From positions 1-64,000 of the forward strand of contig JAUYVI010000002.1 in the NCBI GenBank assembly GCA_030715195.1: 64,000 nucleotides of DNA, written 5' to 3'. Source of the stretch: Dongia sedimenti (lineage in GTDB: Bacteria > Pseudomonadota > Alphaproteobacteria > Dongiales > Dongiaceae). Shown piece by piece: positions 1 through 64,000 of the stretch; position 1 is the stretch's first letter, and every line of letters begins with the position of its first letter. Both the position numbers and the translations under genes were made by a program. The notes below the pieces were generated by a model. The model saw nothing but the letters and a program-made list of their open reading frames with translations, was not told the DNA's origin and searched no databases.

Positions 1-72
1 GTCCGCCTGCATTGCCTTCACGACTTCAAAAGCCATTGGTAAACTCGTGATCGTCGCAGCTTGCTGTGGCAT
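1..72 (-). CDS. 5' end of an unidentified gene running off the left edge
   Basis: Reading leftward from the ATG at 72, 24 codons stay open to the window edge and begin MPQQAATITSLPMAF. A strong ribosome binding site, GAGGAG, lies about seven bases upstream of the ATG, which is the main reason to believe the start is real. The piece is too short to assign a family. The fragment is included because the ribosome binding site and open frame agree. Confidence 0.5.
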   Translation of the reverse strand, partial: MPQQAATITSLPMAFEVVKAMQAD

Positions 73-505
73 GGGGGTGCTCCTCTTGTGTGCTTGGCAG
101 TTCACATCTGGAGTACCCCTTCCTTGCCCTGACACAGAATCCTTTACGTCACCATCTCTGCCGCACGGCGGACAAGCGTGGCGCGATCGGGTATAATCGC
201 ACCACGCTGTTTGCCATCGTGAATTCGGGAGGTTGCGCCCGTTGCCGCTCAAGCCGCTCGGCGTCAACCGACAACGCAGACAGGACGCAGACGGAATCAA
301 GAAATACCAGGTTCCGGCTACCCAGACGGATCCAGCAGGGTCGCGTTTCAGCGCAGACCGCACGCAAGCAGAATCAAAGACTTGCCTGAGCCCCGACGCA
401 GACAGGACGCAGACAGGTTCACCGCTCGGTCGACCGCCGACGCAGACGTGAAATTGACCTGGAACCGTCAAGGAACATTCGCCGCCAGCATGCGTTCATA
501 CCGCA
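73..505. other. gene-free stretch with short ACGCAGAC repeats
   Basis: No convincing gene is present; the open frames here lack ribosome binding sites and recognisable protein sequence. The stretch carries several copies of the octamer ACGCAGAC, paired three bases apart at 274-294 and 396-416, with a degraded pair at 351-371 and a single copy at 440-447. The same paired element occurs four times inside the gene at 27665-28648. The start region of the flanking leftward gene lies at its left end. Confidence 0.6.
274..447 (+). repeat. dispersed ACGCAGAC-pair repeat, left cluster
   Basis: Two near-perfect 21-bp units (274-294 and 396-416), each made of two ACGCAGAC octamers separated by three bases, plus degraded copies at 321-338 and 351-371 and a lone octamer at 440-447. 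The two best copies are 122 bp apart, which is not a multiple of three, so here the repeat is not kept in one reading frame. The unit at 396-416, read in frame, would encode TQTGRRQ, exactly a heptapeptide found in the DUF2280 protein 27 kb away. Confidence 0.7.
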
Positions 506-529
506 GTGCAGCACATTCCCGGGCATTCC

Positions 530-1954
530 ATGAATATCGTCGCGCTTGATTTCACCAGCCGACACGAAACTCCATCAATTCAGCCGACGCATGACGAATG
601 TCAGGCATTGTTACAGCTGGGCGACAGCCTCGCCGCGCGCATGCCGCAGGCGGAGACCATCCTGCACTCATGGCGTCAGGCCGTCGGCGCCTTGGAAGGC
701 GCCGATCTGGCGCCCGCCGCCTTCGAAACGGAGCTCGATCGTCTCGGCCTGGCCCTGCGGCGGATCTGCCTCGGCCTTGCCCATGCGGCCTCCGACCGTG
801 CGCTCCGCTCGCCGCGCGACCGCGACCGCACGCCGGCGCCGGATGGTGAGGAGATCAATTTCGGCTACGAACGCAGCATCGAGCCCGAGACGCTGGAAGC
901 GCGGCTTCGATCCTATGCGCCGGCGCCGGCGGGTTGGCATGCCGACCATCTGCTGTTCTCGAGCGGCCAGGCGGCGATGACCTCGCTGTTGCTGGCCTTG
1001 GCGCCGCGCGGCGCCAATCCGGCCAACCCGCCCCGCATCCGCCATCTCGGCGGCTATTTCGAGACCGAGGAACTGCTGGCGATGATGTCCAGCCATGGTA
1101 TGGCCCGGGAACTGCCGAAGAACGGCGACGACCATGCCGACGTGCTGATCCTCGAGCCGGTCTATTTCGACCGCGACGCCCACGTGCATCGGCTCGACAT
1201 GACGGCGGCGCTGAAGCGCCATTGCGCCACGGCCGAAGGCTGCCCCTCGCTGGTGATCGTGGACAGCACGTTGGTCGGCCCCTGCTTCGATCTCGACCCC
1301 TTGCTGCCGCAGCAGCTCACCTGCTCGGAGGCCGGGCATATCCTGGTGCGCATGAGCTCCGGACTGAAGCTCGACCAGGCCGGCCTCGAACTCGCCAATG
1401 TCGGCTTGGTCAGCCTCTACTGCCGGGAAGATCAGGACTTCGCCGTCGACCCCGTCGAGAAGCTGAAGAAGGCGCGCGCCCTGACCGGGGCCGGGCTCGG
1501 CTTCGATGCGCTGGGCGCCCTGCAAGCGCCCTGGTTCCTCGATCGGGATCACGCGCGGGGTTATGCCGAGGCGGTGTTCGAGAACAATGCCGCGCTGGCG
1601 CAGCGCCTCGGCGAGATCGACGGCCTGTTCTCCCAGATCTCGCATCCGAGCCTCGGCGCCGACCGCGGCGCGGCGGCCCCGTTCGTCCTGATCCAGCTCG
1701 AGGAGGACGCGCCGGAGAACTACCGGAAGCTGGAGCAACTGCTCGCCCGCGAAGCGAAGGCGCGCGATCTCCGCTTCGACAAGGGCGGCAGCTTCGGCTT
1801 CCGCGGCCACCGCTACGAGGCGATCCTGCCGCAAGCCGGCGAGATCACGCCCTTCCTGCGGGTGGCACTCGGCGCCCGCAAAGGCTGGTCGAAGGACGGC
1901 ATCATCGCGCTCTTGTGCGAGATTGCGCGGGCGAAGTCGCTCGATGCGTTCTAG
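530..1954 (+). CDS. PLP-dependent enzyme, fold type I, Cys/Met-metabolism-like
   Basis: Encodes about 474 residues. The layout resembles fold-type-I PLP enzymes related to cystathionine gamma-synthase: a glycine/serine-rich cofactor-phosphate segment (FSSGQAAMTSLLLAL), a VDST segment giving the aspartate that would contact the pyridine nitrogen, and a lysine in SGLKLDQAG that would form the Schiff base (about residue 280). The substrate cannot be read from the sequence. ATG at 530 is chosen; an in-frame GTG at 506 would add eight residues. Neither has a strong ribosome binding site. It converges on the Rieske gene with only six bases between stops. Its position at the edge of the YcaO/TfuA locus makes a tailoring or amino-acid-supply role possible, but that is inference. 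Confidence 0.7.
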   Translation: MNIVALDFTSRHETPSIQPTHDECQALLQLGDSLAARMPQAETILHSWRQAVGALEGADLAPAAFETELDRLGLALRRICLGLAHAASDRALRSPRDRDRTPAPDGEEINFGYERSIEPETLEARLRSYAPAPAGWHADHLLFSSGQAAMTSLLLALAPRGANPANPPRIRHLGGYFETEELLAMMSSHGMARELPKNGDDHADVLILEPVYFDRDAHVHRLDMTAALKRHCATAEGCPSLVIVDSTLVGPCFDLDPLLPQQLTCSEAGHILVRMSSGLKLDQAGLELANVGLVSLYCREDQDFAVDPVEKLKKARALTGAGLGFDALGALQAPWFLDRDHARGYAEAVFENNAALAQRLGEIDGLFSQISHPSLGADRGAAAPFVLIQLEEDAPENYRKLEQLLAREAKARDLRFDKGGSFGFRGHRYEAILPQAGEITPFLRVALGARKGWSKDGIIALLCEIARAKSLDAF

Positions 1955-1960
1955 CCAGGG

Positions 1961-3130
1961 CTACATCAGCCGCTGCGCCGCCCATTTGTGGAAGCAGTGG
2001 GTCGGCACGTCCATGACCGGCGAGAAGACGCCGCCGTCGAAGGCCGGCGAGGCGCGGCCGCGCTGCATGCGCTCGACCACGCCGACATCCTCGGAGAACA
2101 CCTGCTTCCAGGCGCGCAGGTTGGCCGAGCGGATCTGGGCATAGTTGTCGTCCAGGGCCGCGTCGCCGACATAGTAGAGCTCGAGATGCTCGAGCGTGTG
2201 GTCGACGCCGATCGGCTCCAGCCGCACCGCCATGAAATGGTCCTGGTGGACCCCGAGCAGTAGGTTGGGAAACAGCGCCGCATATTCGGCCCCGCCGCGG
2301 AACTGGGTCGGCAGGCCGGGGAAGTTGGGCAGCGCCTCGCCGGTATCGGTCAGGCTCGGCCGATAGACCCGGCTGCCCTGCCCGGCGAAGGAATCCCATT
2401 CGTTGATGTTGTAGTGGTCCTCGAGCCGCGAATAGGAGTTCAGCGCGGGATGCACCCAGGGGAGATGATAGGCCTCGCAGTAATTCTCGACCGCGAGCTT
2501 CCAGTTGCAGTGCACGTCGAAAGTGGCCGAGGAGTCGGGGCCGGAATGGCGGATTAGGCTTCCGTCGAACATCGACCAGCGCTCGGCCAGGGGCGCGATA
2601 TAAGCCGCGAAATCCGGCGCTTGGCCGCTGACATTCACAAACACCATGTCGAACCAGACGGCGGTGCGCACGGGGCGCAAACCGTGCGCCGACTTGTCGA
2701 AACCATCGCAGCGGTTGACGTTCGGCCCGCCGATGAACGGCGTCGCTTTTAGTTTACCTTCAAGGTCATAGGCCCAGGAGTGATACGGGCACCGCAGGAC
2801 TGCGCCGACATGGCACGGCTCGGACACCAGCTCGGCGCCGCGATGGCTGCAGACATTGTGGAAGACCCGGATCTCGTTCTTGGTATCACGCACCAGGATG
2901 AGCGGCAGGCCCAGCAGATTGCGGGGCATGACATCGCCGGGCCGGGCCACGTCCTTGCCGAAGCCGATACAGGCCCAGCCCGCTTCGTAGAGCCGCGCCC
3001 GCTCGAAGGCCAGGAACTCAGGATCGACATAGCACGGGTTGGGCAGCGCCTTGGCGGCCGCGGTCTCGCTCAGGACGGTGGAGAGCCGGTCCCGGAAGGC
3101 CGCGCTGGTGAATGCCGAAAGGTCGCCCAT
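1961..3130 (-). CDS. Rieske non-heme iron oxygenase, alpha subunit
   Basis: A 389-residue aromatic-ring-hydroxylating/demethylating dioxygenase large subunit. The Rieske [2Fe-2S] ligands are visible as C94-x-H96 and C114-x2-H117. The mononuclear iron site is seen in NWKLAVENYCEAYHLPWVHP, with H222 and H227, and a later DVGVVERMQ segment matches the family's third ligand region. This subgroup includes choline-monooxygenase-like and glycine-betaine or stachydrine demethylases. The start at 3130 follows GAGG six bases upstream; an upstream GTG at 3232 is less likely. A reductase partner is not seen nearby. It lies 88 bp downstream of a PAS gene and the TfuA gene on the same strand, so it may be in that transcript. 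Alternatively it serves methylamine metabolism like the genes at 10.5-21 kb. Confidence 0.85.
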   Translation of the reverse strand: MGDLSAFTSAAFRDRLSTVLSETAAAKALPNPCYVDPEFLAFERARLYEAGWACIGFGKDVARPGDVMPRNLLGLPLILVRDTKNEIRVFHNVCSHRGAELVSEPCHVGAVLRCPYHSWAYDLEGKLKATPFIGGPNVNRCDGFDKSAHGLRPVRTAVWFDMVFVNVSGQAPDFAAYIAPLAERWSMFDGSLIRHSGPDSSATFDVHCNWKLAVENYCEAYHLPWVHPALNSYSRLEDHYNINEWDSFAGQGSRVYRPSLTDTGEALPNFPGLPTQFRGGAEYAALFPNLLLGVHQDHFMAVRLEPIGVDHTLEHLELYYVGDAALDDNYAQIRSANLRAWKQVFSEDVGVVERMQRGRASPAFDGGVFSPVMDVPTHCFHKWAAQRLM

Positions 3131-3218
3131 GATCTGCCTCGCGTTGGTCGTTGGGTCGGTCGGTCGATCATGACCAGTGTCTCCCCTTACCGGGGTGCCG
3201 TCTGGCCGTCCTGCGACG

Positions 3219-3911
3219 TCAGGATGGCGCACCGAGATAAGGCCTGGGCGAAACGTAGTCTTCGAGCCCGATGAAATGGGTCACCGCCTCGCCATCGTCC
3301 GACAGCGGGCAGATCACCCATTCAAAGCTGTTGGCACCGAGGCGCAGCTGCGTCCCTTCCGTCCGGCCGAAGACCGGTGCGCGGGTCCGGATCACCGTCC
3401 GGTAGAGGTCGAGTGTCCGCTCGACATCGGCCTCGTCCTTGTAGAGGTCCGTGAGCCACTTGCCGCGGATCTCGAAACCGAGTGCTCCGACCAGCTCGGT
3501 GCCGGCGATCCGGTAAAAGATGCGGTCCGGGTTGGCGTGCCACTCGTTCATGAAGACGTTCTTCAAGAGCGGCCAGATCAGGGTCGGATCGATGTCCTTC
3601 CGCCGCGGCATGGCACGCCCGGCGCGGATCTCGTGCCAGTAATCGAGCAGGCGCCGTACCTTTTCGGACCGGCATTCATCCGGTGCGATGAAGTTGTAGC
3701 GCCCGGCCTTCTGGTTGCCGAGCGATGCCGACAGATCCGATTCCAAACTGCGTTCGTCCCCCACGCGGGCGGTGCCGCGGCGGCCAAGCGCCGGTTTCCC
3801 GGCGCCTCTCAACCGGCGGATAGGATAATGCACCCGCACCGATGTCGCCACTGTGGCACGGGCGCACGGCTCGAAATCAGACCGGCTTCTCGCCGAGACC
3901 GGGCACATCAT
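3219..3911 (-). CDS. PAS_5-domain protein, copy 1
   Basis: A PAS-type sensor-domain protein of the PAS_5 family. The conserved part begins near CRSEKVRRLLDYW and contains MPRRKDIDP, NEWHANPDRIFYRIAGTEL and a C-terminal FEWVICPLSDDG...FIGLEDYVS block, all shared with the two paralogues at 6689-7255 and 7521-8156. No output domain is present, so it may work by binding a partner. The start is uncertain: the ATG pair at 3911 has GAGG nine bases upstream but overlaps the end of the TfuA gene by 35 bp, and the first 60 residues are not conserved in the paralogues. It probably shares a transcript with TfuA. Confidence 0.8.
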   Translation of the reverse strand: MMCPVSARSRSDFEPCARATVATSVRVHYPIRRLRGAGKPALGRRGTARVGDERSLESDLSASLGNQKAGRYNFIAPDECRSEKVRRLLDYWHEIRAGRAMPRRKDIDPTLIWPLLKNVFMNEWHANPDRIFYRIAGTELVGALGFEIRGKWLTDLYKDEADVERTLDLYRTVIRTRAPVFGRTEGTQLRLGANSFEWVICPLSDDGEAVTHFIGLEDYVSPRPYLGAPS

Positions 3912-4623
3912 CGAGCCGGTCCTCGAACTGATGAACCCAGTGAACCGTGCGGGGAAAGTCCCAGTCGGGCTTGGCGTCCGGACGGCGCGGCGCGCTCAGC
4001 CATTCCAGCAGCCGCTTGCCGTCATCGCCTTTCGCATCCCGCCGAAGCGCCGTGTAGCTTTCCCAAACCGTCGCCGCGCGGGCCGGCGACATCTGCGCGG
4101 CGATCGCGGCACGGATGTGGTCGAGCGTCCGCTCCGAGAAGTGCATGGCCTTGAGTGCGGCGGCGACCGCCGTCTCCTCGGCCTTCGTGATGCCGCCGCG
4201 GTGCCGCAGATCGCGCAGCGTGTAGCGGATGCTGATCATCGGCTCCGAGAGCGGCATGAAATCCAGCTCCTCGATCGCATGGGTGACGCAGACCTCGTCG
4301 TCATCGGCGATCGCGGCACGGTGGTACAGCCGGTAGATATTGCCGATCCCGCGCATGCCGTAAGGGGCAAGTTCCGCCGCCCGCAGCGCGCCGGTGCTGG
4401 CGGCGCCCACCACCTCGGTCCCCTGGGCGATCACGAACATGATCTCCTTGTGCCAGACCGATGGCGTGTTGCCGAAGAATCCGTCGATGATGCCGATCCG
4501 GCGATAGCCCTGCTGGAAGGCGCGATAGACCGAGCCGAGCGCCGCGGGCGGGAAAAAATCGATTCGCGGATAAGACTTCTTCGGCACCCGAGTCGGCCCG
4601 ACGAAAACACAAGACTCGTTCAC
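3877..4623 (-). CDS. TfuA-like RiPP maturation protein
   Basis: A 248-residue TfuA-core protein. Recognisable family blocks are VFVGPT (6-11), IDGFFGNTPSVWHKEI (46-61), the strongly conserved GAASTGALRAAEL (73-85) and YGMRGIGNIYRLY (88-100), followed by a DDDEV segment. TfuA proteins act with YcaO enzymes; in thioamide-forming systems they are thought to assist sulfur delivery. The start is a GTG at 4623 with GGGAG seven bases upstream. It reads away from the precursor gene and YcaO, sharing a 355-bp intergenic region with them. No adenylation or sulfurtransferase partner was seen in the window. Confidence 0.9.
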   Translation of the reverse strand: MNESCVFVGPTRVPKKSYPRIDFFPPAALGSVYRAFQQGYRRIGIIDGFFGNTPSVWHKEIMFVIAQGTEVVGAASTGALRAAELAPYGMRGIGNIYRLYHRAAIADDDEVCVTHAIEELDFMPLSEPMISIRYTLRDLRHRGGITKAEETAVAAALKAMHFSERTLDHIRAAIAAQMSPARAATVWESYTALRRDAKGDDGKRLLEWLSAPRRPDAKPDWDFPRTVHWVHQFEDRLDDVPGLGEKPV

Positions 4624-4978
4624 GACTCGCTCCCGCCCACGGCTTCCCTCCTATGATTTTTCGCAATCTGACACGGCGTGAGCGTGAGCGGCGAGCGTCA
4701 ATCGACAGCCCCGGCACTGGCATGGCGCGTGCGATCAGGAGCGCAAGCCTAGTGCCCGGCTGGCGATCCCAGCGCATGCACAAGCGCCCCTTGAAGTTGG
4801 GAGCTTGCTGCCACCAAAGGAACTAATGCCCAACAAGGTCAGGGCGTTAAGACCTGCAACCTGAAGGCGCATAGGTGAGAACTCGTATTGCGAGGCGTTG
4901 TGGCTCCGCTGTATGGTTAAGTGTCCGTTAAGCTTAACCATGCGTGTTTACCAAGCGTTAACGTTGGAGGGTGGGATT
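4624..4978. other. divergent intergenic region between TfuA and precursor gene
   Basis: A gene-free stretch of 355 bp that must hold promoters for both the leftward TfuA operon and the rightward precursor-ycaO operon. The right end (4910-4965) is notably AT-rich for this genome, with four TTAA tetramers within about 50 bases, described separately. No clear sigma-70 -35/-10 pair could be chosen by eye. Confidence 0.6.
4913..4941 (+). promoter_or_regulatory. CtrA-like box and inverted repeat upstream of the precursor gene
   Basis: TTAA (4917-4920), seven bases, TTAA (4928-4931) matches the TTAA-N7-TTAA binding pattern of the alphaproteobacterial cell-cycle regulator CtrA. The same segment is framed by a perfect inverted repeat, ATGGTTAA (4913-4920) and TTAACCAT (4934-4941). 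Another TTAA lies in a CGTTAACG palindrome near 4957. All are 20-65 bp upstream of the precursor ATG. Binding is inferred from pattern only. Confidence 0.5.
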
Positions 4979-5416
4979 ATGCGTTCATTAGAAGAACTGC
5001 TGCACTCGCGGCAGAAAGCTGGCATTGCGATTCATCGGGCGCTTCAAGGCCTCAGCGCCTCGGCGGCGCGTGACGATGACGAACGGGCCGCGGTTTCGGT
5101 GTTCGCCCGTGACGATGACGAGCGCGCGGCGCTTTCCGTCTTCGCACGCGACGACGATGAGCGCGCGGCGGTCTCGGTCTTCGCCCGTGACGATGACGAA
5201 CGCGCGGCGCTTTCCGTCTTCGCCCGCGACGACGACGAGCGTGCGGCGGTCTCGGTGTTCGCCCGTGACGATGACGAGCGTGCGGCGGTTGCCGTGTTCG
5301 CCCGTGACGATGACGAGCGTGCGGCGGTCTCGGTGTTCGCCCGCGACGATGACGAGCGTGCGGCGATCTCGGTTTTCGCACGCAGCGACGACGAACGCGC
5401 GGCGATCGCGCACTAA
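4979..5416 (+). CDS. repeat-containing RiPP precursor peptide (YcaO/TfuA substrate candidate)
   Basis: Encodes 145 residues: a 29-residue leader (MRSLEELLHSRQKAGIAIHR...) and eight 13-residue repeats of the form ARDDDERAAVSVF, then a ninth, 12-residue, variant ending ERAAIAH. Repeat 10th positions vary only V/L/I, the 11th is Ser except Ala in repeat 6, and repeat 9 starts ARSDDE. There is no cysteine or threonine anywhere. The start at 4979 has GGAGG eight bases upstream; in-frame ATGs further up (4898, 4940) lack this. The stop is 20 bp before the ycaO start. Adjacent YcaO and TfuA genes make a multi-core RiPP precursor the best reading. A structural or metal-binding acidic repeat protein is the alternative. 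Product structure and activity cannot be read from sequence. Confidence 0.85.
   Translation: MRSLEELLHSRQKAGIAIHRALQGLSASAARDDDERAAVSVFARDDDERAALSVFARDDDERAAVSVFARDDDERAALSVFARDDDERAAVSVFARDDDERAAVAVFARDDDERAAVSVFARDDDERAAISVFARSDDERAAIAH
5066..5413 (+). repeat. nine tandem 39-bp repeats encoding 13-residue cores
   Basis: Units start at 5066 and recur every 39 bp: eight full units to 5377 and a 36-bp terminal unit. Units differ at many third codon positions (for example GCG/GCC/GCA, CGT/CGC, GAC/GAT, GAA/GAG) while the encoded residues barely change, which is the pattern expected if the peptide sequence is under selection and not just freshly duplicated. Confidence 0.95.
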
Positions 5417-5436
5417 GCGTTCGGTCGCGTTTTGCC

Positions 5437-6678
5437 GTGACCGACTCTACGGTTGATCTCGGCGGAACGGTGCGTGCCCGTTCCGCCGAAGATACCCTCG
5501 CCCGGATCAAGCCTCGGATCCAAGAATACGGGATCACCCGGGTGGCGAGTGTTACCGGGCTTGACGTACTGGGCGTGCCGGTCTGGATGGCGGTTCGGCC
5601 CATGGCCCGATCGCTGACCGTCTCCCAAGGCAAGGGTATCAGTGACTCCCTCGCCTATATCTCCGCCGTCATGGAAAGCATCGAGATGCACCATGCCGAG
5701 CACTGGGACGCCACCGGCCCCGAGGTTTCGCTCGGCGAGGCGTTCCAGGATGCGCGCTTCGCCTCCCCGGCCGCCCTCTCCCTGCGCTCCGACGCCAAGG
5801 TCACCGATGCGACGACGGTCGCCTGGGTGGAAGGCCGCGACCTGGTCAGCGGCGAGGCCAGGTATCTTCCCAAGGAATTGCTCGATCTCGACTTCCGCAT
5901 GAAGCGCGGTCGTGCGCCGATCTTCCTGTCGTCATCGAACGGGCTCGCCTCGGGCAATACCCGGACCGAGGCGGTCGTGCATGGCCTCTGCGAGGTAATC
6001 GAGCGGGACCAGAGCTGCCTCTGGCAGATCGAGCAGAGTCTCGCCGGCGATCCCAGGGCGCGGATGGTGAAGCTCGAGACCATCGAGGATCCGATCTGCC
6101 GCCAGCAGATTGAGACCTGTCGCCGCGCCAATCTCGATGTCTGGGTGTGGTACTGCACCTATGACATCGACGTACCGGTCTTTGCCTGCACCATCGCCGA
6201 TCGCGGCAATGCGACCTTCTATCCGCAGCGCGCCTCCGGATATGGCTGCCACCCGGTCGCCACCGTCGCGCTCTCGCGCGCCATCACCGAAGCGATCCAG
6301 AGCCGGCTCACGCATATCTCCGGCGTCCGCGACGACGTGACCTGGGAGCGCTACCGCAACGATATCAGCACCACCGACCGCAGCAATCTGGTGGCGTTCG
6401 AGGCGATGGCGAAGATGCAGCCCGCTCTCTCGTTCCACGATATTCCGATCGCGCGGCCGCCCGCCACGATGGAGGCGATGCTGGACGAGATGCTGGAGAA
6501 GCTGAGGTCGGTCGAGCTCACCCAGGCGATCGTGGTCGACCTGCCGTCGCGGATGGACGACTTCGCCTTCGTCTTCGTCTGCGTGCCGGGGCTTGAGTTC
6601 GCCGCGAACAAGCCGAACTACACGCCCGGCGCGCGGATGCTGAATTTCTTGTCCCGGCTGAAGAAGAAAGCCGCCTAA
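5437..6678 (+). CDS. YcaO-domain peptide-modifying enzyme
   Basis: A 413-residue YcaO protein. YcaO enzymes use ATP to activate backbone amides, making azolines, amidines or, with TfuA, thioamides. Visible signatures are the ATP/Mg segment with S76, E80 and E83 (SAVMESIE), the NGLASGNTRTEA block (168-179) and CEVIERD (185-191). The C-terminus lacks the proline-rich tail of cyclodehydratase-type YcaOs, and no fused E1-like (C) domain or separate one is nearby, which fits the stand-alone, TfuA-dependent type. The start is a GTG at 5437 without a clear ribosome binding site, 20 bp after the precursor stop, suggesting translational coupling. It converges on a PAS_5 gene. Confidence 0.93.
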   Translation: MTDSTVDLGGTVRARSAEDTLARIKPRIQEYGITRVASVTGLDVLGVPVWMAVRPMARSLTVSQGKGISDSLAYISAVMESIEMHHAEHWDATGPEVSLGEAFQDARFASPAALSLRSDAKVTDATTVAWVEGRDLVSGEARYLPKELLDLDFRMKRGRAPIFLSSSNGLASGNTRTEAVVHGLCEVIERDQSCLWQIEQSLAGDPRARMVKLETIEDPICRQQIETCRRANLDVWVWYCTYDIDVPVFACTIADRGNATFYPQRASGYGCHPVATVALSRAITEAIQSRLTHISGVRDDVTWERYRNDISTTDRSNLVAFEAMAKMQPALSFHDIPIARPPATMEAMLDEMLEKLRSVELTQAIVVDLPSRMDDFAFVFVCVPGLEFAANKPNYTPGARMLNFLSRLKKKAA

Positions 6679-6688
6679 GGGCCGGCGC

Positions 6689-7255
6689 CTATTGCGCGTA
6701 GCCGCCGAGATAGCGGCGGGTCGAGACGTAGTCTTCGAGCCCGAAGAAATGCGTGACCGTCTTGCCGTCGTCGGAGAGCGGGCAGAGCACCCATTCGAAG
6801 AACTCGACGCCTAGGCGCAACGTGCTGCTGTCGGTGCGGCCGAAGATCGGCACCCGCGTCGCGATCACCCGATAGTAGAGGTTCATGACCTGCTCGAGAT
6901 CGGGCTCGTTGGGGGTGATCTCGTGCAGCCAGCGGCCACGGAACTCCTGGCCCGCCGTCGCGACCAGCTCGGTGCCGGCGATGCGAAAGAAAACGCCATC
7001 GGGTTTGCTGTGCCACTCGCTCAGGTGCAGGTAAGGCAGCAACGACCAGATGTCGACCGGGTCGATGTCCTGGCGACGCGGCATCAGGCGATCACCGCGA
7101 ATCCGAGTCCAATAATCGTAGAGGCCGCGCACGCGCGACGACGTGCATTCGCTCGGCGAAATGATGACATCATTCCCGAACGACCGCTCCGCTCCAAGAT
7201 CTGGAAGCCGCCTAGAAATCGAACTGCTCCTTAGGCCGGGCTGTTCTGGAGACAC
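6689..7255 (-). CDS. PAS_5-domain protein, copy 2
   Basis: About 188 residues, PAS_5 family, with MPRRQDIDPVDIWSLLPYL, SEWHSKPDGVFFRIAGTEL and the C-terminal FFGLEDYVSTRRYLG block shared with copies 1 and 3. No other domain is present. The chosen start is a GTG at 7255 preceded by GAGAGG at good spacing; the frame stays open to 7369 but only with a TTG start there. The stop lies ten bases from the converging ycaO stop. Likely a small soluble sensor or adaptor; ligand unknown. Confidence 0.8.
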   Translation of the reverse strand: MSPEQPGLRSSSISRRLPDLGAERSFGNDVIISPSECTSSRVRGLYDYWTRIRGDRLMPRRQDIDPVDIWSLLPYLHLSEWHSKPDGVFFRIAGTELVATAGQEFRGRWLHEITPNEPDLEQVMNLYYRVIATRVPIFGRTDSSTLRLGVEFFEWVLCPLSDDGKTVTHFFGLEDYVSTRRYLGGYAQ

Positions 7256-7520
7256 GCCCAGCCTCTCACCATCACCATCGTGATATGACACCGGAATGCC
7301 GATTGCCCGCAAGGGTCGGAATGTCCCTGGAGCGCCACTTGGCGGCGCGATGAGGGCAGTTAACACCAATGGGTAAGTTCAAAGCGCTTCGGCTTCAACA
7401 TTCTCCACAAGCTCCTCCACAGGAAGGCGGCGTTGGGCGTGCAAATGACAAACTTGCCGCGTCTATACCCAAAATGCGGGGAACCATTGAGACCAATTCA
7501 ATCGGTCATGCCGAACGCTT

Positions 7521-8156
7521 TCAACTTCCGGCACCCAGATAACGTTTATTAGACACGTAATCCTCGAGACCGATGAAATGCGTAATGCGGTGGCCGTCCT
7601 CGGAAAGCGGGCAGAGGATCCATTCGAAGGAATCGACACCGAGCCTCTGCATGCTGCCGAGCGTGCGGCCTATGATCGGCGCACGAAGCGCGATGACCTG
7701 ACGATAGAGCGCCATGGTCTCGTCGACATCCTTGGGATCGGTATGAAAATCGGTCAACCAATGACCGCTGATCTCCCGCCCGATCGAAGCCACGATCTCG
7801 GTGCCGGCGACGCGATAGCGCACGCGATCCGGATTTTGGTGCCACTCGCTGACATGAATGTTCGGTAGCAGCGACCAGATCTCGACGGCATCGATATCGC
7901 GCCGCGCGGGCATGGCCCGCGTACCGCGCAGTGCATGCCAATAGTCGTGAAGACGCTGTACCTTCTCCGAGGTGCATTCGGCGCGGGTGAGGATGATGTC
8001 GCGCCAGAAGCTTTCCGGCTCATCGCCTCCGAGCGTGATTCTGATATCCGTGTTCAAGCTTTCGGGACCCCGTCGGCGCACACCCTGGCGCGCGCCTCGC
8101 GCCGTCCCCGCCTTGCTTCGCGCATAGTGCAGTGTGCGAGCTTGAACGCTGGCCAT
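7521..8156 (-). CDS. PAS_5-domain protein, copy 3
   Basis: About 211 residues if started at the ATG at 8156; the frame is open to a GTG at 8252. The PAS_5 part starts around CTSEKVQRLHDYW and keeps MPARRDIDAVEIWSLLPNI, EWHQNPDRVRYRVAGTEI and FIGLEDYVSNKRYLG. The N-terminal 60 residues are arginine-rich and not conserved in the paralogues, so the true start may be further inside. It has its own upstream space of over 140 bp before the EF-G-like gene end at 8301 and probably its own promoter. Confidence 0.78.
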   Translation of the reverse strand: MASVQARTLHYARSKAGTARGARQGVRRRGPESLNTDIRITLGGDEPESFWRDIILTRAECTSEKVQRLHDYWHALRGTRAMPARRDIDAVEIWSLLPNIHVSEWHQNPDRVRYRVAGTEIVASIGREISGHWLTDFHTDPKDVDETMALYRQVIALRAPIIGRTLGSMQRLGVDSFEWILCPLSEDGHRITHFIGLEDYVSNKRYLGAGS

Positions 8157-8300
8157 ATCGGGACGCGCCGATATGCCATTGAACCAATCCGGCCGCAAGG
8201 CCGCGAACGCCGCAGATCCGCCAAAAACGCCGGGAATCAGCGGCAAATACACCTAAATCGCCGCGTCGGACCCCGCCGTGGGCCCGGCTTCGGCTTGCCT

Positions 8301-10343
8301 TCAATGCGCGGCCGCCGCCTGGCGCTGCTCGACCACCTTGTCGGCCAGCCGTCCGGTCAGTTCCTGCAGATGATCGAAACGGTAGGCGAAGTTGCCGACG
8401 CCCAGGGTCAGCGACCGCAGCTCGATGATCATGTCGTGGAGCTCGGATTGCGGCAGCAGCGCCTCGACCATGTCCCAGCCGGGCCAGCCGTCCTTGGCGC
8501 CGAAATTGAGGATCTGCCCGCGCCGCCCGGTGATCAGGTTGTGGCAGCGCGCGGTGAACTCGTTTGGCGCCGCCACTTCGACCGCATAGATGGGCTCCAG
8601 CAGGACCGGGTTGCATTTCGGCATCGCCTCCTGCATCGCCATGCGGGCCGCCGTCTTGAATGCCATGTCGGAGCTATCCACCGAATGGTACTGCCCGTCG
8701 AACAGCGCCGCCGCGACATCGACCACCGGAAAACCAAGCGGCCCGCGCACCAGATAGTCGCGAATGCCCTCCTCCACCGAACCGATGAAGGTGCGCGGCA
8801 CCGAGCCGCCGACCACACGGTCATGGAACTCGAATCCCGTGCCGCGCTGCACCGGCCAGATTTCGACATGGACATCGGCGAACTGGCCGTGCCCACCCGA
8901 CTGCCGCTTGAAGCGCGCATGCTGTTTCAGCTGACCGCGTATCGTCTCGCGATAGCTGATCGACGGCCGGCGATGCTTGACCGGCAGATTGAAGCGGTTC
9001 TTCAGCCGGTCGAAGGCGATGTTCAAATGCACCTCGCCCTGGCCGTAGAGCAGCAGTTCGTGGGTATCGGGATCATGGCCGAAGCTGAGCGAGGGATCGT
9101 CTTCGCAGAGCTTGGCCAAGGCCGCCGTCAGCTTCACCTCGTCGTTGCGGTTCTCGACATCGATCGCGAGCGCAAAGAGCGGTCGCAACGGGTCCGGCCA
9201 CTTGTAGCCGGACGGCGTCTTGCCGCTCGCGGTCAAGACATCGCCGGTCTTCGCCTGCTCGAGCCGGCCCAGCGCCACCACCTCGCCGGGATTGCCGGCC
9301 GGCACCTTCTCGCCGGCATGCCCCTTCATCTTCAGGACGCCGGCGATACGCTGGCCGTTGAGCGTCGCACCGTCGGCGATCTTGCCGCCGAAGATGCGTG
9401 CCAGCGAGAGCTTGCCGGAATGCTGCTGGTTGCTGGTCTTGAAGATGACCGCGCTCGCATCCTTGCCGTCGAGGCCGAGCCTTTTTGCCACGACCTCCGG
9501 GCCGGGCACGTCGTGGCGTAGCGCCTTCAGCAGGCGATGCACGCCGGCATCCTTCTCCGCCGCACCCAGCATGACCGGCACGATCAGATCGTCGGCCAGA
9601 TCCTTGCTGAGCAGTTGATAGATCTCCTCCTTGGGCGGAACCGCGTCGGAGAGGAGCTCCTCCATCAAGTGGTCGTCGAAATCGGCGAGCTTCTCCAGCA
9701 TCGCCGTGCGGGCCTCCTGCTCGCGCGGCAGGATTTCCTCCGGCATCTTGATCAGGTCGGATTCCTGTCCCGGATGATACTTGTAGGCACGCTCGCTGAT
9801 GAGGTCGACATAGCCGGTCACATCATCGCCGTCCTTGCCGGGAACCCGGATCGGCACCTGGCGCAGGACCAGCGGCCGGCTCGAGACCGCTTGGAGTGCC
9901 TCCAGGATCTCGCGCACGGTGTGCTCCGCCTGGTCCATCTTGTTGATGAACAGGATGTGCGGGATCTGGTTGTCGTCGAGAAACTTGAAAAGAGGCCCCA
10001 GGGTCAGTGCCTTGTCCACGACCGGCTCGGCCACGACCACGGCGACGTCGCAGACAAGGAGCGCGTTGCGCGCCTCCTGCGCCAGCTCGACCGAGCCGGG
10101 GCAATCGATGAAGGTCCAGGTCTCGCCGAGATAATCGGCGCTCGCGGTGCTCATCTCGACCGACATCTTGCGCGCCTTGGCCTCCGGCGAGCTGTCGCTC
10201 ACCGTGGTGCCTTCCTTGGCGTTGCCTTTGCGCGAGATGGCGCCCGTCGCGAACAACAGGCTTTCGAGAAGGGCCGTCTTACCGCTGAGATAGGGTCCAA
10301 CAAGAGCGGCGCAGCGAGGCGCCGCAGGTGCTCTGCCCGGCAT
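8301..10343 (-). CDS. elongation factor G-like translational GTPase
   Basis: A 680-residue EF-G family protein, nearly full EF-G length. The GTPase motifs are present but non-canonical: G1 GPYLSGKT where EF-G has AHIDAGKT, G3 DCPG instead of DTPG, and G4 NKMD. Domain II, III, IV and V segments follow, including GGHGQFADV of domain IV (EF-G has GGRGQYGHV). The divergence and the absence of neighbouring rpsL/rpsG/tuf genes mean this is the EF-G-like paralogue seen in many alphaproteobacteria, not the main fusA. Start ATG at 10343 follows GGAGG six bases upstream. Its specific ribosomal role is unknown. Confidence 0.9.
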   Translation of the reverse strand: MPGRAPAAPRCAALVGPYLSGKTALLESLLFATGAISRKGNAKEGTTVSDSSPEAKARKMSVEMSTASADYLGETWTFIDCPGSVELAQEARNALLVCDVAVVVAEPVVDKALTLGPLFKFLDDNQIPHILFINKMDQAEHTVREILEALQAVSSRPLVLRQVPIRVPGKDGDDVTGYVDLISERAYKYHPGQESDLIKMPEEILPREQEARTAMLEKLADFDDHLMEELLSDAVPPKEEIYQLLSKDLADDLIVPVMLGAAEKDAGVHRLLKALRHDVPGPEVVAKRLGLDGKDASAVIFKTSNQQHSGKLSLARIFGGKIADGATLNGQRIAGVLKMKGHAGEKVPAGNPGEVVALGRLEQAKTGDVLTASGKTPSGYKWPDPLRPLFALAIDVENRNDEVKLTAALAKLCEDDPSLSFGHDPDTHELLLYGQGEVHLNIAFDRLKNRFNLPVKHRRPSISYRETIRGQLKQHARFKRQSGGHGQFADVHVEIWPVQRGTGFEFHDRVVGGSVPRTFIGSVEEGIRDYLVRGPLGFPVVDVAAALFDGQYHSVDSSDMAFKTAARMAMQEAMPKCNPVLLEPIYAVEVAAPNEFTARCHNLITGRRGQILNFGAKDGWPGWDMVEALLPQSELHDMIIELRSLTLGVGNFAYRFDHLQELTGRLADKVVEQRQAAAAH

Positions 10344-10536
10344 GCAATCCTCCCATCACCGGCCACAAGGGCTGGGTCACGCAAAGGACTGGGTCACGCT
10401 GCTGCGATCGCCAGAACTTGCGCCGGCGCCCGCGGCCCGTTCATTCGGGCTGCGCGTAAGCACCATGTTTCTCCTCTCGGCGGCGAGAGTAAAGGGAGAA
10501 ATCGCGCGGTGCGACAACGGAGCGAAGCTTGCGCGC

Positions 10537-11463
10537 TCACCCTTTCATGACCGCGGCGAGATGGGCTCCGAAATCGGAGCGGCCCATCAAGGACTTGCAG
10601 CGCTCGAAGCGATTGACCGCATAGGCCCAGAAATCATCGGCCGGGTTCTTGTTGACGTGCTGGATGATGCCCCAAAGCGTCCACAGCAGATCGCACATGG
10701 CTTTATACAGTACCATGCGGCCGCGATCGCCGGCGCCGGGAGCGCCGCCAAAATAGGCTCGAAGCAGAGCCTCATCCTGGTCCGGACCGAAACCGGCCTC
10801 GACCGAGACATCGCCCAGATCCCACATCGGATCGTTGTTGCCGGCATATTCCCAGTCGATGACGAAGACTTGTGCGCCGGTGTCGAGGAAATTCTCGGCC
10901 AGCGGATCGCAATGGCAGGGCACGATCGGCAATGGCCGCGCGTTCAGCGCCTTACGCACGGATTCCGCTTCGCGCTTCACCTCGTGATAGCCCTCGGGCA
11001 GCGGCGCGTCCTTCTTGGCGAGCACGTCCAGATACTCGTCGATCATCTGAAAGAGCTCGAACCGGTTCCGGAACGGGCGGCCGCAGTCATGCACGCGCTT
11101 GAGACTTTGCGCAGCGCGGCGGACCGAGCCCAGATCCTTGAACCGCTCGGCGTTCATCGTGACGCCGCCCTCGATGAAGCGGGTCAGCTGCACCCCGTCC
11201 CGGGCATCGAAATAGATCAGCGGCGCATTGACCCCGATCTCCGAAGTGATGCGCGCCGCCAGGCTCTCGTTCTCGCGGCTGATATACTCACTGGTCCCGG
11301 CGCCGGGAATGCGCAGCACGAAGGTGCCGATCGGCGCCGTGATCTTGTAATTCTGATTGGTGAGGCCGCCCAGTTTCTCGATGCCGATCTGCGCCCGGTC
11401 GACCTTCTCGAACTCGGGCACCCGATCGAGCGTGGCGAGGATATCGGGATTCATCGAGATCAT
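10537..11463 (-). CDS. choline/aminoglycoside kinase-like phosphotransferase (operon position 4)
   Basis: A 308-residue protein of the choline-kinase/aminoglycoside-phosphotransferase fold. The catalytic loop HCDPLAENF supplies H184, D186 and N191, and VIDWEYAG holds the magnesium-binding D203; NYKI and FVLRIPG near residues 38-53 are the nucleotide-binding part. It overlaps the upstream dehydrogenase gene by ATGA, so the two are translationally coupled. Together with a second kinase of the same fold at the head of the operon it brackets two FAD-GcvT dehydrogenases. The substrate is unknown; an amino-alcohol is a reasonable guess from family and context. Confidence 0.85.
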   Translation of the reverse strand: MISMNPDILATLDRVPEFEKVDRAQIGIEKLGGLTNQNYKITAPIGTFVLRIPGAGTSEYISRENESLAARITSEIGVNAPLIYFDARDGVQLTRFIEGGVTMNAERFKDLGSVRRAAQSLKRVHDCGRPFRNRFELFQMIDEYLDVLAKKDAPLPEGYHEVKREAESVRKALNARPLPIVPCHCDPLAENFLDTGAQVFVIDWEYAGNNDPMWDLGDVSVEAGFGPDQDEALLRAYFGGAPGAGDRGRMVLYKAMCDLLWTLWGIIQHVNKNPADDFWAYAVNRFERCKSLMGRSDFGAHLAAVMKG

Positions 11464-13874
11464 GCCTTCAACCTCTCATTCTTCGGGTCGTAGAGCGGAC
11501 CCTCATGCCGGTTGGCGGCGCTGACTTCACCAAAGGCCTCAATCTCGAAATCCTGCGCATGCGCGAGCTCGATCGGCAGATAGGCGAAGGCGATCGACTT
11601 GCCGATCGTATAGCCGAAATTGCCGCTGGTGGTGACCCCGACCACTTTGCCGTCCTGCAGCACGGCCTCGCCGCCATATACGGGAAGCGGCTTCTCCAGC
11701 GTGAAAGTGCAGAGCCGCCGCGCCACGCCGAGTTCCTTCTGCTTCGCCAGCACCTCGCGGCCGATGAAATCGGGCTTCTTCAAGTTGACCCGGAAGCCGA
11801 GACCCGCTTCGTAGGGCGTGTAGTCGGGCGTGATATCGCTCGACCAATAGAGATAGCCCTTCTCCATGCGGCAGGAATCGATCGCCCGGTAGCCGGCGTC
11901 GCGGATGCCGTGCGCTTCGCCGGCTTCGCGCAGCACGTCATAGACATGCGCGGCGTATTCGGTGGGAATATGCAGTTCCCAGCCGAGCTCCCCGACATAG
12001 CCGATGCGGATCGCCAGGACCGGTGCGGCGCCGACCGTAATCTGCCGGTTGGTCGAGAACGGAAAGGCGGCGTTGGAAATGTCTTCTTCCGTGACGGCCT
12101 GCAGGACGTCGCGGGCCTTGGGGCCACAGATGTTGATGACGGCGCGGGCCGAGGTCATTTCGAGGATCTGCGCCTGGGCGTCGCGGCGCAGATGGCTCTC
12201 GATCCAGTGCCGGTCATGGATGCCGAAAGCGCTGCCCGTCACGAAGTAGAAGCGCTCCGCCCCCAGCCGCGAAATCGTCAGGTCGCACTCGATCCCGCCC
12301 TTGGCATTGCAGAGCTGGGTGTAGATGGTGCTCCCCACCGCCTTGTTCATCTCGGAAACCGCGAGACGCTGCAGCGCATGCAGCGCATTCGGACCGACCA
12401 ACTCGAATTTTGCGAACGAGGTCTGGTCGATGAGCGCGACGCTCTCGCGGATGGCGCGATGCTCCTCACCGACGGATGCGAACCAGTTGGTCTTGGCGCG
12501 GTCATAGGCCGGGCGGTCTTCGGCGGGCTGCCCTTTCGGCGCAAACCAGTTTGGCCGCTCCCAGCCGGCGCGCGAGCCGAACACCGCGCCACGGGCCTTC
12601 AAGGTGTCGTAGAGCGGCGAGCGGCGGATGCCGCGCATCGTCTCGTGCTCGTCGCCCGGACGGTGCAGCTTGTAGTGATGGCCGTAGAGCTCGACGGCGC
12701 GCGGATACATGAAGTGCCGCGTCGTATGGTGGAAGCTGAAGCGCCGCACATCCAAGGGCCAAAGGTTGAGGCTGGGCGCCCCCTCGATGATCCACTCCGC
12801 CATCATCCGGCCGGCGCCGCCGCCCGCGGCGATGCCGTAGAGAAAGCCCGTCGTGCAATAGAAGTTCTCCAGCTCCGGCGCCTTACCCATGACGAAATCG
12901 GCGTCGGCGGAATACGGGATGGGTCCGTTCAAGAGCTCGCGCACACCGACCGTGTTGATGATCGGCGTCCGCTTGCCCGCCAGCTTCGCCAACTGTTCGA
13001 AGCGGTCGAAGTTCGATTGCAGCAACTCCTGGGCGAAGCTCTTGGGGATGCCGCCGGGCGCGAAGGCCTTGGTGTCCGGCTCATAGCCGCCGACCACCAG
13101 CCCGCGCACTTCGGGCTTGTAATAGATCAGGTGATCGGGATCGCGCATGGTCGGCATGCGCTTGGGCATGTCGGGAATGGGATCGGTGATCAGATACTGG
13201 TGCTCAACCGCGAAGGAAGGCACGCGCACACCGGCGAGCTTGCCGATCTCATGGCCCCACATGCCGGCGCAATTGACCACGAGACCGCAGGTCCAGCTGC
13301 CTTTGTCGGTCTCGACCGCCTTGACCGCACGGTTCTCGATCTTGAACCCGGTCACCCGCTCGCCGACGACGAAGACGGCGCCTTTGTCCTTGGCCCCCTT
13401 GGCCAGCGCCTGGCAGACGCCGGAGGGATCGATATAGCCGTCGGATGGGATATAAACCGCGGAACGGACGTCCTCGAGGCTCATGATCGGGAAGAGATCA
13501 CCCGCCTCCTTCGGCGAGAGCCATTGCATCTCCAGCCCGAAGCTCTTCGCCATGGTCAGCGAGCGCTTGTTCTCCATCTCGCGCTCTTCCGAGCAAGCGA
13601 GGCGCAGGCTGCCGTATTTCTTCCAGTCGATCGCCATGCCGGTCTCGGCTTCGAGCTGGTCATAGAGCTCGACCGAATGGGTCAGCATGCGGGTGATGTT
13701 GCGCGAGGTGCGAAGCTGGCCGACCAGGCCCGCCGCATGCCAGGTGGCACCATGGGTGATGCCGCTTTTCTCCAGCACCACCACGTCCTTCTTGCCCATC
13801 CGGGTCAGGTGGTAGGCGAGCGAGCAGCCGAGAATCCCGGCGCCGATGATCAGGATTTCCGCGTGGCTTTTCAC
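11460..13874 (-). CDS. FAD-dependent dimethylglycine/sarcosine dehydrogenase-like protein with GcvT domain (copy 2)
   Basis: An 804-residue protein with an N-terminal DAO-type FAD domain (dinucleotide motif IIGAGILGCS near residue 10) and a C-terminal aminomethyltransferase (GcvT) fold that in the family binds tetrahydrofolate. GATWHAAG carries H46, at the position where dimethylglycine and sarcosine dehydrogenases attach FAD covalently. The expected reaction is oxidative N-demethylation with transfer of the one-carbon unit to folate. It starts with GTG overlapping the upstream paralogue by four bases. The two paralogues are colinear over their full length but clearly diverged, so they probably act on different substrates or successive methyl groups. 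Confidence 0.9.
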   Translation of the reverse strand: MKSHAEILIIGAGILGCSLAYHLTRMGKKDVVVLEKSGITHGATWHAAGLVGQLRTSRNITRMLTHSVELYDQLEAETGMAIDWKKYGSLRLACSEEREMENKRSLTMAKSFGLEMQWLSPKEAGDLFPIMSLEDVRSAVYIPSDGYIDPSGVCQALAKGAKDKGAVFVVGERVTGFKIENRAVKAVETDKGSWTCGLVVNCAGMWGHEIGKLAGVRVPSFAVEHQYLITDPIPDMPKRMPTMRDPDHLIYYKPEVRGLVVGGYEPDTKAFAPGGIPKSFAQELLQSNFDRFEQLAKLAGKRTPIINTVGVRELLNGPIPYSADADFVMGKAPELENFYCTTGFLYGIAAGGGAGRMMAEWIIEGAPSLNLWPLDVRRFSFHHTTRHFMYPRAVELYGHHYKLHRPGDEHETMRGIRRSPLYDTLKARGAVFGSRAGWERPNWFAPKGQPAEDRPAYDRAKTNWFASVGEEHRAIRESVALIDQTSFAKFELVGPNALHALQRLAVSEMNKAVGSTIYTQLCNAKGGIECDLTISRLGAERFYFVTGSAFGIHDRHWIESHLRRDAQAQILEMTSARAVINICGPKARDVLQAVTEEDISNAAFPFSTNRQITVGAAPVLAIRIGYVGELGWELHIPTEYAAHVYDVLREAGEAHGIRDAGYRAIDSCRMEKGYLYWSSDITPDYTPYEAGLGFRVNLKKPDFIGREVLAKQKELGVARRLCTFTLEKPLPVYGGEAVLQDGKVVGVTTSGNFGYTIGKSIAFAYLPIELAHAQDFEIEAFGEVSAANRHEGPLYDPKNERLKA

Positions 13875-16327
13875 GCCTTGACCCGTTCCATCTTCGGATC
13901 GTAGAGCGGCTGCAGGCTGACCTTGGCGGGATAACGCTTGCAGGCGATCTCCAACTCGTAACTGCCGGACGCCACCTCTTCCGGCGTCACGCCGTTCTCG
14001 CGATCGCGCACATAGCCGATCCCGATATTGGTACCCAGCGTGTAGCCGTATCCGCCTGAGGAGAGCCAGCCCACCTGCTTCCCGTTGCGGAAGATGGTCT
14101 CGCGGCCGAGCAGGACAACGGACTGGTCATCCACCGTGAAACAAGCCAGCAGCTTGGGCAGCTTCTTCGCCGCTTGGGCGACCAGGGCCTCGCGGCCGAG
14201 GAAGGGCGTGTTCTTCTTCAGCTTGACTGCCCAGGCCATCCCGGCCTCGAGCGGCGAATGGTCGGGCGAGATGTCGCTCGACCAGGCGCGATAGAACTTT
14301 TCCAGCCGCAGGCTCTCGATCGCGCGATAGCCGGCATTGACGATGCCGTGCGACTTACCGGCCTGCATAAGTGCTTCATAGACCGTGCCGAGCGAGTCCA
14401 TCGGAATATGTAGCTCCCAGCCGAGCTCGCCAACATAGGTGACGCGCAAGGCGAAGACCGGAGCACCAGAAACCATGATCTCTTGCGCCGTGCCGAAGGG
14501 GAATGCCTGGTTGGAGAGGTCGCCTTGCGCGACCGCCTGCAGCACCTCGCGCGCCCTCGGCCCCATCAGCGCCAGCGCGCCGAAAGCCCCACTGACATCG
14601 ACCAGCCGCGCATCGAGGCCCTCGGGGATGTGACTCCGGATCCAGTGGAAATCGTGAGTCGCGAAGCCGGTGCCGGTGACGATGTAATAGGCGTCGTCCG
14701 CACGGCGCGTAACGGTCAGGTCGCACTCAATGCCGCCGCGCGCGTTCAGCATTTGGGTATAGACCAGGCTACCCGGCTGCTTCGCGACATCGTTGGAGCA
14801 GATCCACGAAAGCGCCGCCTCCGCGTCCTGGCCCAACAGCAGGAACTTCGCGAAGGAGGTCTGGTCAAACAGCGCGACCTTCTCGCGGCAGGCCTTGTGC
14901 TCGGCGCCGACATGGTCGAACCAGTTCTGGCGCTCATAGGTATAGACATCCCAGGGCTCGACGCCCTGTGGCGCAAACCAGTTGGGCCGCTCCCATCCGA
15001 GCTTGGACCCGAACACCGCGCCTTGCGCCTTCAACCGCTCGTAGAGCGGCGAGACGCGCAGCGGGCGTCCGGTGGTCAGTTCCTCATAGGGCCAGGCCAT
15101 GGAATAGTGATGGGCGTAGGCTTCGAGCGTGCGGGTCAGCACCCAGCGGCGGTCGCGGTGCAGAGCGCCGAAGCGCCGGATATCGACCGCCCAGAGATCC
15201 ATCGGCGGCTCGCCGCCGGCGACCCATTCCGCCAAAGCCCTGCCCGCTCCGCCGCCGGATGCGATGCCGAAAGCGTTGAAGCCGGCGCCGACAAAGAAGT
15301 TCTCCAGCTCCGGCGCCTCGCCCAGGATGAAGTTGCCGTCGGGCGTGAAGCTCTCCGGCCCGTTGATGATCTGCTTGATGCCGGTGCTCGCCAGCGCCGG
15401 CACGCGCGCCAGCGCCTGTTCCAGCAACGGCTCGAAATGCTCGAGGTCATTCTCCAGCAGCTGGAAGGCGAAGTTCTCCGGCAGATCGCCCATATCGCCC
15501 TGCGGCAGCCAGGGCACCGGGTTGTGCTCGTAGCCGCCCATCACCAGGCCGCCCACCTCTTCCTTGAAATAGATGAGGCGGTCGGGATCGCGCAAGGTCG
15601 GCAGGTTCTTCGGCGCGCCGAGGGCTTCGGTCACGATGTACTGGTGCTGGACCGCCTGCAGCGGCACAGAAACGCCGGCGAGGGCGCCCACCTGTCGCGC
15701 CCACTGCCCGGCGCAGTTCACCACAACCTCGCAAGCGATCTCGCCTTTATCGGTGACGACACCGGTCGCGCGACCCTTCTCGGTCTTGATGCCGATGACG
15801 CGGGTCTCCTCCACGATGGTGACGCCGCGGTTGCGGGCACCCTTGGCCAACGACTGCGCGATATCGGCCGGATTGGCCTGGCCGTCGGTCGGCAGAAAAG
15901 CCGCGCCGACCAGGTCGGAGACATCCATCAGCGGCCAGAGCTTCAGCGCCTCCTGCGGCGACAAGAGCTCCATCTCCAACCCGAAGGAATGCGCGGTCGT
16001 CGCTTGGCGCCGGATCTCGGTCATCCGCTCGGCATTGCAGGCGAGACGCAGCCCGCCGTTCATCTTCCAGCCGGTGGCGAGCCCGGTCTCCTGCTCCAGC
16101 TTGTCGTAAAGCTCGACCGAGTATTTCAGCAGTTGGGTGATGTTGGCCGAGGTGCGCAGCTGGCCGACCAGCCCCGCGGCATGCCAGGTCGAGCCGCTGG
16201 TCAGCGTGTTGCGCTCGATCAGCACGATGTCCTTCCAGCCGAGGCCGGCCAGGTGATAGGCGGTGGAACAGCCGATGATGCCGCCGCCGATGATGACCGC
16301 GCGTGCCTGGGAGGGAAGCTTCGCCAT
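13871..16327 (-). CDS. FAD-dependent dimethylglycine/sarcosine dehydrogenase-like protein with GcvT domain (copy 1)
   Basis: An 818-residue paralogue of the next gene with the same two-domain plan: GGGIIGCSTAYHL FAD motif (14-26), GSTWHAAG with H49 as the predicted FAD attachment histidine, and a GcvT-like C-terminal half containing GYRAIESLRLEK. It starts three bases after the stop of the kinase at 16331 and overlaps the following gene by four bases, so the four genes from 17206 down to 10537 form one compact operon. The likely role is oxidative demethylation of an N-methylated amine or amino acid, with folate accepting the methyl group. Confidence 0.9.
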   Translation of the reverse strand: MAKLPSQARAVIIGGGIIGCSTAYHLAGLGWKDIVLIERNTLTSGSTWHAAGLVGQLRTSANITQLLKYSVELYDKLEQETGLATGWKMNGGLRLACNAERMTEIRRQATTAHSFGLEMELLSPQEALKLWPLMDVSDLVGAAFLPTDGQANPADIAQSLAKGARNRGVTIVEETRVIGIKTEKGRATGVVTDKGEIACEVVVNCAGQWARQVGALAGVSVPLQAVQHQYIVTEALGAPKNLPTLRDPDRLIYFKEEVGGLVMGGYEHNPVPWLPQGDMGDLPENFAFQLLENDLEHFEPLLEQALARVPALASTGIKQIINGPESFTPDGNFILGEAPELENFFVGAGFNAFGIASGGGAGRALAEWVAGGEPPMDLWAVDIRRFGALHRDRRWVLTRTLEAYAHHYSMAWPYEELTTGRPLRVSPLYERLKAQGAVFGSKLGWERPNWFAPQGVEPWDVYTYERQNWFDHVGAEHKACREKVALFDQTSFAKFLLLGQDAEAALSWICSNDVAKQPGSLVYTQMLNARGGIECDLTVTRRADDAYYIVTGTGFATHDFHWIRSHIPEGLDARLVDVSGAFGALALMGPRAREVLQAVAQGDLSNQAFPFGTAQEIMVSGAPVFALRVTYVGELGWELHIPMDSLGTVYEALMQAGKSHGIVNAGYRAIESLRLEKFYRAWSSDISPDHSPLEAGMAWAVKLKKNTPFLGREALVAQAAKKLPKLLACFTVDDQSVVLLGRETIFRNGKQVGWLSSGGYGYTLGTNIGIGYVRDRENGVTPEEVASGSYELEIACKRYPAKVSLQPLYDPKMERVKA

Positions 16328-16330
16328 GCT

Positions 16331-17206
16331 TTAGAGCTCTTGGAAATTGCGGAAAGCGCGCTCGAAGCGCGACAGGTATTCGGAGGTATAGGCGCGATAG
16401 TCGAAATCGAGCGTGGAATGGATCTCGGAGATCATGCTCCACATCGCCTCGCGCAGCAGCGAGGCGCATTTCATCGCGTGATAGCGGCGCAGGAGATCGG
16501 CATCGACCGCGCGGTCGAAATAGCTCTCCAGCACCTTCAGCTCGTCTTCCGGCGGGACCTCGGCGTTGGAGCAGAGATTGCCGAGATCGAACAGCGGCGA
16601 GTTGAACCCGGCATAGTCCCAGTCGATCAGCCAGAGCCTTTTGCCGTCGTCCATCAGATTGGTCGGCAGGAGATCGTTGTGGCTGTAGACGATCTCGACC
16701 TTGCCGACCGCGTCCTCCAGCCGTTCCGCGATCTGCATCAGGCGCGGCAGAGCCGACACGTGCCGGCTCTGAGCGTCGCGCAGGCTGTGGGCGTAGTCGC
16801 GCAGCACGTGGAACACCCAGAAGATCACCGCCGGCCCGCGCACGTGCAGCGGCATCACCCGATGACAGGTCTTCACCAGCTCCAGCACGCGGAAGAGATT
16901 TTCCGGCCGGCGCACGTCGGCGGCGGCGAAGGTTTTCGCCTCGATGAAATCGAACACCAGCGCCCCGCGCTCGAAATAGACGACCTGGGGCGAGAGCCCG
17001 CATTCGGCCGCGGCCCGTCCGGCCGCGAGCTCGTTGAACCGCATCACCTGATGGACCGGGATGTCGTCGCCGATCCGCACGAAGTACTTCTTGCCTTGGT
17101 GCTCGACCAGGAAATTGGCGTTGGTGATGCCGCCCTTGATCCTGACCGGCACCACCGGTTCCAGCCAGCATTTCAGCCGGCGCACCAACTCCTCGGCCGC
17201 CTCCAC
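16331..17206 (-). CDS. choline/aminoglycoside kinase-like phosphotransferase (operon position 1)
   Basis: A 291-residue kinase-fold protein with catalytic loop SHNDLLPTN (H176, D178, N183) and LIDWDYAG (D195). It heads the four-gene dehydrogenase operon. The start is a GTG at 17206 with AGGGG at good spacing. It differs considerably from the kinase at the operon end but shares the choline-kinase/LicA-like signature with it. The substrate is not evident. The upstream 155 bp to the divergent PAP2 gene should contain the operon promoter. Confidence 0.85.
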   Translation of the reverse strand: MEAAEELVRRLKCWLEPVVPVRIKGGITNANFLVEHQGKKYFVRIGDDIPVHQVMRFNELAAGRAAAECGLSPQVVYFERGALVFDFIEAKTFAAADVRRPENLFRVLELVKTCHRVMPLHVRGPAVIFWVFHVLRDYAHSLRDAQSRHVSALPRLMQIAERLEDAVGKVEIVYSHNDLLPTNLMDDGKRLWLIDWDYAGFNSPLFDLGNLCSNAEVPPEDELKVLESYFDRAVDADLLRRYHAMKCASLLREAMWSMISEIHSTLDFDYRAYTSEYLSRFERAFRNFQEL

Positions 17207-17361
17207 GATCTTTCCCCTGCCCCGTCGGTTGTTTCGCGGACCATGACATGCCCGCCGGTTTCCGGCAACATCATATCATCGTGGCATGTGGCTTTGCTGT
17301 GGATTTGGCAAGCCCGTGCAGAGAGACCATTTGGGAACACAGGCCCTGCTAGAGTCCACGA

Positions 17362-18057
17362 ATGAAGCACATGAAGCTGTCGAAGCGTTTTGAAATTCTG
17401 CAAGGCCGGCGCCGCGAGCTCGGGCTGATCCTGGGTTTCGCCATCGTCGCCGGGCTGATCCTCGGCTTCGGCCTCCTGACCGAGGAGGTGCTGGAAGGCG
17501 ACACCGAGGCGTTCGACCGCACGGTCGCCGCGGCGCTGCGAAGCGCCGGCGATTCCCACGACCCGATCGGCCCTCCTTGGCTCGAGGAGTTTGCCCGCGA
17601 CGTCACCGCGCTTGGCAGCTTCGCCTTCATCGGCCTTCTGACCTTCGGGGTCATCGGCTATTTCCTGCTGATCCAGCGCCGCGGTTGGGCGGTGTTGGTG
17701 GCAGCGTCCGTGCTGGGCGGCGCCGCGATCAGCACGCTGCTGAAGAATGTGTTCGACCGCGCGCGTCCCGACCTGCCGAGCAGCGTGCGGGTGTTCACCG
17801 CCAGCTTCCCGAGCGGCCATGCCACGCTCTCGGCGATCTCCTTTCTGACCCTCGGCGCCCTGCTGGCGCAGACCAGCCCCGACCCGCGGGTAAAGACCTA
17901 TTTCGCCATCCTGGCGATCGTCCCCACCGTCGCGGTCGGAACCAGCCGCGTCTATCTCGGCGTGCATTTCGCCAGCGACGTGCTGGCCGGCTGGTGCGTC
18001 GGCAGCGCCTGGGCGCTGCTCTGCTGGATGGTTGCGCGCTGGCTCAAGCACGCCTAG
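17362..18057 (+). CDS. PAP2-family membrane phosphatase
   Basis: A 231-residue integral membrane protein of the PAP2/lipid phosphatase family. The three catalytic motifs are in order: KNVFDRARP, PSGH and SRVYLGVHFASD. Five or six hydrophobic segments surround them. The family removes phosphate from lipids such as phosphatidic acid, undecaprenyl diphosphate or phosphatidylglycerol phosphate; the exact substrate cannot be inferred. A second in-frame ATG lies at 17371. Its stop overlaps the stop of the converging hydrolase gene by four bases. Confidence 0.9.
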   Translation: MKHMKLSKRFEILQGRRRELGLILGFAIVAGLILGFGLLTEEVLEGDTEAFDRTVAAALRSAGDSHDPIGPPWLEEFARDVTALGSFAFIGLLTFGVIGYFLLIQRRGWAVLVAASVLGGAAISTLLKNVFDRARPDLPSSVRVFTASFPSGHATLSAISFLTLGALLAQTSPDPRVKTYFAILAIVPTVAVGTSRVYLGVHFASDVLAGWCVGSAWALLCWMVARWLKHA

Positions 18058-18824
18058 GCGGCGCCCGCCCCCGCCGCCTTCAGGATCAGCCCGGCGATCT
18101 CCTGCGGATGCGAGACGATGGCGAGATGGCTGGCCGGAATCTCGATCGTCTCGGCCCGCATGCGCTTCGCCATGAAACGCTGCAGATCGGGATTGATCGT
18201 GCGGTCGTTGCTGGAGACCGCGTAGAAGCTCGGCTTCTCCCGCCAGGCCGCCTTGGTCACCTTGGCGGCGAACAGCGTGTCGGCGACCGGCGCCTGCACC
18301 GCATAGAGTGCCCGCGCCTTGGCCGGATCGACATCGCCGGCGAAGTCGCGCAGGAAGGCCTCTTCGCTGAGACGCAGGAAGCCGTTCGCATGGATGAGGC
18401 CGGCGCTCGCCGGCGGCGCCGGGAATTTCTTGGCCAGCGCGGTGTAGTCTTCGTTGGCATCCGGTCCGCGCGCCGCGCAATAGACCAGGGCGGTCACCTT
18501 GGAATCCACGCCGGTCTCGGTGATGACCTCGCCGCCATAGGAATGCGCGACCAGCACCGTCGGCCCGTCCTGCAGTGCCAGGGCGCGGCGCGTGTAATTG
18601 CAGTCGTCTTCCAGGGACATCAGCGGATTCTGCACCGCCGTGACATTGAGCCCGGCCTGCTGCAGGAGCGGAATGACCTCCGACCAGCTCGACCCGTCGG
18701 CATAGGCGCCGTGCACCAGCACCACATTTCGGACCTTCGGCGGCGTGGCGGCAACGACAGCGCGGTTTGAGGCGAGAACAGTGGCGGCAGCGAAACCGGC
18801 GAAAACCGTGCGGCGAGAGAGCAT
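18054..18824 (-). CDS. exported alpha/beta hydrolase
   Basis: A 256-residue alpha/beta hydrolase resembling small esterases and salicylate-esterase-like proteins: oxyanion segment LVHGAYADGSSW near the N-terminus and nucleophile elbow AHSYGG. The N-terminus starts SRRTVFAGFAAATVLA, a twin-arginine-like signal peptide followed by AVVAA, so it is probably exported. ATG at 18824 with AGGGG eight bases upstream is preferred over the longer frame to 18893. The natural ester is unknown. Confidence 0.82.
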   Translation of the reverse strand: MLSRRTVFAGFAAATVLASNRAVVAATPPKVRNVVLVHGAYADGSSWSEVIPLLQQAGLNVTAVQNPLMSLEDDCNYTRRALALQDGPTVLVAHSYGGEVITETGVDSKVTALVYCAARGPDANEDYTALAKKFPAPPASAGLIHANGFLRLSEEAFLRDFAGDVDPAKARALYAVQAPVADTLFAAKVTKAAWREKPSFYAVSSNDRTINPDLQRFMAKRMRAETIEIPASHLAIVSHPQEIAGLILKAAGAGAA

Positions 18825-18985
18825 GAGAGAGACCCCTTCTTTTGAGAATATGGATCTCAGCAGTTGGGGAAGGCCGGGCGCTGATTCCACCATACTCGCG
18901 TATAGCCGAGCGCGGATTTGACTCGGCGCTGGCGCAAATCCCTGTGAAAATGACTGCCGTCACACTTTGGGAGTGAGTGGACCGA

Positions 18986-20989
18986 ATGCCTGCCACGGAT
19001 CTGCCCCAGCAGGACCTCTCGATCCTGTTACAGCCGCTACAGCTTCGACATATGACGTTACGCAACCGCGTGGTTTTCGGTGCGCATACGGCGAATATGA
19101 GCATCGACGGCCTGCCCGGCGACCGCCATCTCGGCTATTACCGTGAGCGTGCGATCGGCGGCGCGGCGATGATCGTGGTCGAGCCCATCCCGGTGCATCC
19201 GACCGCCGTGCTTACGCGCGGCAACTTCCGCGCCGACGACGATTCGGTGGTGCCGCACTTCCGGCGCATCACCGAGGCCGTGCATGCCGAGGGCGCCGTC
19301 ATCCTGCAGCAGCTCTATCACGTGGGCGCCCATGGCGATTGGGACAATTCCTATCGTGCCAGCTGGTCGCCGTCGGGCTTGGCGTCGATGCACGATTCCG
19401 ACGGCAGCCACGCCATGACGGAAAGCGAGATCGAAGAAATCATCGCCAGCTTCGCCCGCTGCGCGAAGCGCGCCAAGGATGCCGGCTTCGATGGAAGCGA
19501 GCTGATGGCCGCCTATAACGCCCTCATCGAGCAATTCTGGTCGCCCTACAGCAACCGGCGCGACGACAAATACGGCGGCAGCTTCGAGAACCGGATGCGC
19601 TTCTCCGCCGAACTGCTCACCGCGATGCGCAAGGCCTGCGGCGAGGACTTCATCATCGGCATGGCGATCAGCATCGATCCGACCCGGCCCGACGTCGCCT
19701 CGAGCGACGACCAGATGAAAGCGATCCTCTGGCACGACCAGCGCGCGCTGTTCGATTACGTCACGGTCGGCAGCGGCAGCTATTTCGATTTCACGACCAT
19801 TATCCCGCCGTTCCTCTATGGTGAGAATCTGACCGAGCCGCTGACCGCCGAGATCAAGCGCAACGTGAAGCATATCCGCGTGCAATCGGAGAGCCATATC
19901 CGCACGCCGGAGAATGCCGCGGCGCTGTTGAAGGCCGGCCATGCCGACACGGTCAGCATCGTGCGCGGCCAGATCGCCGATCCGCATTGGGTGAGCAAGG
20001 TGCAGGACCGCGCACCCGAACGCATCCGCCGCTGCATCTCCTGCAACCAGATGTGCTGGGGCCGCCGGCATCGCGACTACTGGATCTCCTGCCTGGTCAA
20101 TCCCTCCGCCGGCCGTGAATTTCAATGGGGCGGCGATCGCTTCGCCAAGGCTGCCGATCGGAAGCATGTTCTGGTGGTCGGCGGCGGCCCGGCCGGTCTC
20201 GAAGCGGCCCGCGCTTCCGCCGAGCGCGGCCATCAGGTCACTCTGATGGAAGCGTCGGACAAGCTGGGCGGCCAGTTCCGGCTGGCCGGAATGCAGCCGC
20301 GCCGCGCACAGATTCTGGATTTGCTCGACTGGTATGAAAGCGAATTGTGCCGGCTCGGCGTCGATCTGCAATTCAACACGATCGCCGATGTCGAGAGCAT
20401 CGGGGCGGTCGGCGCCGATCGCGTGCTGCTCGCCACCGGCTCGCGCCCCGTGGAGACGCCGCAGCAGCGGTACTGGCCAAAGCCGGCCAGCGAGACCGGC
20501 CTCGGCGGTCCGCGGGTCTGGCCGGTGGAAGCGATCATGAGCCGGGAGGTCAACCCCGGATCGCGTGTGATCATGCTCGACGAAGGCGGCAGTTGGCGCG
20601 GCTGCGGCACCGCCTGGCAGCTCGCCGAGAAAGGCCATCAGGTCACGCTCGTGACGCCGGACGCGCTGGTCGGCCGCGATCTCGTTCGCACCGCCGCCGA
20701 TGGGGCGTTGCGGGCACGGCTGAAGAAGCTCGGTGTGATCTTCCATGTGGAATCGGCGATCGCCCGCTGGGCCAACGGCCGCGCCCGGATTCGCAGCCTG
20801 CTCGACGACAGCGAGACCGAGATCGAAGCCGACGACCTGGTCCTCGCCCTCACCAACCAGCCGAACAACGAGCTGGCCGACGCGCTCAATGCCGCGGGCA
20901 TCGGCTTTGCCGCGATCGGCGATTGCGTCTCGGCGCGGCAGGCTCCGGCCGCCATTTACGAGGGCCGCCAGGCGGCGTTTGCTCTCTAG
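18986..20989 (+). CDS. NADH:flavin oxidoreductase, trimethylamine-dehydrogenase-like
   Basis: About 667 residues with the domain order of trimethylamine/dimethylamine dehydrogenase and 2,4-dienoyl-CoA reductase: an N-terminal FMN TIM barrel of the old-yellow-enzyme family, a [4Fe-4S] cysteine cluster (CISCNQMCWG plus a fourth Cys 11 residues on), and C-terminal FAD/NAD-binding domains beginning at HVLVVGGGPAGLEAARAS. The start may be ATG 18986 or the GTG at 18977. Methylated-amine demethylation fits the neighbouring dehydrogenase operon, and homologues also serve stachydrine catabolism, but substrate assignment is inference. Confidence 0.87.
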   Translation: MPATDLPQQDLSILLQPLQLRHMTLRNRVVFGAHTANMSIDGLPGDRHLGYYRERAIGGAAMIVVEPIPVHPTAVLTRGNFRADDDSVVPHFRRITEAVHAEGAVILQQLYHVGAHGDWDNSYRASWSPSGLASMHDSDGSHAMTESEIEEIIASFARCAKRAKDAGFDGSELMAAYNALIEQFWSPYSNRRDDKYGGSFENRMRFSAELLTAMRKACGEDFIIGMAISIDPTRPDVASSDDQMKAILWHDQRALFDYVTVGSGSYFDFTTIIPPFLYGENLTEPLTAEIKRNVKHIRVQSESHIRTPENAAALLKAGHADTVSIVRGQIADPHWVSKVQDRAPERIRRCISCNQMCWGRRHRDYWISCLVNPSAGREFQWGGDRFAKAADRKHVLVVGGGPAGLEAARASAERGHQVTLMEASDKLGGQFRLAGMQPRRAQILDLLDWYESELCRLGVDLQFNTIADVESIGAVGADRVLLATGSRPVETPQQRYWPKPASETGLGGPRVWPVEAIMSREVNPGSRVIMLDEGGSWRGCGTAWQLAEKGHQVTLVTPDALVGRDLVRTAADGALRARLKKLGVIFHVESAIARWANGRARIRSLLDDSETEIEADDLVLALTNQPNNELADALNAAGIGFAAIGDCVSARQAPAAIYEGRQAAFAL

Positions 20990-21069
20990 AACTGACCTAG
21001 ATCAATGAGAATCTGCGCAGGGTGGTCTCTACTGGCCGCGTAACATCGAGGCCGGAACCCGGCTGTCTC

Positions 21070-22325
21070 ATGTCCATCGCCAGCGCAGAACGAAAGCCGC
21101 CCACTTTGCCGACCGCCCCAGCCCGAGCCTTGCCTTGGCGACGCTTGGCCATGGTTGCCGTCGCCGCGGCCGTGGTCGCCGGCCTGTTCGCCCGTCCCAC
21201 CCTCTTTCCGCCCCGGGTGGCCGCGGTCGCGGTCGAGCGCCGCGACCTCGTCCAGACCGTCGTCGCTTCCGGCCGGGTCGAGACTCCCTATCGCGTCAAC
21301 GTCGGCAGCCAGGTCACCGGCACGGTCGCCACCATCCCGGTCGCCGAGGGCCAGACGGTCAAAGCCGGCGACCCGTTGATCCTGCTGGACGACCGCGAAG
21401 CCAAGGCGGCGGTGGTCCTTGCCGAAGCTGCGGTCGCCGAGGCCGAGGCCCGGCTTCGCCAGATCCGCGACGTGACCCTGCCTTCGGCACAGGAGACACT
21501 GAAGCAGGCCCAGGCCAACCTGCTCAACGCCCAACAATCCTATCAGCGCGCGGTCAAGCTCTATCATGAGGGCTATGCGACCAAAGCCGACTTCGATGGG
21601 GTCCAGAAGGATCTCGACGTGGCGAAGACACAGTTGCGCAGCGCCGAGCTGCAGGTCTATTCGAACAGCACCCTCGGCAGCGCCTATGTTATGGCGGAGA
21701 CCCAGCTCGCCCAAGCGAAGTCGAGCCTGGCCTCGGCCGAGGTCAAGCTGAGCTACACGGTGATCACCGCGCCGGTCGACGGCACGCTGATCGCGCGCGC
21801 GGTGGAGCGTGGCAATGTCGTGCAGGCCGGCGACACGCTGATGATGCTCTCACCGGCGAGCGAGACCCGGCTGGTGCTCGACATCGACGAAAAGAACTTG
21901 AGCGCGCTGAAGGTCGGGCAGTCGGCGCTGGCCTCCGCGGATGCTTACCCCGACCAGACCTTCCCGGCCGAGCTGGTCTACATCAATCCCTCGGTCGATG
22001 CCGCGCAAGGCTCGGTCGCGGTGAAGCTGCGCGTGCCCGACCCGCCCGCCTATCTGGTGCAGGACATGACCGTATCGGTCGATATCGAGGTGGCGCGGCG
22101 GCAGAACGCCCTGATCCTGCCGCTGGCCGCCGTGCATGACGCCTTGACCGAGGCGCCGTGGGTCTGGCTGGTCGCCGGCGGCCGGGCGACCCATCGCGCG
22201 ATCCGCATCGGCGCGCGGGGCGATGCCAAGGTCGAGATCCTCGAAGGCCTGGAGGAAGCCGACGTCGTCATCGCGAACGGGGGCGTCGGCCTCGCCGAAG
22301 GCGACCGGGTGAAGGCCGTCCTGCC

Positions 22326-22329
<4 letters not shown>
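21070..22329 (+). CDS. periplasmic adaptor (membrane fusion protein) of an ABC exporter
   Basis: About 419 residues, MacA/HlyD type. It has one N-terminal membrane anchor (LAMVAVAAAVVAGLF), a split lipoyl/barrel-sandwich domain (VGSQVTGTVATIPVAEGQTVKAG ... ITAPVDGTLIARAVERGNVVQAGD) and a long alpha-helical hairpin rich in Ala, Glu and Gln between them. It overlaps the permease gene by four bases (GTGA) and the ATPase follows, giving a complete adaptor-permease-ATPase operon. ATG 21070 is preferred over the frame's earlier start at 21022. Cargo unknown. Confidence 0.88.
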
Positions 22330-24249
<1,920 letters not shown>

Positions 24250-24253
24250 TAGG

Positions 24254-24736
24254 CTATTGCCGCTTCAGCACATAGACCGCGTTGTCGAGTGCGAACATGG
24301 CGGTGTCGTTGTCGGCGCCGAAGCTGAAATCGACCGCGAACTCGCAGCCGGTGATCACCGTGCGGTACGCCGTGCCGGTTAAACCCACCTGCTCCGCCAG
24401 CTTCTGCGGATCAACCGATGCGTTCTTCGCCTGCATCTCGCCGAAGGCACCCTGGAACAGCATATCGGGTCCGCCTTGCATCACCTCGTATTTCGGACCC
24501 TGGCACGGGAACCCGCCCGGACCTTCGACGGCACCGGGCTTCAGCACGATGGTCTGGCCGACCAGCGACTTCATCTCGTCCGGAAAGAGCTCGGCATCGG
24601 ACTTGATCCAGGGCCCCGGCACCGCTCCGGTGATCTTCCATTGACCCAGATAGAAGGGATCCTCGGCCGAGGCGCTCGAGAGTGATGCCGCGCACAGAAT
24701 CGCCGCGAGACCGGCGGCGCGAAGAAGAGACTGCAT
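24254..24736 (-). CDS. exported protein of unknown function
   Basis: A 160-residue protein with a clear signal peptide (MQSLLRAAGLAAILCAASLSSASA, cut before EDPF). The mature part is about 136 residues with two cysteines (in FPCQG and TGCEF) that could form a disulfide. No family was recognised. ATG at 24736 has AGGAAG nine bases upstream. It converges with the ABC ATPase gene, with only four bases between them. Confidence 0.7.
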   Translation of the reverse strand: MQSLLRAAGLAAILCAASLSSASAEDPFYLGQWKITGAVPGPWIKSDAELFPDEMKSLVGQTIVLKPGAVEGPGGFPCQGPKYEVMQGGPDMLFQGAFGEMQAKNASVDPQKLAEQVGLTGTAYRTVITGCEFAVDFSFGADNDTAMFALDNAVYVLKRQ

Positions 24737-24806
24737 GATCGAAACTTCCTGCTGATGGGATCGTCAGGCTAGTGCGTCGCGGCAGGCCTGCGCAAGGTTC
24801 GATGGC

Positions 24807-25355
24807 TCAGTTGCAGGGCGGCTGGCCGTTGCCGCCGCAGCCATTCGGCAGGAAGGTCGGCGTGCCGCGGCCATCGGGCTCCCGCGGCACTTGATAGACC
24901 CAGGGGCGATTGCCGTTCGGGTGGCCGCCGCCGGGGTTCGGACCGCCCTGATGGCCGTTGCCGTTCCAGTTGCCGTTCTGCCAATTGCCGTTGTTCCAAT
25001 CGGCATGGCGATGGCCGAAGAAGCGCGTGGTCCAGCGCGGATCGGGCCCGCCCCTGCCCCAGCAGAGATTGCGGCGGCGGTCGCAGCGGATACCGTGGAA
25101 CGGCGAGAAGACCGGCCCGCCGTAGACGTCATCGGAATCGCCATAACCGTAGATGCCGCCCATGACCGGCCCGTTCACATAAGGCGAGCCATAGACCGGC
25201 GAGCTTGGCAGATACGGCGCGTAATCGGCCGGGTAATAGCCGGCGGTGCTGGTGGGCTGGTTCGCATAGCCGCTCTGGTAATAGCCCGCGTCGTAGGCGC
25301 AGCCGCCGAGCAGCAGCAATCCGGTGAGCGTGAGAAGACGAGACAGCATGGCCAT
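24807..25355 (-). CDS. Gly/Asn/Tyr-rich lipoprotein of unknown function
   Basis: A 182-residue protein with a lipoprotein signal (LTGLLLLGGC) followed by a Tyr/Pro-rich stretch (repeated YY, GYYPADYAPY) and a low-complexity Asn/Gly segment (NWNNGNWQNGNWNGNG). The only ordered-looking part, HGIRCDRRRNLCWGRG, has two cysteines that may pair. No family recognised. Probably an outer-membrane-anchored surface protein. Confidence 0.65.
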   Translation of the reverse strand: MAMLSRLLTLTGLLLLGGCAYDAGYYQSGYANQPTSTAGYYPADYAPYLPSSPVYGSPYVNGPVMGGIYGYGDSDDVYGGPVFSPFHGIRCDRRRNLCWGRGGPDPRWTTRFFGHRHADWNNGNWQNGNWNGNGHQGGPNPGGGHPNGNRPWVYQVPREPDGRGTPTFLPNGCGGNGQPPCN

Positions 25356-25477
25356 AGAATTGCACGCGGGAAGCGAAACGGCAATTCACGGCCGCGTGGT
25401 CGAAAACACGAAGGCGCGCGCCGACGCGGCGGAGCAGCGACGCGCGCGATTTCGCTGGCTGAGATTCGGGCGTCCGA

Positions 25478-25888
25478 CTACTTCACGACGTGCCAGACGT
25501 TCTTGAAGTTGTCGCCGGCCACGTCGCCCGGCTTGGTGTCCTTGACGAAGGTGTAGAGCGGCTTGCCCTCGTCGGCCCATTGCAGCGAGCCGTCGTCGCG
25601 CTTGATGATGGTGAGGTCGCCGACCGGCTTGTCGCTCTCCATCGCCATGGCCGGCGGCCAGGCCTTGGCGCATTCGCCGTTGCAGTTCGACTTGCCGGCC
25701 TCGTCCTTGTCGAAGGTGTAGAGCGTCATGCCCTTGGCATCGACCAGCACCTCGCCGGCCGAGGTCTGCATCTCCTTGAACGGCCCGTAATCCTCGGCAT
25801 TCGCCGGCAGGGAGAGCACCAAAGCGGTCGCCAGTCCGAGGCCGGCCAGGATCAGTCCCATGGGCGCGGCCTTGATCATTGTCGTCAT
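25478..25888 (-). CDS. secreted Lipoprotein_15 (Y-x-[FWY]-x2-D repeat) protein
   Basis: A 136-residue exported protein with a signal peptide ending LPANA. It holds two copies of the family hallmark: GMTLYTFDKDEAGKSNCNGECAKAWPP and GKPLYTFVKDTKPGD, the first with the typical CNGECAKAWPP cysteine pair. This is the family of predicted lipoproteins with Yx(FWY)xxD motifs; here no lipobox cysteine is present, so it may be periplasmic. Function unknown. ATG 25888 has a GGAG upstream. Confidence 0.85.
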   Translation of the reverse strand: MTTMIKAAPMGLILAGLGLATALVLSLPANAEDYGPFKEMQTSAGEVLVDAKGMTLYTFDKDEAGKSNCNGECAKAWPPAMAMESDKPVGDLTIIKRDDGSLQWADEGKPLYTFVKDTKPGDVAGDNFKNVWHVVK

Positions 25889-26104
25889 CGCTGTCTCCGT
25901 TGTTGCAGTTGCCGATGCGCGCGGCGCAGCGGATCATCCGTCGCGGCGACGCGTTTATCGTGCCGGCGGGTCACGTCGGATGATGGTGCGCTGTTCTGAA
26001 AGCCGAACGGGTTCGCCCGGCCGTGCTCGGGACGCTAGACCCGCAATCCGAGTGCGGCAAATAACAGCTTCGTGTTCGAAAATCGATAATCAAGGGGGCG
26101 ATAA

Positions 26105-27145
26105 TCAGGGCGCGGGTGTTGCGCGCAGCCAGCGCCGCGCCGCCCAATAGAGTGCGCGTTCGAGCAGCAGAGCGAGCAGTGCCACGCCGCAGCCGATCGC
26201 GGTATCGGCGACCCGCGCCTCGAACAGGCCGAGCGCCTGGCCTTGCGAGGATGCGACCAGCTCGATCATCAGCATCACGAACGCGGTGATCGCGCCGACG
26301 CCGAGCGCACCATGCCGCTGCTGCGCCGGCCAGCGCGCCAGGGCCGCGAGCACCAGCCCGATCATCAGCGCGATGTGGCTCGGCAGCAGGGCGGCGTAGA
26401 GCGCCGCGATCGCGACACCGAGCACGGTGCCGAGGAAGCGCTCCACCATCAGCTTGCGGCTGGAATGGAAATCGACCCGCAGCACCAGGATCAGCGCCAG
26501 CATCGCCCAATAGGGCTTCTGCTGCCCGGCGGCGCTCGAGACCAGGAAGGTGACCGGCACGGCGATGGCGAGCACCACGGCGAAGGTCCAGCGTTCCAGC
26601 AGGCGCGCATGCATCGCCTGGAGGATCGCGCCGAGCGCCGGCAGCTCCGCCGGTCGCCAGCGACCGGCGGCGAAGTCCCAGCCGGCCGAGATCGCCCAGG
26701 TGAACAGCACGAAGCCGAGCACCACCGCGACATCCAGCGGCGCGATCCGCATATAGAGCGCGCCGATCGCAATGCCGAAGCAGAAGAAGCGCGCCAAAGT
26801 CAACGTCGCCTGATGGCCGCTTTCGCTGAGCGCATAGACCACGCCGCCGAAAGCGAAAGCGGTGATGGTGAGGCCATGGCTTGGCGCAACGAGCGAGCCG
26901 AGCCCAGCGCCCGCGAGAATGCCGACGCCGATTGCACTCATCCAGGCGAGGCGTAAGCCGGCCGCGCCGCCATTGTCGACGCTGTAGCAGGCAATGGCGG
27001 TCACCAGCGCATAGACCAGCCAGGGCTGCGGCCCGAGCACGAGATTGAGCGCGATCGGTGCCGTCACCGTGATCGCGAAGCGGATCGACCGCGCGGTCAG
27101 GCTGTCGGTCGGTGTCACGGGGGTGACGGGCGCGTCGGCCGGCAT
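26105..27145 (-). CDS. FUSC-family membrane protein
   Basis: A 346-residue integral membrane protein with about ten hydrophobic helices in two halves of five, as in half of an aromatic-acid exporter/FUSC protein (AaeB, YccS relatives). The second half contains the characteristic KPYWAMLALILVLR and ERFLGTVLGVAIAAL segments. The long soluble domain between the halves in larger family members is absent. It may export small aromatics or other metabolites; no adaptor gene is adjacent. Confidence 0.82.
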   Translation of the reverse strand: MPADAPVTPVTPTDSLTARSIRFAITVTAPIALNLVLGPQPWLVYALVTAIACYSVDNGGAAGLRLAWMSAIGVGILAGAGLGSLVAPSHGLTITAFAFGGVVYALSESGHQATLTLARFFCFGIAIGALYMRIAPLDVAVVLGFVLFTWAISAGWDFAAGRWRPAELPALGAILQAMHARLLERWTFAVVLAIAVPVTFLVSSAAGQQKPYWAMLALILVLRVDFHSSRKLMVERFLGTVLGVAIAALYAALLPSHIALMIGLVLAALARWPAQQRHGALGVGAITAFVMLMIELVASSQGQALGLFEARVADTAIGCGVALLALLLERALYWAARRWLRATPAP

Positions 27146-27241
27146 GAAGCTCCACGGATTCGGATTGCAGGACTATGCGGTGACAGGAAGCGCGGCTTGG
27201 GTCAATAATCGGCGCTTGGAGCCAAACCCTGGGGGAAGTGT

Positions 27242-27664
27242 ATGTCATCGTCCTTGCGCCGTCTGTCGCCGCCATCCTTGATCCTGCTCGGTCTGCTCTC
27301 CGCCCCGCTCCCGGCGGCGGCACAAGGTGCGGGCGACCCGATCCTCGATGCCGGCGGAATCAAATACGCCTGCGCCGGCGTCGGTAAAGCGAGCCGCGCC
27401 GACCCGCGCTGGGCGAGCTTCCCGGTGAAGCTGCAATTCGCCGCCGCGAACGGCGACTTCCTCGGCGATCCCGACGTGACCGTCACCGACAGCAGCGGCA
27501 AGCAAGTCTTCAAGGCACAGTGCAACGGCCCCTGGGTGCTGATCGAACTTCCCGCCGGCAGCTACCAGGTGCATGCCACGGGACAGAAGGGCCAGTACGC
27601 GAAGGACTTCCCGATCAGCGTGAAGGCCGGCGCGCAGACCTCGAAGACGATCCGGCTGCCTTAG
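27242..27664 (+). CDS. exported beta-rich protein of unknown function
   Basis: A 140-residue protein with a signal peptide (LILLGLLSAPLPAAA). The remainder has carboxypeptidase-regulatory-like features (DVTVTDSSGKQVFK, VLIELPAGSYQVHATGQ), a fold often used as a small extracellular beta domain, and two cysteines. ATG at 27242 follows GGGGGAAG. Its stop abuts the stop of the converging DUF2280 gene without a gap. Confidence 0.7.
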   Translation: MSSSLRRLSPPSLILLGLLSAPLPAAAQGAGDPILDAGGIKYACAGVGKASRADPRWASFPVKLQFAAANGDFLGDPDVTVTDSSGKQVFKAQCNGPWVLIELPAGSYQVHATGQKGQYAKDFPISVKAGAQTSKTIRLP

Positions 27665-28648
27665 TCAGCGCGTCGGGGCCACCGGCGCGGCGATTTTCGG
27701 GCGCGCGTAGCGCTCGTAGAAGCCGCCGCATTCCTTCGCCGCCTGCTCCAGGAGCTTGGCGACCCGCTCGGTCTGGTTGGCCTCGTCGGCGCGGTTGGCC
27801 AGGCGATCCAGCATCCGCAGCCGCACCACTTTCTGCGCGACACCGATCTCCGAGAGGGCGCGCAGGAACTTCGCCCGCGCCGCGGCATGGAGATCGATCC
27901 AGCGCTGCGCCGGGGGCCTGGAACCCGCGGGGTCGTAGGCGAAGACCTGCCGCCGGTCGATCGCGATGCCGAACTCGGCCAACACAGACGCCGCCACGCG
28001 GCTGGGCGTCTCGTAGCGCGCCAAGCCCTTGACGATGAACACCTTAACCTCGTCGGTCAGCACCGACCGTTTTTGCTTCTGTCTGCGTCCGGTCTGCGTT
28101 GCCGGCTTCGGGTCCGGGGCGATGCCGAGCCGCGCCTTCACCTGCTCGCCCAGCGCTTCGAGGGCGGCGTGACGCGCGGCGTCGGGGTCGTCCCGCACGT
28201 CCACCGGGATCTGCAGGGAGTCTGCATCCTGGAAGTCTGCATCCTGTCTGTGTGCCGTCTGCGTTGCGTCCGCGTCCGCAGCTTGCGCGGCGTCGCAGAT
28301 CGGGCCGGGATCCGGCGTGATGGAGAACGGGGCCGGCGCCGCGGCGGTGTCGGACAGCGGGTCGGCCATGACCGTGAAACGCGGCGCCTGCACCTCGTCC
28401 TCGGGAAACTGTGTGGATTCTTTGTCCTGTCTGCGTTCGGTCTGCGTCGGGAGGGTGATCTCGCCTTTCCAGAACGGGACCACCTCGGCGGCGTCGATCG
28501 CGATCTCGAAATAGGCGCGGACCGCGGCGGCGATCCGCTCCTCCGGCTCGCGGCGGGCCAGGCGGGTTTCGATGAAGGACCGCAGCCGATCGGTCGAAAA
28601 CGGCGCGGCGGATACGGTCTGTCTGTGTGCGGTCTGCGTCAGGGTCAT
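27665..28648 (-). CDS. DUF2280-domain protein with repeat insertions
   Basis: A 327-residue protein. The C-terminal third (VLTDEVKVFIVKGLARYETPSRVAA..., VFAYDP, RWIDLH, LLEQAAKECGG) matches DUF2280, a family mostly found in phages and prophages and annotated as terminase-small-subunit-like. An N-terminal copy of part of the domain may also be present (LRSFIETRLARREPEERIAAAV...). Between lie four short segments TQTAHRQ, TQTERRQ, TQTAHRQ and TQTGRRQ, each encoded by a 21-bp repeat. ATG 28648 has GAGG six bases upstream; the frame extends to 28786. No other phage genes are adjacent, so this is a stand-alone remnant or domesticated gene. Confidence 0.7.
   Translation of the reverse strand: MTLTQTAHRQTVSAAPFSTDRLRSFIETRLARREPEERIAAAVRAYFEIAIDAAEVVPFWKGEITLPTQTERRQDKESTQFPEDEVQAPRFTVMADPLSDTAAAPAPFSITPDPGPICDAAQAADADATQTAHRQDADFQDADSLQIPVDVRDDPDAARHAALEALGEQVKARLGIAPDPKPATQTGRRQKQKRSVLTDEVKVFIVKGLARYETPSRVAASVLAEFGIAIDRRQVFAYDPAGSRPPAQRWIDLHAAARAKFLRALSEIGVAQKVVRLRMLDRLANRADEANQTERVAKLLEQAAKECGGFYERYARPKIAAPVAPTR
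28079..28639 (-). repeat. four copies of the ACGCAGAC-pair repeat inside the DUF2280 gene
   Basis: Copies at 28619-28639, 28427-28447, 28244-28264 and 28079-28099, read on the minus strand, each consist of two ACGCAGAC-like octamers (second one ACACAGAC or ACGCAGAC) three bases apart. All four are in the same frame and encode TQT-x-[RH]RQ. A related tandem variant GTCTGCATCCTG occurs twice at about 28220-28245. Confidence 0.85.
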
Positions 28649-28819
28649 GGTTTCCTCTCGTGCGGTCGACGCGACGCGCGGTGCCGCCGCGGGCCGCTTG
28701 CGGTTTGCTGAACAGGAAAGCGGCGCCATGCGCCGGAAATACAAAGAGCCCGCGGAGCGGGTCGCAGGTTGCCGCATCAGGGCCACTGCAAGAGGCAGTA
28801 TAGCTCAGCTTGAATGCTT

Positions 28820-28833
28820 ACACAATAGTGTGT
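28820..28833. promoter_or_regulatory. inverted repeat upstream of the antitoxin gene
   Basis: A perfect ACACA-N4-TGTGT inverted repeat about 80 bp before the antitoxin start. Phd-type antitoxins repress their own promoters by binding short palindromes, so this is a candidate operator. The assignment is by position and symmetry only. Confidence 0.35.
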
Positions 28834-28913
28834 TTATGTCGAGTGCCACGAGTCCAAGGCCGGCCCATCAGCGCCGTTTTGACGCCAACCGTACAGTGCT
28901 GCACAGTTCAAGG

Positions 28914-29174
28914 ATGACCAAACCCGAGCTACGCCAAAAGGGCGCCGAGGACGCTAAGAACCGGTTCCAGGAACTGCTGACGGCGGCTGAGAACGGTGAG
29001 GCGACCATCATCACCAAGCACGGGAAACCCGTCGCCGCGCTGATGCCGATCGGGAACTACGCGACCGACTCCCGGCAGCAGGCCCTGTCGCCCCTTGCCG
29101 GCTCGGGCCGGGGGTTGTGGGGCAAGACCAGAACTCGGACGCTCCGCAAACTGCTGAACGAATGGAGCCGATAG
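28914..29174 (+). CDS. Phd/YefM-family antitoxin, apparently orphan
   Basis: An 86-residue protein. The N-terminal part AEDAKNRFQELLTAAENGEATIITKHGKPVAALMPIG is the DNA-binding Phd/YefM fold, and the C-terminal SPLAGSGRGLWGK tail resembles antitoxins paired with PIN-domain toxins. No PIN, Fic, RelE or Doc toxin is found downstream: 29175-29325 has no recognisable toxin and the next gene runs the other way. ATG at 28914 is chosen by homology; AAGG immediately upstream is poorly spaced, and in-frame ATGs exist at 28835 and 28728. Confidence 0.75.
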   Translation: MTKPELRQKGAEDAKNRFQELLTAAENGEATIITKHGKPVAALMPIGNYATDSRQQALSPLAGSGRGLWGKTRTRTLRKLLNEWSR

Positions 29175-29325
29175 ATCTCGGCAGCTTGCCGGAAGGCGCG
29201 CGCCCTGCTCATCTCGATGTCCTTGAAGCGCATCCCAAGCCGGGAGGGCGTTTCGCGGATAGCGCTGCACGGCTCCGCGCCAGCTTGCGCTTGAAGCTGG
29301 CAGATGCGGCCGGCCGGTTTGCCCA

Positions 29326-29580
29326 TCACGGAACGAACAACTTCGCTTCCTTCAGCGCGGCCACGAAAGACGCGCGCGCCTCGTCGATCGGGAGTTTGCC
29401 CTCGAGCACCTGGTGCAGCGCTTCCCGCGCGATCCGAATTCCAGGTTGCTCGGCCACGCGTTCGTCCAGCTCCGTGTCGATGAAGCGGATCGCGCGATCA
29501 ACCGTGCGAATGTGTGAGAGCTGGCCGGTCCTCGTTCGGCAGCGGACACTCGCCATCGGCGTGTCGTCCAGGGCGGCCAT
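29326..29580 (-). CDS. small DUF982-like protein
   Basis: An 84-residue protein from ATG 29580 (GGAG ten bases upstream). The pattern IRTVDRAIRFIDTEL ... AREALHQVLEGKLPIDEARASFVAALKEAKL resembles DUF982, a small family common in Rhizobiales and Rhodospirillales, often on plasmids and in accessory regions. Function unknown. The frame stays open to 29637. Confidence 0.55.
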   Translation of the reverse strand: MAALDDTPMASVRCRTRTGQLSHIRTVDRAIRFIDTELDERVAEQPGIRIAREALHQVLEGKLPIDEARASFVAALKEAKLFVP

Positions 29581-29702
29581 ATCTTGCAATCTCCAAATCC
29601 GACTCCGACCATGCGCGCCGGTCGGGCTCCGGGTCAACCAGCCGGATTCGACGCGCCCGCGACGCTTGTGGCAGGATGGCGTGAAGATCGGGAGATGTAG
29701 CG

Positions 29703-29915
29703 ATGACAGACTACCAGCTTAGAGGCCGATGCACCGGCTATAAGCGCGGCTTTGAGTTTGAGCTGACGAATGGCCAGACCTGGGCGCAAACCTGCGCCAC
29801 ATACGAATTCAAGGATCAGCTTCGGCCCGCCGTCACCCTGGAAGTTTCCGGCCGGCGCGGCCGCCTGACCGTCGCCGGCATGGCCGGCACCATCGACGTG
29901 AAGCGGATCCGATAG
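29703..29915 (+). CDS. small protein of unknown function
   Basis: A 70-residue soluble, beta-rich protein (TDYQLRGRCTGYKRGFEFEL..., AVTLEVSGRRGRLTVAG) with a well-spaced GGAG before the ATG. It has two cysteines and a basic C-terminus. No family recognised; codon use is like the surrounding chromosome. Confidence 0.5.
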   Translation: MTDYQLRGRCTGYKRGFEFELTNGQTWAQTCATYEFKDQLRPAVTLEVSGRRGRLTVAGMAGTIDVKRIR

Positions 29916-30057
29916 GCCCGCCGGAATCGCACCCCCGCTCCATCTTCACATCTTGCGGAGCGGCACGCGCGACGTCCCGCGCAGGTCGCTTCTATTCGAC
30001 TTTGGCCAGCCCGATATGGCATGGTCGCGCGCTTCATTCTTGGAACAAGGAAAAGTC

Positions 30058-30450
30058 ATGAAAGCTGCTTACATCGCACTGGCACTTGCCGCACTCGCGC
30101 CGCTGGGCGCCGCCCACGCGGAGGATCTCAGCGCCTGGAAGAAGTCGCCGGCCACGATGTGCCTGATGGACCGCAGCGACGGGAAGCTGGCCACCTTCGC
30201 CGCGGCGGACACCAATTGCGGCCCCGTCGGCGACACCAGCCGCGCCCCGCGCGGCTATGTGCTCTCGGACGCGGTCGAGGACGCCTACCGGGCGGCCAAC
30301 TCCGGCGACGCCAAGGGCGCGCAGCAGCTCATGCGCGTGCTGTGGAACATCCAGAGCCGGAGCCCGGCGCTGCAAAGCTGCTGGCAGACCATGGTGAAGG
30401 CTTGCGATGCGGCCAAGATCGGTGAGGCGATCGAGGCGGCGAAGCCGTAG
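30058..30450 (+). CDS. exported protein of unknown function
   Basis: A 130-residue protein with a signal peptide (MKAAYIALALAALAPLGAAHA, cut before EDLSA). The mature part has four cysteines (ATMCLM, DTNCGP, QSCWQT, KACDAA), possibly two disulfides. ATG 30058 has AAGGA at good spacing; the frame extends upstream to 29953 without a better start. No family recognised. Confidence 0.65.
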   Translation: MKAAYIALALAALAPLGAAHAEDLSAWKKSPATMCLMDRSDGKLATFAAADTNCGPVGDTSRAPRGYVLSDAVEDAYRAANSGDAKGAQQLMRVLWNIQSRSPALQSCWQTMVKACDAAKIGEAIEAAKP

Positions 30451-30459
30451 CTCCTCACG

Positions 30460-30522
30460 CCATCCTGCTTCGCATCCGCTCTCTGCGTAATCCTGCTAAG
30501 CGCGGAGCGCGAAGCAGGATGG
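30460..30522. repeat. REP-like inverted repeat / possible terminator
   Basis: A perfect 14-bp inverted repeat, CCATCCTGCTTCGC (30460-30473) and its complement (30509-30522), with a 35-base loop containing further partial repeats of ATCCTGCT. It lies just after the gene ending at 30450 and its right arm runs into the CCA end of the displaced tRNA-Leu 3' half. No T-run follows, so it is more like a REP element than a classic terminator. Confidence 0.6.
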
Positions 30523-30579
30523 TGCCCGTTGCCGGACGCGAACCGGCACGGCTCTTTCGAGCCTCAGGATTTTTAAGTC
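30520..30579 (-). pseudogene. second copy of a tRNA-Leu(UAA) 3' half (degraded)
   Basis: On the minus strand this matches the tRNA-Leu(UAA) 3' half at 31140-31199 over its whole length with two substitutions (one in the T-loop, one in the acceptor arm) and one inserted T in the anticodon-loop side. It includes a CCA end. There is no 5' half beside it. The changes break the acceptor pairing, so it cannot form a tRNA. It marks a second junction in a tandem arrangement at this tRNA site. Confidence 0.8.
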
Positions 30580-31139
30580 GCTTGCGTGGCTCATTTCCTG
30601 CGCCGCCGCAGTCTCTCGAGCCGCAGAACGACTACGATGGCACTTGCGAGAACAATGGTCCCGCCGGAGGCCTCGATAACGACTGCAAATGGCACATTGC
30701 CGTTAAACCGATCGTTCCAGAGTTCCGGCCACCGGGTGATGAATTCCGTGCAGCGCGCCGTCATCGCCGGCTTGCTACAATCGCGTTCGTGCTCTGCCTG
30801 GCTTGGCGGCCTCAACGCTGACGAAAAACAGAGATCGCAATCGGCGACCCAGTGTTCTCGCCAGAGCGGGTCAGGGCAGAGCAGCTGTCGCGCCTGCCCG
30901 GCGATACACATCTCCATCGCTGTCGGCGGCGGCTCGACCAAGCCAGCCGCATAGTACGCATCCATAACAAAGACGGACCCGAGCAACCCAAACAAAGCGC
31001 AGGCCGCCCGACACCACCGCCGCGAATACCGGCGCATGTGAAACCCCTCCCGCCAGTCCAAACGCGAGGGCGAGATTCCGCATGAAACCCGTCGAAATTG
31101 AGGACCCGCCGAGGCAATTCAGTGATCGCACCGCGAGGG
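30580..31139. mobile_element. candidate small insert between two tRNA-Leu 3' halves
   Basis: The segment is bounded by the two direct copies of the tRNA-Leu 3' half (30520-30579 and 31140-31199) and contains only the small membrane-protein gene. No integrase or transposase is present. The structure fits a tiny cassette or the deletion remnant of a larger tRNA-integrating element. Confidence 0.4.
30591..31037 (-). CDS. small membrane protein of unknown function
   Basis: A 148-residue protein with one hydrophobic helix near each end (CALFGLLGSVFVMDAYYAAGL and FAVVIEASGGTIVLASAIVVVL) and a six-cysteine central part between them, probably periplasmic. The ATG at 31037 has a strong GGGAGGGG upstream. 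It occupies the segment between the two tRNA-Leu 3' halves, so it is likely cargo of an inserted element. No family recognised. Confidence 0.55.
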   Translation of the reverse strand: MRRYSRRWCRAACALFGLLGSVFVMDAYYAAGLVEPPPTAMEMCIAGQARQLLCPDPLWREHWVADCDLCFSSALRPPSQAEHERDCSKPAMTARCTEFITRWPELWNDRFNGNVPFAVVIEASGGTIVLASAIVVVLRLERLRRRRK

Positions 31140-31199
31140 TGGTGCCCGCTGCCGGACTCGAACCGGCACGGCTCTTTCGAGCCTCAGGATTTTAAGTCC
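31140..31199 (-). pseudogene. 3' half of interrupted tRNA-Leu(UAA)
   Basis: Read on the minus strand it starts in the anticodon stem-loop (GGACTTAAAATCC) and continues through a 5-bp variable-arm hairpin (GGCTC/GAGCC), T arm (GGTTCGAGTCC) and AGCGGGC acceptor strand with CCA. Its acceptor strand pairs perfectly with the 5' half at 32323-32361, and the two join into a standard 89-nt tRNA-Leu(UAA). It is separated from that half by 1,123 bp. Confidence 0.85.
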
Positions 31200-31208
31200 G
31201 TTTTCAGA

Positions 31209-31294
31209 TGGTGCGGCCTGAGGGACTTGAACCCTCAACCCCTTGCGAGGAGCGGGTTTTAAGCCCGCTGCGTTTACCATTTCGCCAAGGCCGC
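31209..31294 (-). tRNA. tRNA-Leu(UAA), intact, divergent
   Basis: The minus strand from 31294 folds as a type II tRNA: acceptor GCGGCCT with AGGCCGC, a D arm with GCG/CGC stem and TGGTA, anticodon stem GCGGG/CCCGC around loop CTTAAAA (anticodon UAA), a 15-base variable arm, T arm GAGGG/CCCTC, and an encoded CCA. It differs at most stem positions from the interrupted tRNA-Leu(UAA) around it, so it is not a simple duplicate. It is presumably the working copy for UUA codons if no other gene exists. Confidence 0.88.
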
Positions 31295-31377
31295 TGCTGC
31301 AACACTCGAGGCTTGCGCAACAACTGCGCAACAATGGTGTCGCAGATAGATATTGTCTCCTTTGAGCCCGTCAGTCA

Positions 31378-32154
31378 CTACTTGGCATTGGAGAGCATGC
31401 AGTTGACGATAAGCTTATCGCGGGTCGCCCAAAGGCCCGGTGTCGGTTCATCTTGGCCATGCTCTCCGGAAGTCAGCTGCGACATGTACTGCATAAAATC
31501 ATCGCTGCTCGCAAGCGCTGGCCATAGCACAAGCGCCGAAACAGCTTCGACAAGCAACGCCACTCTTTGCGGCTGACGGGAAGAAGAAACCTGAACGACG
31601 ACTGCCTTATCTGGGATCTTTGGAAATGAATCGACCGTCACGACCGTATGCTCGTCGAATTTGCTGTTTCGGTTGGAGGTCAAAAGATCGTTGTACTTCG
31701 GTGACTCTCCACTTTGGAAAATAGAATCCACGATTACGAATTCATCCAGGGTCTTGCTGCGCCCTAAATAGAGCTGCTCAACTTCGCCTGTTGATCGAGC
31801 CTCCGCCAAGTCTACCTTCCCGATGGGCGATCCCCCGCGTGAGTTCAGCGCGTTGAGTGCGCCGGATATGTCGCTAAAGTCCTTGGCGTCGACCGTCTCG
31901 GCCCGAACAAGAAACACTGACAATGGAGCCTTTGTGGTCGGCGCAAACTTCTGAATGAGGGAGGCGATTTGTTGCGATTCGCATTCGCTTGACTGTGCAA
32001 AACTCGGTCTCAATTCAGCGCTAAGCAAAGCGGCGAAGCAGCCAATGAGCACCAGAGCCTTCAACAAGCCAACCGCTCGCAGACCAGCCAGCGCGCAGCA
32101 TTTGATGCGGCAATGCCGCAACAAGATCGCCCCACGTTTCAATCGGTCCCGCAT
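31378..32154 (-). CDS. exported protein of unknown function carried in the tRNA insert
   Basis: About 258 residues. After a basic N-terminus there is one hydrophobic segment (LLKALVLIGCFAALLSAELRPSFA) likely serving as signal peptide or anchor, then a soluble domain of about 200 residues with no recognised family. Base composition is visibly lower in GC than the flanking genes, a sign of recent transfer. The ATG at 32154 has GAGAT nine bases upstream; the frame extends to a TTG at 32202. Confidence 0.6.
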   Translation of the reverse strand: MRDRLKRGAILLRHCRIKCCALAGLRAVGLLKALVLIGCFAALLSAELRPSFAQSSECESQQIASLIQKFAPTTKAPLSVFLVRAETVDAKDFSDISGALNALNSRGGSPIGKVDLAEARSTGEVEQLYLGRSKTLDEFVIVDSIFQSGESPKYNDLLTSNRNSKFDEHTVVTVDSFPKIPDKAVVVQVSSSRQPQRVALLVEAVSALVLWPALASSDDFMQYMSQLTSGEHGQDEPTPGLWATRDKLIVNCMLSNAK

Positions 32155-32221
32155 GTGTGTCGATCTCATATGTGGTGATGCTAAAAATGACCGCCAGATC
32201 AAAGCAATAGCATACAGATCG

Positions 32222-32257
32222 GCGCGGAGGAGAGGTACTTAGGCCCCTCCTCCGCGC
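32222..32257. terminator. strong GC-rich hairpin inside the tRNA insert
   Basis: A perfect 11-bp stem, GCGCGGAGGAG (32222-32232) with CTCCTCCGCGC (32247-32257) and a 14-base loop. It lies upstream of the insert's only gene and just inside the tRNA 5' half, where it could stop transcription initiated at the tRNA-Leu promoter. No T-run follows on either strand, so a true intrinsic terminator is not certain. Confidence 0.4.
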
Positions 32258-32322
32258 TCACTCGGTTTGATGCTCTCCACATTGCTTTTGAAGAGGTTTT
32301 CATCGTCGGTAGACGCAAAGCG

Positions 32323-32361
32323 TTTTAAGTCCTGTGTGTCTACCAATTCCACCAAGCGGGC
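32323..32361 (-). pseudogene. 5' half of interrupted tRNA-Leu(UAA)
   Basis: The minus strand from 32361 reads acceptor GCCCGCT, D arm (GTGGAATTGGTAGACAC), anticodon stem CAGGA and loop CTTAAAA, then departs from tRNA sequence. The missing 3' half is found 1.1 kb away at 31140-31199. As it stands the gene cannot give a tRNA unless the halves are joined. Confidence 0.85.
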
Positions 32362-32436
32362 GGTGGTGCGTGAGGGCGCGACGTCCTGGAGCATTGGCTC
32401 TTCAACTGAGCTCACTCTGCAAGCGCCACGGCTGCA

Positions 32437-32480
32437 TCAACCCCCTCCCCCACCCTCCCCCATCTTGGGGGAGGGAAGAT
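32437..32480. repeat. GC-rich CCCTCCCCC inverted repeat
   Basis: Runs of CCCTCCCCC followed by the complementary GGGGGAGGG with a short spacer form a hairpin. A related pair occurs at 59858-59980. Such elements are common as intergenic repeats in this group of bacteria. Confidence 0.6.
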
Positions 32481-32563
32481 GGAGAGATCGCGTTCTATTC
32501 GTTCCCTCCAGACGCTGGCGTACCGCGAACGGGCCGGGCATGACGATTCATTTCGCGCGCCTC

Positions 32564-33343
32564 TTACGCCGGCGTCTCTCCTTCGATCGGCTCGGCGTTC
32601 AGGTTGCGGATGATGGTGCGGAGCTCGGCGGCGGCGTTGCCGATGGCTTCCTCGTCGGTGCCGCGGATCACGAAGCTGGCGCCGAACTTGCCCTGGCGGA
32701 AGAACGGATAGGAGCCGATGTCGAGCTTGGGATAGCGCTGCTGCAATTCCCCGAGGTCGTGCGCGATCACGCCTTCGCCGACATGGGCGCTGACCGTCTT
32801 CGAATGCACCGGATCGCCGCGCGCGAGCCCGCCCTTCAGCCCGTCGAACATCGCCTGGCAGATCGCCGGCACGCCGGCCAGCACATGGACGTTGCCGATC
32901 TTGAAGCCCGGCGCGGTCGAGACCGGGTTGTCGATCAGCGAGGCCCCTTCCGGCACATGCGCCATCCGCAGGCGCGCCGCGGTCAGGTTGGCCTCGCCGT
33001 AATGCCGGGTCAGCAGCTCCACCGCCTTCGGATGCTTGATCAGCTTCACGCCGAAGGCCTTGGCGATCGAGTCCGAGGTGATGTCGTCATGGGTCGGGCC
33101 GATGCCGCCGGTGGTGAACACATAGTCGTAGGCGATGCGGAGCGCGTTCACCGCCTCGACGATGCGGGCCTCGATATCCGGCACGACTCGCGCCTCCATC
33201 AGCCGGATGCCGATCGCGGTGAGCCCGGTGGCGAGATAGTGGAGGTTGGCGTCCTTGGTGCGGCCGGACAGGATCTCGTTGCCGATCACCAGGATCGCGG
33301 CGGTCACGACCTTGGGCGGCTTGGCGTTCTTCGTCTCAGACAT
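32564..33343 (-). CDS. CinA-like (MoaB/MogA-fold) competence/damage-inducible protein A
   Basis: A 259-residue protein whose N-terminal two-thirds is the molybdopterin-binding MoaB/MogA fold found in CinA: AAILVIGNEILSGRTKDAN, TTGGIGPTHDDIT and LAGVP...MFDGL. The C-terminal CinA amidase (PncC) domain is absent, so it is the short, single-domain form common in alphaproteobacteria. Related proteins have ADP-ribose or FAD pyrophosphatase activity. ATG 33343 is chosen; the frame extends to 33568. Confidence 0.85.
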   Translation of the reverse strand: MSETKNAKPPKVVTAAILVIGNEILSGRTKDANLHYLATGLTAIGIRLMEARVVPDIEARIVEAVNALRIAYDYVFTTGGIGPTHDDITSDSIAKAFGVKLIKHPKAVELLTRHYGEANLTAARLRMAHVPEGASLIDNPVSTAPGFKIGNVHVLAGVPAICQAMFDGLKGGLARGDPVHSKTVSAHVGEGVIAHDLGELQQRYPKLDIGSYPFFRQGKFGASFVIRGTDEEAIGNAAAELRTIIRNLNAEPIEGETPA

Positions 33344-33372
33344 GGCTCCCGATCCCACGCAGCGTCGTCCGA

Positions 33373-33714
33373 TCATTCGACCGTGTGATAGCCGAGCTGG
33401 GCCATGCAGTCCTTGAGGATCGACTTGTAGCGCCGGTCGTCGTGATAGGACTGCATGTTCTGGATCGGGGAGGTGTCGATCCCGGCATTGGCACCGGAAT
33501 TGGCGGCGGAGATGTCCTGGTCGATGCTGCGGTCGCGCTCGGTCTGGACGTCGGCCTGCTCCTTGCACTGGGCGAGGTCGCTGTGCGCCTGCTCCTCGGT
33601 CGCCCCGCTCTTGGTCCAGGTGACGCTGTGGGAAAAGAACGAGCAGCCGGCCAGCAGGAACAACACCGCGAGGGCGGCAGCCCCAACGGCAGGTGCGGTC
33701 GATCGTCGCGTCAT
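33373..33714 (-). CDS. small lipoprotein of unknown function
   Basis: A 113-residue protein with a lipobox (LAVLFLLAGC) and a mature part rich in charged and polar residues, including two further cysteines (LAQCKEQ, LKDCMAQLGY). The C-terminal CMAQLGYH pattern is typical of small outer-membrane lipoproteins with glycine-zipper-free helical domains. No family named. Confidence 0.65.
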   Translation of the reverse strand: MTRRSTAPAVGAAALAVLFLLAGCSFFSHSVTWTKSGATEEQAHSDLAQCKEQADVQTERDRSIDQDISAANSGANAGIDTSPIQNMQSYHDDRRYKSILKDCMAQLGYHTVE

Positions 33715-33941
33715 GGTGGAAGCCCCGGATCCAAAAGCGGATTTTCCAGTTAACTTGCCTCGAACCGAGGCGCCGCGCAACCGCGCGAAATGGGAATGCC
33801 CACCCCTATTGGTCGCGAGAGGTGCGAAAGCCTGGGAAAATCTGCTATGAACCACGCTTCATCAGTGGGAAAAGATATCGAGATGCGTAATACCGCCGCG
33901 TCAGCCGAACGCGGAGATCTGCTGGCTCTCTTCTCGGAAAA

Positions 33942-34403
33942 ATGACGATCTCCTTCCCTGACCCCATCCCAACTGCCCTGGAACCGCTCTATCGCTATTG
34001 GGACAAAAAACGCGGCGACCGCCGGATGCCCCGGCGCGCCGATATCGAACCCGCCGAGCTGGTTTCCTTCCTGCCGGCCCTGATGATCGTCGATGTCGTC
34101 GCCGACGACCGGCGCTATGTCTATCGCCTGGTCGGCACAAGGGAGGTCGATGCGCGCGGCCAGGATCCCACCGGCCGTGCCGTCGGCGAGGCCTTCATGG
34201 GCGCGAGCCGCGAGGGCGTGCTGCGCAACTACGACCGGGTACAGCTGACCGGCCGGCCGCATGTCGATACCGGGACCGTGGTGACGACCAAGGACCGGCT
34301 GGACGACAGCCATGTGATCTTCCTGCCGCTCAGTGAGGACGGCCAGACGGTGACCCAGATCCTGGTCTATACGGTCTACGATCCCGAGCCGCCCACGGCC
34401 TGA
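33942..34403 (+). CDS. PAS_5-domain protein, copy 4
   Basis: A 153-residue protein almost entirely PAS_5: RYWDKKRGDRRMPRRADIEPAEL, RYVYRLVGTREV and FLPLSEDGQTVTQIL. It is more diverged from copies 1-3, lacking the FIGLEDYVS tail, and ends with a short VYDPEPPTA extension. It is 18 bp upstream of sfsA and probably cotranscribed with it. Confidence 0.82.
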   Translation: MTISFPDPIPTALEPLYRYWDKKRGDRRMPRRADIEPAELVSFLPALMIVDVVADDRRYVYRLVGTREVDARGQDPTGRAVGEAFMGASREGVLRNYDRVQLTGRPHVDTGTVVTTKDRLDDSHVIFLPLSEDGQTVTQILVYTVYDPEPPTA

Positions 34404-34421
34404 ATCCCGTTCGCCGATCGC

Positions 34422-35168
34422 ATGCAGTTCGTCCCGCCTCTGGTCGAAGCACGTCTCATCAAGCGCTACAAGCGCTTCCTCGCGGATATGGAAATCCCGG
34501 GAGAATCCGGGAGCGCGCGCGTCACCGTGCATTGCCCGAATCCGGGCTCCATGCTGGGCCTGGCCGAACCCGGCAGCCGCTGCTGGCTGATGCCGCGGCC
34601 AGCGGTCAGCCCCGGAACCAAGCTGCCCTATGGCTGGGAGATCGTGGAAACCCATGCCGGTGGCGTAACCGGGGCCTCGGGCGCCACCGCGCTGGTCGGC
34701 ATCAACACCGCGCGTGCCAATGCGATCGTCGCCGAAGGCCTGGCGGCCGGCGTGTTTCCGAACCTACCGACCGCCGCCGTCGCGCGCGAGGTCAGGGTCG
34801 GTGCCGCATCTCGACTCGACTTTCGCCTGGGCGATGCGGACGGACGGCCGTGCTGGGTCGAGGTCAAGAGCGTCACCCTGTCCCGCCGCGCCGGGATCGC
34901 GGAATTTCCCGATGCCAAGACCGAACGCGGCACGCGGCATCTGGCGGAGCTGGGCGCCCTGGCCCAAGCCGGCCAGCGCGCCGTGCTGCTGTTCCTGGTC
35001 CAGCGCAACGATTGCCGCGAGATGGCGCTGGCCGCCGATATCGACCCGACCTATGCGGCGGCCTTGACCCTGGCCCGTGCCCAGGGCGTGGAAATCCGGG
35101 CGGTTTCCTGCGGAATCTCGCCGCTCGGCATTGACGCGGGGGCCGAGATCGCCTTTATCCACGGTTAG
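34422..35168 (+). CDS. sfsA: DNA/RNA nuclease SfsA
   Basis: A 248-residue SfsA homologue of normal length. Characteristic parts are ARLIKRYKRFLADM, TVHCPNPGSMLGL, GINTARANAIVAEGL, the nuclease-like acidic segment RLDFRLGDADGRPCWVEVKSVTL and FPDAKTERGTRHLAEL. In E. coli SfsA (sugar fermentation stimulation) is a nucleic-acid-binding nuclease-fold protein. It lies between a PAS gene and map, a pairing with map seen in many alphaproteobacteria. Confidence 0.93.
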   Translation: MQFVPPLVEARLIKRYKRFLADMEIPGESGSARVTVHCPNPGSMLGLAEPGSRCWLMPRPAVSPGTKLPYGWEIVETHAGGVTGASGATALVGINTARANAIVAEGLAAGVFPNLPTAAVAREVRVGAASRLDFRLGDADGRPCWVEVKSVTLSRRAGIAEFPDAKTERGTRHLAELGALAQAGQRAVLLFLVQRNDCREMALAADIDPTYAAALTLARAQGVEIRAVSCGISPLGIDAGAEIAFIHG

Positions 35169-35209
35169 AGAGCGTTCTCAAAACCTTCCAACCGCAACCC
35201 TGAAGGGTT

Positions 35210-36067
35210 ATGCTGTCGGGAAAGCGGGTTAGCGATTTGAACATGCAGAAAAAAGACGTTTCCGAAGACTGGATCAACGAGGATCGGCGGATCAAGACGC
35301 ACGACGCCGCTGGTTTCGTGGGGATGCGCAAGGCCGGGCTTCTGGCGGCCGAGGTCCTCGACATGATCGCCGCCCATGTCCAGCCGGGTGTCACCACCGA
35401 GGCGCTCGACACGCTCTGCCACGACTACATCGTCGGGCGGGATGCGATCCCGGCGCCGCTCAATTACCGCGGCTTCCCGAAGTCGATCTGCACCTCGATC
35501 AACCATGTGGTCTGCCACGGCATCCCGGGCCAACGGAAGCTGCTGGACGGCGACATCGTCAACATCGACGTGACCGTGATCGTCGATGGCTGGCACGGCG
35601 ATACCAGCCGGATGTATTGCGTGGGCAAGGTCGGCGTCCAGGCGATGAAGCTGATCGACGTCACCTACGAGGCGATGATGCGCGGCATCGAGATGGTGCG
35701 CCCCGGCGCCACCGTCGGCGATATCGGCCATGCGATCCAGACCTTCGCCGAGAAGAACCGCTTCTCGGTGGTGCGCGATTTCTGCGGCCACGGCATCGGC
35801 CGCATCTTCCACGACACGCCGTCGATCCTGCATTTCGGCCGCCCGAACACCGGGCCGGAGCTGAAGCCCGGCATGTTCTTCACCGTCGAGCCGATGATCA
35901 ATGCCGGCCGCTTCGACGTGAAGATCCTGGAGGACGGCTGGACCGCGGTCACCCGCGACAAGAAGCTCTCGGCCCAGTTCGAGCACACGGTCGGCGTGAC
36001 GGAAACCGGCCGCGAGATCTTCACCCTTTCGCCCAAGGGCATGCATCACCCGCCTTACGCGGCCTGA
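35210..36067 (+). CDS. map: type I methionine aminopeptidase
   Basis: About 285 residues. The metal ligands of methionine aminopeptidase are visible in order: D in NIDVTVIVDGWHGDTSR (two aspartates), H in GHGIGRIFH, E in FTVEPMI and E in QFEHTV. The enzyme removes the initiator methionine from new proteins. An in-frame ATG at 35243 may be the true start because conservation begins near IKTHDAAGF. The last 47 bp overlap the converging metallo-hydrolase gene. Confidence 0.95.
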   Translation: MLSGKRVSDLNMQKKDVSEDWINEDRRIKTHDAAGFVGMRKAGLLAAEVLDMIAAHVQPGVTTEALDTLCHDYIVGRDAIPAPLNYRGFPKSICTSINHVVCHGIPGQRKLLDGDIVNIDVTVIVDGWHGDTSRMYCVGKVGVQAMKLIDVTYEAMMRGIEMVRPGATVGDIGHAIQTFAEKNRFSVVRDFCGHGIGRIFHDTPSILHFGRPNTGPELKPGMFFTVEPMINAGRFDVKILEDGWTAVTRDKKLSAQFEHTVGVTETGREIFTLSPKGMHHPPYAA

Positions 36068-37076
36068 CGGGTGTATCCGGCGTCAACGACGGATCCTGCA
36101 GCGGGAAATCGACCGGGTCGAACAGCGGCATCAGCCTGATCGCGACGCCGCTCGCCGCTGCTTCCTTGTGGATGAGCGCCATGGTTTCGTCGAAGCTGCC
36201 GGTGTTCCGCGGCAGCGGTCGCAGGGGCTGGTCCAGGGGCACGAAGAAGTCGTCCCAATGGATCGGGATGACGAGCTTCGCACCAGTCCGCTCCACCAGT
36301 TCGCACCAATAGGCCTTCGCAAATCCCGGCCGGTCGTCCTCCTGTGTCGCCAGATACGCCGTCCCCAGGAAGACGACATCCGCCTCGACGCCCCGGAACA
36401 TGCCGGCGATGAAGTTGGCGCTCGGATGGATCAAGATCCGCAGATTCCCATAGGTCACGAGGAAGGAGAAACTCGCGCCTTCCTGAAAGTCCGAGGCCCA
36501 GGCCGGCAGCTTCAGCGGCGCCGTGATGCTCCCGGAATACCTTTGCGGCGACGAATGCTCCGCCCTGAACACTTTCACGTGGAAGCCGTTCACCGGGACC
36601 TCGCCCCCGCCTTCGATCAATTCGAGAGGCACCTTGAAGGGGCGGCCGGCCGCAATATTGAGAGTGGACTGCGAGCCGTAAACGGTCGCGCCGGTTTCCT
36701 TGGCGACATCGGCCGAGTCCAATGCATGGTCGTAATGCGAGTGCGCGACGAAGATCGCGGCAATCCGATCGGCTTCGGCCCGCTGAAGCGCGTCGCGTAT
36801 GCGGCCGATATCGGGCTCCAGCATTTCCGTCGCAACCTTGGGCAAGCTCGGACGCGTGAAGAAGCCGTCCGTCAGGATCCGGGTCTGCTGGTCCTCGAGC
36901 AGGATGGTGCTCGTTCCCATGAAGCGCACGCGCACCACGCCTTCCGGTGGGGGAGACAAGGATTTCAGCACCAGCGACCGATAGGCCGACATGGATGAAT
37001 CGGATGCACAGCCTGGAAGCAAGGTCGCCGCCGAAGCGGCGGCGGCGGCGATCAATCCACGGAGCACTCCGATCAT
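36021..37076 (-). CDS. metallo-beta-lactamase-fold lipoprotein
   Basis: A 351-residue MBL-fold hydrolase with zinc motif HSHYDHALD and later metal-ligand segments (AEHSSPQRY, IPIHWDDF). The N-terminus ends in a lipobox (TLLPGC), so it is membrane-anchored in the periplasm. The set-up resembles UlaG/NAPE-PLD-like MBL proteins (VRFMGTSTILLEDQQTRILTDGFF). Substrate unknown. Its 3' end overlaps the map gene by 47 bp on the opposite strand. Confidence 0.85.
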   Translation of the reverse strand: MIGVLRGLIAAAAASAATLLPGCASDSSMSAYRSLVLKSLSPPPEGVVRVRFMGTSTILLEDQQTRILTDGFFTRPSLPKVATEMLEPDIGRIRDALQRAEADRIAAIFVAHSHYDHALDSADVAKETGATVYGSQSTLNIAAGRPFKVPLELIEGGGEVPVNGFHVKVFRAEHSSPQRYSGSITAPLKLPAWASDFQEGASFSFLVTYGNLRILIHPSANFIAGMFRGVEADVVFLGTAYLATQEDDRPGFAKAYWCELVERTGAKLVIPIHWDDFFVPLDQPLRPLPRNTGSFDETMALIHKEAAASGVAIRLMPLFDPVDFPLQDPSLTPDTPVRPRKAGDACPWAKG

Positions 37077-37257
37077 GGCCGATCCCCAGTCTCCCGCAGC
37101 GTGGTCAGCAGCCTGCCCGCGATTGCGACCACTTGCAATCGTGTTTCACACGAACGCTGAAACCGCCGGGCGCAAGGGGATTGGCGGCCCGCATGGCGCG
37201 CGTATAGGATGTGCGACGGGACGGACCATGCGCAGGCAGACGGGGGAAGGTATCGCC

Positions 37258-37959
37258 ATGACCGGGGGCGCGGTGAAACCCGATCATCTCGGCCACCGCA
37301 AGCGGCTGCGCGAACGCTTCTTGAGCGGCGGGCCCGGCGCCCTGGCCGATTATGAACTCCTGGAACTCCTGCTCTGCCAGGCCCAGCCGCGCGGCGACAT
37401 GAAGCCGGCGGCCAAGGCGCTGCTGAAGCGCTTCGGCAGCTTCGCCGGCGTGATGGCCGCCAGCCCCGACGCGCTGTCGGAAATCGATGGGATCGGCGAG
37501 GCCTCGATCGTCGCGCTGAAGACCGTGCAGGCGGCGGCGCTGCTGATGCAGAAGCAGGATATCACCGAGAAGCCGGTGCTCGCCTCCTGGAAGGCGGTGC
37601 TGGCCTATTGCCACTCGGTCATGGCGCATGAGCCGATCGAGCAGTTCCGGCTGCTGTTCCTCGACACCAAGAACGCGCTGATCGCCGACGAGAAGCAGAG
37701 CCAGGGCACCGTCAACCACACCCCGGTCTATGTGCGCGAGGTGGCGAAGCGCGCGCTGGCACTCGACGCCTCGGCGGTGATCATGGCGCACAACCACCCG
37801 AGCGGCGATCCTTCGCCCTCGCGCGACGACATCGAGATGACCAAGGCGGTCAAGGCGGCGCTGGAGAAGATCGGCATCCAGCTCCACGACCACATCATCG
37901 TCGGCCGCAAGGGCCATGTGAGCTTGCGGAGCCTAGGCTATATCGACGGGGCCAAGTAG
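37258..37959 (+). CDS. radC: RadC-family JAB/MPN protein
   Basis: A 233-residue RadC protein: N-terminal helix-hairpin-helix region (FGSFAGVMAASPDALSEIDGIGEASI) and C-terminal JAB1/MPN domain with the metal motif HNHPSGDPSPSRDD. The family name is historical; a role in DNA repair is not established. ATG 37258 with GGAAGG ten bases upstream is preferred over the much longer open frame from 36991. Confidence 0.92.
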   Translation: MTGGAVKPDHLGHRKRLRERFLSGGPGALADYELLELLLCQAQPRGDMKPAAKALLKRFGSFAGVMAASPDALSEIDGIGEASIVALKTVQAAALLMQKQDITEKPVLASWKAVLAYCHSVMAHEPIEQFRLLFLDTKNALIADEKQSQGTVNHTPVYVREVAKRALALDASAVIMAHNHPSGDPSPSRDDIEMTKAVKAALEKIGIQLHDHIIVGRKGHVSLRSLGYIDGAK

Positions 37960-38025
37960 CCTCCGTCGCCGCTCTTGCCGGCCGCGGCGCCTGCGCCATC
38001 TTCGCGGCTTCCACTGTTTCACGAA

Positions 38026-38868
38026 TCAAAATTGCGATGGCTGGGGCTGGGATTTAAGCAACGTTCTGATCTTGTGCGCGTCTTCGGGCGTCGCGGGATT
38101 GTAAATCACCATGTTGAGATCGGGCCGGCCATCGACGGCGAAGCCCGAAAATTCCATCGAGAGCGGCCCGGCGGTGCGGTGATGCAGGACTTTTAGGCCG
38201 TCGCCATGGGCCTGCACATCGTTGTCACGCCACATCGCCGCAAATTCGGGACTGGTCGCGCAGAGCTCGTCGACAAGCGACTGCACGTTCCGGGCCGCGC
38301 CGGCGCGCGCCACGTCGGCGCGAAACGAGGCCACAACATACCGCGCAACGCTTTGCCAGTTGTGCTGCGCCGCGCGCACGCGCGAGTCGTGGAACATCAT
38401 GCGCAGCACATTGCGTTGGCCTTCCGGCAGCGCGCTGTAATCGGTCAAGACCACCGCGGCAGCTCTGTTCCATGCGATCACGTCCCATGTGGCCGTTCGG
38501 ACGAACGCGGGACTGTGTTCCAGCGTGTCGAGCAAGCGTTGCAAGCGCGGCGTGATGCCTGCGGGCGCGTGATAGCGAACTTCGGGCGGGCGGCCCAAAC
38601 CGAGTAGAAACAAGTGCTCGCGCTCGGCATCCGTCAGCATCATCGCGCTTGAAATGCGATCGAGCACATCGGCGGACGGCGCGCCGCCTCGTCCTTGTTC
38701 CAGCCAAGTGTACCAAGTGGCGCTGACATTCGCGCGTTGGGCCACCTCCTCCCGGCGAAGGCCCGGCGTTCGCCGGCGCGCCAAGGGAAAGCCGAACGCG
38801 GTTGGATCGAGTTTCGCGCGGCGGTCCCTCAGATAGGCCCCCAGCAGATTTTCATTCGCGGCAGGCAT
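38026..38868 (-). CDS. helix-turn-helix regulator with MmyB-like ligand-binding domain
   Basis: A 280-residue regulator. The N-terminal XRE-type helix-turn-helix is seen in GLRREEVAQRANVSATWYTWLEQGRG, and the rest (FVRTATWDVIAWNRAAAVVLTDY..., LRMMFHDSRVR) matches the MmyB-like ligand-binding domain that binds small or fatty-acid-like ligands. It is divergent from an epimerase gene with a 193-bp shared promoter region containing a 12-bp palindrome, so it probably regulates that gene and itself. Confidence 0.9.
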   Translation of the reverse strand: MPAANENLLGAYLRDRRAKLDPTAFGFPLARRRTPGLRREEVAQRANVSATWYTWLEQGRGGAPSADVLDRISSAMMLTDAEREHLFLLGLGRPPEVRYHAPAGITPRLQRLLDTLEHSPAFVRTATWDVIAWNRAAAVVLTDYSALPEGQRNVLRMMFHDSRVRAAQHNWQSVARYVVASFRADVARAGAARNVQSLVDELCATSPEFAAMWRDNDVQAHGDGLKVLHHRTAGPLSMEFSGFAVDGRPDLNMVIYNPATPEDAHKIRTLLKSQPQPSQF

Positions 38869-38886
38869 GGCCGTCCTGTTAGCAAT

Positions 38887-38898
38887 TATACCGGTATA
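38887..38898. promoter_or_regulatory. palindromic operator candidate TATACCGGTATA
   Basis: A perfect 12-bp palindrome within an AT-rich patch, 19 bp upstream of the HTH regulator start and 164 bp before the divergent epimerase. It is the obvious symmetric site in this promoter region and could be the regulator's operator. Confidence 0.45.
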
Positions 38899-39061
38899 CT
38901 GTCACTACTTTACCATCATAGCACATTGGCAGAAAAACCACGCGCCGGCGCGGCTCCGGCTCCGGACTTGGCGCAGCGAGAGAAGCGCGAAAGTCCTGAT
39001 CGCCTCCCTCCCAGTCGCTCGCCCGCCGATCGCCTGGTTCATAACAGCAAGGAGAACCCAC

Positions 39062-39952
39062 ATGCGCGTGTTCATAACCGGCGCAGCCGGATTCATCGGC
39101 ACCGCCACAACCAAGGAATTGATCGCAAACGGCCACCAGGTGCTGGGCCTTGCCCGCTCCGATGCGAACGCCGCGGCGCTGAAGGCGGCCGGAGCGGAGG
39201 TGCATCGCGGTTCGCTCGAAGATCTCGACAGTCTGCGCAAGGGCGCGAAGGATACGGACGGCACGATCCATCTCGCCTTCATCCATGATTTCTCGAAATT
39301 CGCGGAGAACGGACGGATCGACAAGCGGGCCATCGAGGCGATGGGCGACGTGTTGGAAGGCACGAACAAGCCCTTCATCGTCACGTCCGGAACGGCTCTC
39401 ATCGCCCCGGGCGTGGTGATCACCGAAGATATGCGGCGCGATGCCAGCCCGCATGTTCCGCGCGTGTCGGAGCAGGCCGGCCTGGCTTATGCGTCGCGTG
39501 GCGTGCGCGCGATGGCGATCCGCCTGCCGCAGGTGCATGGCGGTGAAGGCAAGGCCGGCTTGATCACCTACTTGCTCAACGGTGCGCGCCAAAAAGGCGC
39601 TGCCGCTTATGTCGGCGATGGCAGCCAGCGCTGGGCAGCGGGGCATAGACTGGATGTCGCCCGCCTCTACCGGCTCGCATTGGAGAAAGGCACGACGGAC
39701 GGTGTCTATCATGCCGTTGGTGAAGAGGGCGTGCCCATGCGCCGGATCATCGACGTGATCGGCCGTGCTCTGAACGTGCCAGTGGCCTCGATCAAGCAGG
39801 CGGAAGCTGTCGACTATTACGGCCCGCTCGCAATGTTCGCCGGCCTCGACATGCCCGCATCCAGCGCCTTGACGCAGAAGCGCCTGGACTGGAAACCGAC
39901 GCAGATCGGGCTCCTCGCGGACATCGACCAGCCGGGCTATTTCACGCGCTAA
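39062..39952 (+). CDS. NAD-dependent epimerase/dehydratase family protein (extended SDR)
   Basis: A 296-residue atypical SDR with the NAD(P) motif GAAGFIGTATTKEL at the N-terminus. The catalytic Tyr-Lys pair of classical SDRs is not evident (QAGLAYASRG at that place has no downstream lysine), as in NmrA-like and atypical SDR members. The gene starts at an ATG with AAGGAGA upstream and faces away from an HTH regulator. Often such pairs respond to electrophiles; this is inference. Confidence 0.85.
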   Translation: MRVFITGAAGFIGTATTKELIANGHQVLGLARSDANAAALKAAGAEVHRGSLEDLDSLRKGAKDTDGTIHLAFIHDFSKFAENGRIDKRAIEAMGDVLEGTNKPFIVTSGTALIAPGVVITEDMRRDASPHVPRVSEQAGLAYASRGVRAMAIRLPQVHGGEGKAGLITYLLNGARQKGAAAYVGDGSQRWAAGHRLDVARLYRLALEKGTTDGVYHAVGEEGVPMRRIIDVIGRALNVPVASIKQAEAVDYYGPLAMFAGLDMPASSALTQKRLDWKPTQIGLLADIDQPGYFTR

Positions 39953-40087
39953 GCGGGCCGCGGGCGTGTCTGGGGCGACGTCTTTACTCTTCAGGACGAT
40001 CCGGCACCCTCCGACTTGACGCCGGCGCCGCGAAGAACCAGCTTTTCGCGAGCGGACGCGCGCCCTGTTCAATGCGGGAGAAATCGG

Positions 40088-41002
40088 ATGCCGACGACAC
40101 GCCGTGCCTTCCTGCAGACCTCCGTGGCGGCGACCGCCGCGGGAGCCTTGCTGCCGACCGCCCTCCGGGCCGCCACGGCGGAACCGGCCAGCCGACCCAT
40201 TCCCTCCAGCGGCGAGCAGCTGCCGATCGTCGGCCTCGGCACCTGGATCACCTTCAATGTCGGCGAGGATCCGCAGCGGAAGGACGAATGCGCCGCGGTG
40301 ATGGCGGCGTTCTTCGAATCCGGCGGCCGCATGATCGATTCCTCGCCGATGTACGGCTCGGCGCAGCCGGTGATCGGCTACGGGCTGCAGAAGCTCGGAC
40401 GGCCGAAGGCCTTGTTCGCGGCCGACAAGGTCTGGACCTCCGGCGACGGGCCGGCCCAGATCGAGGAGACGCGCGCATACTGGGGCGTGCCGCGCTTCGA
40501 CCTGCTGCAGGTCCACAACCTCGTGGACTGGGAGGCCAAGCTGCCGCTGCTGTTCGAGATGAAAGCGGCGGGCAAGCTGCGCTATGTCGGCATCACCACC
40601 TCCGAGGGGCGACGACACGATCTCATCGAGCGGATCATGCGCGACCAGCCGCTCGATTTCGTGCAGTTCACCTACAACGCCGTCGATCGCGAGGCCGAGG
40701 CGCGCCTCTTGCCCCTGGCCGCCGAGCGCGGCATCGCCGTCATCGTCAACCGCCCGTTCGAGCAGGGCGCGCTGATCCGCCGGGTGGCAAACGCACCGCT
40801 GCCCGGCTTTGCGGCGGAGGTCGGCGCGACGAGCTGGGCGCAGCTGCTGTTGAAGTTCATCCTGGCGCATCCGGCGGTGACGGTGGCGATTCCCGCCACC
40901 AGCCGCGTCGATCATGTGCGCGAGAACCTGGCCGCCGGCGGCGGCCTCCTGCCCGACGCCGATTTGCGCGCGCGCATCTCGGCCCAGGTTCGGAGTCTTT
41001 GA
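40088..41002 (+). CDS. Tat-exported aldo/keto reductase
   Basis: A 304-residue aldo/keto reductase with an N-terminal twin-arginine signal (TRRAFLQTSVAATAAGALL). Active-site elements are MIDSSPMYGSAQ (Asp and Tyr) and ADKVWT (Lys). The fold continues through LLQVHNL and the C-terminal nucleotide-binding TVAIPATSR. Tat export implies the cofactor is bound before transport. ATG 40088 has GGGAG at good spacing. It overlaps the next gene's start by one base. Confidence 0.88.
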   Translation: MPTTRRAFLQTSVAATAAGALLPTALRAATAEPASRPIPSSGEQLPIVGLGTWITFNVGEDPQRKDECAAVMAAFFESGGRMIDSSPMYGSAQPVIGYGLQKLGRPKALFAADKVWTSGDGPAQIEETRAYWGVPRFDLLQVHNLVDWEAKLPLLFEMKAAGKLRYVGITTSEGRRHDLIERIMRDQPLDFVQFTYNAVDREAEARLLPLAAERGIAVIVNRPFEQGALIRRVANAPLPGFAAEVGATSWAQLLLKFILAHPAVTVAIPATSRVDHVRENLAAGGGLLPDADLRARISAQVRSL

Positions 41003-41682
41003 TGTCGGAATGGTGGAGCTACAGCGCCGAGGACTTCCTGCTGTTCTCGCCGCGCACCTATTGGCGGATGTTCGAGCTGCAGAACGAAGCCTATTGGCCG
41101 CTGCCGGTGCTGACCCTTGCCCTCGGCGGCATCGTCACCTTTCTCGCGGCGCGCGGCGGCGCAAATTTCCTTCGCTCGGCGGCCGCCATCCTGGCGCTCG
41201 TGTGGTCGTTTGTCGCCTATACCTTCCTGTGGACCCGCTATGCCGGCATCAATTGGGCCATCGCCTATGTGGCGCCCGCCTTTGTGCTCGAAGCGCTGCT
41301 GCTTCTGCTGATCGCGGTCCGGGCCGGATTCACCGTGCAGCCGCGCGGCGTCGTGCCCTGGACCGGATATCTGCTCCTGGCCTTCGCAACCGTCGGCGTG
41401 CCTTTGCTCGCGCCGCTCCATGGCCGCGACCGGTCGACATCGGAGATTTTCGGCATCGCCCCCGATCCGACGGTGATCGCGACGCTCGGCTTCCTGATCC
41501 TGCTCCGCGGCAGATTTCTCTGGCTGCTCTACCCGATCCCGATCCTGTGGTGCCTGCTCAGCGGCATGACGCTCCACACGATGGGCGATGCCCAGGCCTG
41601 GATGCCGTTCACCGCGGTGGCGGTCGTCGCCGCGGCCGCGATCGCCGCGGCCGTCAGGCGCCCTTCGCGAACTCCAGCGTGA
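41002..41682 (+). CDS. DUF6064-like membrane protein
   Basis: A 226-residue integral membrane protein beginning MSEWWSYSAEDFLLFSPRTYWRMF, a motif typical of DUF6064 proteins, followed by about six hydrophobic helices. Function unknown. It starts within the stop of the aldo/keto reductase gene, so the two are coupled, and its last 29 bp overlap the converging serine hydrolase gene. Confidence 0.78.
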   Translation: MSEWWSYSAEDFLLFSPRTYWRMFELQNEAYWPLPVLTLALGGIVTFLAARGGANFLRSAAAILALVWSFVAYTFLWTRYAGINWAIAYVAPAFVLEALLLLLIAVRAGFTVQPRGVVPWTGYLLLAFATVGVPLLAPLHGRDRSTSEIFGIAPDPTVIATLGFLILLRGRFLWLLYPIPILWCLLSGMTLHTMGDAQAWMPFTAVAVVAAAAIAAAVRRPSRTPA

Positions 41683-43066
41683 GTGACTGGATCCGCGGGC
41701 TCCGTTCTCCGGTCAGGATGAGATCGCCCCGCGCGACGCCACGTTCGCCGGTCAGCGTCAGTTTCGCCGACAGCTGGTGGTCCGGGATGGCATCGATATG
41801 CCGCAACTCGCCCACGCGCTCGGCCAGAAGGGAGAGATGCCGGTCCCACTCCTCGGCCGGGCGGTCGAGCAGGAAGTTGATGGCGAGCATCTCTTTCGCC
41901 TCGGCAATCCGGCCGGCGCGATAGACGCGCGAGACCGCCTCGACCGCCGTCGCGAGGTGCGCGCTTACCGGAAGCGGCGGAACCGTCCAGGCGCCCGCAT
42001 CCTTTAACGCGGCCGCCGCCTCGACATTGGGCTCGTTCATCGCTGCATAGGTGCGGTTGGCGAAGCTGAAGATGCCGATCTGCGTCTCCGGCGAGAACAG
42101 GAAGTGCGAGCCGTAGCCCGGCAGCCCGCCGCGGTGGTGGAGATACCGGCCGAGCTCGGGCTCGAACGAGTTGATCAGCCCATAGCCATAGGCGCTGGCG
42201 GTCGCGATCTCGCGCCCCTGATGCTTGCGGAAGGTCGGCGCGCGCGGACCGCTGTGCAGCAGGGCGAGCTCGCGGCGCGAGGCGCGGCTGACCGGGCCGG
42301 TCTCCGCAGCGTCACGCGACGGCCAGGCGTCGAGCATGAAGGCGACGAAGCGGCCATATTCCACGGCATTGGTGCAGATGCCCGCCATCGCGCCGAAAGC
42401 GCCGTCATGCTCGAGCCTGGCGGCCGACCAGGTGTCGTCGTGATGGCGATAACCGAGGGCCAACGCGCCGGCCGGCAGGTCGTCGATCTCGAACGTGCTG
42501 CGTTCCATGCCGATCGGGCGCAGAATCTCGCGCGTGACAAAGCCCGTATAGTCGTCTCCGCTGGCTGCCTCGACCACCCGGCCGAGCACGGTGTAGCCGA
42601 GGTTGGAATATTCGAAATCGATGCGCGGCGGCCGGGCAAAATGCATGCCCGCTTCCAGCATGCGGTTGAATTCGTCGAGCGGCTGCGCGAGCAGCCGGTC
42701 GCCCCAGGGATCGTCGGTGACGAAGCCGGCGACATGGGTGAGCAGGTCGCGCAAGGTGACCGGCCGGCTGTCCGCCGTCGGCAGAAGCAGCTTGGCGAAG
42801 CCCGGGACCAGGCTCTCGACCGTCGCGTCGAGTGAAAGCCTGCCGCGGTCGCGCAGCAGCAGAACCGCCAGGGACGTGACACATTTGGTCATCGACGCAA
42901 TGCGGAAGAAGGTCTCGGCCTCCACCGGCGCCTTGGTCTCCAGCGAGGCGATGCCGAGGCCTTTCACATGGGCCAGCTTGCCGCCCTGGATCACGCCATA
43001 GACCAGGCCCGGAATGTTCTCGGCCTGCCGGTAACGCGCGTAGATCGCATCGAGATCCTGGAACAT
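41654..43066 (-). CDS. beta-lactamase-family serine hydrolase
   Basis: A 470-residue penicillin-binding-protein-like serine hydrolase (class C beta-lactamase/esterase group). The catalytic S58-x-x-K61 is in RIASMTK, the second motif YSN is in FEYSNLGYTVLG, and the third motif HHRGG lies further on. There is no signal peptide, so it is probably cytoplasmic, perhaps an esterase or D-aminopeptidase-like enzyme, not a drug-resistance beta-lactamase. An extra C-terminal domain of about 120 residues follows. Confidence 0.88.
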   Translation of the reverse strand: MFQDLDAIYARYRQAENIPGLVYGVIQGGKLAHVKGLGIASLETKAPVEAETFFRIASMTKCVTSLAVLLLRDRGRLSLDATVESLVPGFAKLLLPTADSRPVTLRDLLTHVAGFVTDDPWGDRLLAQPLDEFNRMLEAGMHFARPPRIDFEYSNLGYTVLGRVVEAASGDDYTGFVTREILRPIGMERSTFEIDDLPAGALALGYRHHDDTWSAARLEHDGAFGAMAGICTNAVEYGRFVAFMLDAWPSRDAAETGPVSRASRRELALLHSGPRAPTFRKHQGREIATASAYGYGLINSFEPELGRYLHHRGGLPGYGSHFLFSPETQIGIFSFANRTYAAMNEPNVEAAAALKDAGAWTVPPLPVSAHLATAVEAVSRVYRAGRIAEAKEMLAINFLLDRPAEEWDRHLSLLAERVGELRHIDAIPDHQLSAKLTLTGERGVARGDLILTGERSPRIQSLTLEFAKGA

Positions 43067-43167
43067 CGTTCCCCCGCTATTTTCATATGGCAGCCATCGA
43101 TACAGGCGGTTTGTGCGCTTCGCAAGCGGACGGCTAGACTTGCCGGCACACAGACAGGGAGACGATC

Positions 43168-44013
43168 ATGGACGTGGGCTTCATCGGGCTCGGCAGCATG
43201 GGTATCGCGATGGCGCGTAACATCGCAAAGGCCGGCCATTCGGTGCGCGCCTGGAACCGCTCGCCGGTCGATGCCAGCGGTCTCAACCTGGTCAAGACCG
43301 CCCGCGAGGCCTTCCAGGCCGACGTGGTCTTCACCATGCTTTCCGACGATGCCGCCCTCCGCGCCGTGGTGCTCGATGGCGGCTTGCTGAAGGATGCACG
43401 CAAGGGCTCGGTGCATGTCGGCTGCTCGACCATCTCGATTGCCTTCGCCGAAGAGCTCACCGAGCTGCATGCCGAAGCCGGCATCGGCTACGTTTCCGCG
43501 CCGGTCTTCGGCCGGCCGGACGTCGCCGCGGCGGCGCAACTCAACGTCGTGGCCGGCGGCGCGGCGGATGCCATCGCCAAGGTCGCGCCGTTGCTGGCGG
43601 CAGTCGGCAAGAAGACCTGGCCGATGGGCGAACGCCCGGCCCAGGCCAACGCGGCGAAGATCGCCGGCAACATGATGATCGGCATGGCGATCGAAGCGAT
43701 GGCCGAGGCGACCCTGCTCTCCGAGGGCAACGGCGTCGCACCCAAGGCCTTCTTCGAGCTGGTGCTGGAGGCGCTGTTCGGCTGCCGGGTCTATCAGAGC
43801 TACAGCGCGAAGATCGTGGCGGAGGAATACGCGCCGGGCTTCAAGATGTCGCTCGGCCTGAAAGACCTGCGCCTCGCCAGCGAGGCCGCCGAGCGCGCCG
43901 GCAGGCGCCTGCCGATGCTGGAGACCGTGCGCCACCAGATGACCGAGGCGGTGCAAGCCGGCCTCGGCGACAAGGACTGGTCGGCGGTCGCCGAGTTCAT
44001 GCGGCGGACCTGA
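43168..44013 (+). CDS. beta-hydroxyacid dehydrogenase-family NAD(P) oxidoreductase
   Basis: A 281-residue protein of the 3-hydroxyisobutyrate/6-phosphogluconate dehydrogenase family. The Rossmann motif GFIGLGSMG is at the N-terminus, the substrate-binding segment STISIAFAEEL follows, and the catalytic lysine is in NAAKIAGNMM. Substrate could be a beta-hydroxyacid or a succinic-semialdehyde-like compound. ATG 43168 has GGGAG upstream. Confidence 0.88.
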   Translation: MDVGFIGLGSMGIAMARNIAKAGHSVRAWNRSPVDASGLNLVKTAREAFQADVVFTMLSDDAALRAVVLDGGLLKDARKGSVHVGCSTISIAFAEELTELHAEAGIGYVSAPVFGRPDVAAAAQLNVVAGGAADAIAKVAPLLAAVGKKTWPMGERPAQANAAKIAGNMMIGMAIEAMAEATLLSEGNGVAPKAFFELVLEALFGCRVYQSYSAKIVAEEYAPGFKMSLGLKDLRLASEAAERAGRRLPMLETVRHQMTEAVQAGLGDKDWSAVAEFMRRT

Positions 44014-44164
44014 TCGGTCGCTCTGACCGCGCCGGCATCACCCGATTTGGGTACTTCCGCAGCTCTCAAGGCATAAAGAGCCAGCGAATGTGACGATCGC
44101 CACTCGCGGCTTGGTTGCATCGGTTCGCTGGGTGTGAGCGAATGAGCCTCATGGCTTCGGGGGA

Positions 44165-47100
44165 ATGGCCGTGAGTGAAGCGCTCAAAGTCGAGGACGTG
44201 CTCTTACATGAGTTCGAAGTGCTGCACGGGGTCAAGCCTCAAGGCAGTTGGCTTTGCGACTATCATTCGGCGGTGCATGGACTCTCGGGAACCGGCCAGA
44301 CCGCCCTCTGCTTGTCCGGCGGCGGCATCCGCAGCGCCGCCTTCGCGTTCGGCGTCATCCAAGCTTTGGCGCGGAAGAGCGCGCTGGACCACTTCCACTA
44401 TCTATCGACCGTGTCGGGTGGCGGTTACATCGGCTCCTGGCTGACGGCAGGACTGCACCGCCGCGGCAAGAAAACGATGATCGAGGATCTCGGGCCGTGG
44501 CAGCCCAGCCTGGGCCGAGAACCCAATCCGATCCGCTGGCTGCGACGCTACCACAGCTTCCTCACACCGAAGCTCGGCATCACCTCCGGGGATACATGGA
44601 CGGCGATCGCGCTGGTCGGTCGCAATCTGTTTCTCAACTGGCTGGTCTTCCTGCCTTTGATCGTCTCGGTATTGCTGGCGTGCCACATCTATCTTGCAGT
44701 GATGGATGCGGGCGGGGCCAACTCACATTTCAAGGCTTTCGTCGGCGGCCATGACGTCTTCTTCAGATCGGACGCTTACCAAAGGTACACCGACCAGGCA
44801 CCATCCGCATTGGGCCTTCTGTGGGACACGGTCGTCGGATTGGTGTGGAATGTTTCTGACGCCCACACCAACTTCAGCGCGATCTTCAATTGGCGGTCTC
44901 TGCTCGATTTCTTCGGCGCTCTCTTCGTGCTGTTCGCGATCACCGTCTCGGCCGCCAATCGTCCGAGCGACAGTCGCTCGACAATCACGCCCGGCCAATA
45001 CAACACGTTCGTTCTGGTGCCCGGTCTTCTCGGCGCCTTTCTGCTGGCTTTGGCTTGTGGCCACTATCTCCATTATCCGCTGGAGAGCCTTCAGAATATG
45101 ATTCGCTGGTGTTGCATCGCGGCCTTGATCCTGACCACGGCACGGGCACTGTCTTTCGGGTATTTCGCCGTGCGGCCAAGCATTCACGATCAGCGCTCGT
45201 TCGCGAAGATCGGACTGGAGCTGTTCGCCTGGCTTATCTCCGGCGCCATGACCGGCGTCGCCATCTGGCTTGGCCTGATCCTGGTGCAGCGGATCTTCGA
45301 TCCAAACTCAGATCCGATCCATGCACAGGAGAACGGACGGCGTGCGATCGCCGTATTCGGTCCAACCTGGATCATTCTCTCTTTCGTGATGGGCGAGGCG
45401 ATTTATGTGGGCATCGCCTGCCGGTTCCGCGAAGGCGACCGCGATCGCGAGTGGCTGGGTCGCGCCGCCGGCGTGTTCACCGCTGCGGGGCTCGCTTGGG
45501 CGCTGTTCAGTGGATTGGTGCTTTACGGGTATGAGATCTTTGACTCGGTCAGGACAGGACTCTACTCCGTGATCGCGGGATCCGGCTTCCTCACTCTGCT
45601 TGGCGGTGCCAGCTCGATCACCGCGGCGACCTCCAAGGCGGCGGCGAAGGAGCGGCTGCCGTTCACGCAGATCGTGGCGGCTTTGGCCGCGATCTTTCTG
45701 CTCTGCCTGATCGTTCTGCTCGCCGCGGCCAGCCGCCAGATCATCGACGCCGTGGTCCCATGGGTGGAGGAGACCTGGCCGTCGCTGGTCACAGCGCCGC
45801 GCGAGCATTGGGCGGCGACGTTCTGGGTCGCCCTGATAGGCTGCCTGCTACTCGGCGGTTTCGCGCAGCTGGTTTCCTTGTTTGTCGATGTGAACTGGTT
45901 CTCGTTGCACGCGCTCTATCGCAACCGATTGATCAAGGCATTCCTTGGGGCCAGCAACGACTCGGACGATCGCAACAACTTCGACGGCTTCTCAGACAGC
46001 GACAACATCAAATTCGGCAGCCTGCGCAACCGCTTCCAGCAGCAGCAGGACGACCCCTACTCCCGGCTTTGTTGTGAAGATCCGATGAGCAGGCTCTGTG
46101 CGGCGCCATTCACCCGGCTCTATCCGGTCATCAATGTCGCGCTCAACTTGGTCTCCGGCAAGGAACTGGCTTGGCGGGACCGGAAGGCAGAATCCTTCAT
46201 CTTCACCCCTTTTCATGCCGGCAATCCCAGCGTCAACTATCGGGATTCCGCGCAATATTCCGGCGACGTCTCGCTCGGCACCGCAATGGCGATCTCCGGC
46301 GCGGCGGTCAGCCCAAACTGGGGCTATCACTCGTCTCCGGTCACCAGCATCGTGATGATGCTGGCCAACCTGCGGCTCGGATGGTGGCTCGGCAATCCGT
46401 TGAACGAGAAAAGCTGGAAGAAGAGCGGCCCCGGCACCAGCTTCACGCATCTGATGCGCGAGACCTTCGGGCGAACCGACAATAAGCAGGATTTCGTCTA
46501 CCTGTCGGACGGCGGGCACTTCGAGAATCTCGGCCTGTACGAAATGATCCGCCGGCGCTGCCGCTTCATCGTGGTCAGCGACGCCGGACAGGATGAGAAA
46601 TGTACCCTCGAGGATCTCGGTGCGGCGGTCCGCAAGATCAAGATCGACATGGGCGTGATCATCAATTTCGACAAGCTGCAACTGGCCAAGCAGGCGGAGC
46701 CGCCGCTGCCGGGCTTCTTTTGTGCGCTCGGCGTGATCGAGTATCCCGAACAGCACCCCCAGCTCGGCGCGAATTTCAAGGCGGATCCGGGCCTGCTGCT
46801 CTACATCAAGCCCGGATTGCACGGCAACCTGCCCGCCGATATCCGAGCCTATGCCGCATCGAATGCGCGCTTTCCGCACGATTCGACCCTGAACCAGTGG
46901 TTCACCGAATCCCAGTTCGAAAGCTACCGCGCCCTCGGCAGCTTCATCATCGACGAGATCACCAAGTCGACGACGACTCCGCGGTCGACGCTTCTACCGA
47001 GCCAGAAGCAACACATTCCGGGCCAGATCGCCGATCTGTTCTACGGTGCGCGCGACTATCTCGCAGCGCCGGACACCGACCATCACGCCGACTGCTGCTG

Positions 47101-47170
47101 CCGGTGCTGCGGCGGAAAAGCGAGCGCGATCGCCGCCGCGCCGAGCCCGACCGCGAAGGACGCGACGTAG
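44165..47170 (+). CDS. large membrane-associated patatin-like phospholipase
   Basis: A 1001-residue protein. The N-terminal patatin part has the oxyanion glycines GGGIRSA (52-58) and the nucleophile elbow STVSGGG (S84). A central region with about eight hydrophobic helices follows, and the catalytic aspartate is in SDGGHFENLGLYE near residue 782. This layout is known for large bacterial patatin-like proteins. The final 29 residues, including a CCCRCC cluster, are encoded by DNA that also encodes the end of the opposite MFS gene. ATG 44165 has a GGGGG upstream. Confidence 0.9.
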   Translation: MAVSEALKVEDVLLHEFEVLHGVKPQGSWLCDYHSAVHGLSGTGQTALCLSGGGIRSAAFAFGVIQALARKSALDHFHYLSTVSGGGYIGSWLTAGLHRRGKKTMIEDLGPWQPSLGREPNPIRWLRRYHSFLTPKLGITSGDTWTAIALVGRNLFLNWLVFLPLIVSVLLACHIYLAVMDAGGANSHFKAFVGGHDVFFRSDAYQRYTDQAPSALGLLWDTVVGLVWNVSDAHTNFSAIFNWRSLLDFFGALFVLFAITVSAANRPSDSRSTITPGQYNTFVLVPGLLGAFLLALACGHYLHYPLESLQNMIRWCCIAALILTTARALSFGYFAVRPSIHDQRSFAKIGLELFAWLISGAMTGVAIWLGLILVQRIFDPNSDPIHAQENGRRAIAVFGPTWIILSFVMGEAIYVGIACRFREGDRDREWLGRAAGVFTAAGLAWALFSGLVLYGYEIFDSVRTGLYSVIAGSGFLTLLGGASSITAATSKAAAKERLPFTQIVAALAAIFLLCLIVLLAAASRQIIDAVVPWVEETWPSLVTAPREHWAATFWVALIGCLLLGGFAQLVSLFVDVNWFSLHALYRNRLIKAFLGASNDSDDRNNFDGFSDSDNIKFGSLRNRFQQQQDDPYSRLCCEDPMSRLCAAPFTRLYPVINVALNLVSGKELAWRDRKAESFIFTPFHAGNPSVNYRDSAQYSGDVSLGTAMAISGAAVSPNWGYHSSPVTSIVMMLANLRLGWWLGNPLNEKSWKKSGPGTSFTHLMRETFGRTDNKQDFVYLSDGGHFENLGLYEMIRRRCRFIVVSDAGQDEKCTLEDLGAAVRKIKIDMGVIINFDKLQLAKQAEPPLPGFFCALGVIEYPEQHPQLGANFKADPGLLLYIKPGLHGNLPADIRAYAASNARFPHDSTLNQWFTESQFESYRALGSFIIDEITKSTTTPRSTLLPSQKQHIPGQIADLFYGARDYLAAPDTDHHADCCCRCCGGKASAIAAAPSPTAKDAT

Positions 47171-48303
47171 AGTCCGGTATAGGCGTTCCAGGTGTCGTAG
47201 ATCCAGCCGCCGATCGCGGGACCCAGCGCCATGCCGAGGCTGGAGATCATCGCCGCCGCACCGAACACGGCGCCCATGATGTTCGGCCCGAAATAGTCGC
47301 GCGCGAGCACCGCATAGAGCGGCATCACGCCGCCATAGGCGAAGCCGAAGACGAAGGCGACCGCGTAGAAGACCTCGAGGTTGGCGGCATAGAGATAAGC
47401 GCCGGCGCCGACCGCCTGGATCAGCAACCCGACGATCAAAGTCGGCTTCACGCCAAACCGATCGCCGGCGAACCCAAACGCCACGCGCCCGAACAGGCCG
47501 CCGACACCTTCGACACTGTAGATCGTCACCGCATAGATCGGTGCGATCCCGCAGAGCTGGGCGAAGCTGACGGTGTGGAAGATCGGTCCGGAATGGCAGG
47601 CGCAGCAGGCGAAGAACACGAGCGCCAGCACGATGAATTGCGGCGTGCGCAAAGCTTGCCCGACCGTCATGCCGGGCTTTTCCGGCCCAGGTGCCGCCAT
47701 AGAGATAGAGTGGGCTGCGGGCGCCACATCCACCGGGACAGCAGGCGGACGGCGAATCATCAAGGCCATCGGCAGCAGCAGGACCCAAACCGCGATACCG
47801 ATGATGAGCTGGGCCTCACGCCATTCATAGGTCGAGATCAGCCAGCGCGAGAACGGCGCCACGGTCATGGGTGCCACGCCGATGCCGACCGAGACCAGCG
47901 AGACGGCGAGGCTGCGATGCTTCTCGAACCAGCCGACCGTGGTGGCGATCAGCGGCGGGAAGAAGCTGCCGCCGGCGATGCCGATCACCACACCGTACCA
48001 GATCTGGAACGCAATCAGGCTGGTGGAGCGGCTGGCCATCACCAGGCCGAGACCGAGCAGGAGATTGCCCATGATCAGCACCGGGCGCGCGCCGATGCGA
48101 TCGCTGAGCGCGCCCCAGCCGAAACCGGCGGCGCCCATGACCAGGAAGGCGATGGTCATCGAGGTGGAGATGCCGGTCGTAGACCAGCCCGTATCCTGCG
48201 AGATCGGCTGCAGAAAGACCGGCAAGGTGAACAAGGCGCCCGCGCCGATGCAGGTCATCAGCGCGCCGACCAGAACGATGACCCAGCCGTAATGCCATTT
48301 CAT
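47083..48303 (-). CDS. MFS transporter
   Basis: A 406-residue major facilitator with about 12 membrane helices and the loop 2-3 motif GWGALSDRIGARPVLIMG. It resembles monocarboxylate/oxalate-formate antiporter-type MFS proteins (MKWHYGWVIVLVGALMTCIGAG start). ATG 48303 has GGAG eight bases upstream; the open frame runs further up but is not coding. The 3' end overlaps the patatin gene by 88 bp. Confidence 0.9.
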   Translation of the reverse strand: MKWHYGWVIVLVGALMTCIGAGALFTLPVFLQPISQDTGWSTTGISTSMTIAFLVMGAAGFGWGALSDRIGARPVLIMGNLLLGLGLVMASRSTSLIAFQIWYGVVIGIAGGSFFPPLIATTVGWFEKHRSLAVSLVSVGIGVAPMTVAPFSRWLISTYEWREAQLIIGIAVWVLLLPMALMIRRPPAVPVDVAPAAHSISMAAPGPEKPGMTVGQALRTPQFIVLALVFFACCACHSGPIFHTVSFAQLCGIAPIYAVTIYSVEGVGGLFGRVAFGFAGDRFGVKPTLIVGLLIQAVGAGAYLYAANLEVFYAVAFVFGFAYGGVMPLYAVLARDYFGPNIMGAVFGAAAMISSLGMALGPAIGGWIYDTWNAYTGLYVASFAVGLGAAAIALAFPPQHRQQQSA

Positions 48304-48317
48304 GTCGCCATCTCCCC

Positions 48318-48665
48318 TTAGAACGACCGGCCGTCGAAATGCTGCAGCGGAATCGCGCCGAGATCCACGCCCTCGAGACAGCGGATATTGATATAGACGT
48401 TGGGCTCGGCCGTCTCCCCGGCATCCTCGCCATGGGTGTGGATTCCGCAGGTCGTGCAGAAGCGATGGGCGATCACATGGCGGTTGAAGGTGTAGCGGCC
48501 GAGATCGCCAAGCCCGGATTGGAAACGCACCTGCTGCTTCGGCAAGGCCCAGAGCAGCGCGGCTTTTTTCGAGCAGATCGAGCAATTGCAGGAGAGCGCA
48601 GCGGTCAGCGCGCCCTCGACCTCGAAGGTGACCCTGCCGCAGTGACAACTTCCTTGATGGACCAT
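48318..48665 (-). CDS. GFA-family zinc-binding protein
   Basis: A 115-residue protein of the Gfa/glutathione-dependent formaldehyde-activating family. Zinc ligands: GSCHCGRV, CNCSICSKK and CTTCGIHTHG. Despite the family name most members have no shown role in formaldehyde metabolism. It starts at ATG 48665 with GGGAG upstream, and its stop is 14 bp before the MFS start, so the two form an operon. Confidence 0.9.
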   Translation of the reverse strand: MVHQGSCHCGRVTFEVEGALTAALSCNCSICSKKAALLWALPKQQVRFQSGLGDLGRYTFNRHVIAHRFCTTCGIHTHGEDAGETAEPNVYINIRCLEGVDLGAIPLQHFDGRSF

Positions 48666-48889
48666 GTTTCGCTCCCTTGGTGGCCGTCCCCACGGCACCT
48701 CTCAGGAACACGTCGGACCGGCACCGGCGAAATCGACAGACCGGCCGGCATTTTTCACATGAGAACCGGCCGAGCGGCACAACCTATTGAAAAATCTTGG
48801 ATTCCATCCGGAAGAAATCTGCCGGGACGACGGAATAAGCGCGGCCCCGGGGTGTCTAACCCATACGCATCCCATCTGGAGACCTCCCC

Positions 48890-49318
48890 TTGCCCCTCCC
48901 CCATTCAAAGCTGATCGCCGGCCTCCTCCTTGGTCTTGCGGCCGGCGCCGTCGTTCCGGCCACGGCCCAGACCATGTCGATGTCGATGCCTGTCGCGCCC
49001 GCCGCGGAGCAGCCCTTCCTCATGGAGAACAACACCGCCATGGCGAAGATGATGGCCGCGATGGAGATCAAGCCGACCGGCGACATCGACCGGGATTTCG
49101 TCGCGATGATGGCGCCGCACCACCAGGGCGCCATCGACATGGCCCAGGCTGTGCTCCGTTACGGCAAGAACGAGCAGATCCGCCGCATCGCCCAGGAGAT
49201 CATCGTCGAGCAGCTTCAGGAGATCGCCGCGATGCATCTGGCGCTCGGTGAGCCGCCGCCGCCATCGGCACCCGCACCCACGATGCCGTCGATGCCCGAC
49301 ATGAACACGATGCAGTAG
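48890..49318 (+). CDS. DUF305-domain exported protein
   Basis: A 142-residue protein with a signal peptide (LIAGLLLGLAAGAVVPATA) and a DUF305 four-helix-bundle domain, recognised by FVAMMAPHHQGAIDMAQAVL. The N- and C-terminal tails are rich in methionine (MSMSMP, MPSMPDMNTM), fitting copper or other soft-metal binding as in relatives such as CopM. The apparent start is a TTG at 48890 with GGAG eight bases upstream. It leads a four-gene operon with YncE-like, sigma and anti-sigma genes. Confidence 0.85.
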   Translation: MPLPHSKLIAGLLLGLAAGAVVPATAQTMSMSMPVAPAAEQPFLMENNTAMAKMMAAMEIKPTGDIDRDFVAMMAPHHQGAIDMAQAVLRYGKNEQIRRIAQEIIVEQLQEIAAMHLALGEPPPPSAPAPTMPSMPDMNTMQ

Positions 49319-49328
49319 GAGCCAGCCC

Positions 49329-50777
49329 GTGAAATCCATTCTTTTCGCCTCCACCTTCCTCGCCACCACGATCGTCGCCGGCATGGCGATCGCCTTAGCC
49401 GGCCAGGCGCCGGGGGCCGTCGATGCGCCCGATATCCCGGTCAGCCACCATGACCGCGTCTATGCCGCCGAGCAGTTCTCCAACACGGTCTCGGTCACCG
49501 ATCCCGTCTCCAACGCGCTGTTGGGCGTGATCCGGCTCGGCGATCCGCAGCCGGGCAACCTGAGCCCGCTCTATCGGGGCCAGGTGCTGGTGCACGGCAT
49601 GGGCTTCTCACCCGACCACAAGACCCTCGCCGTGGTCTCGATCGGCACCAATTCGGTGAGCTTCATCGACACCGCGACCAACACGGTGAAGCACGTGACC
49701 TATGTCGGCCGTGCGCCGCATGAAGCCTTCTTCACGCCGGACGGAAAGGAAGTCTGGGTGACGGTGCGCGGCGAGGATTACATCGCCGTGCTCGATGCCC
49801 AGACCTATGGGGAGAAGCTGCGGATCAAGGTACCCGCCGGCCCGGGCATGCAGATCTTCTCGCCGGACGGCAAATACGGCTATGTCTGCTCCTCCTTCAA
49901 TCCGGAGACCGACGTCATCTCGGTCGCGGACCACCAGATCGTGGGCAAGATGAAGCAAGACAGCCCGTTCTGCCCGAACATCGCGGCGACGCCGGACGGA
50001 AAGCAGGTTTGGCTCACGCTGAAGGATGTCGGGCGCACCATGGTGTTCGAGGCCAAGCCGCCTTTCGCAATGCTAAAAAGCCTCGACACCGGCCCGATCA
50101 CCAACCATGTGAACATCGCCCGCAACGCCAAGGGGACGTTCGCCTATGTTACGATCGGCGGGTTGAACGAGGTCAAAGTGTTCCGCACCGACGATTTCTC
50201 GCAGGTCGCGACCATTCCGGTCGGCAAGCTGCCGCACGGCGTCTGGCCTTCGGGCGACGGCAGCCGGATCTATGTCGGGCTGGAGAATGCCGATGCTCTC
50301 GCCGCCATCGACACGATGACCAACCAAGTGATCGCGAGCATCCCGATCGGCCAGGCGCCCCAGGCCATCGCCTATGTGCCGAACGCCGTGCCCGAAGGCG
50401 ACGGCATGCAGAACCTGCAGCCGCTCGGCGTTGCCGGCACGACCGCGCATCTGACCTTGCGCGGCGACAAGGAGGCGAGTTCGACCAGCGTCTCGCTGTT
50501 CGATCAGGGTCTGCTGCAGGTCCTGCAAGCGGCGGTCACCGGGCTGGAACCGAAGCAGCCCTACGTTCTGGCGCTGGCCGATCAGCCCGACGGCAAGGGT
50601 GCGCTGCAGCCGCTCTCGGCTTTCATGACCAATCCGGCGGGTGCGGCGATCGTCAACGCGGTCGGCCCGATCCGGCAGATCGTCCAGAGCACGCACCAGG
50701 ACGAGCGCCGCTATCTCGTCATCGTCCCCGGCACGCCGGCGAAGCTCGGTACGCCGGTGCAGATGCAGGTGCTCTGA
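49329..50777 (+). CDS. exported YncE-like beta-propeller protein
   Basis: A 482-residue exported protein with a signal peptide (MKSILFASTFLATTIVAGMAIALA) and repeated beta-propeller blades (GFSPDHKTLAVVSIGTNSVSFIDTATN, FTPDGKEVWVTVRGEDYIAVLDA, IFSPDGKYGYVC). This is the YVTN/YncE family. The C-terminal 120 residues form a separate non-propeller domain. It lies between DUF305 and a sigma factor; a role in periplasmic metal or redox stress is plausible by context. Confidence 0.87.
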   Translation: MKSILFASTFLATTIVAGMAIALAGQAPGAVDAPDIPVSHHDRVYAAEQFSNTVSVTDPVSNALLGVIRLGDPQPGNLSPLYRGQVLVHGMGFSPDHKTLAVVSIGTNSVSFIDTATNTVKHVTYVGRAPHEAFFTPDGKEVWVTVRGEDYIAVLDAQTYGEKLRIKVPAGPGMQIFSPDGKYGYVCSSFNPETDVISVADHQIVGKMKQDSPFCPNIAATPDGKQVWLTLKDVGRTMVFEAKPPFAMLKSLDTGPITNHVNIARNAKGTFAYVTIGGLNEVKVFRTDDFSQVATIPVGKLPHGVWPSGDGSRIYVGLENADALAAIDTMTNQVIASIPIGQAPQAIAYVPNAVPEGDGMQNLQPLGVAGTTAHLTLRGDKEASSTSVSLFDQGLLQVLQAAVTGLEPKQPYVLALADQPDGKGALQPLSAFMTNPAGAAIVNAVGPIRQIVQSTHQDERRYLVIVPGTPAKLGTPVQMQVL

Positions 50778-50783
50778 GCCGGC

Positions 50784-51296
50784 ATGGACGACATCGGCAT
50801 CCTGGTCGGCCCCTTGATCCCACCGCTGCGGCGCTACGCGCGTGCCCTGCTGCGCGACCGCGCCGCGGCGGACGATCTGGTGCAGGATTGCCTGGAACGC
50901 GCGCTCTCGCGCTGGCACCAGCGCCGGGCCGAGGGCAGCACGCGGACCTGGCTCTTCACCATCCTGCACAATCTCGCCCTGAACCGGATGCGCACGATCG
51001 CGCGCCGCGGCCCGCATGTGGCGGTCGAAGACGCGATGCTGGTCGGACCCGCCAACCAGGAGGACGCCTTGCGCCACCGCGACCTGCTGCGTGCGCTGGA
51101 GACGCTCACCGAGGAGCACCGCAGTGTCCTGTTGCTGGTGTCGGTCGAGGATCTCTCCTATGCCGAGACCGCGAAGGTTCTGGACATTCCGGTCGGGACG
51201 GTGATGTCGCGCGTGTCCCGGGCGCGCGAAAGGCTGGCGGCGGCGCTGGACGGACAGCCTGCCATGCGTGAATCCCATTTGCGGAGGGTCAAATGA
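50784..51296 (+). CDS. ECF sigma factor
   Basis: A 170-residue ECF sigma factor with region 2 (RDRAAADDLVQDCLERAL, TWLFTILHNLALNRMR) and region 4 (LTEEHRSVLLLVSVEDLSYAETAKVLDIPVGTVMSRVSRAR). It starts six bases after the upstream stop and overlaps the anti-sigma gene by ATGA, a standard sigma/anti-sigma pairing. It probably controls its own operon, including DUF305 and the beta-propeller protein. Confidence 0.93.
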   Translation: MDDIGILVGPLIPPLRRYARALLRDRAAADDLVQDCLERALSRWHQRRAEGSTRTWLFTILHNLALNRMRTIARRGPHVAVEDAMLVGPANQEDALRHRDLLRALETLTEEHRSVLLLVSVEDLSYAETAKVLDIPVGTVMSRVSRARERLAAALDGQPAMRESHLRRVK

Positions 51297-52072
51297 CGGT
51301 GGACCGTCCGATCACCGAAGACGATCTCCAGGCTCATATCGATGGCGCACTCGATCCGAAGCGCGAGGCCGCGGTCGAGCGTTACCTCGCCGAGCATCCG
51401 GATGTCGCGCGGCGGATCGAGACTCAAGCCGGGCAGCGCGCGGCGTTGCGCGCCGCCTTTGCACCGATCGCCGAGGAGCCGCTGCCGCCGAGCCTCAATC
51501 TGGATCGCCTGATCGCAGCCCGCCGCCGGCCGGCCGTGCCGACCTGGCGCGCCGCCGCCGCGGCGGTGATCCTGCTCGCGGCAGGCGGCACGAGCGGCTG
51601 GCTGCTGCGCGACACGCTCGCCACGCCCGAGAGCGGCGTCACGGCATTGGCGCGCGAAGCGGCCGACAGCTACGCCGTCTTTGCCGTCGATCGCAGCCGG
51701 CCGGTGGAGATCAGGGCCGAGGCCACCGACCAGCTGGTCCGCTGGATCTCGAACCGGCTGAACCGGTCGATCGCGGTTCCCGACCTCTCGGCATCGGGCT
51801 ATCGCTTCATGGGCGGCCGGCTGGTGCCGACACCGCACGGCCCCGCCGGCATGCTGATGTACGACGACGATCGCGGCACCCGCCTGGTCATGCTGGTGCG
51901 GCCGATGGAAGCCGAGCAGGACGCGCCGATGGCGCCGTCCCGGAACGGCGACATTGCCGGCTACACCTGGGCGCAAGGCGGTCTCGGCTACAGCCTGGTC
52001 GGGCCGGCGGCTCCCGACGTGCTGCATCCCCTGGCCGACGCGGCGCGACGGCAGATTTCCGGCGCGATCTGA
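51293..52072 (+). CDS. membrane anti-sigma factor
   Basis: A 259-residue protein with a cytoplasmic N-terminus (ITEDDLQAHIDGALDPKREAAVERYLAEHPDVARRI), typical of ECF anti-sigma factors, one transmembrane helix (AAAAAVILLAAGGTSGWLL) and a periplasmic C-terminal domain of about 150 residues. There is no HxxxCxxC zinc motif, so it is a non-ZAS type. It overlaps the sigma gene by four bases. Confidence 0.9.
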   Translation: MTVDRPITEDDLQAHIDGALDPKREAAVERYLAEHPDVARRIETQAGQRAALRAAFAPIAEEPLPPSLNLDRLIAARRRPAVPTWRAAAAAVILLAAGGTSGWLLRDTLATPESGVTALAREAADSYAVFAVDRSRPVEIRAEATDQLVRWISNRLNRSIAVPDLSASGYRFMGGRLVPTPHGPAGMLMYDDDRGTRLVMLVRPMEAEQDAPMAPSRNGDIAGYTWAQGGLGYSLVGPAAPDVLHPLADAARRQISGAI

Positions 52073-52262
52073 CGGTCACGCCCGGAGACCAATACCCCTG
52101 ACATTTCCAGGGGTTAGACCGCAGGCCGGCGCCGCGAATTTTGTATGACAAGAGCGGAGCCGGCGGTCTCACCTTCTCCGTTGCCGCTGCCGGTCCGGGG
52201 CACTATTTTCCCGCCATCGGAAGCCCCCGGGAGGTCCCTCCCGCATTCTCAACGGAGCCGTC

Positions 52263-53705
52263 ATGAATATGGAAGTGAAGCGCAACCTGATCGCCGGTCA
52301 GTGGGTCGAAGGTTCGGGATCGCGCGTCAACGAGAACCCGTCCGACAAGAACGATCCGGTCGGCGCCTTCACCGCGGCCACGGCGGATCAGGTGAACGAC
52401 GCGGTCGCGGCGGCGAAGAAGGCGTCCCATGCCTGGGCCCGCACCAGCCCGCAGGTCCGCTCCGACATCCTGGACAAGGCCGGCACCGAGATCCTGGCCC
52501 GCAAGGAGGAGCTGGGCAAGCAGCTCTCCCGCGAGGAAGGCAAGACCCTGCCCGAAGGCATCGGCGAGGCGACCCGCGCCGGCCAGATCTTCAAGTGGTT
52601 CGCCGGCGAGGCCTTGCGCATCCACGGCGACAAGATGGCGGGCCTCCGCCCCGGCACCGAAGCGGAAGTGACCCGCGAGCCGGTCGGCGTCATCGGCATC
52701 ATCACGCCCTGGAACTTCCCGATCGCAATCCCGGCCTGGAAGGTCGCGCCCGCCCTCGCCTTCGGCAACACGGTGGTGCTGAAGCCCGCCGATCTCGTTC
52801 CGGCGAGCTCCTGGTCGATCGTCGATATCCTGCAACGCGCCGGACTGCCGGAAGGCGTGCTGAACCTCACCATGGGTTCGGGCTCGGTGGTCGGCAATGC
52901 GATCATCAACCACAAGGACGTCGCCGGCGTCACCTTCACCGGCTCGACCAAGACCGGCCGCATGGTGGCCGAGGCCTGCATCAAGCGTCTCGCCCGCGTG
53001 CAGCTCGAGATGGGCGGCAAGAATCCGATGGTCGTTCTCGATGACGCCGATCTCGACATCGCGGTCGAGGCCTCGTTCCAGGGCGCGTTCGGCTCCACGG
53101 GCCAGCGCTGCACCGCCTCCTCGCGGCTGATCGTGCAGCAGGGCATCCATGACAAGTTCGTGGCGGCGATGATCGAGCGGCTGAAGAAGACCAAGATCGA
53201 TCACGCGCTCGAGCCCGGCGCGGAGATCGGTCCGGTGGTCGATCAGCGCCAGCTCGACCAGGATCTCGAATACATCTCCATCGCGCAGAAGGAAGGCGCC
53301 AAGCTGGCCTGGGGCGGCGAGCTCTTGAACCGCAAGACCCAGGGCTTCTACCTGAACTGCGCGCTGTTCACCGAGAGCAACAACAACATGCGGATCAGCC
53401 GCGAAGAGGTGTTCGGTCCGGTCGCCAACGTGATCCGGGTGAAGGATTACGACGAGGCCCTCGCCGTCGCCAACGACACCGAGTTCGGCCTGGTCGGCGG
53501 CATCTGCACCACCTCGCTGAAGCACGCCACCCACTTCAAGCGCAACATCGAGGCCGGCATGACCATGGTCAACCTGCCGACCGCCGGCGTCGACTACATC
53601 GTGCCGTTCGGCGGCCGCAAGAACTCCAGCTACGGCACCCGCGAGCAGGGCGAGCTGGCGCGGGAGTTCTACACGATCGTCAAGACGGCTTACGTGCGGC
53701 CGTAA
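52263..53705 (+). CDS. aldehyde dehydrogenase
   Basis: A 480-residue NAD(P)-dependent aldehyde dehydrogenase. Motifs: TPWNFPIAIPAWK, cofactor-binding FTGSTKTGRMV, general-base Glu in LEMGGKNP and catalytic Cys in GSTGQRCTASSR. It resembles alpha-ketoglutaric semialdehyde dehydrogenases, but the specific substrate cannot be fixed. It stands alone, with 190 bp of gene-free sequence before it. Confidence 0.93.
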   Translation: MNMEVKRNLIAGQWVEGSGSRVNENPSDKNDPVGAFTAATADQVNDAVAAAKKASHAWARTSPQVRSDILDKAGTEILARKEELGKQLSREEGKTLPEGIGEATRAGQIFKWFAGEALRIHGDKMAGLRPGTEAEVTREPVGVIGIITPWNFPIAIPAWKVAPALAFGNTVVLKPADLVPASSWSIVDILQRAGLPEGVLNLTMGSGSVVGNAIINHKDVAGVTFTGSTKTGRMVAEACIKRLARVQLEMGGKNPMVVLDDADLDIAVEASFQGAFGSTGQRCTASSRLIVQQGIHDKFVAAMIERLKKTKIDHALEPGAEIGPVVDQRQLDQDLEYISIAQKEGAKLAWGGELLNRKTQGFYLNCALFTESNNNMRISREEVFGPVANVIRVKDYDEALAVANDTEFGLVGGICTTSLKHATHFKRNIEAGMTMVNLPTAGVDYIVPFGGRKNSSYGTREQGELAREFYTIVKTAYVRP

Positions 53706-53719
53706 CGCCACCTCTCACG

Positions 53720-53752
53720 TCGTCACCCGCGGGCTTGACCCGCGGGTCCGGC
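53720..53752. repeat. GC-rich palindromic repeat between converging genes
   Basis: CCCGCGGGCTTGACCCGCGGG forms a compact hairpin between the ends of the aldehyde dehydrogenase and the TonB receptor genes. It belongs to the same kind of repeat as the one at 63640-63722 (..GCCCGG..CCGGGC.. near GTCATC) and may also slow transcription from both sides. Confidence 0.6.
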
Positions 53753-53763
53753 GCCGCGCGTGT

Positions 53764-56172
53764 TCACCAGCGATAGCTCAGCGTCGCCAGGACGGTGCGG
53801 CGGTCGCCGAAATAGCAGGTGTCCCAGGCGCAGGAGGCGATGGTGCGCTTGTCGCCGAGATTGCGGGCGTTCACCGAGAGTTTGGCACCTTCGAGCATCG
53901 GGCTGATCCCCCCGAGCTCGTAGTGCAGCGAAGCGTCGAACAGCAGGTAGTCCGGCGTCTTCAGCGTATTGGTGTTGTCGAGCGTCGAGCCGAGATAGCG
54001 GACGCCGAAGCCGAGGCCGAGGCCCTTGAAGTCGCCGCTCCGCAGCGTGTAATCGGCCCAGAGCGATGCCTGGTGGTGCGGAATGCTCTTGACGCGAAAA
54101 CCCTCGTCGCCATCCTCGCTTTTGGTGATCTTCGCATCGAGATAGGTGTAGGAGCCGATCAGGTCGAGGCCCATGTCGAGCGAGGCAACCGCCTCGAACT
54201 CGATGCCGCGGGTGCGCGTCTCGCCGGTCTGGACGCTTTCGCCGGGATGCGTCGGATCAGGATCGGTGGTCAGCACGTTCTGCTGCGTCAGATCGAAGGC
54301 CGAGACCGTGATGAAGCTGTTATAGCCTTCCGGCTGGAACTTCACGCCGACTTCATACTGCTGGCTGGTGGTCGGCTTGAACGGCGCGCCGTCGAAGGTC
54401 GTGCCGATCGCCGGATCGAACGAGGTCGCATAGGAGAAATAGGGCGCGAGGCCGATCGGCGATTTGTAGACCAGCCCGGCGCGCCAGGTGAGGTCGTCGC
54501 TGTACTGGCTGGTGCCGTCGCTCGCGACCAGGTTGCGCGTGCCGTTGCGGGCCCAGTCCTGGCGGATGCTGAGCGCCGCGATCCAGCGCTCGTCGAATGT
54601 GATCTGGTCCTGGAGATAGATGCCGACCTGCCAGAGCGTGTCGACCGTGTGGTCGGTGTCGTCCGGCAGCGAGCCGAAATTGCCGTAATCGGGATCGTAG
54701 ACGTCGATCGGCGTGCCCATGGTGATCGTGCCCTGATCCTCGAGCTCCGAGCGCATCCAGTTGGCGCCGAGCAGGACCTTGTGGCCGAATGGCCCGGTGT
54801 CGAAATCCGCCTCACCGCGCGTGTCGGTCGCCGTGGCATTGAAGTTCGGGCGGGCGGTCCAGATGATGCGATCGACCACGCGGTCCGATCCCGCCTGATA
54901 GCCGATCGCGTTATGAGCGACCAGGTCGTAGTCGTAGTGCGAATAGCGGAAATCCTGGTGGAACGAGAAGACATCGTCGATGCGACGGCTGAACAGGACG
55001 GCCGCGGAATATTGATTGCGATTGAACTTGTCCTGGTCGGGCTCTCCGAGAAACGTGTTGGTCGGGATCGGGCCGTGCGAATTGCTTGTCAGCGTGCCGC
55101 TGACCGGGAAACCCTGCGGGTAGCGCGTCTCGTCATAGCGGAAATCGGTAAGCAGGGTGAGGCTGGTATCCTCGTTCGGATTCCAGGTGAAAGCCGGTGC
55201 GATATAGTAGCGGTTGTCCGGCGTGTGGTCGACCTGGCTGCCGCTGTCGCGCGCGAGCCCGGTCAGGCGATAGAGGAAGCGCTGGTCGCCGCCGAGCGGG
55301 CCGCCGAAATCGAACCGGCCTTCGATATGCTCGTAACTGCCGCCCATCAGCTCGACAACATGCAGCGGCTCCTCGGTCGGACGCTTGGTCACGGCATTGA
55401 CGACGCCGCCCGGCGCCATCTGGCCATAGGTCACCGAGGCCGGGCCTTTCAGGATCTCCAGGCGTTCCAATCCATAGGGCTCGAGCTTCATCTGGCCGGT
55501 GGGCGTCCCGATGCCGTCGCGATAGAGGAACTCCGACGAGTCATAGCCACGGATGCTGATCCAATCGAACCGGCCGTCGCGGCCGAACGGCTGAACCTGG
55601 ACGCCCGACGTGTAGCGCAGCGCGTCGGTGACGCTCTCGGCGCCTTGCGCCTCCATCTGGTCGGCGGTCACGACCGAGATCGATTGCGGCGTTTCGATCA
55701 GTGGCGTGTCGGTCTTGGTTCCCGCCCCGCTCTGCTCCGCGACATAGCCCTCGACCGGCGCCCAGGAGGGCCCGCCGAGCCGCGTGTCCTCGACCGGCAC
55801 CGGCGCCAGCGGAACGATGTTCCCAGCCTCCATCTTCAGCAGGAGCACGGTGTCCGGATCCGTGTAGCGCCAGGTGATGCCGGACCCGGCCAGCATCTGC
55901 GCCAGCGCCTCGTCCCGCGTCAGGCTTCCCTTCACCGGCTTCGAGGTGTGGCCGGCAAGAATCCGGGTATCGACCGTGATCTGGAGGCCCGCCTGATCGC
56001 CGAAGGCCGTCACCGCGCTGGTCAGCGGCTGGGCCGGGAGGTCGAAGGTCCTCACCTGCGCCTGCGCCAGCAAAATGTCCGCGTTTTCCTCGGCGCCCGC
56101 ACCTTCCGAGAGCGCAAGCCCCGCTATGAGTAACGCCGCCAGAATCGGCCGCACCCGAACCATCCCCGCCAT
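53764..56172 (-). CDS. TonB-dependent siderophore receptor with STN signalling domain
   Basis: An 802-residue outer-membrane receptor. After a signal peptide there is an N-terminal STN domain (RTFDLPAQPLTSAVTAFGDQAGLQITVDTRILAGHTSKPVKG), then the plug (TPQSISVVTADQMEAQ, GPASVTYGQMAPGGVVNAVTKRP) and beta-barrel ending in the C-terminal aromatic LATLSYRW. FpvA/FoxA-like. The STN domain signals to FecR, whose gene and FecI-like sigma gene are directly upstream. ATG 56172 is chosen; the long frame to 57003 is non-coding there. Confidence 0.93.
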   Translation of the reverse strand: MAGMVRVRPILAALLIAGLALSEGAGAEENADILLAQAQVRTFDLPAQPLTSAVTAFGDQAGLQITVDTRILAGHTSKPVKGSLTRDEALAQMLAGSGITWRYTDPDTVLLLKMEAGNIVPLAPVPVEDTRLGGPSWAPVEGYVAEQSGAGTKTDTPLIETPQSISVVTADQMEAQGAESVTDALRYTSGVQVQPFGRDGRFDWISIRGYDSSEFLYRDGIGTPTGQMKLEPYGLERLEILKGPASVTYGQMAPGGVVNAVTKRPTEEPLHVVELMGGSYEHIEGRFDFGGPLGGDQRFLYRLTGLARDSGSQVDHTPDNRYYIAPAFTWNPNEDTSLTLLTDFRYDETRYPQGFPVSGTLTSNSHGPIPTNTFLGEPDQDKFNRNQYSAAVLFSRRIDDVFSFHQDFRYSHYDYDLVAHNAIGYQAGSDRVVDRIIWTARPNFNATATDTRGEADFDTGPFGHKVLLGANWMRSELEDQGTITMGTPIDVYDPDYGNFGSLPDDTDHTVDTLWQVGIYLQDQITFDERWIAALSIRQDWARNGTRNLVASDGTSQYSDDLTWRAGLVYKSPIGLAPYFSYATSFDPAIGTTFDGAPFKPTTSQQYEVGVKFQPEGYNSFITVSAFDLTQQNVLTTDPDPTHPGESVQTGETRTRGIEFEAVASLDMGLDLIGSYTYLDAKITKSEDGDEGFRVKSIPHHQASLWADYTLRSGDFKGLGLGFGVRYLGSTLDNTNTLKTPDYLLFDASLHYELGGISPMLEGAKLSVNARNLGDKRTIASCAWDTCYFGDRRTVLATLSYRW

Positions 56173-56267
56173 CGCCCCACCCCAAATCTTAGTGCGAACA
56201 ATTCTTATTCGCATACCCAGAGACAAGACGAGGGCAGGACGTCGATCTTCAGGCGACGACACGAAAA

Positions 56268-57215
56268 TTATTTCGCGGATGGGTCCGCGCCCGAAATCAG
56301 AACCAGCCAGGGGGTCAACTCCCGCACCCGGCCATGATGCGGCTCGACCACCGTCCGCAGGGCACGCAGCGGATCGTCGAGATCGTAGATGCCGGTGACC
56401 GGTTGCGCCGCCAATGCATCGTCCGTCACCACGACCAGCCCGGCCCGATAGCGCGCGATCTCGGCGACCGCGGCGCCCACCGTGCCGCTTTCGACCATCA
56501 GCCGATGCCGGCGCCAGGCAGCGATGCCGGCCGGCGTGCCGTGCACGGTGACGGTGGCACCCGCCGCATCGATCGTCAGCCGATCTCCGGGCGCGAGCTC
56601 CGCCGGCTGCGCGGCACCCGGATAGTCGACCGTGACGGCGCCCCGCTCCACCGCCACGCGGACCGCATCCTGTGCCATATCGACGTCGAAGGCGGTGCCC
56701 TTCACCGTCACGGCGACGGCGTTCGCGTGCACCGTGAAGGGCCGCGCCGGATCCGGCGCCACGTCGAAGAAGGCGCGGCCTTCGAGCAGCGTCACATCGC
56801 GCGCTCCCGTTTGCAGGTCGGCGGCGATGGCAGTTCCGGAATCGAGCTCGACCTGCGATCCGTCGTCGAGGCCGACGGTGCGTGCCTCGCCAATGCCGGT
56901 CCGATAATCGGCCTGCAGCGAAAGCCAGAGACCGGGACCGATCGCGAGAACCAGGCAGGCGGCGATGGCGGCGCCGGTCAAAGCGAGCGCCACGCGTCGC
57001 CACGGCTTGGGCCGCGCCGGCTCCAGCGGCAGGATCGCCGGTCCGACCGTAGCGGCAAGCCGCCAGGCCTGCTCGGCCAGCCGCCAGGCTTCGGCATGAC
57101 GCGCGCTGGTCTCGAGCCAGGCGACAAGTTCGGCGGCATCGATGGCGCCGCTGCGATGCGCAAGCCAGCGCCTGGCGGCCTCGTCGAACAAGGGATTCCG
57201 ATCAGCTGTCATCAT
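56268..57215 (-). CDS. FecR-family anti-sigma factor/signal transducer
   Basis: A 315-residue FecR protein: N-terminal DUF4880-like part (FDEAARRWLAHRSGAIDAAELVAWLE), one membrane helix (VALALTGAAIAACLVLAIGP), the FecR domain (YRTGIGEARTVGLDDGSQVELDSGTAIA...GRAFFDVAPDPARPFTVHA) and a C-terminal secretin-like part that would contact the receptor STN domain. Its start overlaps the end of the sigma gene by 14 bp. Confidence 0.93.
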   Translation of the reverse strand: MMTADRNPLFDEAARRWLAHRSGAIDAAELVAWLETSARHAEAWRLAEQAWRLAATVGPAILPLEPARPKPWRRVALALTGAAIAACLVLAIGPGLWLSLQADYRTGIGEARTVGLDDGSQVELDSGTAIAADLQTGARDVTLLEGRAFFDVAPDPARPFTVHANAVAVTVKGTAFDVDMAQDAVRVAVERGAVTVDYPGAAQPAELAPGDRLTIDAAGATVTVHGTPAGIAAWRRHRLMVESGTVGAAVAEIARYRAGLVVVTDDALAAQPVTGIYDLDDPLRALRTVVEPHHGRVRELTPWLVLISGADPSAK

Positions 57216-57873
57216 CCGCCACCGCCGGAGCGCCTCGGCCCCCGATAGAAGAGACGTTTGCCGAGGGGATTTCTTCAGCCGGTCCCGCCAACCGCAACAT
57301 GCATTGCGCCAGCGCCTCCTGGACCAGGTTGTGGGCGCGCGTCTGCGAGATCCCGAGTTGCCGCCCGATCTCGGCGAAGGTCTTGTCGCCGAACCGGTGC
57401 AGCTCGAAGGCGAGCCTTGTCCGCGGCGGAAGCTCAGCCAGCGCGGCAGCCACAATGCGCAAGGCATCGCGGTCCACCGCCTGGCGCTCGGGGTCGACGC
57501 CCGGCGCTTCGACCTCATCCAGCGCCGGCGAGGCTTCAGCCCAGGAATCCGCGCTGAGGCGGCGGGCGACATCGGTCGCGAGGTTGCGCACGATGCGATA
57601 GAGATAGCCGATCGGCTGGGCGATCCGATCGGCCTCGGCACGCTCCTTCTCCGCGGCGGCGGAGAAGCGCAGCCACGCCTCCTGGACCACATCCTCCGCA
57701 CGTGCCCGATCGCCCACAATCGGCGCGGCATAGTCCACCAGCGCCGCCCGATGGGCGAGATAGAGTTCGAGATAAGCTTCGCGTCCGCTCAAAGATGCCT
57801 GCCCCCGCCGGTACGATAGAGTTGTTGCGAGCGATTCGCAATTGCGGACGGAAACCGTCTCTTTTGGCCGCAT
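57202..57873 (-). CDS. FecI-like ECF sigma factor
   Basis: A 223-residue ECF sigma factor with region 2 (IVGDRARAEDVVQEAWLRFSAAA, PIGYLYRIVRNLATDVARR) and region 4 (LAELPPRTRLAFELHRFGDKTFAEIGRQLGISQTRAHNLVQEAL), both matching the FecI subgroup. Order sigma, FecR, receptor on one strand is the standard iron-responsive cell-surface signalling set. The N-terminal 30 residues are basic and may be an over-extension of the start. Confidence 0.92.
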   Translation of the reverse strand: MRPKETVSVRNCESLATTLSYRRGQASLSGREAYLELYLAHRAALVDYAAPIVGDRARAEDVVQEAWLRFSAAAEKERAEADRIAQPIGYLYRIVRNLATDVARRLSADSWAEASPALDEVEAPGVDPERQAVDRDALRIVAAALAELPPRTRLAFELHRFGDKTFAEIGRQLGISQTRAHNLVQEALAQCMLRLAGPAEEIPSANVSSIGGRGAPAVADDDS

Positions 57874-57924
57874 TGAAAGCCGCCGCGCGCCGCCTTATTG
57901 GTAGGGGGTAAAAGGTGGGTGATT

Positions 57925-58722
57925 GTGACCGCGAACGCTCAGACTGCCGAAATGCCCGTCATCTTCGTCTCCCATGGCAGCCCGATGCTGCCCTTCGAGG
58001 ACATCCCGGCCCGGAAGTTCATGCTCGGGCTCGGCGCCAAGTTGCCGCGTCCGAAGGCGATCCTCTGCATCTCGGCGCATTGGGAAAGCCCCACGGTGCG
58101 GGCGACGGGCGCGGAGAAGCTGGAGACGATCCACGACTTCTTCGGCTTCCCGAAGGCGCTCTATGAGCTGGAGTTCGACGCACCGGGCTCGCCGGAGCTG
58201 GCGACGCGCGCCGTCGGACTGCTGAAGGATGCCGGTATCGCGGCGGAGGTCGATGCCGGGCGCGGGCGCGACCATGGCTGCTGGAACCCGCTGATGCTGA
58301 TCTATCCGCAATCCGGCATCCCGGTGGTCCAGCTCTCGCTGATCGACGGCGGCGATGCCGAGGCGCATCTGAAGCTGGGCGAAGCGCTGGCGCCGCTGCG
58401 CCGGGAGGGCGTGCTGATCTTCTGCTCGGGCGGCGCGGTGCACAATCTGCGCTGGCTCGACCGCGAGGGCCGCGGCGGCACCATCGACTGGGCCGAGGCC
58501 TTCGATCGCTGGGTCGATGCCAAGATCGCGGCAGGCGACGCGCAGGCCCTGGCGCACTATCGCGACCAGGCGCCGAACGCCGCCCTGGCGCATCCGAGCG
58601 AGGAGCACTTCCTGCCGCTGCTGGTGGCGATGGGCGCCGCGAAGGACAACGCCAAGGGCAGGCGCATCCATGAGAGCTTCAACCTCGGCAGCCTGTCGAT
58701 GGCCGCTTACGAGTGGCGGTAG
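57925..58722 (+). CDS. class III extradiol dioxygenase, DODA/YgiD type
   Basis: A 265-residue protein of the LigB-type extradiol dioxygenase family, like 4,5-DOPA dioxygenase YgiD. Iron ligands and active-site histidines are in FVSHGSP, ISAHWES, RGRDHGCWNPL and CSGGAVHNLRW, plus a C-terminal HPSEEHFLPLL. Start chosen at GTG 57925, with AAGGTGG six bases upstream; a TTG at 57898 and ATG at 57952 are alternatives. Natural substrate uncertain. Confidence 0.88.
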   Translation: MTANAQTAEMPVIFVSHGSPMLPFEDIPARKFMLGLGAKLPRPKAILCISAHWESPTVRATGAEKLETIHDFFGFPKALYELEFDAPGSPELATRAVGLLKDAGIAAEVDAGRGRDHGCWNPLMLIYPQSGIPVVQLSLIDGGDAEAHLKLGEALAPLRREGVLIFCSGGAVHNLRWLDREGRGGTIDWAEAFDRWVDAKIAAGDAQALAHYRDQAPNAALAHPSEEHFLPLLVAMGAAKDNAKGRRIHESFNLGSLSMAAYEWR

Positions 58723-59763
58723 CTAGGGAAGCGGTCGGCGAATGCAGGCCACCGGGTCCCTGCGCTGTCGAATCAACACCGGCACCATCTCGCGATAGAC
58801 CGCCCACAAACCGCGGTAAGGCTTCGGGCACTGTGTGCGGATCATCGCGTGCAGTTCCGGCAGCCGGTGATACGGCACCATGGGGAACATGTGGTGCTCG
58901 GCGTGATAGTTCATGTTGCTGTAGAGAAAACGCAGCACCGGATTGAGCAGCACGGTCCGGGTGTTCAGCCTATGGTCCCAGACATCCTCCGCGAGCCCGG
59001 CATGCAGCGCCAGGTTCATCAGATGGCTGATGAAGGCGCCGTAGAAGCGCGGCAGAACGATCAGCATGGCCGGCAAGATGCTCTGCATGAGGATGCAGGC
59101 GGCGATCACCGCCAGGATGATGCCGAGATAGATGCGGGACGCGCGGATCACCTTGCGGCGCTCGGGCTCGGGAACGAATTGCTCGCCCTCCTCCGTCAGC
59201 CGGCCGCGCGCATGGCGCATGAGGCGGATGATCTGGCTGATGCCGTCCTTCAGAAAGAAGAGATCGGAGGCGATGCCGATGAGGTCCGGTGGGCGCGGCA
59301 CGGCGATTTCGGAATCCTTGCCGACGATCGAGGTATGACTGTGGTGACGGGTGTGGCTCCAGCGGTAATAGCGCGCCTCGCGCAAGGTCATGAAGGCGCA
59401 GAGCTGATAGGCGAGCTCGTTGAGCCGCCGGGTCTTGAACGGCGTGCCGTGCGAGAGCTCATGGTGCCGGTGATCGGAAGCGGCATAGAGCACGCCGTAG
59501 ACCACGAAGAACGGCACGCACCACCAGGTGCCCCAGGTGAGCACGCCACCGATGCCGGCGACGACGAGCAGGCCGAGCCAGAGGCCGAAATCGCGGAGTG
59601 CGGCGGCGTCCGAACGCTGGATCAGCTTGCGGAACTCGGTGCGGTCGATCTTGGGTGAGAACCAGGACCGCTCGACTTTTTCCTCGAAGGCATCCTCGGT
59701 GAGAAGAGTTGCGCCCTCGGTACCACCGGTCAGCCGGTAGTCTTTCCACGCCACGCCAGTCAT
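58723..59763 (-). CDS. membrane fatty-acid desaturase-family protein
   Basis: A 346-residue membrane di-iron enzyme. The three histidine boxes are HRHHELSH, HTRHHSH and NYHAEHHMFP, separated by hydrophobic helices. It could be a fatty-acid desaturase or a related hydroxylase (the third box with NYHAEHH resembles the crtR/desaturase group). It converges with the dioxygenase gene directly, its stop being one base away. Confidence 0.88.
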   Translation of the reverse strand: MTGVAWKDYRLTGGTEGATLLTEDAFEEKVERSWFSPKIDRTEFRKLIQRSDAAALRDFGLWLGLLVVAGIGGVLTWGTWWCVPFFVVYGVLYAASDHRHHELSHGTPFKTRRLNELAYQLCAFMTLREARYYRWSHTRHHSHTSIVGKDSEIAVPRPPDLIGIASDLFFLKDGISQIIRLMRHARGRLTEEGEQFVPEPERRKVIRASRIYLGIILAVIAACILMQSILPAMLIVLPRFYGAFISHLMNLALHAGLAEDVWDHRLNTRTVLLNPVLRFLYSNMNYHAEHHMFPMVPYHRLPELHAMIRTQCPKPYRGLWAVYREMVPVLIRQRRDPVACIRRPLP

Positions 59764-59857
59764 CGTTCCCCCGTCCCCACGGTTTTGAGGAAGGTAGCAC
59801 GAGCCGGCGCTGGATCAACGATGCAGACTTTGCCTTGAAAGAGCTCGGCGGCACTCA

Positions 59858-59980
59858 CCCTCTCCCTCCGCCCTCCCCCTTGCAGGGGGAGGGGACCAGA
59901 GCGCGTGCGTGGCTTTTAGCCAATGAGAAACCCTCTCTTTGTCCCCTCCCCCTGCGAGGGGGAGGGTTAGGGAGAGGGTC
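59858..59980. repeat. pair of CCCTCCCCC/GGGGGAGGG inverted repeats
   Basis: Two hairpins, each CCCTCCCCC-TTGCA-GGGGGAGGG-like, lie about 90 bp apart in the gap between the desaturase gene and grxD, with flanking CCCTCTCC/GGAGAGGG. A relative is at 32437-32480. This is a dispersed intergenic repeat; no gene is present between 59764 and 60018. Confidence 0.65.
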
Positions 59981-60018
59981 TGTTAGACGTCGCGTTGCAG
60001 ATCGGCGCGCGCTCGAAC

Positions 60019-60360
<342 letters not shown>

Positions 60361-60417
60361 CGTCCTATTCCTCTTGCTGGGCGTCCCATCAGTATAAAAC
60401 GCCGTGGCTCAATCCGG

Positions 60418-60657
60418 CTATGCGTTCGCCGGAGCGTTGGTTTGCAATGCGAGCGCATGGAGCTGGTCGCCCATCCGGCCGCGCAGGGCCTGATAGACCA
60501 TCTGGTGCTGCTGCACCCGGCTCTTGCCGACGAAGGAGGCCGAGGTGACCTGGGCGGCGTAGTGGTCGCCGTCGCCGCGCAGATCCTCGATCACCACCTC
60601 GGCGTCGGGGATTCCCTCTTTGATCAGCCGCGCGATTTCGCTGGCTTCCATCGCCAT
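60418..60657 (-). CDS. bolA: BolA-family protein
   Basis: A 79-residue BolA protein, compact form, with GDGDHYAAQVTSASFVGKSRVQQHQMVYQALRG; the conserved histidine in VQQHQ and the preceding FVGKSRV loop match the family. Works with Grx4 in iron-sulfur cluster handling. It lies 22 bp after purL. Confidence 0.95.
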   Translation of the reverse strand: MAMEASEIARLIKEGIPDAEVVIEDLRGDGDHYAAQVTSASFVGKSRVQQHQMVYQALRGRMGDQLHALALQTNAPANA

Positions 60658-60679
60658 GGAGATTACCCCGCCTTCTCAG

Positions 60680-62904
<2,225 letters not shown>

Positions 62905-62908
<4 letters not shown>

Positions 62909-63597
62909 GCCGCGAGAGCCTCCGCCATCGCCTTGAACAAGCCCCTGCCGTCGGTCGAGCCCAGCAGCTCGCGGATCGCGTTCTCCGGATGCGGCATCAG
63001 GCCCAGCACGTTCTTGGTGCGGTTGAAGACGCCGGCGATCGCGCGCTGCGAGCCATTCGGATTGTGCGACGGGTCGAGACTGCCGTCCGGCGCGCAATAG
63101 CGGAACGCGACCTGGTCGCGCGATTCGAGCTCGTCGAGCGTCTTCTCGTCGGCGTAGTAATTGCCTTCATGATGGGCGACCGGGATCGAGAGCACCTGGC
63201 CCTTCTCGTAGCGCGAAGTGAACAGCGACTGCGAGGTTTCAACCCGGAGGTTCACATTGCGGCAGACGAATTTCAGACCGGCATTCTGTTGCAATACCCC
63301 GGGCAGCAGGCCCGCTTCGGTGATGATCTGGAAGCCGTTGCAGATGCCGAGCACCGCCATGCCCTGGTCGGCGCGGGCCTTGACCTCGCGCAGGATCGGC
63401 GAATGGGCGGCGATGGCGCCGCAGCGCAAGTAGTCGCCGTAGGAGAAGCCGCCGGGGACCAGGACCAGATCGACCTTGGGGAGCTCGGTGTCGCGGTGCC
63501 AGACCATCACCGGCGGCGTGCCGGTGATCTCGGTCAGCGCGGCCTCGGCATCCTTCTCGCGGTTGGAGCCGGGGAAAACGACGATCGCGGATTTCAT
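62905..63597 (-). CDS. purQ: phosphoribosylformylglycinamidine synthase subunit PurQ
   Basis: A 230-residue class I glutamine amidotransferase. Catalytic cysteine in GICNGFQI; the His-Glu pair is near HPENA. It supplies ammonia to PurL. ATG 63597 is chosen ([15 protein letters not shown] follows); the purQ-purL overlap is four bases. Confidence 0.98.
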
Positions 63598-63639
63598 GGG
63601 GCCTCCGGAGTGCACAACGGGGGACACAAAACTGTGCCG

Positions 63640-63722
63640 TCATGCCCGGACTTGGTCCGGGCATCCACGCCTTTGGCGCGGATGAAAGGCGTGGATCCCC
63701 GGGCCAAGCCCGGGGATGACGA
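63640..63722. repeat. palindromic dispersed repeat between purS and purQ
   Basis: A repeat with several nested inverted repeats: GCCCGGAC/GTCCGGGC, CACGCCTTT/AAAGGCGTG and CCCCGGG/CCCGGGG, bordered by GTCAT and ATGAC. This family of intergenic palindromes is common in alphaproteobacteria. It sits inside what would be the purS-purQ operon, where it could act on mRNA stability. Confidence 0.75.
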
Positions 63723-63748
63723 GTGAGTATGGATCGACAGCGCGCGCA

Positions 63749-63991
63749 CTATTCGACCAGGTCCACCGAGTAGTTTTCGATGACCGTGTTCGCGAGCAGC
63801 TTCGCGCACATCTGATCGACCTCGGACTTGGCTTTCGCCTTGTCGCTCTCCTTCAGGTCGATCTCGATGAACTTGCCCTGGCGGACATCGCCGACTTTAT
63901 CGAAGCCGAGCGAGTGGAGGGCGTTGGCGATGGCGCGTCCCTGGGGATCGAGGACGCCGTTCTTCAGGGTGATATGGACGCGGGCTTTCAT
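63749..63991 (-). CDS. purS: phosphoribosylformylglycinamidine synthase subunit PurS
   Basis: An 80-residue PurS with MKARVHITLKNGVLDPQGRAIANALHSLGF start and VRQGKFIEIDL core. It bridges PurL and PurQ. It is 151 bp before purQ, a gap filled by a palindromic repeat. Further pur genes (purC) are expected beyond the window edge. Confidence 0.97.
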   Translation of the reverse strand: MKARVHITLKNGVLDPQGRAIANALHSLGFDKVGDVRQGKFIEIDLKESDKAKAKSEVDQMCAKLLANTVIENYSVDLVE

Positions 63992-64000
63992 GACACTCCG

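Follow-up and report, generated by a model that had tools for sequence, protein, structure and literature searches.

Does the repeat protein that Dongia sedimenti encodes next to ycaO and tfuA (the latter named after trifolitoxin) serve as the substrate of the two enzymes, and what would become of its repeats? The locus matters because few YcaO–TfuA products are known: four classes had been named before the std cluster (PMC13174530). We consider it probable, with a good part of our confidence held back, that the gene at 4979–5416 codes for a multi-core RiPP precursor, with YcaO and TfuA thioamidating each 13-residue unit and proteases cutting after Arg or Lys. The features of the locus are collected in Table 1; the window, i.e. 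the whole stretch of DNA that was analysed, spans 64,000 nucleotides.

Table 1. Features of the D. sedimenti locus (window coordinates)
Feature	Position	Strand	Remark
PAS_5 ORF (listed)	3219–3911	-	start overlapped 35 bp by tfuA 3' end
tfuA	3877–4623	-	divergent from precursor gene; PF07812
CtrA-like half site TTAACCAT (ATGGTTAA on +)	4913–4920	-	
CtrA-like full site TTAA-N7-TTAAC	4916–4931	-	on +, TTAA-N7-TTAA at 4917–4931
CtrA-like half site TTAACCAT	4934–4941	+	
Ribosome-binding-site-like GGAGGG	4966–4971	+	7 bp 5' of precursor ATG; read from sequence
Repeat-core precursor, 145 aa	ATG 4979 to stop 5416	+	
Leader, residues 1–31	4979–5071	+	conserved in 8 relatives
Eight full units DDDERAA(V/L/I)(S/A)VFAR	5072–5383	+	
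Shortened ninth unit SDDERAAIAH	5384–5413	+	
ycaO, 413 aa	GTG 5437 to stop 6678	+	PF02624

The locus and its enzymes

The coordinates that the preliminary description had assigned to TfuA, the precursor and YcaO were all borne out, as was their arrangement: the precursor gene ends 20 bp before ycaO, and tfuA diverges from it across 355 bp of intergenic DNA. Both enzyme genes adjoin the gene of a short leader–core precursor, the layout that defines YcaO–TfuA thioamidated RiPP genes. Around them, a Pfam scan identified PAS_5 genes, a Rieske oxygenase and an EF-G-like gene; among these scanned neighbours there is no adjoining peptidase or transporter, as had been claimed before. A HlyD-type gene lies 14 kb from the locus. 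No RNA family exceeded its gathering score at 3000–9000, PADLOC returned nothing, and in PHROGs the repeat protein gave just weak matches, to families of unknown function. A role of the ORF at 506–1954 as sulfur donor is unsupported: its cystathionine-lyase-like match is weak (E 0.049), and the fetched stretches of 104 comparison loci hold no match to it.

YcaO belongs to the YcaO superfamily (PF02624, 237 bits, 3.6e-70, domain positions 1–325 of 325) and TfuA to the TfuA family (PF07812, 141 bits, 1.5e-41, positions 1–119 of 119), the latter being related to the solved TfuA protein 6xp8 (E 4.8e-26); we counted the solved relatives of both proteins as support for the thioamidation reading. The top specific NCBIfam matches are the two families of the McrA-glycine thioamidation pair of methanogens, although both D. 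sedimenti proteins stay under the curated cut-offs: YcaO scores 190.5 bits against TIGR03266 (cut-off 365), level with the general TIGR00702, whose own cut-off the same 190.5 bits exceed, and TfuA scores 158.7 bits against NF033432 (cut-off 235.2). The substrate differs as well, being an enzyme subunit in methanogens and, as a candidate, a repeat peptide encoded next door in D. sedimenti.

The repeat array and its relatives

Tandem Repeats Finder reported a period of 39 with 8.6 copies and 84% matches in the precursor gene. The nine 13-residue repeats announced in the preliminary description are a real array, though one of eight full 13-mers and a single short unit, and the register DDDERAAVSVFAR fits it better because Arg or Lys then precedes every unit. 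Across the nine 39-base stretches (the last including the stop codon), 152 synonymous codon differences stand against 62 non-synonymous ones in frame; since one reverse frame scores nearly alike (150 versus 78), it is the relatives of the protein, and not this count, that settle the reading frame. Leader and unit recur in eight database proteins, with 3–4 copies of the unit, and because the differences are also mostly synonymous, the repeat protein is not a product of chance.

Across the 29 full units of these nine precursors, D2, D3, E4, R5, F11, A12 and R13 are invariant, and the residue in front of a unit, short ones included, is R in 33 and K in 5 of 38 cases. One of A, S, C or I occupies position 7, and all full units of a given precursor agree in it, a pattern that fits homogenisation of the arrays within each lineage; in P0126, position 7 of the short last unit deviates. 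Position 9 is Ser in 27 of the 29 full units and Ala in the other two; the short last units, nine in all, lack Ser there without exception. Precursors have between 3 and 9 copies at constant unit length. AlphaFold2 placed the array under pLDDT 50, as for a flexible core, drawing low-confidence strands.

The leader has a predicted helix at residues 4–27 (AlphaFold2 block means of 75, 80 and 56 over residues 1–30). Its profile appears detectably related to the leader of upstream ORFs at L023 and L024, the two named YcaO loci closest to the D. sedimenti YcaO: identity is 47% over 19 residues, hhalign gives E 2.7e-4 with a probability of only 41%, and the score of 21.9 compares with 15.5 for the best of 60 column shuffles. 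When 4,227 small ORFs were searched with a leader-only HMM, the L023 ORF ranked first, though at E 0.21, and the L024 ORF was not listed, a result that counts against our reading.

Are the eight relatives linked to YcaO? The longest contigs of the YcaO relatives P0033 and P0046 (24086 and 9287 bases) have the sizes given for the precursors P0127 and P0126, and these equal sizes alone suggest that the two precursors are linked to a YcaO of the D. sedimenti type. The repeat protein in a genome without ycaO and tfuA, named earlier as the observation that would count against the system, was not encountered, a statement that covers two of the eight relatives by way of the contig sizes. At E 1e-3 the precursor was found in none of 16 other genomes of the bacterial family, which weighs against the reading we prefer, and a search of genome contigs, in which a low-complexity filter may conceal some relatives, turned up 201 pattern matches, none of them confirmed as a relative.

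Repeat ORFs at other YcaO–TfuA loci

In all 104 comparison YcaO loci (15 + 80 + 9 from three sets) TfuA is located 3' of YcaO on the same strand, its match beginning 0–517 bp after that of YcaO. The divergent tfuA of D. sedimenti is unlike every one of them, a point against a thioamidated multi-core precursor. Short or repeat ORFs stand before YcaO in many other loci. Tandem-repeat ORFs occur 5' of YcaO in 12 of the 104 loci, with units different from the DDDER-type 13-mer; 13 loci had passed the screen, L040 being dropped by eye as low-complexity, and L015, L077 and L086 among the 12 are close relatives with two copies only. On a quickly built tree, some of whose branches are long and in which 11 database proteins lacking a known context counted as non-repeat, the repeat branches need at least six label changes; the survey points to tandem cores having been gained or lost several times beside YcaO–TfuA.

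Three of the loci, L145–L147 (sister genus g3, own family), likewise have a repeat ORF before ycaO–tfuA; unlike the D. sedimenti locus, they show another leader, Cys-containing units, a YcaO that is 36–38% identical and a downstream tfuA. A likeness of the DDDER unit to the DxxAGRxxIT cores of Azospirillum-type precursors was rejected when tested with an HMM, since 676 of 1000 shuffles matched the score of the D. sedimenti unit, and this counts against our reading. Seven units went through the shuffle test, and only that of L147 came close (12 of 1000).

Among described systems, the thiovarsolins of Streptomyces varsoviensis (varA-varY-varT) come with one leader and repeating cores, YcaO and TfuA, varying copy number and no cluster protease, while their unit is APR-centred, where that of D. 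sedimenti is an acidic 13-mer, and the leaders differ (PMC6511847). Neither APR nor GPR occurs in the 145 residues of the D. sedimenti precursor, and none of the four extra gene types of the var cluster (heme oxygenase-like dehydrogenase, ATP-grasp ligase, MFS transporter, amidinotransferase; PMC6511847) is present among the scanned neighbours. The earlier remark that no described class with this acidic repeat was recognised should not be read as a ‘new class’, which would be too strong, since thiovarsolins already have repeating cores with no dedicated protease; the locus is a new variation on that theme. The std cluster resembles the proposed system in that YcaO–TfuA acts on a short precursor motif (thioamidating Asn there), and differs in its single SNKEWQE motif, MNIO with partner and peptidase–carbamoyltransferase, none of which was seen in the D. 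sedimenti locus (PMC13174530). Global mining, in which 70% of the unique TfuA-related clusters were proteobacterial, covers the broad pool that includes our locus (PMC8120280); the main text of that paper has no word starting with ‘repeat’, ‘Azospirillum’ or ‘Rhodospirill’.

Proposed modification and its alternatives

The relatives, the leader relation and the repeat ORFs elsewhere support the earlier proposal of a repeat-core RiPP precursor served by YcaO–TfuA, as far as comparison of sequences goes. The leader helix would dock the precursor on the enzyme pair, whereupon YcaO would activate a backbone amide with ATP, TfuA supplying the sulfide, as in the known chemistry of the families. Because the precursor adjoins a pair predicted to sulfurate backbones, its units likely become sulfur-containing peptides. 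Our guess for the modified place is positions 6–10, the variable part between the invariant R5 and F11. With no protease or exporter gene adjoining, housekeeping proteases would free the units by cutting after the preceding Arg or Lys, as proposed for thiovarsolins.

The same lack of an adjoining protease or exporter would suit an array that is modified and left uncut, the whole protein acting as one acidic, thioamidated repeat polymer; so would copy numbers that vary at a kept unit length, and YcaO enzymes can modify whole proteins such as McrA and uL16 (PMC13063428). We find this improbable, given that the Arg or Lys ahead of 38/38 units resembles a processing site, that thiovarsolins are freed without a cluster protease (PMC6511847) and that the array has no confident AlphaFold2 fold.

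Conservation of Ser9 exceeds what side-chain-blind thioamidation needs and weighs against it, and because of this Ser we retain the alternative that YcaO forms oxazolines, or another heterocycle, at each unit; azol(in)e-modified peptides have been ascribed to a trifolitoxin producer (PMC9670871). The Ala in two full units and the short last units without Ser9 speak against such chemistry, as do a YcaO C-terminus without PxPxP and the scanned neighbours, which include no E1-like/ocin-ThiF partner or corresponding dehydrogenase. YcaO does match the SagD family, at 116 bits (cut-off 219), but the McrA thioamidation profile scores higher, and we regard heterocycle formation as unlikely.

Least credible of all is that the repeat protein is a bystander, e.g. 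a structural repeat protein, with YcaO–TfuA modifying another protein: the sub-threshold Pfam match to the beta-solenoid family RDM3_C (30 bits, cut-off 35) and the AlphaFold2 strands are outweighed by the 20-bp spacing, the contig-size tie of P0127 and P0126 to the same YcaO type, the leader relation and the ORFs preceding YcaO elsewhere.

A CtrA-like promoter

A block of CtrA-like sites sits 45–66 bp before the precursor start codon. TTAA-N7-TTAA occurs once in the window (mean expected 0.05) and TTAACCAT twice, both times in the precursor promoter (mean expected 0.25); with TTAA-N7-TTAAC and TTAACCAT together, the promoter has the sequence hallmarks of the CtrA regulon, following the consensus quoted in PMC6180460 and PMC3692519. 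Both site types are also held by the ctrA genes of 4/4 genomes checked. The sister-genus repeat precursors L145 and L147 have a block identical in type, that of L146 being degenerate.

Neither TTAACCAT nor TTAA-N7-TTAA was found in 95 loci searched up to 1.2 kb 5' of YcaO (109 kb in total), so general CtrA control of YcaO–TfuA loci was rejected, and within the loci searched the block appears limited to this bacterial family. Genome-wide, the full site is weakly or not enriched (18, 16, 17 and 21 matches in four genomes, where the reversed control gave 10, 15, 14 and 9), which weighs against our interpretation; six further places in the D. sedimenti genome, inspected by eye only, do not precede obvious flagellar genes.

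Judging from these sites, CtrA, a regulator of cell cycle and motility, likely controls precursor and ycaO: it would bind the block and switch on the precursor–ycaO operon and possibly tfuA. The thioamidated multi-core reading makes the locus a minimal three-gene system whose unit, leader and predicted masses are open to direct testing, and the promoter offers a handle on when the peptide would be made. If CtrA is in control, the product may be a peptide for signalling or competition, coupled to the cell cycle or to motility. Tentatively, and as a possibility that we would not put on a par with the thioamidation itself, the peptide may belong to the CtrA circuit, being made at set times by swarmer or late-cycle cells and acting as a signal or weapon linked to cell cycle or motility, the family retaining the promoter while swapping leader, unit and YcaO lineage.

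Precursor and repeat units

The 145-residue ORF begins with MRSLEELLHSRQKAGIAIHRALQGLSASAAR and continues into repeat units, with GGAGGG located seven bases 5' of its ATG, ycaO starting 20 bp past its stop codon and tfuA running divergently from the far side of the 355-bp gap in front of the ORF. While the preliminary description was right about this layout, its nine repeats are better described as eight full units and a short ninth. It had also proposed a search for homologous repeat peptides, and two protein searches yielded eight (P0001–P0004 and P0125–P0128), all of which keep the window leader and carry the unit three or four times. The contig encoding precursor P0127 is 24086 bases long and that encoding P0126 is 9287 bases long, and the longest contigs of the YcaO relatives P0033 (83% identical) and P0046 (73%) have these two lengths, respectively; the equal sizes suggest, without proving it, that P0127 and P0033 share one contig and P0126 and P0046 another.

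Features of the cassette and its surroundings
Feature	Position	Strand	Sequence
482-aa ORF	506-1954		
PAS_5 paralogue	3219-3911		
tfuA	3877-4623	-	
TTAA-N7-TTAA site	4917-4931		
precursor ORF	4979-5416	+	
full units (n=8, 13 residues)	after leader in precursor	+	DDDERAA(V/L/I)(S/A)VFAR
ninth unit, short	C-terminal end of precursor	+	SDDERAAIAH
ycaO	5437-6678	+	
PAS_5 paralogue	6689-7369		
PAS_5 paralogue	7521-8252		

Across the nine precursors, unit residues D2, D3, E4, R5, F11, A12 and R13 are invariant (29/29 full units). The residue at position 7 (A, S, C or I) depends on the lineage and is constant across the full units of one array, as if the units were homogenised together. P0003 and P0004 are annotated from an ATG further upstream; since the corresponding window codons overlap the CtrA-like promoter block, we infer that the precursor starts at 4979.

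AlphaFold2 run on nine sequences predicted a leader helix at residues 4–27 (block means 75, 80 and 56) and nothing over 50 from residue 28 onward. At the two closest YcaO loci among the best 80 of at least 558 relatives, L023 (Burkholderiaceae MAG, 48%) and L024 (Betaproteobacteria MAG, 46%), the upstream ORF contains a helix-like stretch similar to the window leader (EVLDLLKKRQKAGQQISKLLKKQG vs SLEELLHSRQKAGIAIHRALQGL) and has a repeat-free tail. Profile comparison of the leader with these two gave E 2.7e-4 over 19 residues at a probability of 41%; its score of 21.9 compares with 15.5 for the highest of 60 shuffles. When 4,227 small ORFs were searched with an HMM of the leader alone, the L023 ORF came out on top, yet at E 0.21, and that of L024 was missed.

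Genomic setting and CtrA-like promoter

The neighbouring EF-G-like gene is present in 17/17 genomes of the bacterial family. Ten neighbourhoods of this gene (each up to 10 kb, two ending early at contig ends) were fetched from the 16 other genomes; none showed ycaO, tfuA or the precursor beside it, and the precursor was absent at E 1e-3 from all 16. We infer that the cassette looks acquired or lineage-specific. The three PAS_5 paralogues around it are 52–56% identical to one another, and the genome has 35 PAS_5 matches; the paralogue overlapping tfuA matches the motility and cell-cycle regulator MopJ below threshold (55 bits, cut-off 200). The 482-aa ORF has a weak cystathionine-lyase-like match only, no Pfam match, and no counterpart in the sequence retrieved for the compared loci.

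CtrA sites are given as TTAA-N7-TTAA(C) and TTAACCAT in the accessible text of PMC6180460 and PMC3692519. The window contains a single TTAA-N7-TTAA (0.05 expected) and two copies of TTAACCAT (0.25 expected), all three starting 45–66 bp 5' of the precursor ATG. The same block lies ~72 bp upstream of the repeat precursors of the sister-genus loci L145 and L147, with a degenerate version at L146; both site types are absent from six other own-family loci and 95 further loci. A single CtrA match passes the curated cut-off in each of the four genomes searched. All four ctrA genes are preceded by both TTAA-N7-TTAA (-179 to -234) and ATGGTTAA (-57 or -58), so these sites would seem to be used in the family. 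Counting against their use, the full site is weakly or not enriched genome-wide.

Tandem cores in the wider family

We assembled 104 comparison loci: 15 from a class-wide search (in which 15 of 385 genomes, the window's own among them, had YcaO at E 1e-60 or better), the best 80 of at least 558 confirmed relatives from a YcaO alignment scan of a contig database, and nine from the window's family, where 8/17 genomes have TfuA; at least two pairs are one record seen twice. Class loci identical to named Aestuariispira and Niveispirillum records (L011/L032 and L012/L065) indicate that the class is Alphaproteobacteria. TfuA lies 3' of YcaO on the same strand in all 104, its match starting 0–517 bp after the YcaO match begins, which makes the divergent orientation of tfuA in the window unusual. 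Upstream repeat ORFs (internal repeat above all 200 shuffles) occur in 12/104 loci, after one locus was removed by eye, with units unlike the window's (for example DDSQRHAANFIGTTP, DADAGRWAISP, (A/S)DYDAGRMAIEA, FASSW and RSARQCVEPT). In a quick tree built from 118 YcaO rows, 11 changes are needed to explain the repeat label, and starred branches force at least six, so tandem cores were gained or lost several times. The window YcaO falls with metagenomic sequences closely related to it, next to a beta-proteobacterial set (group of 16, support 100).

Striking repeat ORFs precede ycaO-tfuA at L070, L016, L013 and L082 (a Kiloniellales MAG, two genomes of the window's class and an Anaerolineae MAG). 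Azospirillum and relatives (L010, L026, L027, L028, L031, L037, L049, L064, L074 and L080) have short ORFs there with IRGADGRL(Y/F)(A/S)V... and ...DHEAGRxxITPGA-like ends; a DGxLYxV segment, also seen upstream at other loci, may represent a shared leader. In the sister genus, L145 (genome G011) and L147 (G008) encode ~8–9 RSARQC(V/T)EPT-type units with a single Cys in each, preceded by DDRNARAIT units, of which L145 has several and L147 one, and L146 (G009) a shorter QSRQCAR array. Another ycaO-tfuA pair in the window's genome, L144 (G000:C1:535000-547000), has an upstream 121-residue non-repeat ORF and no CtrA-like site.

We found no report on YcaO with Azospirillum and a precursor peptide, nor any joining thioamide, YcaO, tandem repeat and RiPP; the titles retrieved for CtrA with YcaO concern cell-cycle modelling or simulation methods. 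The unit itself was not reported in the literature covered, which includes few subscription journals.

Predicted modification

The window YcaO (PF02624, 237 bits) and TfuA (PF07812, 141 bits) have the McrA thioamidation pair as top specific NCBIfam matches; both score under the curated cut-offs, and the enzymes thus look thioamide-linked but outside that equivalog. Sequence relatives with solved structures include MJ1094 (6pe3) on the YcaO side and 6xp8 on the TfuA side. PMC13063428 describes TfuA as a hydrolase that acts with thiocarboxylated ThiS-like carriers to supply sulfide to the substrates on which thioamide-forming YcaO enzymes work.

Arg or Lys precedes all 38 units, short ones counted, and the best reading is that the leader would guide predicted thioamidation of each unit, followed by unit release at Arg/Lys; a less probable rival has the modified array staying uncut as a polymer. 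Ser occupies position 9 in 27/29 full units, where azolines could form instead. The least probable rival makes the repeat protein a bystander. Leader-guided thioamidation and release would resemble the thiovarsolins, in which, as far as the accessible text of PMC6511847 describes, a repeat precursor is likewise served by YcaO-TfuA and gives rise to small thioamidated peptides without a cluster protease.
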